This document shows positions 1-64,000 of a DNA stretch of 64,000 nt, piece by piece (the stretch's first letter is position 1; each line of letters begins with the position of its first letter). Position numbers and translations under genes: made by a program. A model generated the notes under the pieces. That model saw only the letters and a program-made list of their open reading frames with translations. It did no database searches and was not told where the DNA came from. This DNA is from Prosthecobacter sp. SYSU 5D2 (GTDB lineage Bacteria; Verrucomicrobiota; Verrucomicrobiia; Verrucomicrobiales; Verrucomicrobiaceae), in the NCBI RefSeq assembly GCF_039655865.1, contig NZ_JBBYXL010000015.1:1-64000 (forward strand). Direction: 5' to 3'.

Positions 1-1365
1 TGTCTGGGCTCCAGCAGTTGTCACTGAGGTCCCGCCCAGGATGTTGAACACCGTGCTGCCTGCGGCATCGGTGGTCAGGCTGGCCAGCGCGCGGTTGCCT
101 CCCACATTGTCAGCTCCACCATTGCCAAACTGGGTCGCTCCACCCGTGTTCACCGTCAATGAGCGCACTGCTGCAGCCAGCGCATCCGTGTCCACCGTCG
201 AATTGAAGCTGATGTTCCCCGCTGTGCTGCTCGACAGCACCGTGTCCATCATCAGGGTCACCGCGTCGTTGTATGTCTGGGTCGTGCTGGTGGTCACTGA
301 AGTGCCGCCCAGGATGTTGAACACCGTGCTGCCTCCGGCATCGGTGGTCAGGCTCAGCAGAGCGCGGGTTGCGCCCACGTTATCAGCTCCGCCATTGCCA
401 AACTGGGTCGCTCCTCCGGTGTTCACTGTCAGCGAACGGAATGCCAGGGCTGCTGCATCCGTGTCCACTGTCGAGTTAAAGCTGATGTTCCCAGCCGTGG
501 TGCTCGCCAGCGCCGTGTCCAGCATCAGTGCCACCGAATCATTGTAAGTCTGTGCACCACTCGTTGTGATAGAAGTGCCGCCCAGGATGTTGAATACCGT
601 GCTGCCGGCTGCATCCGTGGTCAGGCTCAGCAGAGCGCGGGTTGCGCCCACGTTGTCTGCTCCGCCATTGCCAAATCCGGTTATTCCGCCGGTGTTCACT
701 GTCAGCGAGCGGAATGCCAGGGCCGCTGCATCCGTGTCCACTGTCGAGTTGAAGCTGATGTTCCCAGACGTGGTGCTGGCCAGCACCGTGTCGAGCATCA
801 GTGTCACAGCGTCATTGTAAGTCTGGGTGGTGCTGGTTGTCACTGAAGTGCCGCCCAGGATGTTAAACACCGTGCTGCCGGCTGCATCCGTGGTCAGGCT
901 TGCCAGAGCGCGGGTTGCACCCACGTTGTCTGCGCCGCCATTGCCAAACTGTGTGGTCCCGCCGGTGTTTACTGTCAGCGCGCGGAATGCCAGGGCCGCT
1001 GCATCGGTATCCACTGTCGAGTTGAAGCTGACGTTTCCAGACGTGGTGCTGGCCAGCACCGTGTCGAGCATCAGTGTCACAGCGTCATTGTAAGTCTGGG
1101 TGGTGCTGGTCGTCACTGAAGTGCCACCCAGGATGTTGAACACCGTGCTGCCGGCTGCATCCGTGGTCAGGCTTGCCAGAGCGCGGGTTGCTCCCACGTT
1201 GTCGGCTCCGCCATTACCGAACTGGGTCGCTCCGCCGGTGTTCACCGTCAGCGAGCGAAGCGCCAAGGCCGCTGCGTTAGTATCCACCGTTGAGTTGAAA
1301 CTGATGTTACCGGCTGTGGTGCTGGTCAGCACTGCATCCAGCATCAATGTCACCGCACCACCATA
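1..1365 (-). repeat. Five in-frame tandem repeats of 273 bp (91 residues) in the exoprotein
   Basis: Units begin at about 1, 274, 547, 820 and 1093, exactly 273 bp apart, with a degenerate start of a sixth near 1366. Conserved pieces in the protein include SGNISFNSTVDTDAA, LTVNTGG and GSTVFNILGGTSVTT. Because 273 is divisible by 3 the copies keep frame. The array probably continues left of the window. Confidence 0.9.
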
Positions 1366-4300
1366 AGTCTGGGTGGAAGCGGATGTGATGGCACTTGTGT
1401 TGATCAGGGTGGTTCCGGTGACCTGTAACGTGCCCAGGCCGGTGACGGTGTCCGCTGCCTCATTGCCAAAAACGGCATTGCCGGTGACCAGGAGGTTGTT
1501 GTTTCCACCAACAACCGTACCTTCGGTGGTGATGGTGCTGCCCGCCAGTTCAGAATTGCCAGCCAGCGTCAGAGTGCCTTTATAAAGCTGCGTGCCAGCG
1601 GTGGTGAAAAGACCGTTCACATTGATGGCTTTTTCGGAAGTGAAGTTATCCACGCCGGTGATGCCGCCTGCCAGGGTGAAGGCGGTGCTGAAGTCGAGGG
1701 TCAGGTCGTTGGTGCCGCCTGTCAGGCCGGAGGCAAGGGTGAGGGTGGTGCCGGTGAGGGTGGAATCGCCCGTCAGAGTAACGGCCGCATTGTAGGTCTG
1801 GGAGCCGGTGGTGGTGAAGGAACCGTTGATGTTGATGGCCTTCTGGGAGATGAAGTTCTGCACGCCAGTGATGCTGCCGGGAAGCGTGAATGCGGTGCTG
1901 AAATCCAACGTCAGATTGTTGCCGCCGCCTGTCAGGCCGGAGGCCAGAGTCAGAGAGGTGCCAGTGAGGGTGGAGTTGCCCGTCAGCGTGGCTGCGGCGT
2001 TGTAGGTTTGGGAGCCGGTAGTTGTAAAAGCGCCATTGATGTTGATGGCCTTCTGGGAGATGAAATTCTGCACTCCAGTGATGTTGCCGGGCAGGGTAAA
2101 GGCGGTGCTGAAATCCAACGTCAGATTGTTGCCGCCGCCTGTCAGGCCGGAGGCCAGAGTCAGAGAGGTGCCAGTCAGGGTGGAGTTGCCCGTCAGGGTG
2201 GCTGCGGCGTTGTAGGTCTGGGAGCCGGTGGTGGTAAAAGCGCCATTGATGTTGATGGCCTTCTGGGAGATGAAATTCTGCACGCCGGTGATGTTGCCGG
2301 GAAGCGTGAAAGCAGTGCTGAAATCCAAAGTCAGGTTGTTGCCGCCGCCCACCAGGCCGGAAGCCAGGGTCAGGGAGGTGCCCGTCAGGGTGGAATTGCC
2401 CGTCAGGGTGGCTGCGGCGTTGTAGGTCTGGGAGCCGGTGGTGGTGAAGGCGCCGTTGATGTTGATGGCTTTTTCGGAAGTGAAGTTATCCACACCAGTG
2501 ATGCCGCCGGCCAGGGTGAAGGCGGTACTGAAATCGAGGGTCAGGTCGTTGGAGCCGCCGGCCAGGCCGGAGGCCAGGGTGAGGGTGGTGCCGGTGAGGA
2601 CCGTATCGCCAGCCAAGGTGACTGCTGAATTGTAGGTTTGGGTGCCGGTCGTGGTCACGGAACCTGCATTGAGGGAGATGCCGCTGCCGCCCGTGGCATT
2701 GAGGGAGGCGAGGTTGAGGGCACCGCCGAGAGTGAGGTTGGTGCCAGCGTTAAGAGTGAGCGCAGACCCTGCCACTTTGGCAACGGTGGACAGGATGATG
2801 GAGGCATCATCGGACTGAAGCGTGTAGGTGGCCGGGACCGTGCCGCCAAACTGGGCCGCTGCGGCGATATTGGCATCGGCAATGGCTGCATCCTGGCGGT
2901 GGGTAAAGGAGACGGGTGCTGCCGCACCGGCGGTATTCCGGAAAGCGGGATTGTTGGTCACTAGATTGGCGACTGCTGCGGTACCGCCGCCTGCGCCGTT
3001 GCCAGCCCGATAGCTCTGAGTATTCGCCTGCACAGTCACGCCAGCTCCAAAGGAGAGGTCGCCTGTGCCATCGGTGCCGGAATGAACAGAGAGGGAGGAA
3101 GCAGTCAGGTTGTTGTTGATGCCGATATTACCGGTGGCGGCCAGGGACATGCTGCCCAGGGTGGTCAAATCAGCGGTGGTGGCCAGAGAACCTCCGCCAT
3201 TGGTGATGCTGATGCCGCCATTGGCCGTCATGGCACCCACTGAGAGAGCTGCAACATTGTCCACCAGAGTGAAACTACCAGCGCCCAGGTTGATGGTTCC
3301 GAGGCCGGCGATGTTGTTGTTGACACTGTTTAGGGTGACCGATCCGTTATCGGTCGTCACATTCAAAGTGAGAGTTTCAATGCGGCCATTGGCACCTGCG
3401 CTTTGGGAGATGGTTGCTGCGGCGTTTAAAACGGTCAGCGTCGTGCTTCCGATGCCTGTCAGGATGCCCTGGGTGGCATTCACCAGCCCGACGGTGAAGC
3501 CGGAGGAATTGGTGAATGAAAGGCTGTCATTGGCAAAGCCAGCAAAAGTGGCGATGGTGTTGACGTCAGCAACCGCAAGGCCAGTGGGGTTGAGGAAGAC
3601 ACTTCCTGAACTGGACTGGCCACGCAAAGAATCAGCGGTGATGCCAGCTCCGGTATTGGCCTGGGTGACGCCCAGTGAACCAATCAAAGCTACCTGCGCC
3701 CCGCCTGCATTGATCTGGTTATTTACCTGAACCGTGCCAGAGGAATTCAGCGTAATATTTGAATTAGTAGCCGTGATGCCGCCTGTGACCGTGACATTGC
3801 CACCGAAGTTATTGATCGCCACATTGCCCGCAGAAATGATCGGGCCTACATTCATTCCACCGGGGCGTGTCTGCCCAAAACCCAACCCGCCGCTGCCCAC
3901 CCCTGCACCGCCCGTCTGAAGGGCCCCGATGTTGTGGGCTACTGTTTGAATGCTGACACCGCCTGTGGCCCCGGTTGCAACCGTGAGGGAGTCGGTGGTA
4001 ATGGCACCTCCCGTGGCGGTAATGCCGCCATTGCCGGACGTCAGGGAAATATTGTTATATGTTACAGGGGCATTAATCGTCACCGCTCCCCCGGCATTGA
4101 CGATAAGCCCACCGGTCAAGGTGTTGGTGATGGCAGCGTCAGCGATGAAGTCTCCGGCCGCATTGAAGGTCAGGGAGTTGGCCGAGTTCAAATCCGGGCT
4201 GGCATCGGTGACGGTGATGTTGCCTGGATCTGCCCCCAGTGCAGAAGTAGTGACAACCAAAACCCCAAGTCCCAACTGAGTTTGAATGTGGGCCCAGCTC

Positions 4301-5595
4301 ACGTTGTTGACTCCATCATGAGCGGCATTGCTGATGGTCATGTTCGTGGGATCCAGCAGGAGCGTGCCAGCCTGCCCGGCTGGGGCGCGCAGGTCCGCCA
4401 AGCCGCGATAAAGCAGGTTGCTTTTCCCGGAGACTTCAGCAAAGCCGCCATTGCCGCCAGCCACGCCGCCGCGTGCAGAGATGTCGCCGTGGTAAACGGT
4501 ATCCTGGTCTGCCCAGACGATGACTTTGCCGCCGTTGCCTTTTTCAGTGGCATCGGCCTTGATGGAGGCTCCGGCTTCAACGGTTGTGGTGTCTGCTGTG
4601 GGGACGGTGCCCTGACCCTGGTAATCCCCGCCAACGAGGACGGTGCCGCCGCCGAGAGCGCCGCTGGCGTCCAGCTTGGAGCCGGAGGCGATTTTGACGT
4701 CTTTGCCAGTGACCTGGATGTCCCCGCCCTTGGTGCCTTTGCTGGCGGTGAGGCTACCGCTGTTGGTCACCTTGCCGCCGCCGGCGCTGAGGAAGATCTT
4801 GCCGCCTTTCATGACAGCGCCTGTGGCCTTGACGGTGCCGGAGTTGTTCACGGCGAGGGCGTAGATATTGCCACCATTGGCCTTCAGCTCGGCCTGGACG
4901 GCTTCGATGTTGCCGGAGTTATCCACGCCAGTGCCGCCGACATTGCCTGCGCTGGCGGGCTTGACCTGGATGCGCTCTTCACCGGTGCGGACGAGGGTGA
5001 TCTCCTGCCCGGCAGCCAGGCCGACGTCACCATTGGGAGCGATGATCTCGCCCTTATTGTCCACATGCCGTGCAAACAGCATGACGTCACCTTCGGAGGC
5101 ATTCACCTTACCGAGGTTCTGGACGGCAGCTCCGGAATTACCGGAGAAGTTGACGCTTTCGGAAAGGCCGTTGGCGTAGTTCAGGAACTCACCGTTGGAG
5201 ACATCCAGCGTGGAGGCGAGGAAGCTGCCGGTCTGAATGATGCCGGTGTTGCCGATCAGGGTGCCATTGGGGTTGATGAGCCAGATGGTGCCATTGGCTT
5301 TCAGGGTGCCCTCGATCATTGAGGGAGTGATGCCGGTGACCCGGTTCAGGGCGGCCCCGCCGGCCGGCTGATTGAAAATGGTGCTTTCCCCCAGGGCGAT
5401 GGAGAAGGACGACCAGTTGATGATGGCCGCCTTGCTGGCCTGGTTAATGATCATCTGGTTCCCGTTAATAATAGGGGGCGCGACCACACCTGCCTGCAAA
5501 TTGAAACCCGTCGGATTGGCAAACGCGTAGGGACCCGGGATAAGGCTGATGGCAGCCGTGAAGAGCATGAGGGTGTCGCGGAAAAGACGATTCAT
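1..5595 (-). CDS. Giant filamentous-haemagglutinin-type exoprotein (two-partner secretion), 3' end beyond window
   Basis: Open from an ATG at 5595 to the left edge: 1,865 codons with no stop, C-terminus missing. Residues 1-26 form a signal peptide (MNRLFRDTLMLFTAAISL, ending near AFA). It is followed by a haemagglutinin/TPS N-terminal domain with the diagnostic NPTGF and NPNGT motifs (LINPNGTLIGNTG), then a long Gly/Asn/Thr/Ser-rich beta-helix-like stalk. Toward the window edge the stalk becomes two arrays of in-frame tandem repeats (70-residue and 91-residue units, listed separately). TPS exoproteins are exported by Sec and cross the outer membrane through a TpsB/Omp85-type partner; no partner is in this window. 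Probable role is adhesion or biofilm matrix, which is inference. It is preceded on the same strand by a NusG paralogue and a 550-base leader. An autotransporter rather than TPS route is possible because the C-terminus is unseen. Confidence 0.85.
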   Translation of the reverse strand, partial: MNRLFRDTLMLFTAAISLIPGPYAFANPTGFNLQAGVVAPPIINGNQMIINQASKAAIINWSSFSIALGESTIFNQPAGGAALNRVTGITPSMIEGTLKANGTIWLINPNGTLIGNTGIIQTGSFLASTLDVSNGEFLNYANGLSESVNFSGNSGAAVQNLGKVNASEGDVMLFARHVDNKGEIIAPNGDVGLAAGQEITLVRTGEERIQVKPASAGNVGGTGVDNSGNIEAVQAELKANGGNIYALAVNNSGTVKATGAVMKGGKIFLSAGGGKVTNSGSLTASKGTKGGDIQVTGKDVKIASGSKLDASGALGGGTVLVGGDYQGQGTVPTADTTTVEAGASIKADATEKGNGGKVIVWADQDTVYHGDISARGGVAGGNGGFAEVSGKSNLLYRGLADLRAPAGQAGTLLLDPTNMTISNAAHDGVNNVSWAHIQTQLGLGVLVVTTSALGADPGNITVTDASPDLNSANSLTFNAAGDFIADAAITNTLTGGLIVNAGGAVTINAPVTYNNISLTSGNGGITATGGAITTDSLTVATGATGGVSIQTVAHNIGALQTGGAGVGSGGLGFGQTRPGGMNVGPIISAGNVAINNFGGNVTVTGGITATNSNITLNSSGTVQVNNQINAGGAQVALIGSLGVTQANTGAGITADSLRGQSSSGSVFLNPTGLAVADVNTIATFAGFANDSLSFTNSSGFTVGLVNATQGILTGIGSTTLTVLNAAATISQSAGANGRIETLTLNVTTDNGSVTLNSVNNNIAGLGTINLGAGSFTLVDNVAALSVGAMTANGGISITNGGGSLATTADLTTLGSMSLAATGNIGINNNLTASSLSVHSGTDGTGDLSFGAGVTVQANTQSYRAGNGAGGGTAAVANLVTNNPAFRNTAGAAAPVSFTHRQDAAIADANIAAAAQFGGTVPATYTLQSDDASIILSTVAKVAGSALTLNAGTNLTLGGALNLASLNATGGSGISLNAGSVTTTGTQTYNSAVTLAGDTVLTGTTLTLASGLAGGSNDLTLDFSTAFTLAGGITGVDNFTSEKAININGAFTTTGSQTYNAAATLTGNSTLTGTSLTLASGLVGGGNNLTLDFSTAFTLPGNITGVQNFISQKAININGAFTTTGSQTYNAAATLTGNSTLTGTSLTLASGLTGGGNNLTLDFSTAFTLPGNITGVQNFISQKAININGAFTTTGSQTYNAAATLTGNSTLTGTSLTLASGLTGGGNNLTLDFSTAFTLPGSITGVQNFISQKAININGSFTTTGSQTYNAAVTLTGDSTLTGTTLTLASGLTGGTNDLTLDFSTAFTLAGGITGVDNFTSEKAINVNGLFTTAGTQLYKGTLTLAGNSELAGSTITTEGTVVGGNNNLLVTGNAVFGNEAADTVTGLGTLQVTGTTLINTSAITSASTQTYGGAVTLMLDAVLTSTTAGNISFNSTVDTNAAALALRSLTVNTGGATQFGNGGADNVGATRALASLTTDAAGSTVFNILGGTSVTTSTTQTYNDAVTLMLDTVLASTTSGNVSFNSTVDTDAAALAFRALTVNTGGTTQFGNGGADNVGATRALASLTTDAAGSTVFNILGGTSVTTSTTQTYNDAVTLMLDTVLASTTSGNISFNSTVDTDAAALAFRSLTVNTGGITGFGNGGADNVGATRALLSLTTDAAGSTVFNILGGTSITTSGAQTYNDSVALMLDTALASTTAGNISFNSTVDTDAAALAFRSLTVNTGGATQFGNGGADNVGATRALLSLTTDAGGSTVFNILGGTSVTTSTTQTYNDAVTLMMDTVLSSSTAGNISFNSTVDTDALAAAVRSLTVNTGGATQFGNGGADNVGGNRALASLTTDAAGSTVFNILGGTSVTTAGAQT
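1586..2635 (-). repeat. Five in-frame tandem repeats of 210 bp (70 residues) in the exoprotein
   Basis: Units begin at 1586, 1796, 2006, 2216 and 2426 with exact 210-bp spacing. Each encodes a block with AININGAFTTTGSQTYNA, LTGTSLTLASGL and NNLTLDFSTAFTL. The three middle copies (1796-2425) are nearly identical at DNA level; the outer two differ more, as expected when an array expands from the middle by unequal crossing-over. Confidence 0.9.
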
Positions 5596-5857
5596 AGCAG
5601 CTTTCTGGAGTTAAATTAATCCTTTAACCTTAGCGGGCTGAGCGTGGCGAGCCGTGCATGGTTTGTCTAGGCCAAAATGTTCAAAAAAAGTCAGCTGTTT
5701 TTTAATGCTTTCATCCTCAACGAAAAACTATATGTCAGAAAGTTGATTCAGTGGATGAAATGGTGTTTTTCTATAATTATGATATCTGCCGGGTTCTTTT
5801 TCTGAAGAACGTAGTCCTGCAAGAAGTCATGTCTTTTCATTTTCCACGAAAATATCA

Positions 5858-5868
5858 GGGCTACCGAC
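5858..5868 (-). promoter_or_regulatory. Possible ops-like element in the exoprotein leader
   Basis: On the minus strand this reads GTCGGTAGCCC, matching the enterobacterial ops element (GGCGGTAGCGT, the RfaH loading site) at 8 of 11 positions including the core CGGTAGC. It lies about 265 bases upstream of the exoprotein start, on the transcript expected to be read through from the NusG paralogue. A 7-base core has roughly a 3% chance of occurring on one strand of a 550-base leader, so this is only suggestive. Confidence 0.25.
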
Positions 5869-5998
5869 GTATTTATTTAACTCATATTTATCGTTTATTC
5901 ATAAGAAGAAAATTCCCAAGCGCAGTGCGGAGAGAGGGGGGGGAAGACACACGCGCGGCTGGATTTAGTGCGGTATCCGAGCAGAAGGAGCTCATGGA

Positions 5999-6021
5999 GG
6001 TGCATGGCCTTTCCATGCACC
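5999..6021. terminator. Perfect 9-bp hairpin downstream of the NusG paralogue
   Basis: GGTGCATGG, loop CCTTT, CCATGCACC. It lies about 130 bases after the NusG-paralogue stop codon, in the leader of the exoprotein. There is no U-tract on either strand, so it is not a textbook intrinsic terminator. It could be a pause or antitermination hairpin. Confidence 0.35.
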
Positions 6022-6148
6022 GCATCAACCGGAATCGGCGATGGATCTCACCACCGGCGGCAAATCCGGTCTCATTCAGCCAGATGACAGCAGGTCCAGC
6101 CTTCATCCATGTGCGGATTCCGGGCTTTAATGGAGAAGACAGAGGAAT

Positions 6149-6724
6149 TCAGGCTTTTTTGCGCCGGATCCCGGCATCTTCTTTTGAAGAACCTGCTAGC
6201 ACATCGCGGGGTGTGTGCTCAGCGAGGAGATTGGACGTGCTGACTTCGACCAGGCTTTCCCTTCCCAGAAAATCCATCAGGATTTTCACACGCTCCTGGC
6301 CGTCCTGGATGCTGTTGACGATGCCTTTGAGCCCGCGCATAGGCCCGTCGGTCAGTTCCACCGTATCGCCTACGTTCACGCCCACGTGGACAACTTTGAC
6401 ATCCTGGCCTTCCATCTCCTCGCGCAGCAGGCGGATGATGTCATCGGAAACGGAGACCATTTGCTCCCCGAAATCCACAATGCGGATAACGTTTTGAGAG
6501 TGGCGGACCGCACGGACCGAAAGGGCGGGGACAAAGCGCGCAAACATGTATCCCGGGAAGAGCGCCTCCATGAACCAGACCTTGCCGCGCCGGGTGTTCT
6601 TTTGGAAACGGATGCGCGGGCAGTAGGTCTCCACCTCCGGCAGGGTCTGCATCACGGCGGCGGCCAGGTGCTCACACTTGGGCCTGGTGTGGATGACATA
6701 CCAGGCGGGTTGATCGGAGAACAT
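6149..6724 (-). CDS. NusG-family transcription elongation/antitermination paralogue (RfaH/UpxY/LoaP-like)
   Basis: 191 residues from the ATG at 6724; a GTG at 6736 would add four residues. NusG N-terminal domain begins at the AWYVIHTRPKCEH segment and includes the FPGYMFARF motif near residues 55-65. A KOW domain follows around residue 119 (GDTVELTDGPMRGLKGIV), and the protein ends in a short basic tail. It lacks the close sequence feel of housekeeping NusG and is not beside secE or rplK, the usual nusG context. It lies between rnr (45 bases upstream) and a very long exoprotein gene. Specialised NusG paralogues typically load on RNA polymerase at a leader signal and suppress termination in long operons. 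That it acts on the downstream exoprotein is inference from position. Confidence 0.8.
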   Translation of the reverse strand: MFSDQPAWYVIHTRPKCEHLAAAVMQTLPEVETYCPRIRFQKNTRRGKVWFMEALFPGYMFARFVPALSVRAVRHSQNVIRIVDFGEQMVSVSDDIIRLLREEMEGQDVKVVHVGVNVGDTVELTDGPMRGLKGIVNSIQDGQERVKILMDFLGRESLVEVSTSNLLAEHTPRDVLAGSSKEDAGIRRKKA

Positions 6725-6781
6725 GTTCACGTTCACGCAAGGTGCAGGGTGCGGGCCAGAATGAAAGCGCCTGCCTGATGG

Positions 6782-9358
6782 TCATGACTTTTTCTTTTTG
6801 GCTGCGGGTGCAGGGGCGGCGGCCTTCTTTTTGCCAAAGCCGAGGCGGTGGTACCATTTTTTGGCGGCCTCGGGAGGGGCCTCGACAGGTTCCTCCTTGC
6901 GGCTGGCACCCCGGGCACGGCGCGGGCGCTCTTCCCGAGGTTCGTCATTCTTGGAGGGACGGGGTTTTCCCTGGCGGGAGCGTGGATTTTCCTGGCCACG
7001 GTCCTGGTCGGCGACTTTGGCGGCTTTTTTTGGGGTGGATCTGCCACGGCGGGGTTCTTCCTGGCGATGCTCGGGCATGGGTTCAGGCTGGCGATCTGTA
7101 TCCCGGCGGCTGCGGCCACGGTCTGATGAGCTTCTAGAGGAGGTGCGGCCACGGCCGGGCTCGGCCGGGCGGGAGCGGTCGCCGCTACGGGGGCGGTCGG
7201 AGCGGCTTTCCTCACTGCGTGAGCGCTCGGGACGGGCGGTGGCGGTGCCATCGGTGACGAGCTGGAAGTCCACCATCTTTTTAAAGCGGTCCAGCTTGTA
7301 GATCTGCACGGTGACTTTGTCGCCAAGCTTGATGACGCGGCGGCTGTGGCGGCCGATGAGGTGGTTGCGGGTGGGTTCGAGGATGAAAAAATCATCCTTG
7401 ATGGAGGACAGCGGCACGACGCCGCTCATGCCCAGGTCGGGCACGTCCACAAAGAAGCCGAAGTTACGCGTATCGGTGACGAGTGCGGGGTAGGGCGTCG
7501 GTTCACCGGAGGTGAGCTGCGCTTCCAGGTAGGCATACAGCTTCACTTCCTTGCTGTCGCGCTCGGCATCGGCGGAGTTCTTTTCAGTCTCCGTGATGTG
7601 CTCGGCGATCTGTTTCATCACCGGGATGGGGGCCTCCACTTTGTCAAACAACACGCGATGCACGACGAGGTCGGCGTAACGGCGGATGGGGGAGGTGAAG
7701 TGGGTGTATTTGGTTTTGGCCAGGCCGTAATGGCCCAGCGGCTCCACGGCATAACGGGCGCGCATGAGCGAGCGGAGGAAGCCGATTTTCAGCGCCTGGC
7801 CGATGGGCAGGGTGCCGAGCTTGGCGAGGAGCTTTTGGACTTCTGGGCGGTGGGTGAGGTCGCCACACTGGATGCGGTGGCTGAGGACGTCCTCGCGGTA
7901 GTCCTGGAGCTTTTTGTCCTTCGGCGCTTCGTGGATGCGGTAAACCGCCGGGCGGTTGCGCTTCATGAGGTCGGCAGCCACGGCTTCGTTGGCCAGCAGC
8001 ATGTATTCTTCGATGAGCTGGTGTGATTCGTCGTTCTCGATGCGCTCTATGCGAAGGACTTTCCCCTGGGCATCTAGGCGGATTTTGTTTTCCGGGAAGT
8101 CGAGGTCGAGCGAGCCGTTGTCGAACCGGGCCTTGCGGATGCGCTGGGCCATGTCGTGGGCATCGTGCAGCATGGATTCGATGTCGCCCACGGGCCGGCG
8201 CTGGATGACGGCATACGCTTCTTTATAGGTGAAGCGCTTTTTGGAGCGGATCACGGCGGAGTAAAACTTCGTGGAGATGACCTCGCCGGTTTTCGACAGG
8301 AGAAACTCAGCACATTTGGTTAGACGGTCCACGTCCGGCTTCAGGGAGCACAGCTCATTGCTGAGCGCCTCAGGCAGCATGGGGATGACGCGGTCCACCA
8401 GGTAGGTGGAGTTGCCACGCTTTTTTGCCTCGACATCCAGGGGGCTGCCAGGGCGGACATAATGGGAAACATCCGCGATGTGAACCCACACCTTCCATTT
8501 GTCCCCTGGGACGGACTGAATGCAGATGGCATCATCAAAGTCGCGTGCATCATCCGGGTCAATGGTGATGACGTTGTGGCTGCGGCAGTCCACACGCCCT
8601 TCGCATTCCTCTTCCGCGGGCTGGTTGTCCGGCCGGGATTTGGCGATGGTGTTGGCCTCAGCCAGCACTTCTTTGGGAAAGTGCAGCGGCAGGGCGTAGT
8701 GACGCAGCACGGAGAGCATGTCCACGCCTTCGGCATCGGGTGCGCCGAGGACTTCCACCACTTCGCCTTCGGGCGGAGTATGGCGGTTTTCCCAGGCGGT
8801 GATTTCCACCACCACTTTGTCGCCGGGATTCGCCGGGCGGCCGACATCCTTCGGCTCCGGCACATAAATGTTGTGCGGGATGCGCGGATCATCCGGGATG
8901 ACGTAGAGGAGTTTTTTGCTCGTCTGCAGCGTGCCGACGAACTGCTTGCGCTTGCGCTCCAAAACGCGCACGACGGAGCCCGCATTGGTCTCCGGCACGC
9001 CTTTGCGCAGGCCGGTGGGTTTGACCTCCCGGCGCACCAAGACACGGTCGCCATGCAGGGCGGTGGAGGTGGCGCTTTCGGCGATGCTGAGCTCGCCGAT
9101 GCCGGACTCGTCCGGCTGTACGAAACCGCGGCCGCCGCGGGTGATCTGGATGACGCCGGGGATGAGATCGGCCTCGCGGGACTGGATGTAGCGGTTGCCC
9201 TTGGTGCGTACGATGACGCCTTTTTGTACCAGATCTGCCAGGACCTCTTGCAGCTCCTGCTGCTGGCCGCGTTTGAGCCGCAGGTGGCTGATGAGCTCAG
9301 GAACATTCGAAGGCGTGTAGTCCGCCTGCCCGAGCAGTTTGAGAATTTTCGATTCCAT
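6782..9358 (-). CDS. rnr: Ribonuclease R (3'-5' exoribonuclease, RNB family)
   Basis: 858 residues from an ATG at 9358. An N-terminal winged-helix/cold-shock region is followed by the RNB catalytic domain with the metal-binding motif DPDDARDFDDA at residues 267-277. An S1 RNA-binding domain (NFGFFVDVPDLGMSGVVPL) lies near residues 620-700. The last ~155 residues are a low-complexity basic tail rich in Arg, Ser, Pro and Glu ending in a lysine run. RNase R degrades structured RNA 3' to 5' and takes part in rRNA quality control and tmRNA-linked decay. It is likely the first gene of a minus-strand unit with the NusG paralogue. No Shine-Dalgarno sequence is visible before the start. Confidence 0.95.
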   Translation of the reverse strand: MESKILKLLGQADYTPSNVPELISHLRLKRGQQQELQEVLADLVQKGVIVRTKGNRYIQSREADLIPGVIQITRGGRGFVQPDESGIGELSIAESATSTALHGDRVLVRREVKPTGLRKGVPETNAGSVVRVLERKRKQFVGTLQTSKKLLYVIPDDPRIPHNIYVPEPKDVGRPANPGDKVVVEITAWENRHTPPEGEVVEVLGAPDAEGVDMLSVLRHYALPLHFPKEVLAEANTIAKSRPDNQPAEEECEGRVDCRSHNVITIDPDDARDFDDAICIQSVPGDKWKVWVHIADVSHYVRPGSPLDVEAKKRGNSTYLVDRVIPMLPEALSNELCSLKPDVDRLTKCAEFLLSKTGEVISTKFYSAVIRSKKRFTYKEAYAVIQRRPVGDIESMLHDAHDMAQRIRKARFDNGSLDLDFPENKIRLDAQGKVLRIERIENDESHQLIEEYMLLANEAVAADLMKRNRPAVYRIHEAPKDKKLQDYREDVLSHRIQCGDLTHRPEVQKLLAKLGTLPIGQALKIGFLRSLMRARYAVEPLGHYGLAKTKYTHFTSPIRRYADLVVHRVLFDKVEAPIPVMKQIAEHITETEKNSADAERDSKEVKLYAYLEAQLTSGEPTPYPALVTDTRNFGFFVDVPDLGMSGVVPLSSIKDDFFILEPTRNHLIGRHSRRVIKLGDKVTVQIYKLDRFKKMVDFQLVTDGTATARPERSRSEESRSDRPRSGDRSRPAEPGRGRTSSRSSSDRGRSRRDTDRQPEPMPEHRQEEPRRGRSTPKKAAKVADQDRGQENPRSRQGKPRPSKNDEPREERPRRARGASRKEEPVEAPPEAAKKWYHRLGFGKKKAAAPAPAAKKKKS

Positions 9359-9473
9359 AGAAAGAAAGCTGCACAGAATCCGCCCGAAATGTCACCCTTG
9401 TTTTTGTGGATGACGCACGTCCAGAGCGGAAAACTCTGCGTTATTAATAATGTGTGTTACGTTTGATGATCGC

Positions 9474-9776
9474 ATGAATCGCCGAGGTTTCCATTTCCAG
9501 CTTCAGGGTGTGCGCGGCTTCCGGGCCGTGCTGACCGTGGTCTTGATGGGGGCTGTCGCCCTCGGGGTCCTTGCATTGTTTTTGTTTGTCGGCCTTGCCG
9601 TAGCAATGGTTGGCCTGGGTCTGTCTGCCTGCGCGGCGCTTTATTTTGCCGTACGTCGCAAGCTCACAGGCAGCACCTATCGCTCATCTCCCCTGCAAGA
9701 TCAAGCCCATCGTGAAAATCCCCCCGCTGACGTCAAGGTCATTGAGGTGGATGCGGTGAAGGTGGAGAGGGAGTGA
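9474..9776 (+). CDS. Small membrane protein of unknown function
   Basis: 100 residues from the ATG at 9474; an in-frame ATG at 9450 would add eight. A basic N-terminus (MNRRGFHF) is followed by a hydrophobic stretch at about residues 20-60 long enough for two membrane segments with a tight turn, then RRK and a polar acidic tail. It is divergent from rnr with about 115 bases between starts, and its 3' end faces the DedA gene. I do not recognise a family. Confidence 0.6.
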   Translation: MNRRGFHFQLQGVRGFRAVLTVVLMGAVALGVLALFLFVGLAVAMVGLGLSACAALYFAVRRKLTGSTYRSSPLQDQAHRENPPADVKVIEVDAVKVERE

Positions 9777-9812
9777 GGAGGCCTCACAAGGCTGGAAAAC
9801 TCGCCAGGTTCA

Positions 9813-10454
9813 TCACTCTCCACTCTGCTTCAGTGCAGCCAGCTTGTGTTTGATCACCTCAATCACGATGGGCAGCACGGAGACAAAGATGATGAGCACG
9901 AAAACCAGCTTCAGGTTGTTTTTGATGAAGGGAATGCTGCCGAGGAAATAGCCAGCCAGGGTGAAGCTGATGACCCAGATGAAACCGCCACCGAGGCTGT
10001 AGCCCAGGAACCGCGTGTAATGCATCTGCCCGAATCCTGCGGTGAAGGGGGCAAAGGTGCGCACGATGGGGACGAAGCGGGCGAGGATGATGGCCTTGCC
10101 GCCGTGCTTCACAAAGAACGACTCGGTCTTGGACAGATAGTCCCGTTTGAACCACCTCTGCGTCACCATCCATGACCCAGCCTTGCGGCCGATCCAGTAG
10201 TTCAGATTGTCCCCGATAATGGCTGCAACGATCAGCAACGGGATAATGTACTCCAGCCGCACAAAGCCCTGGACGGAAAGCGCCCCCACCGCGAACAGCA
10301 GCGAATCTCCGGGCAAAAAGGGCGTCACCACCAGACCCGTCTCACAAAACACGATGGCAAACAGCAGCACGTAAATGAGCGTGCCGTAGTTTTGCGCAAA
10401 CGTGAGCAGATGCTTGTCCACATGCAGGATGAGATCGAGAAAGTCGCCAATCAT
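9813..10454 (-). CDS. DedA-family (SNARE-associated/VTT domain) membrane protein
   Basis: 213 residues, polytopic. It contains the DedA signature: an acidic segment with PFLPGDSLLF, then GDNLNYWIGRKAG, and the arginine-containing re-entrant motif ARFVPIVRTFAPFTAGFGQM around residues 125-145. DedA proteins act in inner-membrane lipid homeostasis, including undecaprenyl-phosphate and phospholipid flipping, and in proton-dependent stress tolerance. Which substrate this one handles cannot be told from sequence. The start ATG at 10454 has no clear ribosome-binding site. Confidence 0.9.
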   Translation of the reverse strand: MIGDFLDLILHVDKHLLTFAQNYGTLIYVLLFAIVFCETGLVVTPFLPGDSLLFAVGALSVQGFVRLEYIIPLLIVAAIIGDNLNYWIGRKAGSWMVTQRWFKRDYLSKTESFFVKHGGKAIILARFVPIVRTFAPFTAGFGQMHYTRFLGYSLGGGFIWVISFTLAGYFLGSIPFIKNNLKLVFVLIIFVSVLPIVIEVIKHKLAALKQSGE

Positions 10455-10578
10455 GAGGCGCAGACTTTCCAGCCCTCAGCGCCATGGGGCAAACGAAATG
10501 TCAGGCAGATACGATGGCGGGGTAGGATGGCCGTACTGCCGAGCCTGCCGCTGGGCCTTCACAGATTTCCCAGGCCGG

Positions 10579-11121
10579 TCAGATCTTCGAATTGGGATTC
10601 AGCAAAACGAGCAGATCTTCGGAAATCCACCGGCCATGCTTTTGAAAGCCCTGGGGAATGTGCTCAATGAACTGAAATCCGGCTTTTTCGAGCACCCGGC
10701 GGCTGCCCAGGTTCCAGTCGGCGTGGAGTGCCCGGATCCGGGTGGCCCCGAGGCGGTCAAAGGCGAAACGGGTCAGGGCAATGACGGCCTCCGTCATGTA
10801 TCCATGGCGCTGATGGTCCGGGTGCATCCAGAAGCCCAGGTTCCATGTGCCCGCCTCCACCCATCGCAGGCTGATGCGCCCCAGGCGGATGGAGCCGTCG
10901 CGGGTTTCAATGGTGAAGGCACATCCCGTGCCTGCCTCCCATTCAGCCTGGTTTTTTGCCTGGACGGCCCGCAAGACATCTTCCGTCTCCGGCGCATCCC
11001 ACGGCATGCCATCGCAGAAACCGGGATGATGCGTGGAGGAGAAGGCAAAAGGAATGTCCGCCTCGGTGATCCTGCGCAGGCGGCAGCGCGGTGTTTCGAT
11101 GACAGTGGCGGAGGGGAGCAT
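10579..11121 (-). CDS. GNAT-family N-acetyltransferase (RimJ/RimL-like)
   Basis: 180 residues. It opens with the RimL-type pattern ETPRCRLRRITEADIPFAF and carries the acetyl-CoA pyrophosphate-binding motif HQRHGYMTEA near residue 110, followed by GATRIRALHADWNLGSRRVLEKAGF, typical of the RimJ/RimL subgroup. Such enzymes acetylate ribosomal protein N-termini or small-molecule amines; the substrate is unknown here. It stands alone between the DedA gene and a small membrane protein. Confidence 0.85.
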   Translation of the reverse strand: MLPSATVIETPRCRLRRITEADIPFAFSSTHHPGFCDGMPWDAPETEDVLRAVQAKNQAEWEAGTGCAFTIETRDGSIRLGRISLRWVEAGTWNLGFWMHPDHQRHGYMTEAVIALTRFAFDRLGATRIRALHADWNLGSRRVLEKAGFQFIEHIPQGFQKHGRWISEDLLVLLNPNSKI

Positions 11122-11180
11122 TTGGGGGAGGTGCTACCGATATCGGGATGAGCAGGCGTCTGTAAAAGCGGCAAACGACA

Positions 11181-11516
11181 TCATCTTGAATAGTTGCTCG
11201 AAAGGTAGTCCAGATGCGCCAGCAGTTGGACCGCCAAAAGGAAGCCATTGGCGGCCAGAAGGATAAAACTGCCAAGAGGGTTGGCATGACCGCTCACCAA
11301 GCCGCGATAGCCGATGAGACCCAGAAGGGTAACAACGCCTGCCATCAAACACTGGGTCACAGGGTGGGTGTAGGTGCTTGATGAAACGTCAATTAACCAC
11401 CAGCCCATGACCACCCACTGCAACAGTGCCAGAAATTTCGCGCACCTGGCGAACACCGAGTTCCAGGGATCATGCCGGGAGGGCCAAAGCCAGCGGTGTC
11501 TGGGAAGGGGTGGCAT
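11181..11516 (-). CDS. Hypothetical small membrane protein
   Basis: 111 residues with three hydrophobic segments (about 27-46, 53-75 and 82-102) and a basic N-terminus. It starts 20 bases after the stop of the upstream lipoprotein gene, which suggests co-transcription. No family recognised. An overlapping frame (to 11352) is less plausible because it lacks the membrane pattern. Confidence 0.5.
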   Translation of the reverse strand: MPPLPRHRWLWPSRHDPWNSVFARCAKFLALLQWVVMGWWLIDVSSSTYTHPVTQCLMAGVVTLLGLIGYRGLVSGHANPLGSFILLAANGFLLAVQLLAHLDYLSSNYSR

Positions 11517-11536
11517 GGGTTATCGCACTGCGCGAA

Positions 11537-12142
11537 TCAACGTCTGTATGCCGCTGAAAATGCCTCAGAGGAAAATTCTTTGACGGCTTCCTGCTTGGCT
11601 TCATCAATGGATTGCCTCATGACTTTGGTGAACTCTTCATTGAGGCCTAGCCAGAGTACATTGGTCTCAGTACCGTTGACTTTCCTCTGCCAGGCAACCG
11701 CTCCCGAAGGCTTGCGAAGGGTGAGCTCGACACCGACGTTATGCCAGGTCGTGGTGAACAGATCCATCCAGAATTCATACACATCTCCCTCCAGCACAGG
11801 CATGCCTGCACTGGCAGTCCCCTGGCCTTCGATTATGGGCTGGTAACCGGATGCCCGAAGAGCATCGGCCACGGCCTCGGTCATGAAACCTGAGACGCCT
11901 TCACTGTTTCTGATTGCCAAAGTCCCCAGCACCATGCCAAAGCCATTGCGCTTGTTGCCGATCGTCACCTTGCTGTCCACTTTGCGGGAGTCTGTGAACT
12001 GTTTCACATAGATGGTGCCGCGCTGCTGAGCGGAGCCTTGAAGCGGGGTATGAACAGCTTTGATTTTGGTGGTCCCAAGAGCGCACTGGGAAAGGGAAAT
12101 TGTGGTGGTGGCCAGCAAGAGGAGACGGATTATTTTAAGCAT
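11537..12142 (-). CDS. Lipoprotein of unknown function (YajG-like layout)
   Basis: 201 residues from ATG 12142, chosen because it puts a basic residue and a hydrophobic core (LKIIRLLLLATTTISL) directly before the lipobox LSQC; an upstream ATG at 12178 is in frame. The mature part has KQFTDSRKVDSKVTIGNKRNGFG and a variable-length domain resembling YajG-type lipoproteins (a repeated V-x-x-F-x-D-x-R start and conserved 'G-D-V-Y-E-F-W'). The family assignment is tentative; the lipoprotein nature is well supported. Probably periplasmic or outer-membrane. Confidence 0.7.
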   Translation of the reverse strand: MLKIIRLLLLATTTISLSQCALGTTKIKAVHTPLQGSAQQRGTIYVKQFTDSRKVDSKVTIGNKRNGFGMVLGTLAIRNSEGVSGFMTEAVADALRASGYQPIIEGQGTASAGMPVLEGDVYEFWMDLFTTTWHNVGVELTLRKPSGAVAWQRKVNGTETNVLWLGLNEEFTKVMRQSIDEAKQEAVKEFSSEAFSAAYRR

Positions 12143-12303
12143 GGGCAGGAAGATTCTACAGAACAGCAAGAGTGGCAATATTAATTCACATTCTTCAGTG
12201 AAGGCTGTGTTTTGACACTCCTATCCCATGGATTTGAGTGCATCCATACCGGCTGAATCCGGGACTGTCTAACGCTATAGGGTCATGCCGTTTGATGCCT
12301 CTG

Positions 12304-13902
12304 CTACCTGCCCACATGCCTGATCACCTGACCCTGCCTAACCAGAAGTTCTTGCATCTCTGGGACGGGCACTTTTCTGGGTGGGACCTTGTGCTGGATG
12401 GCGAGGTGGGCGGCGATGCCGGCGGCCTGGCCGAGGGCCATCCAGGTGGGCTCCATGCGGATGGAGGAGAAGGCGACGTGGGTGGTGCTGGCGGCGACGG
12501 GGACGATGAGGCCGTCCACGGTCTCGGGGATCATGATGCGGTAGGGGATCTCATAGGGCCGGGTGATGTAATCCAGCATGCCGAGGTAACCTTCCAGGAC
12601 GATGGTATCCCCGGGCTGGCGCTTGCTGGCGGGGAAGCTATCAATGGGGAACTCGCCGACGGCGATGCTGTCGGCGTGGTGCTTGGGCTGCTGGCCTTTG
12701 CCGGTGATGTCGTGCTGGGTGAGGGTGTATTCGCCGATGAGGCGGCGGCCTTCGCGGACGTAGAGCTGCCAGGGGAAGCCGTCGTTGTCGGTGAACTCGT
12801 CCTTAGGCAGGTGCAGTTCATTGGCGATCTTGCGATGGGCCTCGGGGACTTCGGGGTCGTTTTGCAGGAACCAAAGGAGGCCGAGGGTGAGGCTGCGGTG
12901 CTTTGCCGCGATGCGCTGGCGGGTGGCGTCGTCGCCTTCAATGTAGCCTTTGTTTTCCTCCGGGAAGGGAAAACCGAGAGGGCGGGGGTTGATGTTGACG
13001 TCGGTCTTTTGATTCGGGATGTCGGTGACGGAAAGGGCGCGGACGAGGGTATCGAAGTGGGCGGGATTGTAGCCACGACCGGGCTTAAAGACCTTGGGCC
13101 CGGCAAGGCGGCCGGCCTTGAGGTCATCGAAGTAACCCAGGTAGGCGCTGCGGTCATAACCGGGCGGCGGGGCGGTCATGGGATGGGCGTTGGCGGTATC
13201 CTTGGTTAGGCAGAGGCGGTAGGTGTAGGCAGGCAGGCGGTCATCGGCGGCACCGGTGCTGCCGGGGAGGAACTCATGGGTCTGGTAGTCAAAATAGATG
13301 ACGCCGGCGTGGGGTTCATCGAACTCCTGGCGGGACTCGCGACCCAGGCGGAAACGGGCCCCGGCGGCGGCGTAGAGGTCGCCCTCATAGGTGGCATCCA
13401 CAAAGACGGGGGCGGCGAGGGTGCGGACGGCGGCATCCTGACGATTTAGTATATCAATACTGGTTAGGCGGCGATCTTTGACCTCGGTGGATTTTAAGCG
13501 CCAGCCTTTGAGGACGGTAATGCCGGGCTCTTTGGCAAGCATGGCCTCAAATACTTTTTCGGCGACGGAGGGCTCGGCATAATAACCTTCGTTGCAGAGC
13601 TTGGTGGATTCGTGGCCCGGGCCGTAGGTGGTGAGATAGTGATCGTAAACGCCGGTGATGAACTCTTTGAAAATGCCGCCGATCATGGCGCGGTTTTCAA
13701 TGTCGCTCTTGCCGAGGCCGCTGGTGGTCATGCCGCCGATGTGGCGATGATATTCCACCAGGGCGACGCGGCGGCCCTGGCGGGCGGCACTGATGGCGGT
13801 GGCGATGCCCCCGGGAGTGCCGCCATAGATGACGACATCCGCAGCCGGAGCGGTGAAGGCGGCGGTGAGGAAGAGCAGCAGGGCGGCAGCCGGCGATTTC
13901 AT
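12304..13902 (-). CDS. Secreted FAD-dependent oxidoreductase
   Basis: 532 residues from ATG 13902, which directly precedes a signal peptide (MKSPAAALLLFLTAAFTAPA). Upstream codons in frame exist but would bury the signal. The dinucleotide-binding site is GGTPGGIATAISAARQG at residues ~24-40, followed by HIGGMTTSGLG, the typical pattern of the FAD-dependent oxidoreductase family found in exported proteins of Planctomycetes and Verrucomicrobia. The C-terminal region has PVAASTTHVAFSSIRMEPTW and AGIAAHLA, the second FAD-contact region of the family. Last gene of a four-gene operon with a 76-base gap from the preceding gene. The substrate is unknown; a sugar or sugar-acid is a guess from the neighbours. 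Confidence 0.85.
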   Translation of the reverse strand: MKSPAAALLLFLTAAFTAPAADVVIYGGTPGGIATAISAARQGRRVALVEYHRHIGGMTTSGLGKSDIENRAMIGGIFKEFITGVYDHYLTTYGPGHESTKLCNEGYYAEPSVAEKVFEAMLAKEPGITVLKGWRLKSTEVKDRRLTSIDILNRQDAAVRTLAAPVFVDATYEGDLYAAAGARFRLGRESRQEFDEPHAGVIYFDYQTHEFLPGSTGAADDRLPAYTYRLCLTKDTANAHPMTAPPPGYDRSAYLGYFDDLKAGRLAGPKVFKPGRGYNPAHFDTLVRALSVTDIPNQKTDVNINPRPLGFPFPEENKGYIEGDDATRQRIAAKHRSLTLGLLWFLQNDPEVPEAHRKIANELHLPKDEFTDNDGFPWQLYVREGRRLIGEYTLTQHDITGKGQQPKHHADSIAVGEFPIDSFPASKRQPGDTIVLEGYLGMLDYITRPYEIPYRIMIPETVDGLIVPVAASTTHVAFSSIRMEPTWMALGQAAGIAAHLAIQHKVPPRKVPVPEMQELLVRQGQVIRHVGR

Positions 13903-13978
13903 GGTTTTGGCAGGACCTCGTATGGCAGGGGGACGGGTTGGGAAGTGGCGGTGATCAGCATGCTCTTCAAGCCATGCG

Positions 13979-15250
13979 TTAAGGTGCAGCGGAGAGCACT
14001 CCGTGACGGCGGGCCTTCCAGTGAGCGGCGAGATGATAGATGATGCCGCAGCTGGAATTGTGCAGGTAGTCAAAGCTGCCTAGCATTTCGCGGAGAGAAC
14101 TGCGCACTGATTCGCCGCACGTCGTGGGATCTGCCATGAGCAGAACGAGGGCGGATTCACCCGCCTCGCGGGTGAGGTGCCAGATTTCACGATAGGGTCC
14201 CCACTGAGGATTGGGGTAGCCTTTTTGGTCCTTCCATACGGCGACATGGCGCCAGTCAGGACCCAGCATCTGCATTTGCTCAGGCGTCTTTTTGGCGAGG
14301 CTTCCCAGCACACTGGTGAAGCGCCGGGCGGCGAGGTCGCGGACGTGCAGCATCCTGGTGTGAATGGTGGCTTTTAACGCCGGGTCGGGTTCCAGATGAT
14401 GGAGAAGCTCCAGTGAGCACTGCATCTGCAGGAGGGCATAGGCGGGCTTGTGCTCACCGGGATGGGCGGATTGTGCGATGGCTTCCGTCACATACTTTCG
14501 CCATTGCGCATGAAAGCGGTCTTCACGCGTGACGTCCCAGGCGGCGGCATAGATCATGGGGAGGCGGGCGGCCTCGTGGGCCTGGACATTCCACATGCGG
14601 CAGATGCCCAGCGGACAGCGGGCGCCATCGGCACGGCAGAAGTCATAGTCGTTTTCAGGCGTGACAAAAGCGATCATCCGCCCGGCGACATCGGCGAGTA
14701 TTTTGCGGATCTGCATGCGCTTTGATTCATCGGCCAAAGGGCTGTGGTAATACTGCCAGAGACCGTGGACAAAATGAGTGACCTGATCCCGAGATGAATT
14801 GATGTACACACTTTTGCCATCCTCCGGGCAGACATTCCGGGCGACGAAACCCGGCACTCCGTGCACGGTGGCGCAAAGGCGCAGGCCGGTGAAAACCTGG
14901 GCGGCCTGAGCACGCAGCGCCTCCTCCCCGGTGACGGCAAACCGGTCACATAAGACACTGAGCATGGCCCCGCCGAGAATGGCCCCATCCTCCATGCCGG
15001 TGCTGTAGCCGCAGGGATTCGGATACTGCCGCCTCACCTCGTCTGCGGTGGGCAGGTGGGCCTGCTCCTTGCCCTTTTCGTAACTGCTCAGGTAGTCCGC
15101 AAAGGTATGCACCTGGGGCAGATAAAAGCGGGTCCAGGTGACGTCCCAGGCCTGGTCCATTTGCCTGGACAATGCTGGCTCTGCCGGTGCGGCCAGCGCG
15201 AATGAAGGAGCCATCAGGAGAAAGGCTGGCAGAGGGGAAAACTTGGGCAT
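13979..15250 (-). CDS. Secreted protein of unknown function, alpha-helical toroid-like
   Basis: 423 residues from ATG 15250, which is followed by a signal peptide (MPKFSPLPAFLLMAPSFALA). The body is helix-rich with repeated W/Y/H-containing segments (HFVHGLWQYYHSPLADE, DWRHVAVWKDQKGYPNPQW). This resembles (alpha/alpha)6-barrel carbohydrate-active enzymes, but I cannot name a glycoside hydrolase or lyase family. Third gene of the operon, 52 bases after the DUF1080-like gene. Confidence 0.7.
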   Translation of the reverse strand: MPKFSPLPAFLLMAPSFALAAPAEPALSRQMDQAWDVTWTRFYLPQVHTFADYLSSYEKGKEQAHLPTADEVRRQYPNPCGYSTGMEDGAILGGAMLSVLCDRFAVTGEEALRAQAAQVFTGLRLCATVHGVPGFVARNVCPEDGKSVYINSSRDQVTHFVHGLWQYYHSPLADESKRMQIRKILADVAGRMIAFVTPENDYDFCRADGARCPLGICRMWNVQAHEAARLPMIYAAAWDVTREDRFHAQWRKYVTEAIAQSAHPGEHKPAYALLQMQCSLELLHHLEPDPALKATIHTRMLHVRDLAARRFTSVLGSLAKKTPEQMQMLGPDWRHVAVWKDQKGYPNPQWGPYREIWHLTREAGESALVLLMADPTTCGESVRSSLREMLGSFDYLHNSSCGIIYHLAAHWKARRHGVLSAAP

Positions 15251-15302
15251 GGAGATAGGGATGCGGTCTCTCTTATTACTCGTCAACGCGTCCGCCTGGG
15301 AC

Positions 15303-15983
15303 TCAGGATTTGGGTTTGGCGCTCCAGAGAGCCAGGTTGCGAAACTGGGCTCCTTCACCTCTGGCCACCATGCCGATGCGGCCTTTGCGGTCTTTAAAGC
15401 GCTCATGATGCCCCTCAATGGTCTGGTCATCGATCCGCGCAAACCAGTGGTCGCCAATGACCTCGATGGTGACTTTATGCCAGGTGTTGGGGTCGATCTT
15501 GATCTCGATCCTCTTCAGCTCCTCACGCCGGGTTTCCTTGGCAATGCCGCTCATCTTTTGCAGCCAGATGGCCTCCGGGGTGATGAGGATGCGGCCTTGG
15601 TGCAGGTTGGGCTTGTTGATGTCGCGACAGACAAAACCGACCTGGGGTGAAGTGCCCATTTTGAATTCGGCCTGAAAAACATAGTCGCCCAAGTCCACGA
15701 TGTGTTCGCACACGGCTTCGTGACCATTGGGCCGGTTTTTGCTCGGGCCTTCCTGGATGGCATAGGCAGCGCCGTCCTGGATGCTCCACTTGCCAATGCC
15801 ACCGCGCCAGCCGCCGGTGCCGGGTTGCTTGGGGTTTGTGAAGGATTCAGGGCGATCAAACTTGTCTGCTGCGACGAGTTCAACGACTTCGGAAATCTGC
15901 GTTTTAGGAGGTACCGGAGTCTCGGCGGCGAGGGCCTGGTGAGAGACCAGCAGGGCAAGGAGCAAGAGGCAGGCGGGTTTCAT
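15303..15983 (-). CDS. Secreted DUF1080-like (LamG-fold, 3-keto-disaccharide hydrolase-type) protein
   Basis: 226 residues from ATG 15983, which starts a signal peptide (MKPACLLLLALLVSHQALA). The mature domain shows features of the DUF1080 sandwich: 'GKWSIQDGAAYAIQ' early, 'YVFQAEFKMG' in the middle, and 'WHKVTIEVIGDHWFARIDDQTIEGHHERFKDRKGRIGMVARG' at the end. The family, common in Verrucomicrobia and Planctomycetes, includes 3-keto-disaccharide hydrolases. Second gene of the operon (44 bases after the sialidase-like gene). The adjacent exported oxidoreductase gives a possible oxidise-then-cleave sugar pathway, but this is inference. Confidence 0.8.
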   Translation of the reverse strand: MKPACLLLLALLVSHQALAAETPVPPKTQISEVVELVAADKFDRPESFTNPKQPGTGGWRGGIGKWSIQDGAAYAIQEGPSKNRPNGHEAVCEHIVDLGDYVFQAEFKMGTSPQVGFVCRDINKPNLHQGRILITPEAIWLQKMSGIAKETRREELKRIEIKIDPNTWHKVTIEVIGDHWFARIDDQTIEGHHERFKDRKGRIGMVARGEGAQFRNLALWSAKPKS

Positions 15984-16027
15984 AAAAGGGAGTGTGGTCG
16001 CAGTGAAATCGAAACGCAGATGACGGA

Positions 16028-18337
16028 TCATTTTTGAGGGGTGTTTGTGATCTTGTCCAGGTCTGCCAGCTCCACCTTCAGTACTTCGCAGGATTGTTTC
16101 ACTGTATTAAAGGCTATGTAGAGGGAGCCGTCATGCTCGATGACATGCGGATAGTCAATGTGGCGACCACCGACAAGCAGACCGAGGGTGTGGAAGACGA
16201 GGCCGTCATCGCTGATGGCGAGGGTGAGGGGATCGCGCTTTTTGGGCTTGGGATTGGAGACGAGGACGTAACGGCCGTCCTGAAGGCGGAGGGCGCTGAA
16301 CTTGGACTTGGCATCCGGGAAGTTGGTGCGCACGGGTTTGCTCCAGGTACGGCCTTCATCGGTGGAAAAGGCGCGGAAGAGGTAGCCGGAGTTGAGGTTA
16401 TCGCGGAAGAGGGCGCAAAGGTTTCCATCGGGCAGCACCCACCAGTCAGGCTCCTCGGCGGCCATGCCGGCCTCCTTATATTTCACCATCGGGGTGGACT
16501 GCCAGTCGTTAAAGGCTTTTACCCCGCCGCGCAGGAAATGCACGGCCTTATTGCCATCGCGACGGTTCATCATCCACTCGCCGCCTGGCATCAAAATGGG
16601 GGCGAAGTTGTTGAGGGCATCATCAAAGACGAGGCCGAGATGGCTCCAGCTGGCGGACTCGGCGGACTCCAGTTCAAAGGCATGCAGAGAGAGTCCAGGT
16701 CCGGAATAACCGGTATCTTTGTACCGACTGGCCAGGGCGAGCAGCTTTCCCTCCCGCTCCCAGAAGCCGCGTGCGATCCAACCGTAACCTTCATCCGGCA
16801 TGCCGGTGAGGTTACCGGGTGGGCTCCAGGTGAGGCCATCCTCACTGGTGGCGAAGCCGACGTGCTGGCCGGGCTGGTCATGACCGGGCACTTTGTTTGG
16901 CCCTTTGGAGATGCCAGGGCCATCGCTCCACATGGCCCAGAAACGGCCTGCATGGCGAACGAGGTAGTTGTGCTGGTTAACCCGATGACCATTCAAAGGG
17001 CGGGCATCATGGACGATGGCATGCTGCGAGGGGATCTTGGGCAGGTGGTCAAAGTCAATCTGATGCGTGTCCTTTGGCACCCAGTCAGCGGCCAGCATCA
17101 CGGGGGAGGAAGGATTGGTGACGGGATGCGGCGGGGCGGGCGGCTCAATGGCAGCGGAAGCGGTGCTTTGACGGAGGCGTTCAATTTCATCCAGGGAGAT
17201 CTTCACGACTTCGATGGTCTGCTTACGCCGGGAGTAGGCGATGAGCAGGTGGCCGTCCTGCTCGATGAAATGAGGGTATTGATAGGTCTCGGCAGGCCCG
17301 ATGCGCAGAGGCGCGGTGATGCCGGGATCTGCCGGGAGATGCTGCGGGATGGGCAGGGCGGCCATGCGGGTGAAGGTGACGCCATCCTCCGAAGTGGAGA
17401 GGCATAGGGGATCCCGCCCTTTGGGATTGGCGTTGGAGACAAGGACGTAATAGCCCCGGCTGGTGCGAAGGCCGAAGAACTTGCTGGTGGCATCGGGAAA
17501 GTTCGTCTTTTCCGGGGCGGTCCAGGTGCGGCCATTGTCGGAAGAGACCGCCCGGTAAAAACGGAAAGAGCCGCTGTTGTCGCGGAAGAGGCCCAAGAGG
17601 CGGCCGTCCGGCAGGGTCCACCAGTCCGGCTCCTCGGGGCGGAAGCCGTCATCAGCCTGATAGGCGACGAGCGGCACGGCCTTCCAGTCCAACGGGGAGG
17701 TCACGCCGCCGAACATCATGGACACCTTGCGCTCGTGATCCCGTCGCAGCATGCCATACTCTCCGTTAGGCATCTTTTGCGGGGGAAAGTTATTGATGGC
17801 ATCGTCCATCATGACGCCGAGCTTTTTCCATGTCTGGCTTTCCGGCTGCCATTCCCAGGCAAGGAGTTGCAGGCTTTTGCCGAAAAAATGGACCCGGCCC
17901 TTTTCATTAAAAGCCTCGTCATGACTGGCGATGGCGAGCAGCTTTCCATCCCGCACCCACAGGCCACGGGCGATGTAGCGGAAGCCTTTTTTAGGGGAGG
18001 GCGGCATCAGTTCCTTATCCTCACTCCAGGTTAGGCCGTCCGGGCTGGTGGCATAACGGACATGCTGGGTGGGATTGTCCTCAATGACCGGGCCGTGGCT
18101 CCAGATGCACCAGTATTTGCCCTCATGGTAGGCCAGGTAATTGTGCAGGCGGAATTTCCACTGGGGATCGCCATGGGTGACGAGGGCGTGCTGGCCCTTC
18201 AGTACCTGCATGTTGGCGAAGTTTATTTTTGTAGCGTCCTGGCCGGTGCCGGGCAGGTCCAGCATGGGAGGGAGGTCTGTAGCAGGGCAGGACAGGGCTA
18301 CAAAACAGCCCAGCAGGGTGAGAAGACGGGATTTCAT
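16028..18337 (-). CDS. Secreted sialidase-like protein with two tandem BNR/Asp-box beta-propeller modules
   Basis: 769 residues from ATG 18337, which precedes a signal peptide (MKSRLLTLLGCFVALS). Residues ~35-385 and ~420-769 are recognisable copies of one module: both have 'ARG-WVRDGK/FWEREGKLLAIAS', 'PEEPDWWTLPDGRL / PEEPDWWVLPDGNL', Asp boxes SSDNGRTW and STDEGRTW, and 'RYVLVSNPKPKKRDPL'. Asp boxes are typical of exo-sialidase/neuraminidase propellers. Neither module shows an obvious catalytic arginine triad, so activity is unproven. First gene of a four-gene operon of exported proteins; probably periplasmic or surface glycan binding or cleavage. Confidence 0.8.
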   Translation of the reverse strand: MKSRLLTLLGCFVALSCPATDLPPMLDLPGTGQDATKINFANMQVLKGQHALVTHGDPQWKFRLHNYLAYHEGKYWCIWSHGPVIEDNPTQHVRYATSPDGLTWSEDKELMPPSPKKGFRYIARGLWVRDGKLLAIASHDEAFNEKGRVHFFGKSLQLLAWEWQPESQTWKKLGVMMDDAINNFPPQKMPNGEYGMLRRDHERKVSMMFGGVTSPLDWKAVPLVAYQADDGFRPEEPDWWTLPDGRLLGLFRDNSGSFRFYRAVSSDNGRTWTAPEKTNFPDATSKFFGLRTSRGYYVLVSNANPKGRDPLCLSTSEDGVTFTRMAALPIPQHLPADPGITAPLRIGPAETYQYPHFIEQDGHLLIAYSRRKQTIEVVKISLDEIERLRQSTASAAIEPPAPPHPVTNPSSPVMLAADWVPKDTHQIDFDHLPKIPSQHAIVHDARPLNGHRVNQHNYLVRHAGRFWAMWSDGPGISKGPNKVPGHDQPGQHVGFATSEDGLTWSPPGNLTGMPDEGYGWIARGFWEREGKLLALASRYKDTGYSGPGLSLHAFELESAESASWSHLGLVFDDALNNFAPILMPGGEWMMNRRDGNKAVHFLRGGVKAFNDWQSTPMVKYKEAGMAAEEPDWWVLPDGNLCALFRDNLNSGYLFRAFSTDEGRTWSKPVRTNFPDAKSKFSALRLQDGRYVLVSNPKPKKRDPLTLAISDDGLVFHTLGLLVGGRHIDYPHVIEHDGSLYIAFNTVKQSCEVLKVELADLDKITNTPQK

Positions 18338-18688
18338 GGCAGGTTGGGACCAGAGTGAACGGTCTAAATGCCAAGGAGAAGACAAAAGAGCGCCCGGTTT
18401 CCGATGCCTATTTGAGACATGTGGTGAGCATTCTTGACCAGGAATTCTGCGAAATAAGGGAGTGCACCAACTCACAGAAACAGAAACCCCACAAAAACGG
18501 ACCGGAAGTTGCCTTCCGGTCCGTCGTTGGGGGTTTGGGTTTTTTTATCGTAAGGTCTGCCGGCGCAAGCTCCCGGTATGCGAAGACAAACGTCTCAAGA
18601 CAAAAAAGTTTTGAAGAGCAAACCTGCCCTACATGAAGTAAGACAGGCTGCTCCGTTATGAGTTCAAAAAGAACTCATTTATTCCAAA
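18338..18688. other. Intergenic region between groEL and the sialidase operon
   Basis: 351 bases. It must carry the promoter of the sialidase operon (minus strand, right to left), but no clear -35/-10 pair was identified. It also holds the groEL terminator at 18497-18524 and an 8-bp dyad ATGAGTTC-AAAAA-GAACTCAT at 18658-18678 just after the groEL stop codon. No convincing reading frame. Confidence 0.5.
18497..18524 (-). terminator. Strong intrinsic terminator after groES-groEL (bidirectional)
   Basis: Perfect 12-bp stem ACGGACCGGAAG / CTTCCGGTCCGT with a four-base loop. Read on the minus strand it is followed by TTTTGTGGGGTTT, and on the plus strand by a T-rich tract with seven T's at the end. 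It lies 165 bases downstream of the groEL stop codon, which fits termination of the chaperone operon and isolation of the sialidase operon. Confidence 0.8.
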
Positions 18689-20317
<1,629 letters not shown>

Positions 20318-20411
20318 TTAGCTTGTAGGTGTGGGTTGTGAATTGGGATTGGGGCCGCCCGGGTTTCAGTCTTCCGGCTTGTGGCCGGGAGGGGAGGGCG
20401 GCCTGTCCGGA

Positions 20412-20708
20412 TCAGGCGATGATGCCGAGGATGTCAGTTTCGTTGACGATGAGGAGGTCCTCGCCGTTGACCTTGACTTCCGTGCCGCCGTATTTGGAGA
20501 TGAGGACTTTGTCGCCAGCCTTCACAGTGAAAAGGGTGCTGACGTCTTTGCCTTCGTCGTCTTTGCCAGTGCCCAGGGCGAGCACTTCAGCTTCCTGTGG
20601 CTTTTCTTTGGCGGTGTCGGGGAGGAAGATCCCACCGGCGGTTTTTTCTTCGCTGATGGAGCGCTTGAGGAGGACGCGGCGTCCAAGCGGGGTGATTGCG
20701 GTAGCCAT
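20412..20708 (-). CDS. groES: Co-chaperonin GroES (Hsp10)
   Basis: 98 residues. Shows [12 protein letters not shown] at the N-terminus, the mobile-loop segment [27 protein letters not shown] at 18-45, and the C-terminal [33 protein letters not shown]. It caps GroEL. It starts 157 bases downstream of a lipoprotein gene that follows dnaK, so it may be in one transcription unit with dnaK or have its own promoter. No CIRCE element is present upstream. Confidence 0.98.
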
Positions 20709-20864
20709 AGTTGGTCTATTTTCTGCTAGCGTTTAGTTGTTCTGTTTGGTTTGGTTCATCTGCCCGGCTCGCAGTCACCCATGGGATGTGTGGCGGCCAG
20801 CCGGGCGGAAATTTTTTTGGGGAAATTAAAAGAAAAGGAAAAGGAAGCCGGACAGGAGGCGGTG

Positions 20865-21548
20865 TTATTTCGCCGGAGGTTTGTTTTCCTTGATAGCGAC
20901 GCCGTTGCTGGCGCGGTCCAGGCCGCCGAGGCTCAGCTCAGGGGTAGCTTCGCCGATTTCACCGACGACGAAATCAACCAGCCGCTTGGGGTCTTCGGAC
21001 AGGACCGCCTGAAGCAGGCGCGACTTTTGCTCGCGGTTGTAGTTCTTGGTGTCGAGATCCAGGCCGACTGAGCCGGGGGTGCCTTCCAGGCCTTTCATCT
21101 GGGCGGCCAGCTCCACGGAGGAGTTGATTTTCTTTTGGAGGCTTTTGTCCTCCACCAGTCCGGCGATGGCAATTTTCAGGCTGGGATTAACCTCGGGGAC
21201 ATTGAGCAGGTCAGTGACGTTTTTATTCGGATACTGGTCCAGGATGTCTTCGGCTTCGTCAGCGAGGGCGTCGCGATCAGAGCCAGTGCCGGTGTCTGCC
21301 ATTCTGGGCGCAGGCTCTTCCGCAAAAGCGCGGTTAAGCTCGGCCTCGATCTGGGCTTCAGAGACAGCGGCGGACTTTGGAGAAACCTCAGGCGTTGGGG
21401 CCTGAGCGGTCTCTTTTTGGCCGCAAGAGACGAGAAGCGTGATGACGAGCGCGGCAGCGACGCCTGGGATGAACCGATTTTTCGTCGGTCCTCCAAAGGT
21501 CTCGCGGCTGTGGCAACCTTCCGGTTGCGATGTCATCACGCTTCGCAT
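20865..21548 (-). CDS. Lipoprotein of unknown function between dnaK and groES
   Basis: 227 residues from ATG 21548; ATG 21536 is an alternative. The lipobox LLVSC follows the hydrophobic segment GVAAALVITLLVSC, giving a mature part rich in Glu, Ala and Pro with TGTGSDRDALADEAEDILDQYPNKNVTDLL. The N-region before the hydrophobic segment is unusually long (about 28 residues) and includes a palindromic DNA repeat. It begins 20 bases after the dnaK stop. Its place inside a chaperone locus suggests envelope stress, but no function can be assigned. Confidence 0.7.
   Translation of the reverse strand: MRSVMTSQPEGCHSRETFGGPTKNRFIPGVAAALVITLLVSCGQKETAQAPTPEVSPKSAAVSEAQIEAELNRAFAEEPAPRMADTGTGSDRDALADEAEDILDQYPNKNVTDLLNVPEVNPSLKIAIAGLVEDKSLQKKINSSVELAAQMKGLEGTPGSVGLDLDTKNYNREQKSRLLQAVLSEDPKRLVDFVVGEIGEATPELSLGGLDRASNGVAIKENKPPAK
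21513..21528. repeat. Short palindromic repeat within the lipoprotein 5' end
   Basis: GCAACC-TTCC-GGTTGC, a perfect 6-bp stem with a 4-base loop. It falls in the codons just after the start codon of the lipoprotein gene, in a part of the protein that is not a normal lipoprotein N-terminus. Confidence 0.5.
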
Positions 21549-21568
21549 GTTCAGGTCAGCGGGGGGTG

Positions 21569-23530
<1,962 letters not shown>

Positions 23531-23634
23531 TTAAGGGGAAAGTTGGAAAAAGGTTGGGTTTTGGTGCTTCTACTTTGGCAGATCACGTGCCAGGGCGGGC
23601 AATTAGGATGTAAAGCGTTGAAAGTGAACTATTT

Positions 23635-23662
23635 AGGATTTAGGATTTATGATTTATGATTT
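23635..23662. repeat. Four tandem heptads, AT-rich
   Basis: AGGATTT twice followed by ATGATTT twice, each 7 bp, in the dnaK upstream region. The array is AT-rich and phased at 7 bp; it may help promoter melting or act as a UP-like element, but this is only a guess. Confidence 0.6.
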
Positions 23663-23688
23663 GCTAAGAGGTGGGCAAATGGGACCTT

Positions 23689-23737
23689 TTGGCACATTTG
23701 GCGTGTCACTTGGCACTCTAAACACGATGATTGGCAC
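23689..23737. promoter_or_regulatory. Three TTGGCAC boxes at exact 21-bp spacing upstream of dnaK
   Basis: TTGGCAC occurs at 23689-23695, 23710-23716 and 23731-23737, so the start-to-start spacing is 21 bp twice, close to two helical turns. It lies in the 275-base region between dnaK and a plus-strand membrane-protein gene, 168-216 bases from the dnaK start. The middle copy reads TTGGCACTC, one base from the CIRCE half-site TTAGCACTC, but the boxes are direct repeats, not inverted. Looks like a phased operator or activator array for an unknown factor. Confidence 0.5.
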
Positions 23738-23796
23738 TTTGGCCTGTTCACGATCTGCCGGAGGAAGTAGATGCGTACTCAGGCTATAAAAACTCC

Positions 23797-24183
23797 ATGA
23801 GTGGCTCTGCACAACCTCCTTCCCTTCTTTGGCGGGCGATGACACTGCTGGGGCTATGGGTGGTCCTCTTTGGGATCGTGACAGTCTTGACGCCATGGCA
23901 CCTGGAAGGAGGCCTGGACGTTGTTCAGGAGAAAGGGAAGGCCATCCTTTGGGCTCCTGTCCTCGGCGGCTTAGGGCTGGCGGCACTCTTTGACTGGCCC
24001 CGGCCAACCGTTTTTTCAAGCATCCTTTCATTTGGGATCCTTCTGCTGTTTTCAGCCTGGATCCTGTTTCGTTGCCGCACCCGCCGGGCTTACTGGATGC
24101 TGACGGCCTGCCACTTCGTCATCATCCTGACCGCCAGTATAGGATTCAGCCGAATGATCCGCTACTGGAGCGACAATCCCTGA
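23797..24183 (+). CDS. Small membrane protein of unknown function
   Basis: 128 residues from ATG 23797; the frame is open upstream to a TTG at 23731, but that would run through the regulatory boxes. Four hydrophobic segments at about 15-32, 48-66, 73-91 and 98-118, separated by short charged loops (FRCRTRRAYW). Divergent from dnaK. No family recognised. Confidence 0.65.
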   Translation: MSGSAQPPSLLWRAMTLLGLWVVLFGIVTVLTPWHLEGGLDVVQEKGKAILWAPVLGGLGLAALFDWPRPTVFSSILSFGILLLFSAWILFRCRTRRAYWMLTACHFVIILTASIGFSRMIRYWSDNP

Positions 24184-24199
24184 GCCTCATTCTGTCACC

Positions 24200-26905
24200 T
24201 CACTCCTTCGTAAACTCCCGGTCAAGCGCGTCCAGATATTTGGAGATGGGGTCGGTGCGGGCGGGCAGCTCGTTTTCGATGGTCTCAGGGAGCTTCAGAT
24301 AGTCGTCGAAAAGGCCGGACATGGCGGGGGAATCGTTGGCTTCATGGACGTCCAACAGATCGCGGACGGCATCGCTCTGGGCGCGGGCCTGCTGGGTGCG
24401 GGCGCGCAGCTCGCGCAGACGGGTGTCCAGGCCTTTGGTACGGCCCTGCTGGATGTCCTCCATGGCTTTCATGTAATCGGTGGCAATGGGGCGGAAGAGC
24501 ACGGCACCGCGATTTTGCAGGGCGGAGAGAATGTTAATGTTCCGCTCCAGAATCTTGGCGAGGTCTTTTCGCTTCAGGATGGCGGCATAATCTTCAATGG
24601 GGATGGCAGCAGCCACGGCGGTTTCGTCTTTGGCAGGCTCCTGCTTTTTGGCGGCAGGTTTTGGCTGTGGGCGGGGGGCGGTGCGTGCAGGGGCGGGGGA
24701 GGGAGATGGCACAGAGGCAGTCTCAGCAGGCATGGACTCTGGCTCAGGAGCGTCAGGTTCGGGTGGGGCATCGTCCTTTTTGTCGCCAAAGAGGCGCAGC
24801 CGCAGGGGCTGGCGGGTGGTTTTTTCCTTTTCAGCTTCAGGTTCGGCTGGAGCTTCCTCCACAGCCGGAGCAGGAGCCGGGGTCTCAGGCTTGGAAGCAG
24901 GCGGGGAACTCTTTTTGGGCTCGCTCGCGGGCTTTTGGGGGGCTTCCGGTTCAGCGGGGTCAGCCTCGGGTTTCTTTTTCCCGAAAAGACCGAAAAAACG
25001 TTTCTTTTCACCGCCGTCTTCTTCAACGGCCACTTCCTGCATCACCAGCGCAGTGATGGGTCTGCCGGTGAGGATGTGGGCGACGAGCGGATCTGCCGTA
25101 GGTGCCAGGTAGGCCTTTTCATCCTTGGCATTCTTTTTGGGAGCCTGCGTTTCCTCTGGCGACGGCGCGTCTTGGTCTTTTTTGCCGCCCTTGAACCAGT
25201 TCAGCGGATTGAGGCCGGAGGGCTTGTCCTCCGCTGGGGCAGCAGGCGCTTCGGCAGGAAGGGCTTCCACTGGTCGTTTGGGTGCCGGAGGTTTTGCGAC
25301 AGGTGGTTTTTCCGCTTTTTTGTCTTCGTCAAAGAAACGGTTCAGAAGCGGCGTGCGTCCTGATGCGGTGGTTGTCGCCGCCGCAGGAGCCGCTGCGGGT
25401 TCCGGTGTGACCCTTTCCGCAGGCGGCAGGTCCGGGGCATTTTCGGCTTCGGCGCGGGCCGCTTCTTCCATGGCAGCGGCGATTTCATCATCAGTGGTTT
25501 TCCGCCGGGAAAAGGGATTTAGTCGGCTCATGAAGCCCGGTTTATCCGCTTCTTCGCCCCCGGCTTCGGGTTCCGTGCCGGCAGTTTCCACGGCTGGCGG
25601 CGTGGAGGAGGAGATGGCAGGACGGGAAGTGCGGACAGGGCTAGCGGGGCTGGGCTTGACCGGGGCCGTGACGAGGCGGGAGGAACGCGGGATCTCGCTT
25701 GGCTTCGCCTCAAAGCGGAGGGTCAGGGCGTCTTCAAGCGCGGAGATGGTATCCAGCGGACTCAGCGGTTCCCCCATGCCGGGGCTGGCCAGGGTGGCGA
25801 GCTGCAGCGCCCACCATTTGTTGAGGCTGGCCTCACTGGAGGCAAAATTAGGGAACCATTGGTTGAGCAGCTCACGTTCGCTGCGGGGATCGCTGGCCAG
25901 GGAGGTGAGGAACCTGCCCATGCGCAGGCCGCTGTCCGGCTGGTCCAGCAGGGCCAGGACCAGGGCACAGCAGGAGGTCTGGTAAATGGTCCGGGAAAGC
26001 GAGTCGTCAATGTCGGAGGCGGAAGCCTCGATGATCTCTTCAATGCCAAAGATTTTGCCACTTTTGAAGATGGCGGCAAAGAGGGCGCTGGGACGGGCGC
26101 GCTGGCGGTAGTCCGTGGCCTCCAAGATGCCCAGGTAGAGCCAGTCTGGCAGCAGCAGCTTGCGCTGGGTGGTGATTTGCTTCTGGTTACGCAGGATGCG
26201 CTCCGCCAGCAGGGCGCGGATGAGTTCCTTACGCACATCCCCGGGGCGCAGGTCCGGGCGCATGTTCACATTCACCTGGAGGTGAAATCCGCCATGGGTA
26301 AGCTGGGAGATGACGGTGGTGGCCGCTTTGTCCGCCTTGCGGGCCGCCTCCCCTGAATTGAGCAGGACGACGATGGGCACCGACCAGCTGTCTTTGTCAT
26401 GCAGCAGGGTGCGCAGCTCCTTGGAAATGTCTTCGCACTTGGCGGAGAGGGTGTTGCGCAGCGTCATGTCATCCCCATGCACAATGAACTGGCCGCTGGC
26501 GCTGGTGGAGGCACCCACTTTGGGCCGGCCAGGACCGGTGGGGGGGCCGGCCAGGGACATGGGGGGAGGCGTGCCGAGGCCGGGAGGCAGCGCTGCTGGT
26601 GCGGGGCCAGAAAGGGGAGGCAGGCCGGACAAAGGATCCGGTGCAGGAACGGGCGCAGGGCCGGGGAGCGGAGACAAAGCGGCCGGAGCGGGGGCCTGGA
26701 TCGGAATCGGCGAGGCAGGTGGCGACAGAGCCGGGGGGGGCACGGGCACTGCCTCCAACTGCCCCGGCAGCGGCGGTGCCACCGGGATGACCTCCGCAGT
26801 GCCTCCTGGCACGGGGGGCGGGGGCATGCCCAAAGAAGGAACAGGCTCCTGACCGCAGAGGCTGGAGACGGCAAAGGTAAAGACGAGGGCGGCTGCGCGT
26901 GACAT
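24200..26905 (-). CDS. Large secreted Pro/Ala-rich protein with a peptidase-MA-like central domain
   Basis: 901 residues with signal peptide (MSRAAALVFTFAVSSLC, near a possible lipobox SLCGQ). Residues ~20-135 are a Pro/Ala/Gly-rich low-complexity linker. Residues ~140-400 form a folded domain whose layout (SWSVPIVVLLNSG, ELIRALLAERIL, LPDWLYLGILEATDY) resembles secreted peptidase-MA-like domains, but the expected HExxH is absent (RKELIRALL takes its place). Residues 400-760 are a Pro/Glu/Ala/Lys-rich disordered region, and the C-terminal 140 residues are helical. It is followed by a 188-residue secreted protein only 16 bases away. The domain match is my judgement and needs a structure or HMM comparison. 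Confidence 0.7.
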   Translation of the reverse strand: MSRAAALVFTFAVSSLCGQEPVPSLGMPPPPVPGGTAEVIPVAPPLPGQLEAVPVPPPALSPPASPIPIQAPAPAALSPLPGPAPVPAPDPLSGLPPLSGPAPAALPPGLGTPPPMSLAGPPTGPGRPKVGASTSASGQFIVHGDDMTLRNTLSAKCEDISKELRTLLHDKDSWSVPIVVLLNSGEAARKADKAATTVISQLTHGGFHLQVNVNMRPDLRPGDVRKELIRALLAERILRNQKQITTQRKLLLPDWLYLGILEATDYRQRARPSALFAAIFKSGKIFGIEEIIEASASDIDDSLSRTIYQTSCCALVLALLDQPDSGLRMGRFLTSLASDPRSERELLNQWFPNFASSEASLNKWWALQLATLASPGMGEPLSPLDTISALEDALTLRFEAKPSEIPRSSRLVTAPVKPSPASPVRTSRPAISSSTPPAVETAGTEPEAGGEEADKPGFMSRLNPFSRRKTTDDEIAAAMEEAARAEAENAPDLPPAERVTPEPAAAPAAATTTASGRTPLLNRFFDEDKKAEKPPVAKPPAPKRPVEALPAEAPAAPAEDKPSGLNPLNWFKGGKKDQDAPSPEETQAPKKNAKDEKAYLAPTADPLVAHILTGRPITALVMQEVAVEEDGGEKKRFFGLFGKKKPEADPAEPEAPQKPASEPKKSSPPASKPETPAPAPAVEEAPAEPEAEKEKTTRQPLRLRLFGDKKDDAPPEPDAPEPESMPAETASVPSPSPAPARTAPRPQPKPAAKKQEPAKDETAVAAAIPIEDYAAILKRKDLAKILERNINILSALQNRGAVLFRPIATDYMKAMEDIQQGRTKGLDTRLRELRARTQQARAQSDAVRDLLDVHEANDSPAMSGLFDDYLKLPETIENELPARTDPISKYLDALDREFTKE

Positions 26906-26921
26906 CGGCGAACGAAAAAAG

Positions 26922-27488
26922 TTACGGAAAGCGCGGATCCAGAACGAGCTTGTCCTGGGCGAGCTGGATCTGGTTCATCTGAAACAGGGCCTGGATTTCA
27001 TCCTTCAAAACGGCCGCCAGTTTTTCCAAAGCCGGGGCCAGGGGGCGCAGCATTCCGTGGGGAACCTCCAGGTGCCCGTAGCTGCCGCCCACCACCTCCA
27101 CACGAAAAGTCTTCTCCAGGCGCAGCACACGGAAATCCACCGTCGCCGTGCTGCGGTGCTCATGCAGCTTCCACACCAGGGTGGCACGGGCCAGATCCGG
27201 CTCCAGCTCCACGGCCAGGCGCTCAAACTGCACCCAATCACCCACCGGCGCAGGCAGGCTGGCGGTCAGCACACGGGCCAGATGGCGGTTCAGCTCCGCC
27301 TCAGACACCTCAAACAGGGCGGAGCGCTTGATGGCGGCCTGCTTCAAATCATCCACCAGTTCCCGCTGCCGCGCGCCCGGCTTCGGGGCCTCCACAGGGG
27401 CCACCGGCACCGGCCGGTGCGCCACCCAGGCAGCGCCCGCCAGCGCACTCAAAGCGGTGAGCAGCAGAAGATGGAAAAGAAATTTCAC
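26922..27488 (-). CDS. Secreted protein of unknown function
   Basis: 188 residues with an N-terminal hydrophobic segment (KFLFHLLLLTALSALAGAAW) that is a signal peptide or membrane anchor. The rest is a compact domain with VSEAELNRHLARVL, AVELEPDLARATLVWKLHE and a C-terminal PLAPALEKLAAVLKDEIQALFQMNQIQL. The pattern (start of a domain with a variable beta-barrel or lipid-binding flavour) could belong to a lipid- or substrate-binding fold, but no family is recognised. Its stop is followed by the large Pro/Ala-rich gene 16 bases away, so they are likely co-transcribed. Confidence 0.65.
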   Translation of the reverse strand: MKFLFHLLLLTALSALAGAAWVAHRPVPVAPVEAPKPGARQRELVDDLKQAAIKRSALFEVSEAELNRHLARVLTASLPAPVGDWVQFERLAVELEPDLARATLVWKLHEHRSTATVDFRVLRLEKTFRVEVVGGSYGHLEVPHGMLRPLAPALEKLAAVLKDEIQALFQMNQIQLAQDKLVLDPRFP

Positions 27489-27655
27489 AGTCAGCCCGAT
27501 GATGCATCAGGAACCCGGCATCCGGCAAGCTCCAAACGCGGTGCATTGCGCTGGCCGTGGATTCCCGTTTGGAAAAGGTGTCCAGTACCAGATTGGGAGG
27601 CGTGGAGTGCAGTTCCCCTATTCACCTGCCTGAGAAAGAATCACCATGCCAGTCT

Positions 27656-28696
27656 TTATGGCAGCGGTTGCGTCAGCATATACAGCCACACTCCCCGAAA
27701 GACATCTGCGCTTGTATTGGCAATCACGGAGGTATGCGCCGGGCTGGATTCCAGCTTGCCACCGGGGTAGTTGGTGGAGAGGATGCGGGTATTATTGAAT
27801 GGCGTTTTGGATTCTTCCACACGGACACGGGGACCGAAGGCTTCCAGACCGAACGCCCGCAGGATGGCCCACTGCTCATCGGGGGTCGCACCCTGGTGAT
27901 CCTGCTCATGGTTAAACGTGAAAAACCGGTCCTTGGGTGTGGCGGATTCGGCGAGCAACCAGGGGGCGGGACCGGGGATTTTGGGTGCCCAGTCCTTAGG
28001 CGCACCCGTGGCGATGACCCGCGCCACTTTGTGCTTCATGGCCATCAGGAAGGCATGGCCGCCACCCTGGGACTGGCCGGCGAGGACCATCTTTTCCCAC
28101 TTGAGGCTGCCGTCATCGTTTAAAAACTGGCTCCATTGCTCACGGGCACGGCTTTTGGAGAGAATCTGCAAAAGCTTGATCACGCGGTTCTCGATGCTGT
28201 CCGCGCGGGTGACGGTGATGTGCTTGTGGTTGCCGCCCTGGATGATGCTGAGGCGGAAGTCCTCGAAGGAACGGGCGTCCGCATCCCGCTTGCAGATGGT
28301 GGCGGGAATGTCCGTGGGGTAGGTGAGGTTGATCACATGGTATCCCTGGCTGACGGCGAGATTGCAAAACTCCCTCGCGCCCCGGCTGCGGCCACCGGTG
28401 CCGGTCATCCAGAGCAGCAGTTCGTTTCGTGCGGTCGGCTTTTCCTTTGCCTGCCGGACCACGATGTCGCGGTCCACAAAGACGTGGTGCGGAAAATCAA
28501 AGGTCTTGATCTCCGCATCGGTCTTGCTGGGCAGAATGGCGATGCCTGCCAGTGCCCGCGCCTGCTCCGGGTCGGCGGCCTGCTGGGCACTGCAGAATCC
28601 GGTCAGCCAGAAAAGGGCCGCCAGCACAGCGGACTGGGAAAGAGATAATGCGTAAGCCATGAATCTGTAAACTTTCACGACTGCCCGATGTTTCAT
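27656..28696 (-). CDS. Secreted alpha/beta hydrolase
   Basis: 346 residues from ATG 28696; a second ATG at 28660 starts directly before the hydrophobic signal (LSLSQSAVLAALFWLTGFCSAQ). The nucleophile elbow is GQSQGGGHAF, with the catalytic serine in GQSQG. It also has LLLWMTGTGGRSRG early (oxyanion region), HEQDHQG as a possible acid/His region, and a C-terminal histidine in SSPAHTSVI. The family looks like the BPSS1187-type hydrolases, which are exported esterase-like proteins. It begins 19 bases after the xylulokinase stop codon, so the two genes are probably one operon. Confidence 0.75.
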   Translation of the reverse strand: MKHRAVVKVYRFMAYALSLSQSAVLAALFWLTGFCSAQQAADPEQARALAGIAILPSKTDAEIKTFDFPHHVFVDRDIVVRQAKEKPTARNELLLWMTGTGGRSRGAREFCNLAVSQGYHVINLTYPTDIPATICKRDADARSFEDFRLSIIQGGNHKHITVTRADSIENRVIKLLQILSKSRAREQWSQFLNDDGSLKWEKMVLAGQSQGGGHAFLMAMKHKVARVIATGAPKDWAPKIPGPAPWLLAESATPKDRFFTFNHEQDHQGATPDEQWAILRAFGLEAFGPRVRVEESKTPFNNTRILSTNYPGGKLESSPAHTSVIANTSADVFRGVWLYMLTQPLP

Positions 28697-28715
28697 CCAA
28701 CACGCCCCCAGGTCA

Positions 28716-30215
28716 TCACAGCCAGCCCGTCTGGTTCAGCCTGCCGGTCAACTCCATCTGGCGCTCAAGCTGCCTGACATAAAGCGCGGCATTTTCGGCA
28801 TTGGGTTTGCAGCGGGTGGATTCATCCAGGGTGACGAGTTTTGCGCACAGGTCATCGTAGCTCACCGTCTCCCCATGCTCATTGGCCTGGGCATAGGCGG
28901 CCTGGATGGCGGCCCCCAGGGCGGCGCCTTCGCTGGTATCCAGGGTGACGACTTCGGCATTAAAACAGTCCGCTGCAATCTGCCGCCAGGTGCTGCTTTT
29001 GCTGCCGCCACCGGTAAGGCGGATTTCTGTGGGGTTCATGCCGAGGTCACGGAAGCGTTTCAGGCCGTAGGCCAGGCCCAGGGTCGCGCCTTCCACTGCT
29101 GCCCGGGCGATGTTTTGCGGCTTCATATTGCTTGGGCGGAGACCGTGGATGACGCCGCTGCCCGCAGGCAGGTTGGGCGTCCGCTCGCCGTTCAGATAGG
29201 GCAGGAAAAGGATGCCTTCCGCTCCGGCAGGTGCGGCCTGCACCGCCTCCTCCAGCTGCTGAAGGGTCCAGCCATACATCTCGCGCACTTCTTCGGTCAC
29301 GACGGTGACGTTCATCGTGCAGACGAGGGGCAGCCACTGGTCGGTGCTGTCGCAAAAAGCCGCCACTTCTCCCTGGCCGTCCACCACTGGGCTGCCTGCC
29401 ACGCCATAGAGTGTGCCACTGGTACCGAAGCTGGCCGTGATGACTCCGGGGCGGATATTCCCCGTGCCGATGGCCCCCATCATGTTATCTCCGCCACCCG
29501 CGCTGATGATGACGTTTTCCCCCAGGCCCCAGCCCTGGGCCAGCTCCGGGCGAAGGCGGCCATGAACACTGCGGCTGGATCCCAGCGGCGGCAGCATGGA
29601 GCGCACACGCGGGTCAATATAATCGCACAGCTCATCGCACCACTCGCGGGTGTTCACATTCAGGATGCCCATGCCGGAGGCATCCCCGTATTCCATGCGC
29701 TTCACGCCGCTGAGCCAAAAATTGATATAATCATGCGGCAGCAGGATGGAGGTGGTTTTGGCAAAGTTCTCCGGCTCGTTCTGCTTCATCCACAGCAGCT
29801 TCGGGATGGTATATCCCGGCAGCATGGCATTGCCCGCCAGGGCGATGATGCCCGGCTGCCCGCCGAATTCATGGGCCAGCTCCGCACATTGTTCCTGGGT
29901 GGAGGTATCGCACCACAGCTTGGCCGGCCGCACCGGCAGGTCATCGGCCCCCAGGGCCACCAGGCCGTGCTGCTGACCGCTCACACCGATGCCGGCAATT
30001 TTAGCCCGGTCCGCCCCCAGCTTTTCCACGCACTGCTTCACACAATCATCCACCGCCTTCAACCAGTCCTGCGGATGCTGCTCCAGATGCCCCGGCGGCA
30101 GGCCGCTAATGAGCTCATAACTGCTGTGGCCCGAGGCCAGGATCTTTCCTGTCTCAAGGTCCAGCACGATCGCCTTCGTGCTCTGGGTGCCGCTGTCAAT
30201 GCCGAGAAAATACAT
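28716..30215 (-). CDS. xylB: Xylulokinase (FGGY family)
   Basis: 499 residues from ATG 30215, which precedes MYFLGIDSGTQSTKAIVLD, the phosphate-binding start of the FGGY kinases; an in-frame ATG at 30272 would add 19 unneeded residues. Other xylulokinase features: GIGVSGQQHGLVAL near 76, KLWCDTSTQEQC near 99, GNAMLPGYTIPKLLWMKQNEPE near 130, and LTGGGSKSSTWRQIAADCF near 420. It phosphorylates D-xylulose to xylulose 5-phosphate for the pentose phosphate pathway. No xylose isomerase is present in the window. First gene before the alpha/beta hydrolase. Confidence 0.9.
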   Translation of the reverse strand: MYFLGIDSGTQSTKAIVLDLETGKILASGHSSYELISGLPPGHLEQHPQDWLKAVDDCVKQCVEKLGADRAKIAGIGVSGQQHGLVALGADDLPVRPAKLWCDTSTQEQCAELAHEFGGQPGIIALAGNAMLPGYTIPKLLWMKQNEPENFAKTTSILLPHDYINFWLSGVKRMEYGDASGMGILNVNTREWCDELCDYIDPRVRSMLPPLGSSRSVHGRLRPELAQGWGLGENVIISAGGGDNMMGAIGTGNIRPGVITASFGTSGTLYGVAGSPVVDGQGEVAAFCDSTDQWLPLVCTMNVTVVTEEVREMYGWTLQQLEEAVQAAPAGAEGILFLPYLNGERTPNLPAGSGVIHGLRPSNMKPQNIARAAVEGATLGLAYGLKRFRDLGMNPTEIRLTGGGSKSSTWRQIAADCFNAEVVTLDTSEGAALGAAIQAAYAQANEHGETVSYDDLCAKLVTLDESTRCKPNAENAALYVRQLERQMELTGRLNQTGWL

Positions 30216-30394
30216 GGTGCTAGGGTGGTGAGGATTCGCCGCCATCATTGGCGGTAGCCCATCAAGGGGCAATCTCCAAAATGCAGCACCAGTGGTTTTT
30301 GAAAACCAGGATCCAATGCCAGTGCACAGAAAGCAAAGTCAGCCATGTGCACGTCAGCCTTGCCTCCCCCCCCGTCCTGTGGCAATGCTGGTAC

Positions 30395-30772
30395 ATGGTC
30401 ACCAAACTCCTTCACACACGCTACCGCGTGAACGATCTGGACAAGACCGTTGCGTTTTACAAAGACGTTCTCGGTCTGGAAGAAATCAAACGGCACAAGT
30501 CTCCGCGCGGCTCGGAGCTGGTCTTCCTGAAAACCCCGAACAGCGATGAGCTGATCGAAATCTGCTCTTTTCCGGCCAGCGGCCCGGTCACGCTGGGGCC
30601 GGATGTCACGCACCTGGCCTTTGAGGTGGAGGACCTGGAGGCCTTCGCCAAACATGCTGAGGCGAAAGGCTACCCTTTTTCTGACGGGCCGACGGAAAGC
30701 TCCAGCGGCACCTTTGCCTTCATTGATGCGCCGGAAGGATATGAGATTGAATTGATCCAATATCGAAAGTAG
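30395..30772 (+). CDS. VOC-superfamily (glyoxalase I-like) protein
   Basis: 125 residues from ATG 30395; earlier in-frame codons overlap the divergent xylB promoter region. Shows the glyoxalase layout HTRYRVNDLDKTVAFYKDVLGLEEI, with the metal residues H (LLHTRYR), E (SELVFLK region), H (THLAFEV) and E (YEIELIQY) in the expected order of lactoylglutathione lyase. Detoxification of methylglyoxal is the likely role; related dioxygenases share this fold. Confidence 0.8.
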   Translation: MVTKLLHTRYRVNDLDKTVAFYKDVLGLEEIKRHKSPRGSELVFLKTPNSDELIEICSFPASGPVTLGPDVTHLAFEVEDLEAFAKHAEAKGYPFSDGPTESSSGTFAFIDAPEGYEIELIQYRK

Positions 30773-30824
30773 GACACAAAACCGGGTGACCGGCGGCGTT
30801 GATACCCAATAGAGAGAACTTATT

Positions 30825-31103
30825 ATGGACTTCGACTGGATAGGCGTTGCCTTCGATCTGACGAAACTGCCTCCCAAGGATATTGAGGAGTCATTCGAAG
30901 ATCCATTCTCCCTGAAGCTGCTGCCGGATGAAAATGGCGACGGCACCAATGCCCGCTATTACAACCTGGGCAAGGCCCTCAGCGGGCGTGCCGTTTTCAG
31001 CGCTTTTTGGACTGATGGCAAACGTTACCGGATCATCTACGCCCGGGACATGACGCATACCGAGGCAGATTTTTTTGAGCGCAAAAAAGCGGAGGAAATG
31101 TAA
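30825..31103 (+). CDS. BrnT-like toxin of a type II toxin-antitoxin system
   Basis: 92 residues. Its C-terminal two-thirds fit the BrnT fold: SFEDPFSLKL, GRAVFSAFWTDGKRYRIIYARDMTHTEADFFE, i.e. the 'G-R-x-L-x-V-x-x-x-x-x-x-R-x-I-x-A-R-x-x-T-x-x-E' pattern. The N-terminus is less typical than textbook BrnT. It ends 2 bases before the antitoxin start, and its 3' end carries the antitoxin's GGAGGAAA ribosome-binding site. Known BrnT toxins are RNases of the RelE-like fold. Confidence 0.7.
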   Translation: MDFDWIGVAFDLTKLPPKDIEESFEDPFSLKLLPDENGDGTNARYYNLGKALSGRAVFSAFWTDGKRYRIIYARDMTHTEADFFERKKAEEM

Positions 31104-31105
31104 CC

Positions 31106-31432
31106 ATGGAACCCCATCATCGCAAACCCGAGACCACGCAGATCCCCAGGTTCAGTGATGAGCTGCCTGCCATCCAATCCTGGAAGGAGGTGCCCTCCTT
31201 CGATACTGGGGAAGAAGAGGCCCGCTTCTGGGAGGCCCACCAGGTGGACCCCCGCCTGATGCAGATGTCCATCCACCGGTCGGACGTCCGTGAATCCACC
31301 ACCATCACCCTGCGTTTTGACCCGCGCATGCTCAGCCGCATCAAGCGCATCGCCCGCCGCCGCTACCTGAATTATCAAAGCATGATCAAGCAGTGGCTCA
31401 GTGAGCGCATGGAGCAGGAAATGCGGGATTGA
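31106..31432 (+). CDS. BrnA/CopG-like antitoxin
   Basis: 108 residues. The C-terminal half holds a ribbon-helix-helix: TTITLRFDPRMLSRIKRIARRRYLNYQSMIKQWLSERM. An acidic N-terminal region with EEEARFWEAHQ resembles the 'DTSDPDFWARAR'-type start of BrnA proteins. It likely neutralises the upstream BrnT-like toxin and represses its own promoter. A clear SD (GGAGGAAA, about 31090) precedes the ATG at 31106, one of the few in this window. Confidence 0.75.
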   Translation: MEPHHRKPETTQIPRFSDELPAIQSWKEVPSFDTGEEEARFWEAHQVDPRLMQMSIHRSDVRESTTITLRFDPRMLSRIKRIARRRYLNYQSMIKQWLSERMEQEMRD

Positions 31433-31485
31433 GCACCGTTGACCCTTAGCAGTTGAGTGTGGGAGGAGATGGACTAAATGCCACC

Positions 31486-31920
31486 ATGACCTCCTCGCTT
31501 CGCGCACTTGTCTCCTGGTTCATCACCCGGCGCTGGCTGTGCTGGCTGGGGGTCGTCATTTGGGGCGCAGTGCTCTTCAGCCTCTCCTCCCAGAGCACGC
31601 TGCCACCCGGCCCCAAAATTCCTCACCAGGACAAGGTCGTACATTTTCTTTATTTCAGCAGCGGTGCTTTTTGCTTCACCCTCGCCCTCTACGCCAGGCA
31701 GACACCCTTGAGCGCCGGCTGGCTGTGGACCGTCACCGGCATGGCCTTTGGACTCATCATCGGGGCACTGGATGAATATCACCAGACTTTCACCCCGGGC
31801 CGCAGCGGCAACGATCCAGGCGATTTGCTGGCAGACCTCACCGGTGCGGGCATGGGCGGATGGGCTGCATGGATGATTCTCGCCTGGATCAGGCGGAAGC
31901 ACGGGCCGAAAGCTGCGTGA
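31486..31920 (+). CDS. VanZ-family membrane protein
   Basis: 144 residues from ATG 31486 (the frame is open to a TTG at 31453). The characteristic VanZ motifs are DKVVHFLYFSSGAFCF and GALDEYHQTFTPGRSGNDPGDLLADLTGAGMG near the C-terminus, within several hydrophobic helices. VanZ proteins are small membrane proteins named for teicoplanin resistance; the role of most bacterial members is unknown. Its stop codon overlaps the last 32 bases of the convergent O-antigen-ligase-like gene. Confidence 0.85.
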   Translation: MTSSLRALVSWFITRRWLCWLGVVIWGAVLFSLSSQSTLPPGPKIPHQDKVVHFLYFSSGAFCFTLALYARQTPLSAGWLWTVTGMAFGLIIGALDEYHQTFTPGRSGNDPGDLLADLTGAGMGGWAAWMILAWIRRKHGPKAA

Positions 31921-33259
31921 ACCGGGCCGAGGCGATCACCAGCGGCGTCCAGAAGAGCAGCGGTTCAAAACGGGCCACCGTGATGAGCGCCCACACGCTG
32001 TCCCCGTCAAAAAGCAGGCCTGAAAACCCAAAGCCAGCCAGCATGATCCAGACGGGTTCACCATTCTGGGCCAGGAACCAGGCGCGTTTCATCCCCCATA
32101 AAACCAGCCCCAACAGCCCCAGCACCCCTGGCAGGCCGCTGTGCACAAACGTATCCCAAAACACTCCGTGCAGATGCTCCGGATACCAGTGCAGCGAGCA
32201 GGACCAGCAGTCATCATCCGCCCACATCCCCTTCCCCACCAGCCAGTCCTGCCATGTTGTCATGCTGCCCACGGCGGCATGGTAAATCAAAAACCGTCCG
32301 TTGTCTGACCGCGTCAGCGCCGTCTGCATCGGATTGGATGAAACCACCGCGTCGCCGAATTTCTCCACCGCCACGGACGCGTTCGGAATGCCCAGCCGCT
32401 TGGAGGCATCCTTCGCCGCCAGATGCGAGATCAGCGGCGCAGACACCTGAAACAAAAGCAGGCAGCCAAACATCAGTGACACCGGTTTCCAGGACCGCCT
32501 CCAGCCCACTGCCACCAGCAGCGTGAGATGTCCGCAGACCAGGGCCAGCAGCGCCCCGCGGCTCAGCGTCAAAAGCGTGGCGATATACAATGGGAACAAT
32601 GCCAGCATCCACCGTCGGCGGTTGGACTTGCCAGCCGCTGCATTCCAGCCTGCTGCCGCCCAGCACGCCGCGAAGCCAAAGGTCAGGCCCGAATTCACCG
32701 AATTCCATCCCCCATAGACAAACCAGTTGCGCAGCCGGGCACCAAAGACCCCCTCCGGATGAACCGTGTAAAACACCATCAGGCTCACACACGCGGCCAC
32801 CGTCGCCATCGCCACCAGCGGTTTTCCCACAGATGAGACCACCTGGGGCCGCAACGCCGCCTGCCAGAGCGTGAGCAGAAAACCCATCAGCAGCAGACTG
32901 TTGCCCCAGCCCTGCCACAGGCCAGAAAGAGTCGCCCCTGGTGAATCCATGATGGAACTGCGCACCAGCATCAGCGCCCACAGCCCCGCCACCGCCTGCA
33001 TCCATCGGTCACTTTTCAGCGCCCCTGCCAGGTCTGCATGCCCCCCGGCAATCATCCATAGAACCGCCAGCACCAGGCCCCAGCCCAGTTGCAGCCATTG
33101 ATTGTGCAGCACATAATAACCGCCCAAAAATCCCGCCATATTGGCCAGCAACAAGGACTGCTTCAGCGGAAAGGCCCCTTCATCCACGAGTGCGGAAGGC
33201 GAATCAGTCAACCGCCAGGTCGTAGCACCGACGGCGGAGGATGGCGGACGTTGAGGCAT
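31889..33259 (-). CDS. O-antigen ligase/polymerase-like membrane protein
   Basis: 456 residues from ATG 33259; a start at 33316 is possible but less likely. About ten hydrophobic helices, a large periplasmic loop near residues 290-380 and the motif [28 protein letters not shown], typical of the Wzy/WaaL (O-antigen ligase) superfamily. Likely joins or polymerises glycans at the outer face of the inner membrane. No other polysaccharide genes are adjacent. The 3' end overlaps vanZ by 32 bases, and its start is 184 bases from recA in divergent arrangement. Confidence 0.75.
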
Positions 33260-33332
33260 CAAAAAATCGAGCACCACCCTACCCCTGTTTTTGTATTCGC
33301 CAAGGCCTTCCTGCAATCCCGTCTCTGCAGAC

Positions 33333-33361
33333 TTGCTACATTCTCACCCTGCTGCTTTAAA
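33333..33361 (+). promoter_or_regulatory. Candidate sigma-70-type promoter of recA
   Basis: TTGCTA at 33333-33338, 17 bases of spacer and TTTAAA at 33356-33361. This would start transcription about 75-80 bases upstream of the recA ATG, before the LexA-type dyad. Only the box match supports it. Confidence 0.3.
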
Positions 33362-33410
33362 TTCATCCAGTCAGGAAAAGTGCTTTACCAAAAGGCTTTT
33401 ATGCTCAAAC

Positions 33411-33424
33411 TGTTCGCCAGAACA
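33411..33424. promoter_or_regulatory. LexA-type SOS box upstream of recA
   Basis: Perfect palindrome TGTTC-GCCA-GAACA, centred 26 bases before the recA ATG. I recall TGTTC-N4-GAACA as the motif reported for Verrucomicrobia LexA, unlike the E. coli CTG-N10-CAG box. Being perfect, near the start codon and in front of recA, it is a likely LexA operator, which would put recA under SOS control. Confidence 0.7.
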
Positions 33425-33443
33425 TCTAATTTACCTCCTTATC

Positions 33444-34535
33444 ATGGCCAAATCTCCTGCAAAAGAATCCTCCGCCGAACCGACCAACAAGGTTGCCGAA
33501 GCACGCGCCCGCAATCTCGACATCGCCCTCCAGCAAATCCACAAGGACTTTGGTGAAGGCTCCATCCTGCGCATGGCTGGCAATGAAAAAGTGGATGTCG
33601 CCGTCATCCCCACCGGCAACATCCTCATTGACCAGGCACTCGGCGTCGGCGGCTTCGCCCGCGGCCGTGTCGTGGAGGTCTATGGCCCGGAATCCTCCGG
33701 TAAAACCACCCTGACCCTCACCGTCATCGCCCAGGCCCAAAAGGCAGGCGGCATCGCCGCTTTCATTGATGTGGAGCACGCCTTGGACCCTAACTACGCA
33801 CGCCGTCTAGGCGTCAAGATGGATGAGCTGCTCGTCTCCCAGCCCAGTTCCGGTGAGGAAGCTCTGCGCATTTGTGAAACCCTCGTCCGCTCCAACGCGC
33901 TCGATGTCATCGTCATTGACTCCGTCGCCGCCCTCGTCACCCGCCAGGAGCTGGAAGGTGACATTGGAGACTCCACCGTCGGTGCACAGGCCCGCCTCAT
34001 GAGCGCCGCCCTGCGCAAGCTCACCGCCATCATCTCCAAGGCCCGCACCTGCTGCATCTTCACCAACCAGATCCGTGAAAAGATCGGCGTGATGTTTGGC
34101 AACCCGGAGACCACCCCTGGCGGAAAGGCCCTGAAATTCTACGCCAGCGTCCGTGTGGACATCCGCCGCATCGGGGCCATCAAAAGCAGCGACGGTACCG
34201 TCACCGGCAACCGGACCAAGTGCAAGATCGTCAAAAACAAGCTCGCCCCTCCTTACACCGAAGCTGAGTTCGACATCATGTACAACGAGGGCATCTCCAA
34301 CGTCGGGTCCATGCTGGACCTGGCCATGGAGCATGACATCCTGCAGAAACGCGGCTCCTGGATCAGCTACAAAGGCAGCCAGCTCGCCCAGGGCCGCGAT
34401 GCCGCCAAAGAAGCCCTCAAGGCGGACACCAAGCTCTACGAAGAGATCGAGCTCGCTGTGAAGACCAAGCTCGCCGAGAAAAATGGCACCGCCGCTCCGG
34501 TGCCTTCCGCTTCCCCTGCCCTGGCGGACGAATAA
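33444..34535 (+). CDS. recA: Recombinase RecA
   Basis: 363 residues from ATG 33444, as the N-terminus [10 protein letters not shown]... matches RecA; upstream in-frame codons overlap the LexA-type box. Walker A GPESSGKT at residues 81-88, Walker [13 protein letters not shown] near 150, the L2 region with [31 protein letters not shown], and an acidic C-terminal tail. RecA binds single-stranded DNA, promotes strand exchange and triggers LexA self-cleavage. It ends 14 bases from the convergent nuclease gene, with no terminator seen between them. Confidence 0.98.
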
Positions 34536-34549
34536 CCCTTGCTCCCCTG

Positions 34550-35188
34550 CTACGGGGCCCAGCCGCCTCTTCGGGCGGTGCGGGCCTCCTCCTCCAGCAG
34601 CCGTAATTCTCCCTCATACCGGTCAGCAGACCGGCCGTCCGGCAGCGTCGTCCCGGTGGTGTGGATGCGCGCCAATCCTTCCCGCACCAGTTTGGCGGAG
34701 AGATCCTCACCGTCAGGAAAGACGATAAAGGCATAGTGCCGTCCGCTGTCGAAAACGCCCTGCCACTTCGTGTAAACCGTGAAGGGGCGCTGGGTCAGCC
34801 ACTGGTGGGCAAAAGCATGCGCCTGCTGCCCCACGGCCAGTGTTCGGGGCTCACTGAGACCGCCAAAATACCGGCCCTGCTCCTTCAGACGTTCCTCATT
34901 GTAGGCATTCCGCTGCTTCTCAGGGCAGTCGGCAAAGTACAGCCTCAGCACATGCACCTTGCCTTGATGCTCCACCCGGAAGCTGTCGCCATCATTGTTG
35001 TGGTCATCCACCACCCGGGCACCATACATCACCTCAAAGACCTTCGTTGCCTTGCCCGTACGCGGCTCGGGCAGCGGCAGATTTTTTTGCACCTCCCGCA
35101 AGCCCTGCACGCCTGCGGCCACCAGCAGGAAAAAAGCCAGCCAGGACCAGGCCTTGAAACGTGGACGGCGGCGGCGGCGACGGCTCAT
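34550..35188 (-). CDS. Membrane-anchored staphylococcal-nuclease-like protein (SNase/thermonuclease fold)
   Basis: 212 residues. A strongly basic N-terminus (MSRRRRRRPRF) is followed by one hydrophobic segment (AWSWLAFFLLVAAGVQGL), so it is anchored with the catalytic domain outside. The SNase domain has ARVVDDHNNDGDSFRV and VLRLYFADCPE (the R-x-x-x-x-D-x-P-E pattern), then FDSGRHYAFIVFPDGEDLSAKLVREGLARI. The catalytic Arg and Glu residues appear in the right places. Third gene after a giant TPR protein and a lipoprotein on the minus strand. It may degrade extracellular or periplasmic DNA. Confidence 0.85.
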   Translation of the reverse strand: MSRRRRRRPRFKAWSWLAFFLLVAAGVQGLREVQKNLPLPEPRTGKATKVFEVMYGARVVDDHNNDGDSFRVEHQGKVHVLRLYFADCPEKQRNAYNEERLKEQGRYFGGLSEPRTLAVGQQAHAFAHQWLTQRPFTVYTKWQGVFDSGRHYAFIVFPDGEDLSAKLVREGLARIHTTGTTLPDGRSADRYEGELRLLEEEARTARRGGWAP

Positions 35189-35230
35189 GCGGCGGCGGTT
35201 GGACGGGACCCGTTGAATACACAGCGCCTC

Positions 35231-35821
35231 TTATTTACGGCCTAACAGACGGCGCACCTGGTCCTCCGTATAAGCAGGCGTCCGCTCATTATCCTCCAGC
35301 CGGATGAACTGCGGCCGGTCGTTCTTGATCTGGCTGCGCAGGGCATCCCGTTGAGCCCCCGTTTTGAAAACTGTATCCGCGCCGTCATAACTCTGGCTGC
35401 CTTCGCTGGCTGTCTGACTGCCAAAGCCGCTGGCTTTAGTCTCAAAGGTTCCTGTCATCCCGTCGGGGGATTTTTCCGCCTCACCAAAGCTCTGGCCGGC
35501 CAGGCTGCTCTTGTTGCCGGCACCGGTGAAAGTGCTGGTCTGAAAATCCTTCCTGGTCGCAAAGCTTTTGGTCCCTGCATACTCATTGGACTTGTAACTC
35601 TTCTTTCCCAACCAGCCGGAGGTGGTCTTGCCCTTGTCAAAGCTGGATCTCATCCCTTTGTCGAAAACGCTCCGGTCATTCATATCGCCCATCCGTTTGC
35701 GGGAAGCCGCGATCCGGTCCGACATTTTCTGAGACATCACGGGAGGCGCCTTCGACTGCTCCTTGGAGGAACAGGCTCCCAGCAGAAGCGGCAGAAGCAA
35801 AAGAATACGGGGTGAAATCAT
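35231..35821 (-). CDS. Lipoprotein of unknown function
   Basis: 196 residues with the lipobox LLGAC (MISPRILLLLPLLLGACSS). The mature protein is low-complexity, rich in Lys, Ser, Gly and Thr with repeated K-S and F-x-K-G elements (FDKGMRSSFDKGKTTSG) and is probably disordered. Its ATG at 35821 overlaps the TPR gene's stop codon by four bases (tcat at 35818-35821), so translation is coupled. Begins 42 bases before the nuclease gene. Confidence 0.75.
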   Translation of the reverse strand: MISPRILLLLPLLLGACSSKEQSKAPPVMSQKMSDRIAASRKRMGDMNDRSVFDKGMRSSFDKGKTTSGWLGKKSYKSNEYAGTKSFATRKDFQTSTFTGAGNKSSLAGQSFGEAEKSPDGMTGTFETKASGFGSQTASEGSQSYDGADTVFKTGAQRDALRSQIKNDRPQFIRLEDNERTPAYTEDQVRRLLGRK

Positions 35822-38800
35822 GGACGGCTGGCGGGGGGTGGAAGACCCTGCGCACGACGGCTGAGAAAGAGCGTCTCCTTCAGCACCCCGGCGGGCAGGT
35901 GAAACTTGGGCAGTTCCGCCTCCATAGATGCCAGCTTACCCCAGGCCTGGTAAAGCTCAAAAATCAAACTGGCCGAATCATTCACCAGCGCCCAGCTGTT
36001 TTGCATCAGATAGATCTCCGCTTTCTCATAGTCCTGATGGCGTATGAGAAAGCGTATCCAGCCCGCGCACAGGTCCGGCTGCAGGCTTTGGGTGGATTCC
36101 AGCTTCTCCAGCGCCTGCTGGTAAAGCTCCCGTGCCAGACCGGGTTCTCCTACGTCTTCAAAAGCCTGCGCCCACTCCATCGGCTGCACGCCGCCGGGCA
36201 CACTGCGGCGGATGACCTCCGCGAAATACTCCTGCACAATGACGCGCTCCCCCAGGGCATGGGCCACGCGCACCATCATCGGCAGTTTGCGACCATCCAG
36301 CCGCAGTGTTGGCAGCTCTTGCAGCATCAGGCAGGCATCCCAGGCCCAACGGGCACGTCCGGCCCGCAGCAGCATCTCAGCCCCCAGCTCCAGACAAATC
36401 CGGTCCCCTTCCCTGGCAGCGGCCCAGCCCAGGGCGATGTCATCTCCAGCCTTTTCCGGCAGCCCCTTCGCCAATGCACAGAGGGCCAGGGCGGCCAGCG
36501 GCCTGTCCAGCCCGGCCCGCGTCTCCGCACGTAAAAAGGCAGCCCAGGCGGCATGATTCGCCCTCCCTGCCTGCTCCGTCATCCATTCCACAAACGGCTT
36601 TAGCACGTCCCGGTCGCGATTGCGTACGCGAAAAAGTGAAGCCAGCTGGGACCGCCCCCTCTCTGGGGTCCAGGACGGCTCCTGCACCATCAGTTTCAAC
36701 AGTTCCAGCCTCAGAGAAAAGCGGTCCGCATCTGTCTGCACGCTGCGCTCTCCCTGCGTCAGCAGGTTCAGTGCATCGGTAGCCCGGTCATGCTTGCGCA
36801 GCAGCCCGGCCAGGTGGGCCATGGCATCCAGTGACTTTCTTTCCACGGCCACGGCCATCAGCTCACGGAATTCCTCCCACCCGCCTGCAGCCGCGACGAT
36901 CTCCGCCCGCAATTTCAGAACTTCCCGGCCAGCCGCGCCGGAGGCCTCCGTCAATGCCACTGCCCGCAGGGATTGCAGGGCCTCTTCATTGCGGCCCATC
37001 TCCTGCAGAAGCCTGCCCCGGTGCAGGCAGGTCTCCGCATCTGGCAGGATGCCTGTTTCCGCATGGCTGGTATAGGCCAGATAAAGACGGTCCCAGGTCT
37101 CCAGCGCTTCCTTCTTCCGGTCCATCCGCTCATACAGCAGTGCCAGCTCCCGTAGATACGGCACGACGGGCGGGATCCGCCCCTGCAGGGCACGCCAGGA
37201 GGCGGGCAGGGCGGCCCCCCTTCGCGTCAGCTCCGCCAGGTCATAATCCTGCGCCAGGAAATAAGCATGTTTTTCATGCAGCACCTCATCTCCCGGCAGC
37301 GGCGGTTTCATCGGTGGCTCGGCCAGCAGCAGTTGCAGGGTGAATTTCAACCCCATCTGGGTTTCCCGGGCGGTCTCGCTGGCCCGGATCAGCCACTGCG
37401 CATACTCCGGATTTGCTGGTGCGCGCTCAGGCAGCAGGCGGTACACATCAATCGCCTCCCGCGCCATCCCCTGGGATTCCAGCCGCCCCCCCAGCTCGCT
37501 GAGCGTCTCCACGGAGACCTCCAGGCTCATGTCCACACTGGCCAGGTAATCCCGGATCAGGCGCAGGCGTGTGGGATAGTTCACCTGCCGCAACTGGCGG
37601 GTCAGATGGCCCAGACGCCATTCTGTAAATTCCTGGCCGCTGCGGGAGCTCAGCCCCACGGCCCCCCACTTGGCGGTCAGCCCCTCGTTGGCCTGGTGCA
37701 CCACCCCGGACAGCCCCTGCTGCACAAAGCTGGCCTGGATCTCCCGTGTCTCCTCCCACAGCCCGCGCAGGTGCAGAGCCTCCTCGTGCCGGGTGGATCC
37801 CTGGGGCATCAGCAGGCCCGGCGGTTCTCCCATGCGCCGTGCGCCGAGGAAGTCTCCGGCGATGAATGAGCGTAACTCCTCAGCAGCGGTATCCTGGGCA
37901 CCGGCCAGCCCGGCCACGGCCGATTTTCTCAGCCGCGTCAGTGCGGAATCCGGGGTGCTTTGCAGCCGCTTCCACGCTGCCCGCAAGGTTTCCTCCCGCT
38001 CCTGCTCCGATGTGGCCAGCCGGTTGGCCGTGCTCAGGCTGTAGAGATAAGGATCATAGGTGCCCCGGTAAGCCCCCGGCCTGACCGGACCCCGCACCAC
38101 CTGGCCCAGATACTGCCGCGCCAGATCCCAGCGCTCCGCCGATTCTGCGATCCGGGAAAGGAAAAAGGCATAGTCATCTGCCATCCCAGGCGAATTCCGC
38201 CGCAGGCTTTCACCCAGCTCCAGCGCCTCAGGATACCGCTGCTGATCCTGCAAATCACGGGTGATTCCCAAAATCGCCGTGTTCGGAAGCAGCCGGGACT
38301 CGCCAAGCTGCGTCAGCTCTCCTTTGGCGAAGCGGAAGGTGTCCAAATCCGCCAGCATGGCCACCACTGCCTGCAGGATCTGTTTGCGCTCCTCTAAAAT
38401 TCCGTTCTCCAGCCCCGCCTGCCGGGTCCAGGCCATGGCTTCAGACAGGCCGTGGGAGCGCACCATCAGCCAAAGGAGTGAAAAGCGTGTCTCCAGCGTC
38501 GGCGTCTCCTTGAGTGTCTGCCTCAACAGCCGGCGGAACTCCGCCCCCGCCCCGGCATAATAAAGCGCCCACAGCCGCTCCACCGCCGGCTTCTCCGCGC
38601 CGCTCCAGTCTGCCAGCCACTGCTGCTGCGCAGCCTCATCCTGCTGCACCACCAGCCGGGCCAGCTCCTCGATCACGCGCAGCCGTACCAGTTCCACCGG
38701 TTCTGGCAATTCGGTAAATTCCGGCCGCTGCAGATTCAAAAAGGCTCTCAAGCGGCTCGTCGCCGCATTGTCCAGCCCGGGGACCGTATCCAGCAGACCG

Positions 38801-41800
38801 GTAATCTCCGTCACCGGCCCAGGAGAGCCCGTTTTGCGCAGATCCGTGAGTGGCAGCGGCAGCCGTTCCGTGCCTTTGGCAGGCACCTCATAGGCCTGGT
38901 CCTCCGTGCGTTCCAGGATCTCCCGCAAATGAGCTTCTGCCGCCTCATCGTCCGCCAGGCGCAGGCTTTTTAGCGCGATGCGCAATTGTGACCGCGCATC
39001 CCAGGGGCGGACACGGGCCACCTGCTCATAGACCCTCCGCTCCGCCTCGTCCTGGCCCGTCGTCCGGTAATGTTCCGCCAGGTTTTCCAGCGCCGCCACA
39101 TCCTGGGAAAACCGGCTCTCCAGCCGCCGGCGCACCCTGTCCGCCTCAGCGATCTGGAAAGTCTGCTCCAGCAACTCCACCAAGCGCCGGGATTCTGCCG
39201 CCAGCTCTGCGGGCGGGGCCGTGGCGGTGATCTGCTTCTGAAAATAAATGGCCGCCTTCAGGTCCGCCACTTTCAGGGCAGCCTCGCGGAGCTGGCCTAA
39301 CGAAAAGGGTGTTTCCGGCGACGTGTAATATGCCTGCTTCATGGACTGGAAAGCCCGCGCATTGTCCCCGCCTTTCTCAAAGACCAGCGCCAGCGCCTCA
39401 TGATAAAAACCGTCAAAGGGATGTCGTCGTGTCTGTTCCGTCAGCGCTTTCTCGATCAGCTTCAACCGCTCCTGGGTGATCTCCTCCGGCAGCTCGCCCC
39501 CTTCAGCAGACCACAGCAGCCGGTCCGCAAAACGGCGGAAGGCTTCACGGCGGCGCTTCACATCCGCCTCCCGTTCCACAATGTCCATCTGCACCTGCAC
39601 GTACTCCTCCAGCTTTTTCATCCTCAGTAGCAGGTCCGCATAACGCTCCAGCAGAGGTACCGCCGCACTGCCCGTGACTTTTTTCACTGCCTCCTTCCAG
39701 AGCCTGAGCGCATCCTCCGTCCGGCGCTGAAGCGTGTAAGCCTGGGTAAGGGCTGACAGAAGCTGGTCAGATTCCGGCATCTGCCGGTAAGCCTGTTCCA
39801 ACAATCGCGTGGCCTCCACCACTGGCAGCGGGGAGGGAGCCTCACGCATCCAGCGCGGATTTTGTACTGAGCTCACTGCCGACTGCTCGGATTCCATCAT
39901 CAGTTCGCTCAGGCGCAGGGTATAGCGGATCCGGTTGCCCGGGTCCCGCTGCATCAGCCTGCGCAGCACCCGCATGGCCAGGCCCTGGTTTTTATCCGTC
40001 ATGGCCAGGTCCAGCAGCAGCTTTTCCGCCTCCAGCGGCAGCTCGCGCATCTGGCCCGTAGCCGGGTCCGTCTGCAGATGATTTAACAGCTCATACGCCT
40101 CCGGCAGCAGCTCTGTGCGCAGTGCCCACCAGGCTGCCCGCTGGATCGCGTTCACATTGCCCGCCAGTTCCGGTTTCAATTGGAGCCGGCCGATTTTCTC
40201 CATTGCCTTCCTGCCCATGCCGGGTGCTGGGGCGTCCTGACTTTCGGGATTCGACAACGGCAGTCCGAAAAAGGATTTCGCCTGTTTGATCACCGCCTCC
40301 GGCAGTGGACTGGCGTCCTTATCAACAGTCTGCCCGCTGGCAAACCCCTTTCCGGTGAAAGCATCCGGCAGCTTAAAATCACCCGCCGTGCCGCTGCTGG
40401 TCCGCACCTCCGACCTCTGCTCGCCCATGAGGACGGAGAACAGCCGTTCATCCGCATCCAGCCGGTCTTCATCCGTGGTGCTGGCCTGCCAGGCTTTCTC
40501 GAGCAGCGTGGCGGCTTCTTCCGTGTCCCCATGCTCGGCCAGCAGATCCGCCAGCCGCATCCATTCCTCTCTCCCGGCAGCGGGTTTCCCTGCGGCCTCA
40601 CGGGCCAGTACGATGGCACTGTCCAGATCACTGCCGCTGGCCAGGAACGCCGCTGCATCATTGAGACGCCGCTGCTTTTCCCCCTCTGTGGCCGCCTGCG
40701 CGGTGAACTGCTGCAGCAGTTTCTCTGCCCGGGGCGCAGCACTTCGCGCCCGGTAGAATCCCGCCAGCTCAAAAACGGCCTCTGTTTTGCCGGGCTCCCG
40801 TTCCACGCGCCGGGTCAGAATCATTTCAATCACCGCATCCAGCGCCCGCGTCTGGGCAAAGTTCAGCGCCTGTTTTTCTACCTCCAGGCTCTGGCCCTGG
40901 GCTGTCAGGAGCTTTTTCAGGCGCGCGGCCGCCTCCTCCGGACGGCCCTGCCGCAGATCCGCCTCGCATCGCAAAAACACTATCGCCGGCAGGTCACTTC
41001 CATCCCCCTTCATGCGCTCGTCCAGCAGTTTGGCCGCCTCTTCCGCCCCGTCATGATCCAGCAGCGCCCTGACCAGCTCCCAGCGGTAGTCATCCGTTTG
41101 CGGCACTTCTTGCACCAGCCTGCGCAGGGCGCTCAAATGCTCATCCAGATCCACCGTGATCTCATTGAAGCGGCCCCAGTCCCGCCAGGCTTGCTCATTG
41201 AACGGCCCGTCAACCGCCGCACTCAGTTGCTCCCGCAACTCATCCAGATTTCCGAACCTCTCATTCAGCCTTACCCGGCGGAGAAAGAAATCTGCATAGC
41301 GGCCATCCCGGAAGTCGAGCAGCGCCAGACCCTTCAATAACGCATTTTCCGCTTTGGCAAATTCATCCGCATGCTCCTGGATGCGCGCCAGATCATACAA
41401 CGCGTCCAAACGTTTTTGCGGATCGCTCTGCTCAGCCAGCGCACTGTAAAAAGCGGCCGCGCGAGCCGGAAAACCGGCGCGCAGCAGCAGGTCGGCCACC
41501 TGCCGGGACATCTCCATGTCACCCGGCCGCAGACGGGCCGCAGCCTCCCAGGCCGCCACCGCTGCCTCTCCATTGTCCGTAGCATGAGCCAGTGTGCCCA
41601 GCTCTATACAGGCCTGCGGTTTGGCGGGGTCCGCATCTTGCAGGCCATCCACCCAGCGCCTGATCAGCGTGTAGGCCAGGGCGGGATCTGCCAGTTCACG
41701 TGCCACATCGGCACGGCTGCGTAAGGCAAGGGTATTTTTCGGCTCCGTTTTCAGCACCTCATCATATAAATCTGCCGCCTTTGCCAGATCCCCGGCACGG

Positions 41801-42108
41801 CGGTAAAGATGCCCCTGCACCAGCAGCACGGTGGGATGCCGGGTGGCTGCGGCCTGGGCGGAGATGTTTTCCAGCAGCAGCGGGGTGGACCCATGCTTCT
41901 CATATAAACCCCACAGCAGGTCCACCACCCGGCCATAGTCCGGCTGGCTGACCAGCAAGGAAAGGTATTCATTGGCCAGGCGGGTTTCCCTTTCTGTCCA
42001 GGACTTCGGCGGCTCCTGGGCTGTCAGAGAAGCCATCAGGCATGCCGTGAGTACCACCGCCAACGAAAGGCGCTGCTTGGGAGCGAAAGATCTCAACGGG
42101 TGGTGCAT
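35818..42108 (-). CDS. Giant TPR-repeat exported protein (2,096 residues)
   Basis: From ATG 42108 (MHHPLRSFAPKQRLSLAVVLTACLMASLTAQEP); the hydrophobic segment and ASL-TAQ end look like a signal peptide, and a start 87 bases upstream has no support. Almost the whole length is made of degenerate 34-residue TPR-like helices, for example GDLAKAADLYDEVLKTEPKNTLAL near residue 100, with no catalytic domain that I can recognise. Likely a scaffold in the periplasm or at the cell surface. It is about 6.3 kb, co-transcribed with the next lipoprotein (ATGA overlap) and nuclease. Divergent from the pseudopilin gene 211 bases away. Confidence 0.85.
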   Translation of the reverse strand: MHHPLRSFAPKQRLSLAVVLTACLMASLTAQEPPKSWTERETRLANEYLSLLVSQPDYGRVVDLLWGLYEKHGSTPLLLENISAQAAATRHPTVLLVQGHLYRRAGDLAKAADLYDEVLKTEPKNTLALRSRADVARELADPALAYTLIRRWVDGLQDADPAKPQACIELGTLAHATDNGEAAVAAWEAAARLRPGDMEMSRQVADLLLRAGFPARAAAFYSALAEQSDPQKRLDALYDLARIQEHADEFAKAENALLKGLALLDFRDGRYADFFLRRVRLNERFGNLDELREQLSAAVDGPFNEQAWRDWGRFNEITVDLDEHLSALRRLVQEVPQTDDYRWELVRALLDHDGAEEAAKLLDERMKGDGSDLPAIVFLRCEADLRQGRPEEAAARLKKLLTAQGQSLEVEKQALNFAQTRALDAVIEMILTRRVEREPGKTEAVFELAGFYRARSAAPRAEKLLQQFTAQAATEGEKQRRLNDAAAFLASGSDLDSAIVLAREAAGKPAAGREEWMRLADLLAEHGDTEEAATLLEKAWQASTTDEDRLDADERLFSVLMGEQRSEVRTSSGTAGDFKLPDAFTGKGFASGQTVDKDASPLPEAVIKQAKSFFGLPLSNPESQDAPAPGMGRKAMEKIGRLQLKPELAGNVNAIQRAAWWALRTELLPEAYELLNHLQTDPATGQMRELPLEAEKLLLDLAMTDKNQGLAMRVLRRLMQRDPGNRIRYTLRLSELMMESEQSAVSSVQNPRWMREAPSPLPVVEATRLLEQAYRQMPESDQLLSALTQAYTLQRRTEDALRLWKEAVKKVTGSAAVPLLERYADLLLRMKKLEEYVQVQMDIVEREADVKRRREAFRRFADRLLWSAEGGELPEEITQERLKLIEKALTEQTRRHPFDGFYHEALALVFEKGGDNARAFQSMKQAYYTSPETPFSLGQLREAALKVADLKAAIYFQKQITATAPPAELAAESRRLVELLEQTFQIAEADRVRRRLESRFSQDVAALENLAEHYRTTGQDEAERRVYEQVARVRPWDARSQLRIALKSLRLADDEAAEAHLREILERTEDQAYEVPAKGTERLPLPLTDLRKTGSPGPVTEITGLLDTVPGLDNAATSRLRAFLNLQRPEFTELPEPVELVRLRVIEELARLVVQQDEAAQQQWLADWSGAEKPAVERLWALYYAGAGAEFRRLLRQTLKETPTLETRFSLLWLMVRSHGLSEAMAWTRQAGLENGILEERKQILQAVVAMLADLDTFRFAKGELTQLGESRLLPNTAILGITRDLQDQQRYPEALELGESLRRNSPGMADDYAFFLSRIAESAERWDLARQYLGQVVRGPVRPGAYRGTYDPYLYSLSTANRLATSEQEREETLRAAWKRLQSTPDSALTRLRKSAVAGLAGAQDTAAEELRSFIAGDFLGARRMGEPPGLLMPQGSTRHEEALHLRGLWEETREIQASFVQQGLSGVVHQANEGLTAKWGAVGLSSRSGQEFTEWRLGHLTRQLRQVNYPTRLRLIRDYLASVDMSLEVSVETLSELGGRLESQGMAREAIDVYRLLPERAPANPEYAQWLIRASETARETQMGLKFTLQLLLAEPPMKPPLPGDEVLHEKHAYFLAQDYDLAELTRRGAALPASWRALQGRIPPVVPYLRELALLYERMDRKKEALETWDRLYLAYTSHAETGILPDAETCLHRGRLLQEMGRNEEALQSLRAVALTEASGAAGREVLKLRAEIVAAAGGWEEFRELMAVAVERKSLDAMAHLAGLLRKHDRATDALNLLTQGERSVQTDADRFSLRLELLKLMVQEPSWTPERGRSQLASLFRVRNRDRDVLKPFVEWMTEQAGRANHAAWAAFLRAETRAGLDRPLAALALCALAKGLPEKAGDDIALGWAAAREGDRICLELGAEMLLRAGRARWAWDACLMLQELPTLRLDGRKLPMMVRVAHALGERVIVQEYFAEVIRRSVPGGVQPMEWAQAFEDVGEPGLARELYQQALEKLESTQSLQPDLCAGWIRFLIRHQDYEKAEIYLMQNSWALVNDSASLIFELYQAWGKLASMEAELPKFHLPAGVLKETLFLSRRAQGLPPPASRP

Positions 42109-42211
42109 TAGCGTATGGAGATACGAGCATACCACGCTCCAAGTTCGGGCAGAAGGTAAAAGCAGAATGCTCGGGCTGGCTACCTCTTCCATCAATCTTA
42201 ATTCCTCTGCA

Positions 42212-42231
42212 AATTCTCATTATCGAGAATT
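42212..42231. promoter_or_regulatory. Palindromic operator-like dyad between the TPR and pseudopilin genes
   Basis: AATTCTC, six-base spacer ATTATC, GAGAATT. It lies about 100 bases upstream of the TPR gene and 88 bases upstream of the pseudopilin gene, in a divergent promoter region that is AT-rich. Could bind a dimeric repressor; no known family motif fits. Confidence 0.35.
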
Positions 42232-42319
42232 GAAAACACTAGTGAATCTCATTTTTATGAAAAAGCCGTTGCGTTAAAGTTTGGTTTTCCATAAATTCAT
42301 CTTATCACCCCGGCACCTC

Positions 42320-42748
42320 ATGAAATCTGCGTCCTTCACCCAAGCTCCTTCGGCTGGCTTTAGCTTGATCGAAATGGTCATGACCATCGCGATCCTTGGC
42401 GTCATGATCAGCATTGCCCTGCCATGGTATGGGAAGAGCGGAGACGAGGCGCGCCAAGCCCGGGATCAGCGGAACGCTCAAAACATCTGCTCCCTGTGCC
42501 AGGCGGTGGAAGCTGCCGGACTGGAGCTGGTGGCTGACCATACCTCCACGCTGGACATTGCCCGCCAGATCGCAGAAGGCATCACCATTGAAAAAGGGGT
42601 GTTTAAAGGCCGCACCTTCCGCATCCCCAACCTAGGCCAGGAAGAGCTCGAAGGGGCCGCACGCTTCCTCAACATCCATGACGGCCAAGTGCGCTACGAC
42701 ATGGACGCAGCCCAACATGGACTGACCCCGCAGAGCAGCCAGAGCTAA
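42320..42748 (+). CDS. Type IV-pilin-like/GspG-like pseudopilin
   Basis: 142 residues from ATG 42320. Prepilin cleavage site SAG-FSLIEMVMTIAILGVM at residues 11-29, with the invariant glutamate at +5 of the mature protein (E18) and an N-terminal helix. The rest is a small polar domain without recognised features. Such proteins form type II secretion pseudopilus or minor pilin subunits; no assembly genes are nearby. Ends 66 bases before the first permease gene. Confidence 0.8.
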   Translation: MKSASFTQAPSAGFSLIEMVMTIAILGVMISIALPWYGKSGDEARQARDQRNAQNICSLCQAVEAAGLELVADHTSTLDIARQIAEGITIEKGVFKGRTFRIPNLGQEELEGAARFLNIHDGQVRYDMDAAQHGLTPQSSQS

Positions 42749-42814
42749 AGCCGGTGCGCCGGGTGAACGAGACCCTTTGACCTTTCTGCTCGCGCCTCCA
42801 ATGTAGCGGTGCCC

Positions 42815-44101
42815 ATGGTGAACCGCGCCTCCCTCTTCCTAGCCCTGCGCTACCTGCGCCCGAAACGCTCCTTCGTTTCGGTCATCACCACTATTTCCAT
42901 TCTCGGAGTCGCCGTCGGGGTGCTGATGATGGTCGTGGTGCGGGCGGTCATGCTGGGGTTTGAAGTGGATTTTCGCGATACCCTCATGGGGGCCGAGCCA
43001 CATGTCCTGGTGGCCAAGGACACCGCCGCCCAGAATGCCCCGCCCTGGCAGGAGGCCCTCAAGCTGGCCCGGGCACAACCGGGCGTTGTCTCCGCTGCAC
43101 CCTATGCAGGCGGCATCCTTTACCTGGCCCGAGAGGACTATCAGACCGCCGCGCCTGCTCTGGGCCTGTCCCAGACCGAAGGGGCATCCAACCTGGCCAA
43201 GCTGACACCTCACATCCTGGATGGCAGCCTGGACCTGCCGGAGGGCACCGTCGTCATCAGCGATCACCATGCCCACCAGCTCGGCGTGCGGGTGGGGGAT
43301 GAAATCACCGTTTATGCCTCGCAGAACGTCAACTTGGCCGTCCGGCAGTTCAATGCGGTCAATGAAGAAGACTCCGAAGAGAAAAAGAAAGCCCTGCGCG
43401 CACAGATCAAACTGCATCCCCAAGCCCTGCGCATCTCCGGGGTGCTGCGCGGCGAGACCGCCGGTCCTACGGCTTACGTCTCCTTGCAGACCGGCCAGCA
43501 GCTCTTCCAGTTAGGCCTGGAGGTGAGCGGCATCGCCATTGAAATTCATGAGCCGCAGCAGGCCAAAGACTTTGCCAGCGGCCTCGGGTCCCGGCTTCCA
43601 GGCTACAAGTTCACCCTCTGGACCGATGCAGGGGAATCCCGCCTCGCGGCCATGCAAAACGAACAGACGATGATGCAGTTCGTCCTGTCCATCATCGCTC
43701 TGGTGGCAGCCTTTTCTGTGATGAACACCACCATCACTGTCACCACACAGAAGCGCCGGGAGATCGGAGTCCTGGCTGCACTGGGCAGCCAGCCACGGCA
43801 GATCGTCAGCGTCTTTCTGTTGCAGGCCGTTGTCGTCGGCGTTGTCGGCACCGGCATCGGTCTGGCAGGCAGCCTGCTGGTGCTCTGGCTGCGCAACGAC
43901 ATTCGCGAGATCATGACTCTGCTCACTGGCGGCCAGGTACATGCGGTGGAAGGTGTCTTCCTTTCCACCATTCCCGCCTACATTCAGCCCTGGGATGTCG
44001 CCCTCACCTGCCTCATCTCCATCGCCCTGTGCATCCTCGCTGGCCTCATCCCCGCCTGGTTCGCCGCCCGCATGGACCCCGCTGAAGCCTTGAGAGACTG
44101 A
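42815..44101 (+). CDS. LolC/LolE-like ABC transporter permease (lipoprotein-releasing type), copy 1
   Basis: 428 residues from ATG 42815 (GTG at 42809 is in frame two codons earlier). The layout is of the MacB/LolC type: an N-terminal membrane helix near 30-50 (SITTISILGVAVGVLMMVVV), a periplasmic domain of ~200 residues, then three helices with the FtsX-like region TTITVTTQKRREIGVLAALGSQPRQIVSVFLLQ near 310-340. It would work with a LolD-type ATPase to release lipoproteins from the inner membrane, but none is in the window. A paralogue lies after vapBC. Confidence 0.85.
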   Translation: MVNRASLFLALRYLRPKRSFVSVITTISILGVAVGVLMMVVVRAVMLGFEVDFRDTLMGAEPHVLVAKDTAAQNAPPWQEALKLARAQPGVVSAAPYAGGILYLAREDYQTAAPALGLSQTEGASNLAKLTPHILDGSLDLPEGTVVISDHHAHQLGVRVGDEITVYASQNVNLAVRQFNAVNEEDSEEKKKALRAQIKLHPQALRISGVLRGETAGPTAYVSLQTGQQLFQLGLEVSGIAIEIHEPQQAKDFASGLGSRLPGYKFTLWTDAGESRLAAMQNEQTMMQFVLSIIALVAAFSVMNTTITVTTQKRREIGVLAALGSQPRQIVSVFLLQAVVVGVVGTGIGLAGSLLVLWLRNDIREIMTLLTGGQVHAVEGVFLSTIPAYIQPWDVALTCLISIALCILAGLIPAWFAARMDPAEALRD

Positions 44102-44126
44102 ACCTTGTCGAAGCTGTAAATTTGAC

Positions 44127-44153
44127 GGGAATATGGATTTATGGGAATATGGA
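44127..44153 (+). promoter_or_regulatory. Two direct repeats GGGAATATGGA just upstream of vapB
   Basis: Copies at 44127-44137 and 44143-44153, 16 bp apart, in the 55 bases between the permease stop and the antitoxin ATG. This is where a VapB-type antitoxin would bind to autoregulate, but no DNA-binding preference can be tested here. Confidence 0.4.
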
Positions 44154-44156
44154 CCT

Positions 44157-44432
44157 ATGAAAACGACGCTAGAAATTGACGATGTTCTTTATCGAGAGGC
44201 AAAAGCGGTTGCTGCCTTGACAGGGCGCAAGATGAAGGATCTGGTTGCTGATGGATTGCGGCGAGTGATCCGGCCTACAGCCACAACAAATGCGCCAGCT
44301 CTCCAAGCAGATGCTGCCGCCAGGCTGGTGGAATGTTTTGCCCTCGCTGACAAGGTCATGAAAAAGGCACCCCGGAACATCAGCGGGCGCGACCTTCTGG
44401 CTGAAGATCGCAACCGTCATCTGTCCGAATGA
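44157..44432 (+). CDS. vapB: VapB-type antitoxin
   Basis: 91 residues from ATG 44157; upstream in-frame ATG at 44133 falls within the repeat region. N-terminal ribbon-helix-helix: MKTTLEIDDVLYREAKAVAALTGRKMKDLVADGLRRVI. Then a disordered toxin-binding tail. Its stop overlaps the toxin start by ATGA at 44429-44432. It would neutralise VapC and repress the module. Confidence 0.85.
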   Translation: MKTTLEIDDVLYREAKAVAALTGRKMKDLVADGLRRVIRPTATTNAPALQADAAARLVECFALADKVMKKAPRNISGRDLLAEDRNRHLSE

Positions 44433-44863
44433 ACCCTGTGACCATTGACGCCAGTGTCTGGATCGCTGCCCAGGATACTGCTGATGTTTTCTGTCAGCAG
44501 AGCAGGGAGTTTCTGACTGCCTGCCTGACGCAAGGGCTTTCCCTTCACGTCCCTGCCTATGCCAGGGTGGAAGTGGCCTGTGCTCTCGCCAGAAAACTTC
44601 GCGACCCGGACCAGGGGCAGGAGCTCACCCGATCTGTCTTTTTAGCCGCCGGAGTTCAGGAGTGGGAGATGAATGCGTGGCTGCTGACGGCATCCTTGAC
44701 CTTGGGCACCTCCCAGTTTCTGCGAGGGGCCGATGCGCTGTATGCCGGAACCGCTTCGTTATCTGGCAGCACCCTGGTATCTTGGGACAAAGAACACCTG
44801 CTCCGTGCCGGGGGCATTTCCCCTGCTGACTGGATGACTGCCAACCGCCAACCCGCCCCATGA
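44429..44863 (+). CDS. vapC: VapC-type PIN-domain toxin (ribonuclease)
   Basis: 144 residues with the PIN acidic residues in order: D7 (VTIDASVW), E48 (YARVEVA), D102 (GADALYAG), D120 (VSWDKEH). PIN toxins cleave tRNA or rRNA. It is coupled on both sides: ATGA with vapB and ATGA at 44860-44863 with the following permease gene. So the permease is translated right after the toxin. Confidence 0.9.
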   Translation: MNPVTIDASVWIAAQDTADVFCQQSREFLTACLTQGLSLHVPAYARVEVACALARKLRDPDQGQELTRSVFLAAGVQEWEMNAWLLTASLTLGTSQFLRGADALYAGTASLSGSTLVSWDKEHLLRAGGISPADWMTANRQPAP

Positions 44864-46188
44864 TTTCCAACGCTCCTTTTTTCCTTGCCCTGCGCTACCT
44901 GCGGCCCAAGCGGTCTCTGGTCTCCATCATCTCGCTCATCTCAGTGCTGGGGGTCATGCTGGGGGTGGGGGTGCTGGTGGTGGTGATGTCGGTCTTCAAG
45001 GGCTGGCAGGTGGAGTTCAAGGAACTGCTGCTGGGATTTGAACCGCATGTGGTGCTGGTCCAGGATGCGCGCTATACGGGGGAGTTGCCGGAAGGTGTGC
45101 CGGAACCGGAGCGCAGCAACTGGCGTGAAGTTCTCAAACAGATGAAGGCGATGCCGGGCGTGCTTTCCGCCACCCCGATGGCGGAGAATACGATCGCCGC
45201 CCGCACAGCCGACTCCGATCCAGAAGGGGTGGAGCTCTTCGGCCTTCAGGACAGCCCGGACAATGGTCTCATGCAAAAGCTCTCCAAACACATTGTGGAA
45301 GGGAGCTTCGATCTGAAGCAGGACAACATCATCATCACCGATAAACTGGCGAAAAAGCTCGGTGTGAAACTCGGGGATCCTTTGTCCATCCTGGCTTCTG
45401 ACACCATCCGCCAGATGATCAAGGACCTGCGGACTGCGGAGGAATCCGCCGATCCCCAGGCAGCCCAGGCCGCGAAGGATGAAATCGTGGTGCTGCCGCG
45501 TGACCTGACCATCGTGGGCATCCTGCGGGCCGACACGGCCGGGGAGCGGTGTTATGCGCCCTTGTTTGTGGCGCAGGAACTTTTCAATTTGGATGACGAC
45601 GTCAGTGGTATCGAAGTGGAACTGGCAGATCCCTCGCAGGCGGACGCCTTTGCGGAAGCCCTATACGATGGGGATACGCTGCCCTTGGACTGGAATGTGC
45701 GAACCTGGACGATGGAGCATGGTTCCCGCCTGCAGTCGGTGGAGAACCAGCAGTCCCTGATGTACTTCCTGCTGTTCTTCATCATGCTGGTGGCCGCCAT
45801 CTGTGTGATGAACACGACGATCACGGTGACGGTGCAAAAGCGGCGGGAGATTGGCATCCTCACGGCCCTGGGCAGCCGGGCGCAGCAGATTGTGGCCATC
45901 TTCCTGGCCCAGGCCGGCATTGTGGCGCTGGTGGGCATCGTGCTCGGCCTGGCGGGTGGCATGACGGTGCTGCATTTCCGCAATGATTTGCGTGACTTCA
46001 TCTCCGAGGCGACGGGGCGCGACTTCTTCCCGCAGGACATCTATTTCCTCAGCGAGATCCCCTCCCAGGTGCAGATGGTGGACCTGAGTTTTATCTGCGG
46101 ACTCGCCATTGTGCTCTGCCTCCTGGCCGCACTCATCCCGGCTTTCTTTGCCGCCCGGGTGGACCCGGCGGTGGCGCTGCGGGATTAG
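44860..46188 (+). CDS. LolC/LolE-like ABC transporter permease, copy 2
   Basis: 442 residues, clearly paralogous to the upstream copy: both begin with ...FLALRYLRPKRS(F/L)VS and share the helix and periplasmic layout, with TTITVTVQKRREIGILTALGSRAQQIVAIF near 320-350 and AARVDPAVALRD at the C-terminus. Its start codon overlaps the vapC stop. The pair (if heterodimeric LolC and LolE) would bind LolD; or each could serve its own system. Confidence 0.88.
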   Translation: MISNAPFFLALRYLRPKRSLVSIISLISVLGVMLGVGVLVVVMSVFKGWQVEFKELLLGFEPHVVLVQDARYTGELPEGVPEPERSNWREVLKQMKAMPGVLSATPMAENTIAARTADSDPEGVELFGLQDSPDNGLMQKLSKHIVEGSFDLKQDNIIITDKLAKKLGVKLGDPLSILASDTIRQMIKDLRTAEESADPQAAQAAKDEIVVLPRDLTIVGILRADTAGERCYAPLFVAQELFNLDDDVSGIEVELADPSQADAFAEALYDGDTLPLDWNVRTWTMEHGSRLQSVENQQSLMYFLLFFIMLVAAICVMNTTITVTVQKRREIGILTALGSRAQQIVAIFLAQAGIVALVGIVLGLAGGMTVLHFRNDLRDFISEATGRDFFPQDIYFLSEIPSQVQMVDLSFICGLAIVLCLLAALIPAFFAARVDPAVALRD

Positions 46189-46242
46189 CAAAGTGCGCAA
46201 CCTGCTGAAATCCTGCCCCATCTCCACCGTTCCCCTTTGTAC

Positions 46243-47169
46243 ATGATCCGTCTCCCGCTTTCCGCCTGCACTGCCGCCCTGCTTCTGACCTCCTGTGGAG
46301 AAGAACCCAAAGCCACCACGACCACCTCAGCCACAGCTCCCGCCACTGTCGCAAAAGAAGTCCCGGCACCCACACCCACGCCTGCCGCGCCCGCAACAGC
46401 TCCGGCACCCGCTGCTGAAACGACTTATTGGACAGCGGAGAAGCTGCACACCGAGATCAAGTATCACAACCACGAATACGCCGGCAATGGCGAGTTCAGC
46501 ATTGAGGACGGCAAGCCCATCGCCCTGAATCTGCGAGAGGCCAAAGTGACGAACCTGGTGTTCCTGGAGAAGCTCAAGCCCCTGGCCCTGGATCTCAGCG
46601 GCACCCCCATCAAGGACATCCGCCCGTTGAAAGGCATGAAGCTCATTGAGCTCTACCTCGAAGACAGCCCGGTCACAGACCTGTCTCCGCTGCGGGGCAT
46701 GCCGCTGGAAAAGCTGTACCTGAGCCGCACGCCGGTCTCCGACCTCAGCGCGCTGGAAGGTGCGCCGCTGGTGGAGTTCAATGCCGTGGACACGAAGGTC
46801 ACGGACGTGAGCCCGCTTTCCAAAAGTCCCATTCAGATGCTGTGGCTGACCGGCACACCGGTGGAAAGCATCGCAGGACTGAAGGGCGTGCCGTTGGTGT
46901 CGCTGACTCTGCATCGCACCAAGGTGATGGACCTTTCGCCGCTGAGCGGCAGCGCACTGCAGCGCCTGCACATTGGTGAGACACCGGTCACCGACCTTTC
47001 ACCGCTGGCGGGGATGCGGCTAACGCGCCTGGTGTTTACGCCGGCTACCGTGAAAGCAGGACTGGAGGCGGCCAAAGCGCTACCGTTGAAAGAGATCGGC
47101 ACCCGCTTTGATGAAACTGGCAGTGACCTGCTGCCGCCGGAAGCCTTCTGGGCGCAACAGGGGCAGTGA
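46243..47169 (+). CDS. Leucine-rich-repeat lipoprotein
   Basis: 308 residues from ATG 46243; a TTG at 46237 is two codons upstream. Lipobox LLTSC (MIRLPLSACTAALLLTSCGEE) precedes a Thr/Ala/Pro-rich linker to about residue 60. After a small domain come seven or so 21-residue leucine-rich repeats of the type P-L-x-G-M-x-L-x-x-L-Y-L-x-x-T-P-V-x-D-L-S (residues ~110-270). LRR surfaces bind protein or sugar ligands; probably surface or periplasmic. It follows the second permease by 54 bases. Confidence 0.85.
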   Translation: MIRLPLSACTAALLLTSCGEEPKATTTTSATAPATVAKEVPAPTPTPAAPATAPAPAAETTYWTAEKLHTEIKYHNHEYAGNGEFSIEDGKPIALNLREAKVTNLVFLEKLKPLALDLSGTPIKDIRPLKGMKLIELYLEDSPVTDLSPLRGMPLEKLYLSRTPVSDLSALEGAPLVEFNAVDTKVTDVSPLSKSPIQMLWLTGTPVESIAGLKGVPLVSLTLHRTKVMDLSPLSGSALQRLHIGETPVTDLSPLAGMRLTRLVFTPATVKAGLEAAKALPLKEIGTRFDETGSDLLPPEAFWAQQGQ

Positions 47170-47180
47170 GGCGGTGATTG

Positions 47181-47447
47181 GATCTGCGCAGGCGCGAAGC
47201 GTCCTGGAGTGCGGTGCAAGCGCTCAAGCGCATCACCGCTTTTCTTTCCGGGTGAATCATGGCCTAACAGAATGGGTGGTCAAAGGAGGCCGTTCGCCAG
47301 GGCTTACAAGCAGGTGCGGCGATTACGAGATGATCCGCGGCTCCGGCGAAAGCGGCGATGCCGAGGCAAGAGATTTGCGTCTTGCCTCTCTTCGCCGCAC
47401 TCCAGGACGCTGCCGCGTTTTGCGATGGGATCTGCGATGGCGCGAAG
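47181..47447. repeat. Repeat-rich element with paired direct and inverted repeats
   Basis: Outer direct repeats at 47181-47199 and 47429-47447 (GATCTGCG-CA/AT-GGCGCGAAG, 17 of 19 identical). Perfect inverted repeats GCGTCCTGGAGTGCGG at 47199-47214 and its complement at 47395-47410. Inside, a hairpin GAGGCAAGA/TCTTGCCTC at 47363-47388 and a nested stem GCGGTG...GCGCT-CA-AGCGC...CACCGC near 47211-47239. It has no coding content. It looks like a short non-autonomous or REP-type element. Confidence 0.6.
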
Positions 47448-47490
47448 GACTAACCATAAGTTATTCAACGCGGATGACTTTATAAAAAGC

Positions 47491-47522
47491 AAACGGGTGA
47501 GGTCTGGCAACCTCACCCGTTT
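47491..47522 (-). terminator. Intrinsic terminator of the tgt-yajC-secDF operon
   Basis: Perfect 13-bp stem AAACGGGTGAGGT / ACCTCACCCGTTT with a 6-base loop. On the minus strand it is followed by GCTTTTTATAAAG, so the T tract fits termination of secDF (stop at 47549) 27 bases downstream. Confidence 0.85.
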
Positions 47523-47548
47523 GAAGAAGGAATTTAATCCTGCAAAGA

Positions 47549-49951
47549 TCAGCCCTGGGCGGCTTTGGCGGCGGCGATGGCGGCCTCGGCTTTGTCGGCT
47601 TCGAGCTTGGCATCCAGAACCTGGCGCTTGAGGCTGGTGCCGGTCTTCTTCGCATACCACAGCACCAGCGGGCTGGCGATGAAGATGGAGGAATAGGTGC
47701 CCAGAAGCACACCAATGGTGATCGGCACGGCGAATTCCAGCATGGCCGGATTCCCCAGGAAGAGGAGGGCAATCATCGGAGCCAGAGCCGTCGGACCCGT
47801 GAGGATGGTACGGCTGAGGGTCTTGCAGATGGCGTCATTCATGAGGTCGCGGGTGCTGCCACCGACGCCCTTCTGGATGTTTTCGCGGATACGGTCGAAG
47901 ACGACGATGGTATCGTTGATGGAATAACCGGCGACGGTCAGCATGGCACCGATGTGGATGAGGCTGAGCTCCTGGCCGAAGAGGACGCAGAGACCGGGAA
48001 CCATGAGCACGTCATGGAAGAGGGCGACGATGGCACCGACGGCAAAGGCGAACTCAAAGCGGAAGATGAGGTAGGCGAAGATGGCGATGAGGGCGATGCT
48101 CAAGGCGATGAGGGAGATCTTGGCGGCTTCATCTCCAATGACGGCACCCACACGGCTGCCTTCGGTGCCGGAGATCTGGTCGGCAAACTTCACCTTCACG
48201 GCGTCCTCAATGACCGGACCGGCTGCGAACTCGCTGCGGATGGCGATGACGTCACCGCCAGTGGCATTGCCTTTGCGCTGGAGGTAGAAGCTGCCAATGC
48301 CGCTGCCATCTTCCAGTTTGAGGTCTTTGAGCACGGTCTCCAGCTCACCATCGGTAAGGGTCTTGCCTTCCTTGAGTTCGACGTGGGTGAGGGAACCGCC
48401 GCGGAAGTCAATGCCGAGGCTGGCCGTACCCTTCATGGCGAGGGTGCCAAAGGAAATGGCGGTGATGATCAGAGAGGCAAAGATGAAGCCCTTGGCCTTG
48501 GAAAGGATGTCAAAGACACCGTCCGGAATCAGCTTGGTGGTTTTGAGGCTGGTCAGGATGCCTTTGTCAATCACCCACATGAAGATGACGCGGGTGACAA
48601 TGAGGGCGCCGACCATGGAGGACAGCAGACCAAGCATGAGGGTAATCGCGAAACCCTTCACCAGACCGCCGGCGACACTGAAGAGGATGATGGCGGAGAT
48701 GAGGGTGGTGATGTTGGAATCCGCAATGGCCGAGAAGGCCTTTTCATAAGCGGCTTCCAGCGCACCAGCGAGGGTTTTGCCAGCCTCCATTTCCTCGCGA
48801 AGACGTTCATAGATCAGCACGTTGGCATCCACAGCCATGCCGATGGTGAGGACGATACCGGCGATACCGGGCATCGTCAGCGTGAAGCCGAAGAGCGACA
48901 TGCCGCCAAAGAGGATGGTGAGATTGATGACCAGACCGACGATGGCGATGAGGCCAGCCATGCGGTAAACGAAGAGCATGAACAGTGTGGTGAAAGCCAG
49001 GCCGCCAATACCGACCCACTTGCCCTGGTTGATGGAGGACTCACCATAAGCGGAAGAGACGGCGCTCTCTGAAAGGATGGTCATGGGGTTTTCCAGCGGG
49101 TTCTCCAGGAGGCTGGCGAGGGTGCGGGCTTCCAGTTCCTTGAAGCGGCCGCTGATGACGGCGGTGCCGCCGAAGCTGGCCGCCTGAAGGACGGGAGCGG
49201 AGATGATTTCTTTGTCCACCACGATGGCCATCTGGCGGCCCTGATTGGAGGCCGCGACTTCATCGAAGAGCCTGGAGCCGGTACTATCGAAATTCAGGAT
49301 GACCTTCCAGCCTTCGGCATCAAAGGTGGCGAAGGCTTCCTTGACATACTTGCCTTCCATGTCGGCGCGGTTGCGGACGAGCTCGCTGCCACGGCTGGGA
49401 AGCTCATTGCCCTCGGCGTCTTTTTCAGCCTTGTAGGGCAGTTCATCCCAGCCGGGTTCCTTGACACCACCGTTGGCCTGGATTTCAGCCAGCTTGGAAG
49501 CGCTCTGCTGGTGGACGATGCGGAATTCCAGGAAGGCGACCTGCTGGATTTTTTCGCGGACGTTGGCGAATTCCTCCGCCTTCACACCGGGCATCTGGAT
49601 GAGGATGCGGTCATCCCCCTGAGGCTGCATGGAAAGGTCGAGCACGCCTTCCGGGTTGAGGCGCTTTTCCAGGATGGCCATGGCCTGCTGGACGGAGTCT
49701 GCAGTAACGGGCTTGCTGCTGCCATCATCGAGCTTTCCTGGCTCGAGCTGCACGACGAACTCGCTGCCGCCCTGAAGGTCAATGCCCTTCTTGATGCCCA
49801 TGTTGTTCACCGTGATCACCGCGAAGATGGTAGCAATGAAGATGAGCAGGGTGCCGTAGAGGCGCTTGCTGTCATGCCGGACGGTGCCGATGTAAAAGAG
49901 GAGCAGCAGAAGGATCGAGGATCCAACGAGGAAGGTTAAGATGGGGGCCAT
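47549..49951 (-). CDS. secDF: Protein translocase SecDF (fused SecD and SecF)
   Basis: 800 residues. N-terminal SecD part: a first helix, then GIDLQGGSEFVVQL near residue 56 and the helices around 310-460 (GGMSLFGFTLTMPGIAGIVLTIGMAVDANVLIYERLREEM, the DxxV-type D4 motif, near 365-400). SecF part from about 500: GIDFRGGSLTHVEL near 520 and VAGYSINDTIVVFDRIREN near 700. It uses the proton gradient to help SecA/SecYEG export proteins. Fused SecDF occurs in several phyla. It follows yajC in the operon by 63 bases. No Shine-Dalgarno is visible. Confidence 0.97.
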   Translation of the reverse strand: MAPILTFLVGSSILLLLLFYIGTVRHDSKRLYGTLLIFIATIFAVITVNNMGIKKGIDLQGGSEFVVQLEPGKLDDGSSKPVTADSVQQAMAILEKRLNPEGVLDLSMQPQGDDRILIQMPGVKAEEFANVREKIQQVAFLEFRIVHQQSASKLAEIQANGGVKEPGWDELPYKAEKDAEGNELPSRGSELVRNRADMEGKYVKEAFATFDAEGWKVILNFDSTGSRLFDEVAASNQGRQMAIVVDKEIISAPVLQAASFGGTAVISGRFKELEARTLASLLENPLENPMTILSESAVSSAYGESSINQGKWVGIGGLAFTTLFMLFVYRMAGLIAIVGLVINLTILFGGMSLFGFTLTMPGIAGIVLTIGMAVDANVLIYERLREEMEAGKTLAGALEAAYEKAFSAIADSNITTLISAIILFSVAGGLVKGFAITLMLGLLSSMVGALIVTRVIFMWVIDKGILTSLKTTKLIPDGVFDILSKAKGFIFASLIITAISFGTLAMKGTASLGIDFRGGSLTHVELKEGKTLTDGELETVLKDLKLEDGSGIGSFYLQRKGNATGGDVIAIRSEFAAGPVIEDAVKVKFADQISGTEGSRVGAVIGDEAAKISLIALSIALIAIFAYLIFRFEFAFAVGAIVALFHDVLMVPGLCVLFGQELSLIHIGAMLTVAGYSINDTIVVFDRIRENIQKGVGGSTRDLMNDAICKTLSRTILTGPTALAPMIALLFLGNPAMLEFAVPITIGVLLGTYSSIFIASPLVLWYAKKTGTSLKRQVLDAKLEADKAEAAIAAAKAAQG

Positions 49952-50014
49952 GGTGGGGTTGTTTTTCTAAAAGTGCTCAGTGCGCGGTGCTCAGTAAGCA
50001 CGGGCGGCAGCAGG

Positions 50015-50368
50015 TCATGCAGCAGTGGTGGTGGCTTCGACGACGTCGGACTTTTTGCTGATGGTGGCGATGGCGCTGCGCTCGTATTCGACCTTCACAT
50101 TGTCGGCCAGTTTGACCATGACGGTCTTGTCCTTGACGCTGGTGATGATGCCGTGCTCGCCGCCGTTGAGGATGACATGGTCACCGACCTTGACGCTGTT
50201 GATGAGCTTTTCCAGTTCCTTCTGGCGCATGCGCTGGGGGCGGATGAGCAGGAAGTACATCATGATGAACATGAGCACCATGAACACCATGGGATTGCCA
50301 AAGAGGCCGCCGGGAGCAGCGCCTCCAGCAGGGGCTTGGGCGAGGATGGTGAGGAAGGATGCGGTCAT
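50015..50368 (-). CDS. yajC: Preprotein translocase subunit YajC
   Basis: 117 residues from ATG 50368. One membrane helix near residues 25-45 (PMVFMVLMFIMMYFLLIRPQRMRQKE) with the hallmark LIRPQ, then a soluble domain GDHVILNGGEHGIITSVKDKTVMVKLADNVKVEYERSAIATI. It associates with SecDF. Its ATG overlaps the tgt stop codon by four bases (tcat at 50365-50368), so translation is coupled. Confidence 0.95.
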   Translation of the reverse strand: MTASFLTILAQAPAGGAAPGGLFGNPMVFMVLMFIMMYFLLIRPQRMRQKELEKLINSVKVGDHVILNGGEHGIITSVKDKTVMVKLADNVKVEYERSAIATISKKSDVVEATTTAA

Positions 50369-51504
50369 GAATCGGTATTTTCGGGGCGGGTTTGGTAACG
50401 GGCAACGACCTCGGCGCGGAAGTCCGCAAAGCAACCTTGTTCGATGGCTGAGCGGGCCCTGGACGCGAGGGACAGGTAGAAATGCAGATTGTGCAGGGAA
50501 ATCAACCGTAAACCCAGCACCTCCTGGGTATTGATCAAATGGCGGATGTAGGCTCTGGAAAAGCCCTGGCAGAGCGGATGGGTGTCCTCCGCGAGGGGGC
50601 GGAAGTCTTTGGCGAACTTGTTGTTTCGCAGGTTCAGGGTGCCCTCGTGGGTATAGGCGGTGCCATTGCGGGCCAGGCGGGTGGGCAGCACGCAGTCAAA
50701 CATGTCAATGCCGCGGGCGATGAGCTCCACCATCTGCGGCGGGGTGCCGAGGCCCATGGCATAACGGGCTTTGTTTTCCGGCAGGAGGGGGCAGGTCCAC
50801 TCAGCAATGCGCATCATGTCCTCCTCCGGCTCGCCAACGCTGAGGCCGCCGATGGCGTATCCGCTGAAGCCCATGGCCACAAGTTCCCGTGCGGAGTGCT
50901 GGCGCAGATCTTCATAAGTGCTGCCCTGGACGATGCCGAAATGAAGCTGCGCACCACCACCGGTCTGCGGCTGGTGTTTGTCAATCCAGTCCCGGCAGCG
51001 GCGTGCCCAGCGCAGGGTCAGCTCCAGGCTTTCCTTGGCCGGTTTGTGCTCGCAGGGCCAGGGCGTGCATTCATCAAACAGCATGGCGATGTCGCTGCCC
51101 AGCGTGGCCTGGATCTCCATGGCGGTCTCCGGCCCCAGGAACATAGGGGTTCCGTCCACATGATTGTTAAAGTAACAGCCTTCCTCCTTGAGCTTGCGCA
51201 GCTTGGCCAAAGAAAAGACTTGGTATCCGCCGCTGTCGGTGAGGATGGGGCGGTCCCAGTTCATAAACTTGTGCAGACCACCGGCGGCACCGATGATTTC
51301 CATTCCGGGGCGCACCCAGAGGTGATAAGTGTTCCCCAGGATGATCTGCGCCTCCAGGGAGCGCAGCTCCTCCGGATGCACGGCCTTGACGGTAGCCTGG
51401 GTACCGACGGGCATGAAGATGGGCGTCTCGATCACGCCATGAGGCGTCGTCAGCCTGCCGCGACGAGCGGAGGAGCCGGGATCGGTGGCCAGAAGTTCAA
51501 ACAT
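50365..51504 (-). CDS. tgt: tRNA-guanine transglycosylase (queuosine pathway) with an altered zinc site
   Basis: 379 residues. Shows LTDSGGYQVFSLAKL (general acid/base D90) at 88-102, GYAIGGLSVGEP at 215-226 and the nucleophile D270 in FDCVLPTRLARNGTAYT. In the zinc-binding region the usual C-x-C-x-x-C...H appears as D307-x-H309-x-x-C312...H338 (EDTHPLCQ then LHNLHF), so two of the three cysteines are replaced, with spacing intact. The enzyme exchanges guanine 34 for preQ1 in certain tRNAs. First gene of the operon with yajC and secDF. Confidence 0.95.
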   Translation of the reverse strand: MFELLATDPGSSARRGRLTTPHGVIETPIFMPVGTQATVKAVHPEELRSLEAQIILGNTYHLWVRPGMEIIGAAGGLHKFMNWDRPILTDSGGYQVFSLAKLRKLKEEGCYFNNHVDGTPMFLGPETAMEIQATLGSDIAMLFDECTPWPCEHKPAKESLELTLRWARRCRDWIDKHQPQTGGGAQLHFGIVQGSTYEDLRQHSARELVAMGFSGYAIGGLSVGEPEEDMMRIAEWTCPLLPENKARYAMGLGTPPQMVELIARGIDMFDCVLPTRLARNGTAYTHEGTLNLRNNKFAKDFRPLAEDTHPLCQGFSRAYIRHLINTQEVLGLRLISLHNLHFYLSLASRARSAIEQGCFADFRAEVVARYQTRPENTDS

Positions 51505-51738
51505 GGTACGGGAACTAAACAGGGAAAAGGGCGCGGAGTGTGGCGGACGATGGGCCGGGTGTCAAAGGCGGTGTTGGGGGAGGGAGGGTAGAAAGATGGG
51601 GGGATAAAAAGATTTTTTCTGAGAATTGAATGAGAACGGCTGGAATGCAGGAGAGGTGGGTTCCAAATTTATACACCATAAAATATCATATATTTATGTT
51701 TATAACCAGCGAAACGGGGATTTGCTTGAGGCTGGGGC
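51505..51738. other. Intergenic region with short repeated motif and AT-rich segment
   Basis: 234 bases between tgt and the next minus-strand gene. Contains the motif GGGGGATAAAAAGATTTT near 51598 (related copies near 53932 and 53944) and an AT-rich segment around 51668-51712. It should hold the tgt promoter; no clear boxes found. No gene seen. Confidence 0.4.
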
Positions 51739-52848
51739 TCAGGAATTGCGCAGAACCGGAGGCGGGGGGAGACGGTAGTCGAGCCAGTCGGCGGGGCTCC
51801 CGGTTTTACCGTCTTCGGCAGCGTGGATGAGGTTTACCATCTCCCGGGCGGTGACGAAATGGTGATGAAAGCCGGGGAGGCTGCGGCCCAGTTCGTTCAG
51901 GCCCTGGTAAAAACGGCGGGCGGGATCGCCGAGCAGGGCGCGGTAGTTTTTGGGAATGCCGGCGTGTGTGTGCAGCTTGATGAACACCCACGGAGCACCG
52001 TTTTTCACCCGGGGGCAGAGCTCCAGCCAGAGGCGGGCACGCTGGACCGTGGGCGGGTTGTTGCCGGTCAGGTCGCCATTTTCCAGGCGGGGCAGGAGTC
52101 CAAATTTGCGGCCGGACCAGTTCAGGCCCAGCGGCCCCTGGATGAGAAGCAGGTGGTCGTCTTTATCCCGCAGGGGAGCGGTTTTACCCGCCTGGACGGG
52201 AATGCCGCGATCGTGGGATTTGGCGCAGCCGTCCTCCTGGGCATAATAGATGGCATTGACAGTGCGGGTCTGGCAGGGGTCTGGCGCGCTGGGCATCGTC
52301 AGGTCTGCATAACATCCAGTGCGCTTCAGGACGGCCAGTTCATTGGAAACACCGCACCAGCGGCCGTCCGGGCGGGAATTGTCCAGCGCCCAGTTGCCAT
52401 GGATAAAGGCATATCGCGGCGTGCCATCGGCACTGCGGGTCAGCAGGCCGTGGCTCGCGAGGTCGCGCGCACCATCCAGGAGCAGCTTGGACACGCTTTC
52501 CTCGGTGTCGTTGTCGTGATGGAGGTGGATTTCCACTTCGCTGCCGGTCTGCGCGCAGAGGCTGGCCACACGGGCGATGAGGTCCGCATCATACTGCTCC
52601 ACCGGGAAGAAAAAGGTGTGCCGGGGGCCGCGTCCGCCGCTGTCGGGGTGGTTTTTCACCAGGTCCGGCCAGGCAGCCTGCCAGTCGCCGATGGCCTTCA
52701 GGGCACCAGCTTTGTCCGTGTGATGGAGGGGCTCAAAGTGGTCGCACACGGCGATGCAAGCGTGCAGCGGCTGCTCCGGCGTGATGCGTCTGGAGTGCCG
52801 CTCACGTGTGAGGTAGGAAAAAAGCCATTGTTCAGCGCCACGAAGCAT
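51739..52848 (-). CDS. Conserved protein with polysaccharide-deacetylase-like features
   Basis: 369 residues from ATG 52848; a frame open upstream to 52968 lacks features. Notable segments: IAVCDHFEPLHHTDK near residue 30 (a D-H-F-E-P motif), VEIHLHHDNDTEESV near 105, and FIHGNWALDNSRPDGRWCGVSNELAVL near 150. Such His/Asp patterns fit the NodB-like deacetylase fold used in exopolysaccharide modification, but the canonical TFDDG motif is missing. No signal peptide. Stands alone, divergent from the esterase gene. Confidence 0.55.
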   Translation of the reverse strand: MLRGAEQWLFSYLTRERHSRRITPEQPLHACIAVCDHFEPLHHTDKAGALKAIGDWQAAWPDLVKNHPDSGGRGPRHTFFFPVEQYDADLIARVASLCAQTGSEVEIHLHHDNDTEESVSKLLLDGARDLASHGLLTRSADGTPRYAFIHGNWALDNSRPDGRWCGVSNELAVLKRTGCYADLTMPSAPDPCQTRTVNAIYYAQEDGCAKSHDRGIPVQAGKTAPLRDKDDHLLLIQGPLGLNWSGRKFGLLPRLENGDLTGNNPPTVQRARLWLELCPRVKNGAPWVFIKLHTHAGIPKNYRALLGDPARRFYQGLNELGRSLPGFHHHFVTAREMVNLIHAAEDGKTGSPADWLDYRLPPPPVLRNS

Positions 52849-53052
52849 GGGGAAAGCTGATGCCTGCGGATGGGATGGGGTGCAAGGGGGGACGAATGCA
52901 AAATGACGAATGACTGCTGCAGAAAGTCGAGAACCAATGATCTGATGAAGGAGGGAGAATGGCGTCACACTGACTGAGTTGAGATCTGGGGAAAGCGTTT
53001 TGTGAATCCGTGGGGAGAGCGGGGGCGAATCAACTGGCCTGACTTACCTGCT

Positions 53053-53913
53053 ATGATGAAAGCTTTTTTCCTGCTGCCCCTCCTGCTTGCGAGTCTGTCC
53101 TGCACCACCCGTGTGGGCGCTCCCACGGGTGAAAAAGTGCCGCCGGTGCGGGTGGGGGGCTTCACGGTGCAGAAGGATGTGATCTATACTCCGCCCGGCT
53201 GGCCGCAGGCGCTGCCAGCGGATGTATATGTGCCCGATGGCCCAGGGCCCTGGCCGGGCATCCTGATGATTCATGGCGGAAGCTGGACGGGCAAGGAACG
53301 CCGCAGCGACATGGCGGGCCTGTCCGAGCACCTGGCCAGGCGGGGCTATGTGGTGATGAACACGACGTACCGTCTGGCCCCGGAGCATCTCTACCCCGCT
53401 CAAGTGGAGGACCTGCGCCAGGCCACGCGCTGGATGGTGGCGAATGCAGAGACACTCCGCTTGCAAAAGGACCGCCTGGGCGTCTTCGGCTACTCCGCCG
53501 GCGGGCAACTCGCCGCTATGATGGGAGCGCTGGATTCAGCCAAGGGGCTGCGCTTCAAAGCCGTGGTGGCCGGGGGTGCGCCGACGGATCTGCGCAAATT
53601 TGACCGCAGCCCTATTGTCTCCGTTTACCTCGGCGGCAGCCTGCGGGAAAAACCCGCCCTGTATGCCGAAGCCTCCCCGGTGACGCACATCAGCGCGGGA
53701 GATCCGCCTGTTTTCATCTACCATGGCTCCAAGGATACCCTCGTCCCCCCAGACCATGCCTCCGACTACGCTGCCGCACTGCAAAAAGCGGGCGTGCCGC
53801 ATGAACTCGTCTGGCAGAACGGCCGCGACCACATCGCCGCTTTCCTGACGTACGGGGACATTTTGGGACCGGCGGTTGGATTTTTAGACCGGCATTTGAG
53901 GAAGGGGCAATGA
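53053..53913 (+). CDS. Exported esterase/lipase of the alpha/beta hydrolase fold (lipoprotein)
   Basis: 286 residues from ATG 53053. Signal with lipobox SLSC (MMKAFFLLPLLLASLSCTT). The oxyanion motif is LMIHGGSWTGKERR, the nucleophile elbow GVFGYSAGGQLA, the acid in YHGSKDTLVPPDHA and the histidine in NGRDHIAAF. These match the HSL/BD-FAE-type carboxylesterases. Probably attacks acetylated glycans or small esters outside the cytoplasm. Confidence 0.85.
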   Translation: MMKAFFLLPLLLASLSCTTRVGAPTGEKVPPVRVGGFTVQKDVIYTPPGWPQALPADVYVPDGPGPWPGILMIHGGSWTGKERRSDMAGLSEHLARRGYVVMNTTYRLAPEHLYPAQVEDLRQATRWMVANAETLRLQKDRLGVFGYSAGGQLAAMMGALDSAKGLRFKAVVAGGAPTDLRKFDRSPIVSVYLGGSLREKPALYAEASPVTHISAGDPPVFIYHGSKDTLVPPDHASDYAAALQKAGVPHELVWQNGRDHIAAFLTYGDILGPAVGFLDRHLRKGQ

Positions 53914-54017
53914 CGGGGAGATGGGGTAAAAAGATTTGGGGCAGAAAGATTTTTCTTTGAAGGTTGAGATGGTTCTTTTGCGGTTGCCAGGGAGCGGTGA
54001 GAGAGTACTTTATTTTT

Positions 54018-54254
54018 ATGGCTGACGATTCATTCCATCCACCATCTCCTCTCAGCCTGGAGGATGCGCAGCGCCTATGGACCTTGCAGAAGCAGAAAGC
54101 GCCGCTCTCTTCGGCCGACCAAAAGCTCATGGATCAAGCCTGGGAGTGGCAGATGTGGGAAAGCCACGGGATCCGGTTACCGAGTGGGAAGACCACGTTG
54201 CCGCCCAGTTCGCCGCCCTCAAAAGATTCGCGTCAAGTCGCGGCTGTACTTTAA
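54018..54254 (+). CDS. N-terminal fragment of a frameshifted gene (see next entry)
   Basis: 78 codons from ATG 54018 (MADDSFHPPSPLSLEDAQRL). Helical start LTLQKQKAPLSSADQKLMDQAWEWQMWESHG; after that, at about 54170, the reading frame becomes low-quality (IRLPSGKTTLPPSSPPS) and stops at 54254. The continuation lies in the -1 frame: HG followed by DPVTEWEDHVAAQF. So this is most likely the 5' part of one gene interrupted by a single-base loss in the GGG of CACGGGATC. Confidence 0.55.
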   Translation: MADDSFHPPSPLSLEDAQRLWTLQKQKAPLSSADQKLMDQAWEWQMWESHGIRLPSGKTTLPPSSPPSKDSRQVAAVL

Positions 54255-54754
54255 AGAAAGAGCATCTGCCCCCTTTCATGACGAGCGCTACACCTGGGCG
54301 CGAAGTCACTGTTTATTACGACGCTAAGGGAAATCGTGTCTGGAAAGCCACCTTCCCCGGGCAGTCGGGATTTGGCCATTTTGGCTTTTTTACTCCTGCG
54401 GGTTACCTGCGCCGTCTGCGCTTGAGCAATCTGATTTTTGACGATGATGTTACCTTTGAAGGTATCTGGAACCGGCAGGGCGGCCCTAGCATCATCACCT
54501 CCCAGGCATACATTCAGCCCCACCCGCACCGGTTCATTCCGACGGAGGATGAGATCAGCGCCTTTCTCCATGGGCTGGGCTTTGTCATGAATGAAACCAC
54601 AGGTTTATGGGAGCGGGACGATGGAATCGAGCTGGCAGATACGCATGACCGAAACTTCATCCGGGCTCCAGACGAAAATCTGTATGCCATTGATGTACAA
54701 CCCCGACTTTTGCCTAGTTATGAGTGGGGGAAGGTGCGGAGTTTGAAAAGTTGA
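54077..54754 (+). CDS. Kinase-like domain resembling those of phage polyvalent proteins (frameshifted from the preceding fragment)
   Basis: 225 residues as a reading frame; the coding part that makes sense starts near 54170 (DPVTEWEDHVAAQFAALKRFA). Then GREVTVYYDAKGNRVWKATFPGQSGFGHFG, TPAGYLRRLRLSNLIFDDDVTFEGIW, IITSQAYIQPHPHRFIPTEDEISAFLHGLGF, and the late HDRNFIRAPDENLYAIDVQPRL. The pattern (glycine-rich loop, K in VWKAT, D/N in the C-terminal part, ID near the end) fits the Ser/Thr/Tyr kinase domain that I recall from polyvalent proteins of phages and conjugative elements. Together with the N-terminal fragment it suggests a decayed or frameshifted mobile-element gene. Confidence 0.6.
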   Translation: MDLAEAESAALFGRPKAHGSSLGVADVGKPRDPVTEWEDHVAAQFAALKRFASSRGCTLKKEHLPPFMTSATPGREVTVYYDAKGNRVWKATFPGQSGFGHFGFFTPAGYLRRLRLSNLIFDDDVTFEGIWNRQGGPSIITSQAYIQPHPHRFIPTEDEISAFLHGLGFVMNETTGLWERDDGIELADTHDRNFIRAPDENLYAIDVQPRLLPSYEWGKVRSLKS

Positions 54755-54907
54755 GCTTTTACAGGCTGGAGGACGGGAAGATGAAGGTTAGGAACAGGGC
54801 GAGGATGAAGAGCGAAGGAAGAGATTTTGAGAGGGCTTGGAGCGTGGGGAAAAACTGAGCACTTTACCAGGCGCGTCCTCAGGCCATAGTGCGCGCCCTT
54901 TTCTGCC

Positions 54908-57826
54908 ATGTCCGCTGTCCCTACCGCCGCCCAGATCCGCCAGACCTTCCTCGACTTCTTCAAGTCCAAGGACCACACCATCGTCCCCAGTGACAACGTC
55001 GGCTACACCAGCCGCGACGGCGCGCGTATTTTTACCAATGCGGGCATGAACCAGTTTGTGCCCATCTTCCTGGGCGAGCGCAGTGCGGATGTGGACACCT
55101 GGCCGGGCGTACTGAGCAAAGGCCTGCCTACTCGTGCTGCCGATACGCAGAAGTGCATCCGCGCCGGCGGCAAGCACAATGACCTGGAAGACGTGGGCCT
55201 GGATACCTACCACCACACCTTCTTTGAGATGCTGGGCAACTGGTCCTTTGGCGACTACTTTAAAAAGGAGGCCATCTCCTGGAGCTGGGAACTCATCGTC
55301 GAGCGCTTCAAATTCCCGCCCAGCCGCGTCTTCGCCACCATCTATCAGCCGGATAAATCCAAGGGCGACCCCGCCGACCGCGACGAAGAAAGCTGGAACC
55401 TTTGGGCCGAAAAATTCCGCTCCGTCGGCCTCGATCCTGAGATCCACATCGTCAACGGTAACAAAAAGGATAACTTCTGGATGATGGCCGATACCGGCCC
55501 CTGCGGCCCGTGTACGGAGATCCACATTGACCTCACCCCCGGCCCCATTGAGCTCAGCGAAGAGCGCCAGCGCGCCGGTGCCAAGCTCGTTAATGGCAGC
55601 GATGCGAGCTGCATCGAGATCTGGAACAACGTCTTCATCCAGTACAACGCCAACCCCGACGGCACCTTCACTCCCCTGCCCGCGCAGCATGTGGATACCG
55701 GCATGGGTTTTGAGCGCCTGACCTCCATCATCCAGGGCACCAAGAACTTCACGGATTTCGAGACCGCCAAGATCAGCAACTACGACACCGATGTCTTCAA
55801 GCCCATCTTTGATGAACTGACCCGCCTCAGCAGCAAGACCTACCAGAGCACCCTGCCCCTGCCGAATGAGCAGGGCCACGTCATCCCCGTGACCGAGCAG
55901 GAAAAAGTGGACGTCGCCTTCCGCGTCATCGCCGACCACCTCCGCACCCTCAGCTTCTCCATCGCCGACGGCATCCAGCCCGGCAACAGTGACCGCAACT
56001 ACACCCTCCGCCGCATCCTGCGCCGCGCCGTGAAGTATGGCCGCACCCTGGAATTCAAAGAACCCTTCTTCTACAAACTCGTGGATGTCCTCGCCCTCCA
56101 CATGGGCGAAGTTTTCCCGGAACTGCGCGCCCGCAAAGAGCAGATCAAGGCCGTGCTGAAGGTGGAAGAGGAAGCGTTTAACCGGACTCTGGATCGGGGA
56201 ATGGAGAAGTTTGATGGCTACGTTGCTTACCTAGCAGGCCGGAGCATGAATCCAAGAGACGACTCATTTGAGGGTGACTTGACTCGGTCAGTTGCATTGG
56301 AGCAAGGCGCTAATGTGCGGGATTGGCAATCTGTGGTTTCCTTTATCAAGGCAGTTTCTCCCGGCTGGACCGCTTCCCAAGTTCCTCCTCTTAGTGGAGA
56401 CTTCGCTTTCCAGCTGTACGACACCTTCGGCTTCCCCCTCGATCTCACCGAACTCCTCGCTCGTGAGCGCGGCTTAACTGTTGATACGGAAGGTTTCGAA
56501 AAGCTCATGGACGAGCAGAAGAAGCGCGCTCGTGAAGCTGGCCAGAAGAACAAGCAGATCGTCTCCGTCAGCGAGATCGAAACGAAAGAGCCGACGAAGT
56601 TCATCGGTTACGACGCTCTCGAAACCGAAGCCAAGGTCCTCGAAGTCGTCGCCATGAAGGACAAGACGGCGATCGTTCTTGATAGCAGTGTTTGTTATGC
56701 CGAGATGGGCGGTCAGATCGGTGACAGCGGGCAGATCATTCTGGGCGCGAACACTTACCCCATCAGCAGTACGACGAAGGTGGGCAATACCTGGCTGCAT
56801 TTCATCGAAGGCGAAGACGCTCCAGCCGCAGGGGCTGACGTCAAAGTCGCGGTGGATACGGTACGCCGTCACGCCATCGAGCGGCATCACACGGCCACGC
56901 ATTTGCTCCACTGGGCGCTGCATGAAGTCGTGAACCAGGAAGCCACGCAGAAGGGCTCCAATGTGACGGCGGAGAAGCTGACCTTTGACTTTAACAATGC
57001 TGCCCTGACGTCGGGACAGCTTGCGGATATCGAGAAGCTGGTGAATGAGCGCATCGTCGCCAATGACCCGGTTTCCTGGAATGAGATCCCGTATGCGGAG
57101 GCCAAGAACAACGCGGGCATCATGCAGCTCTTTGGCGAGAAGTATCCCGAGAACGTCCGCGTGGTGCAGATCGGCGGCAAGCCGCTGGCCCTGGATGGCT
57201 ACAGCATGGAGCTTTGCGGTGGTACGCATACCCGCTATACCGGGGAGATCGGCCTGTTCCGCCTCGTCGCTGAAGGCGCTGTGGCGGCCGGGGTGCGCCG
57301 CATTGAGGCCATCGCCGGACTCGAAGCTTACAATGCCGCGCGTGCGGATGCTGACCTGCTGAAGCTCCTGGCTGGCAAGGTGAGCGCCCAGGGTGTGAGT
57401 GATCTGGAAAAGAAGATTGATAACCTTCTGGCCCAACAAAAAGAGCTGGAAAAAGCCCTCAAAGCCGCCCAGCAGCGCGAAGCCTCCGGCCGCGCCAAGG
57501 AACTGCTGGCCACGGCTGAAAACAACCTGCTCATCGCCAATCTGGGTGATGTGGATGGCGACTACGCCATGGCGGTGAATGATGCCCTCAAAGGTGTGTT
57601 TAATGGCGTCATCGTGCTGGCCTCCACGGGCAACGGTAATGTAACCCTCATGGCCACCGTTTCCAAAGACCATCAGGCCAAGGTTCAGGCCGGAAAGATC
57701 ATCCAGGCCATCGCGCCCATCGTCGGCGGCAAAGGCGGCGGCAAGCCGGACTTCGCCCGTGGCGGCGGCAAAGACGTCAGCCAGGTGGACGCGGCGCTGG
57801 CCGAGGCGCGGAAGCTGGTGGGGTGA
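54908..57826 (+). CDS. alaS: Alanyl-tRNA synthetase with a central insertion
   Basis: 972 residues. Class II motifs: TAAQIRQTFLDFFKSKDHTIVPS at the N-terminus and EMLGNWSFGDYFKKEAI near 108. Editing-domain motif RHHTATHLLHWAL near 659-671 and CGGTHTRYTGEIG near 772. C-terminal C-Ala domain with GGKGGGKPDFARGGGKD near 941. Between residues ~436 and 495 there is an insertion (YVAYLAGRSMNPRDDSF... to ASQVPPLSG) where other AlaRS have about ten residues; codon use there (cta, ttg, tca, gtt) differs from the neighbours. It charges tRNA-Ala. Confidence 0.97.
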   Translation: MSAVPTAAQIRQTFLDFFKSKDHTIVPSDNVGYTSRDGARIFTNAGMNQFVPIFLGERSADVDTWPGVLSKGLPTRAADTQKCIRAGGKHNDLEDVGLDTYHHTFFEMLGNWSFGDYFKKEAISWSWELIVERFKFPPSRVFATIYQPDKSKGDPADRDEESWNLWAEKFRSVGLDPEIHIVNGNKKDNFWMMADTGPCGPCTEIHIDLTPGPIELSEERQRAGAKLVNGSDASCIEIWNNVFIQYNANPDGTFTPLPAQHVDTGMGFERLTSIIQGTKNFTDFETAKISNYDTDVFKPIFDELTRLSSKTYQSTLPLPNEQGHVIPVTEQEKVDVAFRVIADHLRTLSFSIADGIQPGNSDRNYTLRRILRRAVKYGRTLEFKEPFFYKLVDVLALHMGEVFPELRARKEQIKAVLKVEEEAFNRTLDRGMEKFDGYVAYLAGRSMNPRDDSFEGDLTRSVALEQGANVRDWQSVVSFIKAVSPGWTASQVPPLSGDFAFQLYDTFGFPLDLTELLARERGLTVDTEGFEKLMDEQKKRAREAGQKNKQIVSVSEIETKEPTKFIGYDALETEAKVLEVVAMKDKTAIVLDSSVCYAEMGGQIGDSGQIILGANTYPISSTTKVGNTWLHFIEGEDAPAAGADVKVAVDTVRRHAIERHHTATHLLHWALHEVVNQEATQKGSNVTAEKLTFDFNNAALTSGQLADIEKLVNERIVANDPVSWNEIPYAEAKNNAGIMQLFGEKYPENVRVVQIGGKPLALDGYSMELCGGTHTRYTGEIGLFRLVAEGAVAAGVRRIEAIAGLEAYNAARADADLLKLLAGKVSAQGVSDLEKKIDNLLAQQKELEKALKAAQQREASGRAKELLATAENNLLIANLGDVDGDYAMAVNDALKGVFNGVIVLASTGNGNVTLMATVSKDHQAKVQAGKIIQAIAPIVGGKGGGKPDFARGGGKDVSQVDAALAEARKLVG

Positions 57827-57860
57827 GTCGCAGCGGGGCGTGATTTTGTGACCAAATTTT

Positions 57861-57889
57861 GAGGCTGGCCAGATAATCTGGCCGGCCTC
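57861..57889. other. 13-bp hairpin immediately upstream of the GH42-like start codon
   Basis: GAGGCTGGCCAGA, loop TAA, TCTGGCCGGCCTC (one G:U-type position). It ends seven bases before the ATG at 57896, where a ribosome-binding site would be, and lies 35 bases after the alaS stop codon. Without a T tract it is a poor terminator; it might hide the start or protect the mRNA end. Confidence 0.5.
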
Positions 57890-57895
57890 AGGCGT

Positions 57896-60025
57896 ATGAA
57901 GGGCGTGAAATTCTCCCTTTCTCTATACGCTGTGTTGGGTGCGATGATGGCGGGTCATAGTGGTCTGCGGGCACAGGAGCTGCGACCCTGGACGGAGTAT
58001 CGGACCGTCCTGTGGATGGGCGAGAAGGGGCAAAAGAATCTGGAAAATCCGAAGCTGCCGGAGCGGCTGCGGGAGCTGGGCATGAATACGGGGATGGTCA
58101 GCCCCGGCGGCAAGACGGATTTTTATGAGGCGAACGGGTTCGGCTTTTACATCGAAAACACGGTGAATGAGGGGCTGTGCCTGAAGTTCCGCTCCAACGT
58201 GACCAACTGGGGGAAGTTCATCAATGAGTGGATGGAAAGCCGCGACCCGGGGGCGCTGGTGCGGGCGCAGCCGCTGGAGGATGAGGACTGGCTGCGGCGG
58301 ATGAGCGAGCGGGTGACGAAGACGGCAAAAGGTCATGCGGCAGCGCAGCCGCTGATGCATGATCTGCGGGATGAGCTGTCCACGACGATCTCGGCAAACC
58401 CCTTTGACTATGATTTTTCGGAGACGTCGCTGAAGGCATTCCGTGAATGGCTGAAGACGCAGTATGCGGACCTGGCGGCGCTGAACCGGCAATGGCAAAC
58501 ATCGTTTAGCACTTGGGAGGAGGTGAAGCCCTTCACAACGGACCAGATGAAGCAGCGGATAGCCAGCGGGAAGCCGGGACCGGAGGAACCGAAGGACTGG
58601 GCAGCGGTGCGGGCGGTGAAGCTTAACCCGGCAACGGCGCGGCAGGAGCGGACACGGTGGAACCTGGCCCCATGGGTGGACCATCGTACCTACATGGATG
58701 TGGCGCTGGCGCGCGCGCTGGAGACCTTCCGCCAGGCGGCACGGGCAGCGGACCCGGCGACGCCGGTGGGAGTGGAGGGAACGCAGATGCCGCATGCCTT
58801 TGGCGGGTATGACTTATGGCGGCTGGCGCAGGTGCTGGACTGGGTGGAGCCGTATGACATCTGCAACTCGCGGGAGATTCTGGGCTCCTTCATGCCGGGC
58901 AAGACGATCCTGGCCACAGTGTTTGAAAAGGAGACTCTGGCGGCGCAGAGGCGGCTGTGGCATCTGCTGCTGGAGGGGGACAAAGGCTGCATTGTGTGGT
59001 GGAGCGAGGACGTGATCGACTGGAGCCAGCCGGACCTGCCGCTGACGGAAAAAGGGCGGGCGCTGGCCCCGGTGATGAAGTCCCTGACGACCCCGCTGGC
59101 ACAACTTTTTCTGCGGGCGGAGCGTGAGCGGGATCCCATCGCCATCCATTATTCACAGGCCAGTGTTCAGGCGGCGTGGATGCTGGAGACATTGGCAGAT
59201 GGGAAGACCTGGGTGAAGCGGTTCAGCAGCTATGAGGCGGATCACAACAACCATGCGGTGATGAGGAATGCGTGGCTGAAAGTGTTTCAGGACCACGGGT
59301 TCAGCCCGGTGTTCGTCTCGTCGGAGGAGATCGAAAAAGGGGCGCTGGAAAAGCGCGGCATCCGCATGCTGGCGCTGCCGGGCAGCCGGGCGATGAGTGA
59401 CGCGGAAGTGGCAGCGGTGACGGCCTTTGCCAAGCGCCCGGAGAACATGTTGTGCGGACACGGCCTGGCGGGTTTCTTTGATCAACACGGCACGGTGCGT
59501 GACCAGGTGCCGGAGGTGCTGGCGGGCTTTGCGGAGAGCGGAGAGGTGGGGATGATCGCTATCAGCGAGAACGGTGCCTCCCTCCGTATCCGGGACAGTT
59601 TCAGCAGCTATGCGGGCGAGCGGCTGAAGGCCAAGGGCGATTCCTATATGCTAAAGGTCGCGGAGGAATTGCGCAAAATCCTGGTGGTGAAAGCACCGGT
59701 CAGTGTGCCGGTGGAGGAGCGGGTGCGGGTGCACCGCTACCGCGCCGGCTCGCAGGCACGGCTGGTGGCCTTTGAAAGGAACATCGAATACAAGATGCGT
59801 GAGGAACTGGCACAAGCGGGCGGCAATGAGGCGCTTGAAAAGGAAACGGAATTCACCGCAACGCTGGCAGAACCAGGGCATGTGGTGAACCTGCGCACGG
59901 GGGAACAGATGGGCCTAACCCAATCTTTTACTGTGAAGCTGGATCCGTGGCAGCCAGCGCTGTTCGCCATCCTGCCTGAGGCGGCGGAAGGGGATGTGGT
60001 GGAGAAGCTGCTGAAGGCGTTTTGA
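57896..60025 (+). CDS. Secreted glycoside hydrolase-like protein (GH42-related)
   Basis: 709 residues with a signal peptide (MKGVKFSLSLYAVLGAMMAGHSGLRA). After the start the layout is like GH42 beta-galactosidases: an acid/base region near 155-180 (LMHDLRDELS), the characteristic DFSETSLKAFREWLKTQYADLAALNRQWQTSFSTWEEV at 178-215, and an A-type trimerisation region with ALPGSRAMSDAEVAAVTAFAK near 495. The substrate and activity cannot be fixed. It may follow alaS transcription or have its own promoter in the 69-base gap. Confidence 0.75.
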   Translation: MKGVKFSLSLYAVLGAMMAGHSGLRAQELRPWTEYRTVLWMGEKGQKNLENPKLPERLRELGMNTGMVSPGGKTDFYEANGFGFYIENTVNEGLCLKFRSNVTNWGKFINEWMESRDPGALVRAQPLEDEDWLRRMSERVTKTAKGHAAAQPLMHDLRDELSTTISANPFDYDFSETSLKAFREWLKTQYADLAALNRQWQTSFSTWEEVKPFTTDQMKQRIASGKPGPEEPKDWAAVRAVKLNPATARQERTRWNLAPWVDHRTYMDVALARALETFRQAARAADPATPVGVEGTQMPHAFGGYDLWRLAQVLDWVEPYDICNSREILGSFMPGKTILATVFEKETLAAQRRLWHLLLEGDKGCIVWWSEDVIDWSQPDLPLTEKGRALAPVMKSLTTPLAQLFLRAERERDPIAIHYSQASVQAAWMLETLADGKTWVKRFSSYEADHNNHAVMRNAWLKVFQDHGFSPVFVSSEEIEKGALEKRGIRMLALPGSRAMSDAEVAAVTAFAKRPENMLCGHGLAGFFDQHGTVRDQVPEVLAGFAESGEVGMIAISENGASLRIRDSFSSYAGERLKAKGDSYMLKVAEELRKILVVKAPVSVPVEERVRVHRYRAGSQARLVAFERNIEYKMREELAQAGGNEALEKETEFTATLAEPGHVVNLRTGEQMGLTQSFTVKLDPWQPALFAILPEAAEGDVVEKLLKAF

Positions 60026-60035
60026 TTTGCCCTCC

Positions 60036-61640
60036 TCAGACTCCGAGCCGCCGCCAGTAGATGAAGACGGCGGGGAAGAGGGAGACAGCCTGGGTGGCGG
60101 CGAGGACGAGCTCCTCCATGCTCTGGGTGCGGATGGCGATGGAGAGAAAGACGACGGCCATAAGCAGGGCGGTGCCGACGAGGAAGACGGAGGCGGGTGA
60201 CAGCCACTGGCGGCCGGGCTGGCATTCATGATCCACGAGGTCGAAAAAATGCCAGGCGACCAAGGCCAGGATGACGATGGGAAGGTAGGCCTCGAGTCCG
60301 GCCAGAGAGGCTGAATTGCCGAAGTTATACGAGCCATGGGCGACGGCGACGCCAATGAAGGTGACGATGAAGCGGTCCGCCGTGCCGAAGCGGCTGCGCA
60401 GGAGCAGGTAGAGGGCGTGGGTGGAGATGCCGGTGAGAGCAGCATGGAAAAAATTGGCCGTGAAGAAGCGAGTGAGTGGAATGCCTGCATCATACTGCAA
60501 GTAGTAGTTGATGTTTTCCTCCAGGGCGAAACCGAGGCCAACGAAGGCTCCCACCATGAGGGCACCACCGGGGGGGCGTTTGAGGAGAAGCCAGGGCAAG
60601 AAAAGGGAGGCGAGGAGCAATTTGCAAAACTCCTCGCGCATGCCGACGCCGCCGATCTGATACCAGAGATCCCGGTGCAAGGAGCCGTCCTCCTTCATGC
60701 CCAGAGCAAACTCCTGCCACGCATCAATGAAGAACACAGGCCAGACACTAAGGATGCCCGCCAGGAGGGGCAGCAAGGGGATGACCCAGCGCCAGGAGCC
60801 GCGCACGCCATGCAGCACCAGAATGGCATACCAGATGAAAGCGGCCAGCAATGCCATGGCCAGGGTGCCCCAGGGCGCGCCAAACAAGAAGCGATAGCCA
60901 AGCATGGTCTGCCACTGGAGACGGAAGTCCCCCAGGTCCCGGGCGGCACTGCGGCGAAGGCTGTCTGGCATGGCCTCCCACCAGTCCGGCTGGCTGGCGA
61001 TGAGGCGCATGGCGGGGCCGTCTTTCAACCGGATGGCGGTGTGGAGCGCAGCCTCCCGCACCAGGGGGGAGGGATGATGGGTGGCCTCACGAAGCAGAAA
61101 CGAAAGGGACTGTGATGGGGCGGTCTCAATCAACAGGTAGGTCTGGATGAGATTGGCCGTGATGGGCGGTGGCTCCTGGGCGGCGAGCTGGGCCAGACGG
61201 CGGGCGATGTCTGCATCCCGTGTGAGGGTGGCGTGGATGTAGTCTTCCCAAAGCTGGATGATGGCAGGATCTGGGGCGTGCTGCGCCAGCAAGGGACGCA
61301 CTTCGTGACCGGCCAGGCGGCCGTCGGTTTCATAGTCGCTCCAGGTGGTGGTCTTGATCTCACGCACTGAACTGAGGCGGTGGATGTTATCCGTGACGTG
61401 ATGTAGCCAGCGAACCATTTCGTGAGGTCGTGGCTCGCTGGCCCGATGCAGCTCCTGCCAGCCGGTGCGGATTTTTTCCTCCATCGGATCCCGGGTGGCA
61501 TAACGGCTGTCATCCGGAGCCAGGCTAACGATGAGCAGGGCGGTGGAAAAACTCAGAGCGACGATGGCAACTGCCAGCCGTTTGAGAAAGGGGCCGTTAT
61601 GACTCCAGTAATGGGTTTGTGCGCGCCAGCCGTGGATCAT
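60036..61640 (-). CDS. PrsW-family intramembrane protease with HEAT-like N-terminal region
   Basis: 534 residues. A first membrane segment near 20-42 is followed by an extracytoplasmic helical region to about residue 240 with HEAT-like pairs (HPSPLVREAALHTAIRLKDGPA). The membrane part carries the PrsW motifs: GMREEFCKLL near 330 (EExxK), GLGFALEENINYY near 370 (FxxxEN), FHAALTGISTHALYL near 400 (HxxxH) and VAHGSYNF near 425. PrsW proteases cut membrane-bound anti-sigma factors; here the target is unknown. Its ATG overlaps the mtnA stop (tcat at 61637-61640). Confidence 0.8.
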   Translation of the reverse strand: MIHGWRAQTHYWSHNGPFLKRLAVAIVALSFSTALLIVSLAPDDSRYATRDPMEEKIRTGWQELHRASEPRPHEMVRWLHHVTDNIHRLSSVREIKTTTWSDYETDGRLAGHEVRPLLAQHAPDPAIIQLWEDYIHATLTRDADIARRLAQLAAQEPPPITANLIQTYLLIETAPSQSLSFLLREATHHPSPLVREAALHTAIRLKDGPAMRLIASQPDWWEAMPDSLRRSAARDLGDFRLQWQTMLGYRFLFGAPWGTLAMALLAAFIWYAILVLHGVRGSWRWVIPLLPLLAGILSVWPVFFIDAWQEFALGMKEDGSLHRDLWYQIGGVGMREEFCKLLLASLFLPWLLLKRPPGGALMVGAFVGLGFALEENINYYLQYDAGIPLTRFFTANFFHAALTGISTHALYLLLRSRFGTADRFIVTFIGVAVAHGSYNFGNSASLAGLEAYLPIVILALVAWHFFDLVDHECQPGRQWLSPASVFLVGTALLMAVVFLSIAIRTQSMEELVLAATQAVSLFPAVFIYWRRLGV

Positions 61641-62749
61641 GAAATGCTTGGTGTTAGGTGCTGCGCTGTTTCCTGACCATGCAGGCCGCAGATGGCCGGC
61701 TCCTCTGCCGGGCAGGCGCCACGTTCGGTGATGAGGCCGGTGATGAGGCGGGCGGGGGTGACATCGAAGGCGTAATTGGCCGCAGGCGAGCCGGGTGAAA
61801 CGATGCGCAATGTTTCCACCGTTCCACCTGTGGTGATGCCTTCCATGTGGGTGACTTCATCATCGCCACGCTGCTCGATGGGAATGCCCTGGACTCCGTC
61901 ACGGAGGGTCCAGTCGAATGTGGAACTGGGCAGGGCGACGTAAAAGGGGACGCCATTGTCGCGGGCGGCGAGGGCTTTTAAATAGGTGCCGATTTTGTTG
62001 GCGACATCGCCCGAACGGGTGACGCGGTCGGCCCCGGTGATGACAAGATCCACCTGGCCATGCTGCATGAGGTGGCCGCCGGTATTGTCCGCAATGACGG
62101 TGTGCGGCACGCCCTGCTGCGCCAGCTCCCAGGCGGTGAGGCGGGCCCCCTGGTTGCGCGGGCGGGTTTCATCAACCCAGACATGCACGGGGATGCCGGC
62201 GGCGTGGGCGGCATAGATGGGGGCGGTGGCAGAGCCGTGATCCACAAAGGCCAGCCAACCGGCATTGCAATGGGTGAGGATATTGACGGTCTGGCCCGGC
62301 TTGCGTGCGGCGATGTCGCGAATGATGGCCAGGCCATGGCGACCAATGGCGGCACAGGCGGCGGCGTCTTCATCTGCGATTGCCTGCGCGGTGGCGAGGG
62401 CGGTGGCGACACGGTTTTCAAAACCGGCGGCCTGGATGGCGGCAAGCTGGCGGTGGACGGCCCAGCTCAAGTTCACGGCGGTGGGCCGGGTGCGGATGAG
62501 GCTGTCGGCGAGGCTTTGTAATTCGTCAGGAGATGTGGCTTCCTGGGCGGCCAGCCACATGCCGTAACCGGCGGTGGCCCCGATCAAACCCGCCCCGCGC
62601 ACGGCCATATCGCGAATGGCTTCGGCGACCTCAGCGGTGGTGTGCAGGTCCAGCAGATCAAAGGTCCAGGGAAGCCGCCGCTGATCTATGATGCGGACGG
62701 CTTTATCATGAAGCCAGATGGTGCGGTAGGGGGTCCCGGAAACAAGCAT
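61637..62749 (-). CDS. mtnA: Methylthioribose-1-phosphate isomerase
   Basis: 370 residues. Family motifs: RGAGLIGATAGYG at 51-63, RPTAVNLSWAVHR near 88-100, catalytic cysteine C161 in ILTHCNAGW and catalytic aspartate D241 in ITGADRV, with GDVANKIGTYLKA after it. It converts 5-methylthioribose 1-phosphate to methylthioribulose 1-phosphate in the methionine salvage pathway. No other salvage genes are in view. Coupled by ATGA overlap to the PrsW-like gene. Confidence 0.93.
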   Translation of the reverse strand: MLVSGTPYRTIWLHDKAVRIIDQRRLPWTFDLLDLHTTAEVAEAIRDMAVRGAGLIGATAGYGMWLAAQEATSPDELQSLADSLIRTRPTAVNLSWAVHRQLAAIQAAGFENRVATALATAQAIADEDAAACAAIGRHGLAIIRDIAARKPGQTVNILTHCNAGWLAFVDHGSATAPIYAAHAAGIPVHVWVDETRPRNQGARLTAWELAQQGVPHTVIADNTGGHLMQHGQVDLVITGADRVTRSGDVANKIGTYLKALAARDNGVPFYVALPSSTFDWTLRDGVQGIPIEQRGDDEVTHMEGITTGGTVETLRIVSPGSPAANYAFDVTPARLITGLITERGACPAEEPAICGLHGQETAQHLTPSIS

Positions 62750-62808
62750 GCCCTGACTGACGGGAGAGGCGGCGGCTGCGCAAGGGGGATGTTGTGCCGG
62801 AGGCGTTC

Positions 62809-64000
62809 TCAGCGGGTGGCTACGCCGGGCGCTTTGCGGATTTTTAGCAAAACGGGGAAGCTGGTGGCGAGGCCCGAGCTGTCCTGTTCGGCACGGGCTG
62901 AGGCCATGGTGGCGTGGCAGAGGCGGTCCTGGTCCTGCACCCAGGAGGAGCAGCGGAAGAAGATGGGGCGCTCGTTTTCACCCGCGCGCACCTGCACGCC
63001 ATTGAGGCCGATGTCGTCAATGATGACACCATGGGGCAGATTATGAACATCGAAGTTGATGAGATCATCAAATTTGTTGTTCCGCTCCACCCGGATCCAG
63101 GCCTTGACGGTCTGGCCGGGGACCAGCGTCAGCTCCAGCGGACTGGCTTCCTGGGTATCCTGGCGCATGACCGGTTTGCCATCGGCATCTGGCTCGAGAT
63201 AGACGATAAATTTGGGGGCGGGACCGAGAGTCATTTTCCCAAAGTTAGCGGCGGTGTGTGTCACGGTTTTGCCTGTGATTTCGGCGGTGGCGGTGACGGT
63301 GACTTTGCTCCAATCCGCATCCGGTTTGGCTGTGGGCAGCGCATGAATGCTGCCGGTGGCGAGAGTATGCCCGGCCTCAATGAGGATGGGCGAGGAGGCA
63401 TAAAAACCCTCCGGCACATGGGCAATGTCCACACGGATGGGGCCTTCGAATCCGTCCTTGCGGTCCGCCTTGACGGCGAAGCCGATGGAGGAGCGGGCGG
63501 GGATGGCGGTGAGGTTGTTGGTATCCACCGCGAGGGTGAAATCCGGCGCGGGCTGACGGACGGTAAGTGAATACACAAAGCGCTCCCCAGAGAGGCCGCG
63601 AGTATCCGTGACGCGGATGATGAAACGGCCATCGGCCGGGGCGGTGAAGGTGAGGCGGGAATCGCGGCCGAGCTTGCGGGTGCCTTCGTCATCATTGGCA
63701 TAATGGAGGGTGAAGACAGGCAGGCCGTTGGGAACCAGGGGCGTGCCTAACGGATGAGGGATGACCGTGTAGCAGGCCTCATCCAGCGCGTGGCTGGTGG
63801 TACTGGTGTCAAAATAGGAGCGGCGTTTGCCATAGGTGGAATAGAAGAGAAAGCCACTGTCCGGGCCACGCGGCATGCGGAAGGTCTTCATGATGTCGCC
63901 ATTAAAATAGACGTATTCATTGAGCTCCATCTCCTCCCAGTTTTGCAGGCGGATGTCGGGGTTGTTGGCATCCACGCTGCGGAAGTTGTTGTAGCTGTCG
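62809..64000 (-). CDS. Secreted protein with PPC/Ig-like domains, 5' part outside window
   Basis: Open on the minus strand from the right edge (no start seen) to a stop at 62809: about 397 residues. Starts with YNNFRSVDANNPDIRLQNWEEMELNEYVYFNGDIMK, then a prePPC/PPC-type domain (SRLTFTAPADGRFIIRVTDTRGLSGERFVYSLTVRQP), and several beta-sandwich-like segments (TVTATAEITGKTVTHTAANFGKMTL). This sort of protein is common in secreted or surface proteins of Planctomycetes and Verrucomicrobia; the function is unknown. Ends 59 bases from mtnA. Confidence 0.75.
   Translation of the reverse strand, partial: DSYNNFRSVDANNPDIRLQNWEEMELNEYVYFNGDIMKTFRMPRGPDSGFLFYSTYGKRRSYFDTSTTSHALDEACYTVIPHPLGTPLVPNGLPVFTLHYANDDEGTRKLGRDSRLTFTAPADGRFIIRVTDTRGLSGERFVYSLTVRQPAPDFTLAVDTNNLTAIPARSSIGFAVKADRKDGFEGPIRVDIAHVPEGFYASSPILIEAGHTLATGSIHALPTAKPDADWSKVTVTATAEITGKTVTHTAANFGKMTLGPAPKFIVYLEPDADGKPVMRQDTQEASPLELTLVPGQTVKAWIRVERNNKFDDLINFDVHNLPHGVIIDDIGLNGVQVRAGENERPIFFRCSSWVQDQDRLCHATMASARAEQDSSGLATSFPVLLKIRKAPGVATR

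Follow-up and report, generated by a model that had tools for sequence, protein, structure and literature searches.

A divergent NusG paralogue is associated across genomes of its class with a DNA element that resembles E. coli ops, and the genes behind this element include DAHP synthases and polysaccharide genes. Judged from sequence, the paralogue is probably a trans-acting, RfaH-like factor for envelope-polysaccharide operons that would act via the ops-like element, and the exoprotein gene beside it a chance neighbour. We infer all functions attributed to the paralogue here, i.e. pausing, binding, displacement of NusG, and antitermination or ribosome recruitment. The window (the whole 64,000-nucleotide stretch of DNA that was analysed) contains every part of the gene order read in the initial annotation, namely rnr, the NusG paralogue, a gap and a two-partner-secretion (TPS) exoprotein, all on the minus strand:

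6782..9358, minus strand: rnr, ribonuclease R (RNase R equivalog, 648.7 bits), 45 bases upstream of the NusG paralogue
6149..6736, minus strand: NusG paralogue (nusG-SP), RfaH-like, 195 aa, GTG start (assigned from Pfam and NCBIfam, relatives, tree and residues)
Residues 11-104 and 122-152 of the paralogue: NGN and KOW domains, respectively (Pfam/NCBIfam)
5596..6148, minus strand: gap of 553 bases between the paralogue and the exoprotein ATG, without an ops-like element
5595..1, minus strand, open at its end: repeat-rich exoprotein with a TPS domain (84.6 bits), 1865 aa visible
4750..5466, minus strand: TPS secretion domain of the exoprotein (84.6 bits against a cut-off of 33.5)
1600..2655, strand not given: 210-bp tandem repeat in the exoprotein gene, five copies
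17..1376, strand not given: 273-bp tandem repeat in the exoprotein gene, five copies, towards the contig end

The paralogue had initially been classed as a specialised NusG of the RfaH type, and its NCBIfam scores, its position in the tree and a second NusG in the same genome bear this out. It is not the only NusG of its genome: a separate housekeeping nusG is located between tuf and rplK-rplA-rplJ-rplL-rpoB-rpoC (gene names read from translations), and its product scores 81.6 bits and exceeds the threshold of the NusG equivalog model (184.1 against 135.7), whereas the window paralogue reaches only 57.4 bits against that cut-off and is not located at rplK-rplA. With Pfam, the paralogue scores 47.8 bits for NusG and 22.1 for KOW, slightly below the KOW cut-off of 22.3. 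RfaH is its best NCBIfam model (TIGR01955, 94.4 bits against a cut-off of 144.5), followed by LoaP (NF033641, 64.2 against 125), UpxY (NF033644, 59.8 against 100) and NusG, each score lying below the cut-off of its family. In the tree, RfaH and 22 paralogues separate from E. coli NusG and nine housekeeping NusGs with support of 100/99; RfaH is represented there by one long branch, and the tree program cautions that such branches may be wrongly placed. The window protein is 23% identical to E. coli RfaH. RfaH residues E48 and F56 are each conserved in 21 of the 22 paralogues and absent from the NusGs, while F81 is conserved in 20 and I93 in 16; F56, which confers strong RNA polymerase binding, corresponds to F65 in the window protein, and the autoinhibition residues E48/I93/F130 correspond to E57, I101 and V140, the last in place of the phenylalanine. 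The residues with which RfaH contacts ops are mostly lost, as H20, R23, Q24 and R73 are mostly not conserved among the paralogues and the window protein has R18/V28/T31/Q81 at K10/H20/R23/R73 in an uncertain helix alignment, so that the contact set is not reproduced; R18 is a conservative replacement, and a basic residue occupies the K10 position in all nine housekeeping NusGs as well. The loop considered for loss of Rho binding reads IFG in NusG, LIN in RfaH and FLG in the window protein. An AlphaFold2 model of the paralogue built from three sequences has a mean pLDDT of 31.9, too low for conclusions on the fold of the CTD. The unconserved contacts, the missed RfaH cut-off and the long-branch warning all count against an RfaH-like factor.

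The element was first spotted as a conserved block in seven aligned gaps between the paralogue and DAHP synthase genes; in related genera a DAHP synthase-hldE operon comes after the paralogue and carries the ops-like element in its leader. The class-wide consensus, GACCAAGGGCGG(C/T)AGCNTG, is near to E. coli ops (GGCGGTAGCGTG), and the element in full has the consensus GACCAAGGGCGGYAGCNTG on the non-template strand, mostly no more than ~180 bases before the first gene. Bases G4, G5, A7 and G8 are retained in all but one of the seven gaps, whose alignment preceded the use of any pattern, and also in the protein-selected sites, where the score used for selection favours these bases. Of 112 sites, 91 have C at base 6. 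T6 is the base that is flipped out in the RfaH-ops complex, and its usual replacement by C is a further point against an RfaH-like factor. Scanning the window's genome for E. coli ops itself, with one mismatch allowed, proved useless, giving 1771 matches compared to 3457 for the control.

The paralogue is present in 188 of the 384 genomes sampled from the class, and the remaining 196 have no match. Of the 188 genomes with the paralogue, 46 contain sites that start with GACCAAG (67 sites in 15 families), as against none of the 196 others, and a looser exact pattern yields 123 sites in paralogue-bearing genomes as compared to 21 in the others (19 and 19 for a reversed control); the genomes are related by descent, and the Fisher p values are therefore not independent. 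The element is no more than 300 bases away from where the paralogue match ends in at least 19 genomes, which belong to six families (a list assembled by hand). It is unlikely that the element is instead a strong consensus pause, or another leader signal for RNA polymerase or the housekeeping NusG, with which the paralogue co-occurs by shared ancestry. Such an explanation would fit the relatedness of the genomes, the TG with which the element ends, as pauses do, and the statement in PMC5995543 that ops fits the consensus pause, but it leaves the absence of the GACCAAG form from genomes without the paralogue, the spread of sites over 15 families and the frequent position immediately behind the paralogue gene unaccounted for. 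It is also at odds with the retention of G4, G5, A7 and G8, which, according to PMC5995543, are required in E. coli for RfaH recruitment and not for pausing. An RfaH-like factor has its own difficulties here: 109 of the 188 genomes with the paralogue lack any exact match, even one to the looser pattern, and three draft genomes of the family (G008, G015 and G030) contain the element without a strong paralogue match.

In other genera the element is also found ahead of DAHP synthase genes that are not linked to the paralogue. Among loci selected by protein, it precedes 40 of 49 DAHP synthase-1 genes, at -104 to -174 (one at -342), and none of 20 DAHP synthase-2 genes, as judged by a score cut of 8 that was chosen after seeing the gap in scores (8.1 to -1.5) and by a matrix that leaves out the window's family; the nine DAHP synthase-1 loci without the element weigh against an RfaH-like factor. 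Thirty sites were selected by pattern, five of which have no suitable forward gene. The 25 first genes scanned behind the others include those for ABC2_membrane proteins (4), dTDP-sugar epimerases (3), UDP-galactopyranose mutases (2) and polysaccharide export proteins (2), as well as an O-antigen ligase, pyruvyl transferase, nucleotidyl transferase and epimerase. Some are not polysaccharide genes, which also argues against the RfaH-like reading: NAD synthase (2), PAPS reductase (1), response regulator (1), glycosyl hydrolase 16 (1) and domains of unknown function (2). The window's genome has the element before rmlA-rmlB and before a DAHP synthase-hldE-gmhA-flippase operon, both on another contig, and these two operons are the predicted targets. 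A candidate site reading GACGGGGGGCGGTAGCGTC lies 69 bases before another gene of this genome.

If the paralogue is an RfaH-like factor, RNA polymerase would reach the ops-like element early in an envelope-polysaccharide operon and probably pause there. The paralogue would then be recruited at the element and remain on the polymerase, where it would displace the housekeeping NusG, allowing the long operon to be completed. It is quite improbable that the protein is a bona fide RfaH acquired by horizontal transfer from Proteobacteria along with ops. RfaH being the best NCBIfam model and the near identity of the DNA signal to ops are what such a transfer would predict, but the 23% identity, the score under the family cut-off and the long E. 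coli branch do not fit it, and the occurrence of the paralogue in about half of the whole class points to an old presence rather than a recent transfer.

The initial annotation had proposed that the paralogue is a dedicated antiterminator of the adjoining TPS exoprotein with its 550-base untranslated leader, and had named a lack of conserved synteny in related genomes as speaking against this. Such a factor would act in cis through the leader, in the manner of LoaP or TaA. The shared strand, the adjacency, the long gap and the very long, repeat-rich gene suggested this arrangement, and long adhesins are known RfaH targets according to PMC7593976. The pair is not kept, however. Of the 68 genomes of the family, 64 have a strong paralogue match (best E 5e-51 or lower; exceptions G008, G015, G030 and G038) and 39 have TPS domains. 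Apart from the window's genome, 38 genomes thus carry a TPS domain, 37 of them with a strong paralogue match, and an exoprotein lies beside the paralogue in none, as compared by eye from match lists in which contig breaks could conceal a few pairs. The two share a contig only in G017 and G061, ~0.7 and 1.3 Mb apart. Twelve related exoproteins are located elsewhere in relatives, and the three whose upstream DNA was examined (L115, L117 and L120) each begin a few bases downstream of a preceding open frame and have no long leader. On the other side of the paralogue, rnr is directly upstream in 2 of 40 relatives' loci inspected (L072 and L073). Within the genus the neighbours of the paralogue vary and reveal no target; they were called by codon scoring, as longest-ORF calls were misled by antisense frames.

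The 553-base gap itself stands, while the "untranslated leader" is an intergenic gap in which an internal promoter is possible. Its GC content falls to 33% at 5700-5899, promoter-like matches in 5300-9600 (2, with 1.0 expected from shuffling) give no evidence either way, and a comparison of the leader region to Rfam returned only a chance miRNA match under the gathering score. No ops-like element was found in this leader: its best site scores -16.9 (shuffles mean -13.4, p 0.74) with a matrix that includes the DAHP synthase sites themselves, and at most 8 of 12 positions agree with the E. coli ops 12-mer, a level reached in 57% of shuffles. The leader does contain CGGTAGC, the core of ops, which would favour a cis-acting role, and was judged by the leader scoring to be a chance occurrence rather than a degenerate ops. 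The best-scoring word of the window (4750-4768, score 12.05) is found 827 bases into the exoprotein gene. This weak ops-like word was dismissed as a target site by the background rate, as the same matrix gives 12 comparable scores in 1.99 million positions besides six known leaders, ~0.8 per 64-kb window, and the matrix of the DAHP synthase locus test gives 16, ~1 per window; in a smaller background set, six of eight such sites in 1.33 million positions are genuine leaders. Words scoring ~15 occur near +2100 in the related exoproteins L116, L118 and L119, elsewhere in the gene than the window's word, and could otherwise have spoken for the dedicated role. A dedicated antiterminator is thus improbable, and the exoprotein is a neighbour not supported as a target.

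As of 2020, recruitment was understood in detail for E. coli RfaH and for no other representative, and RfaHs are found in 23 of 117 phyla with ~95% in Proteobacteria, according to PMC7593976. Verrucomicrobia may be among those 23 phyla. A search of open-licence papers by title and start of abstract found none on RfaH, ops or JUMPstart in Verrucomicrobia among the matches listed. If the paralogue has an RfaH-like role, this little-studied phylum would offer a second regulator, distant from RfaH, whose element is defined by sequence and whose regulon is predicted. The way in which NusG paralogues come to recognise DNA could then be tested independently of RfaH; the predicted regulon would be a first handle on the control of LPS and exopolysaccharide operons in these bacteria.

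The window's neighbour gene resembles FhaB-type two-partner-secretion exoproteins in its TPS and adhes_NPXG domains, but the sole ShlB-type transporter match is on another contig (G000:C5:446790-447845), and the far flank of the exoprotein is missing, as base 1 of the window is the first base of contig C15 and the C-terminus lies outside it. Like LoaP of Bacillus, the paralogue is a specialised NusG that would serve long operons, but it falls short of the LoaP cut-off (64.2 against 125 bits). LoaP is recruited via an RNA hairpin. UpxY, which acts on Bacteroides capsule operons, is likewise a specialised NusG linked to surface polysaccharide, and in several verrucomicrobial families the element directly follows the paralogue; the UpxY cut-off is missed (59.8 against 100 bits), and the predicted targets in the window's genome are unlinked. 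The closest likeness is to E. coli RfaH and its ops (JUMPstart) element: a paralogue exists besides the housekeeping NusG, its predicted targets, from sequence alone, are unlinked envelope-sugar operons, E48, F56, F81 and I93 are conserved among the paralogues, and the element matches GGCGGTAGCGTG as G1 G2 C3 G4 G5 Y6 A7 G8 C9 N10 T11 G12. The verrucomicrobial pair differs from RfaH and ops in that R73, H20 and F130 are not kept in the window protein, FLG replaces LIN, base 6 is mostly C, and the verrucomicrobial element has an extra upstream GACC. We lean towards the view that the ops signal is not confined to Proteobacteria, and that a divergent paralogue in about half of the sampled class reads nearly the same hairpin-forming non-template word with different contact residues and mostly C for the flipped T6; the ops code would then be either very old or reached twice, a consensus pause being a natural landing site.

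The initial annotation placed rnr, a specialised NusG (the paralogue), a leader and a TPS exoprotein on one strand, and gene and domain matches bear this layout out:

6782-9358, minus strand: rnr
6149-6736, minus strand: NusG paralogue, 195 aa
5596-6148, minus strand: gap of 553 bases from paralogue to exoprotein
5595 running off window base 1, minus strand: reading frame of the TPS-domain exoprotein
1600-2655: tandem repeat of 210-bp (70-aa) units in the exoprotein gene
17-1376: tandem repeat of 273-bp (91-aa) units in the exoprotein gene, toward the contig end

The end of the exoprotein is missing because the window begins at the first base of C15, one of 26 contigs in an assembly of 5.87 Mb, and the tandem repeats may be what broke the contig. 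The named relatives reached through protein matches were one Prosthecobacter MAG and one Verrucomicrobiaceae MAG. The genome's sole ShlB-type transporter match (L333, G000:C5:446790-447845) and its sole TPS exoprotein match lie on different contigs.

The protein in the window had been predicted to be a paralogue rather than the sole NusG, and to be of the RfaH type; both predictions held. A genome-wide search found one other NusG, which at 184.1 bits passes the NusG equivalog cut-off of 135.7 and sits at a ribosomal-protein locus, after tuf and before rplK, rplA, rplJ, rplL, rpoB and rpoC (names read from translations). The window paralogue scores 94.4 bits against the RfaH model, its best, 64.2 against LoaP, 59.8 against UpxY and 57.4 against NusG, in each case under the model's curated cut-off; all 16 family members scanned match the RfaH model, and the UpxY, LoaP and NusG models were matched too. 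A 33-protein tree has a split, supported at 100/99, with E. coli NusG and nine housekeeping NusGs on one side and E. coli RfaH with 22 paralogues from 12 families on the other; RfaH forms a long branch in this tree, and the program warns of possibly false long-branch joins.

The paralogue most likely acts in an RfaH-like manner on envelope-polysaccharide operons, in whose leaders we found a DNA word (the element) resembling ops, the RfaH recruitment signal of E. coli. In four genera (g7, g8, g9 and g11), the gene set after the paralogue opens with a DAHP synthase and an HldE-type kinase (functions by reading). Alignment of the paralogue-DAHP synthase gaps at the seven loci with this arrangement (L094, L095, L097-L100 and L105) revealed a single sharply conserved block, which reads GACCGG(G/T)GGCGG(C/T)AGCTTG in five gaps, while L094 holds a close variant and L100 is diverged. 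The likeness to ops was noticed on reading this alignment, ops-like words having earlier been sought in the window's leader. Among the matches listed in a pattern search of the family (68 Verrucomicrobiaceae genomes), the block also lies 29-127 bases 5' of DAHP synthase, carbamoyltransferase, ABC-exporter and glycosyltransferase genes, in genera in which the paralogue is not adjacent. Just 5' of the element at L095, L097, L098, L099 and L105 is a TGG...CCAG inverted repeat, which we take to resemble the E. coli JUMPstart sequence. At the seven loci, as at L194, L200-L203 and L205, a second DAHP synthase is accompanied by an HldE-type kinase, a GmhA-type isomerase and a flippase, and the head gene of these envelope operons is an aromatic-pathway enzyme.

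Across the class (384 Verrucomicrobiia genomes), a profile built from 16 paralogues, with an E-value limit of 1e-20 that the genome's own housekeeping NusG fails to reach, matched 188 genomes, which were scored as paralogue-bearing. The exact pattern GACCNNNGGCGGYAGCNTG, searched in the same 384 genomes, gave 144 sites: 123 fall in 79 of the 188 paralogue-bearing genomes and 21 in 17 of the 196 others; 109 of the 188 have no exact match. Since the reversed control pattern gave 19 sites in paralogue-bearing genomes and 19 in the others, the 21 sites found without the paralogue amount to background. The GACCAAG form, with 67 sites in 15 families, occurs in 46/188 paralogue-bearing genomes versus 0/196 of the others (Fisher 2e-16, which ignores kinship). 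Genus g12 has neither a paralogue match nor any element site in the class search. Phylum-wide, 29 of 387 genomes hold the GACCAAN form, including 7 from other classes (families f80, f81 and f85). Where position 7 is C there is no association (11/188 versus 13/196), and such sites were taken as chance.

With a score matrix derived from 102 sites, none of them in the window's family, we scanned the 400 bases 5' of DAHP synthase-1 genes, picked as orthologues by protein similarity at 50 loci, one of them too short. A site above 8 is present in 40 of the 49 leaders scored, at -104 to -174 save one at -342, compared with none of 20 leaders of DAHP synthase-2, the other copy (Fisher 9e-11), drawn from 20 family genomes, 17 of which are also in the DAHP synthase-1 set. 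Fourteen loci reached via the element or the paralogue were kept out of this count, and 13 of them score above 8. Around 40 paralogues, seven sites in 1.33 million positions reach 18, six of which are DAHP synthase leaders, with a matrix built with DAHP synthase leaders included.

The genes behind the element were sampled at one site in each of the 30 genomes that head the class-wide site listing, which yielded 25 usable forward genes. Among the Pfam matches listed for these were ABC-2 transporter (4), dTDP-4-dehydrorhamnose epimerase (3), UDP-galactopyranose mutase (2) and polysaccharide export (2), with nucleotidyl transferase, NAD-dependent epimerase, O-antigen ligase, polysaccharide pyruvyl transferase and Gfo/Idh oxidoreductase once each; other kinds listed were NAD synthase (2), PAPS reductase (1), response regulator (1), glycosyl hydrolase 16 (1) and domains of unknown function (2). 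The NAD synthase (L222, L224) and PAPS reductase family (L232) genes, assigned to these loci by our own reading, have no obvious surface-sugar role. In a separate scan of 17 hand-chosen genes at ten sites, 15 gave matches, to the kinds already named and to DAHP synthase, sugar kinase, isomerase, carbamoyltransferase and asparagine synthase, and the other two had no match. In at least 19 genomes, from six families, the paralogue match ends 95-292 bases before the element; an arrangement in cis, later separated in the window's genus, would fit.

In the window's own genome, a two-mismatch pattern gave 51 matches versus 26 for the control. Two of the 30 matches inspected precede envelope operons, both on contig C3: GACCGGGGGCGGCAGCTAC lies 117 bases 5' of a DAHP synthase, behind which come genes for a PfkB-type kinase, a SIS-domain isomerase and a polysaccharide flippase (presumably aroF-hldE-gmhA-wzx, by homology), and GACCAGAGGCGGCAGCTTG lies 54 bases 5' of the probable ATG start of a nucleotidyl transferase gene, the next gene being dTDP-glucose-dehydratase-like (presumably rmlA-rmlB, likewise). 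One further site (L187) is outside called genes, and the other 27 fall within them, as chance predicts. The DAHP synthase heading the envelope operon at L194 (C3:374000-392000) is a second copy, with ~51% identity to the genome's other one.

The initial annotation had instead regarded the paralogue as dedicated to the TPS exoprotein, and on present evidence this is wrong. The paralogue is strongly matched (E at most 5e-51) in 64 of the 68 family genomes (not in G008, G015, G030 and G038; 67 have some NusG match), and TPS domains occur in 39. Recurrence of the pair was sought in the 38 other genomes with a TPS domain, of which 37 also match the paralogue strongly, and adjacency was found in none, from lists compared by eye and with fragmented assemblies that could hide a few adjacent pairs; the two lie on separate contigs save in G017 and G061 (same contig, ~0.7 and ~1.3 Mb apart). 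Exoproteins akin to the window's, at 12 loci with 42-50% identity in the aligned portion of residues 1-300, are located elsewhere, and in the three with upstream DNA inspected (L115, L117 and L120) the exoprotein starts a few bases after another open frame. By eye, that frame is possibly FecR-like. The leader at 5596-6148 lacks the element: its best score is -16.9, under the shuffle mean (p 0.74), on a scale where the genome's own rmlA and DAHP synthase sites reach 27.8 and 21.1, and its best match to the E. coli ops 12-mer is 8/12, reached by 57% of shuffles. The window's top-scoring word (4750-4768, 12.05) is within the exoprotein gene, and such words arise by chance at ~0.8 per 64 kb. Words scoring ~15 near +2100 in three kin exoproteins (L116, L118 and L119) differ in place from the window's, and probably arose by chance in coding sequence rich in Gly and Ser codons.

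Among the literature matches listed, we found no description of an RfaH-like factor with its element in Verrucomicrobia, and a term search of the main texts of PMC7593976, PMC13015549, PMC9247905 and PMC7819879, figures and data sets lying outside it, returned no word beginning Verrucomicrob. In E. coli ops, according to PMC5995543, recruitment but not pausing depends on G4, G5, A7 and G8, the dinucleotide T11 G12 induces the pause, and H20, R23, Q24 and R73 form the pocket that takes up the flipped T6. The element keeps G4, G5, A7, G8, T11 and G12, whereas at base 6 C is present in 91 of the 112 class-wide sites; the positions fixed by the pattern are not independent evidence, while the seven-gap alignment is, and the protein-selected DAHP synthase set is in part. 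On the protein side (residue roles after the part of PMC7593976 consulted), RfaH residues E48 and F56 each recur in 21 of 22 paralogues and in none of the ten NusGs, and I93 is kept in 16; in contrast, F130 is replaced by V in 21 of 22, and at the R73 position nine have Q and two have R. The IFG of NusG that contacts Rho reads FLG in the window paralogue. The paralogue is not classed as RfaH because it falls short of the family cut-off and of several ops-contact residues; from its residues, it looks like a protein that would bind polymerase as RfaH does and read DNA with a different residue set.
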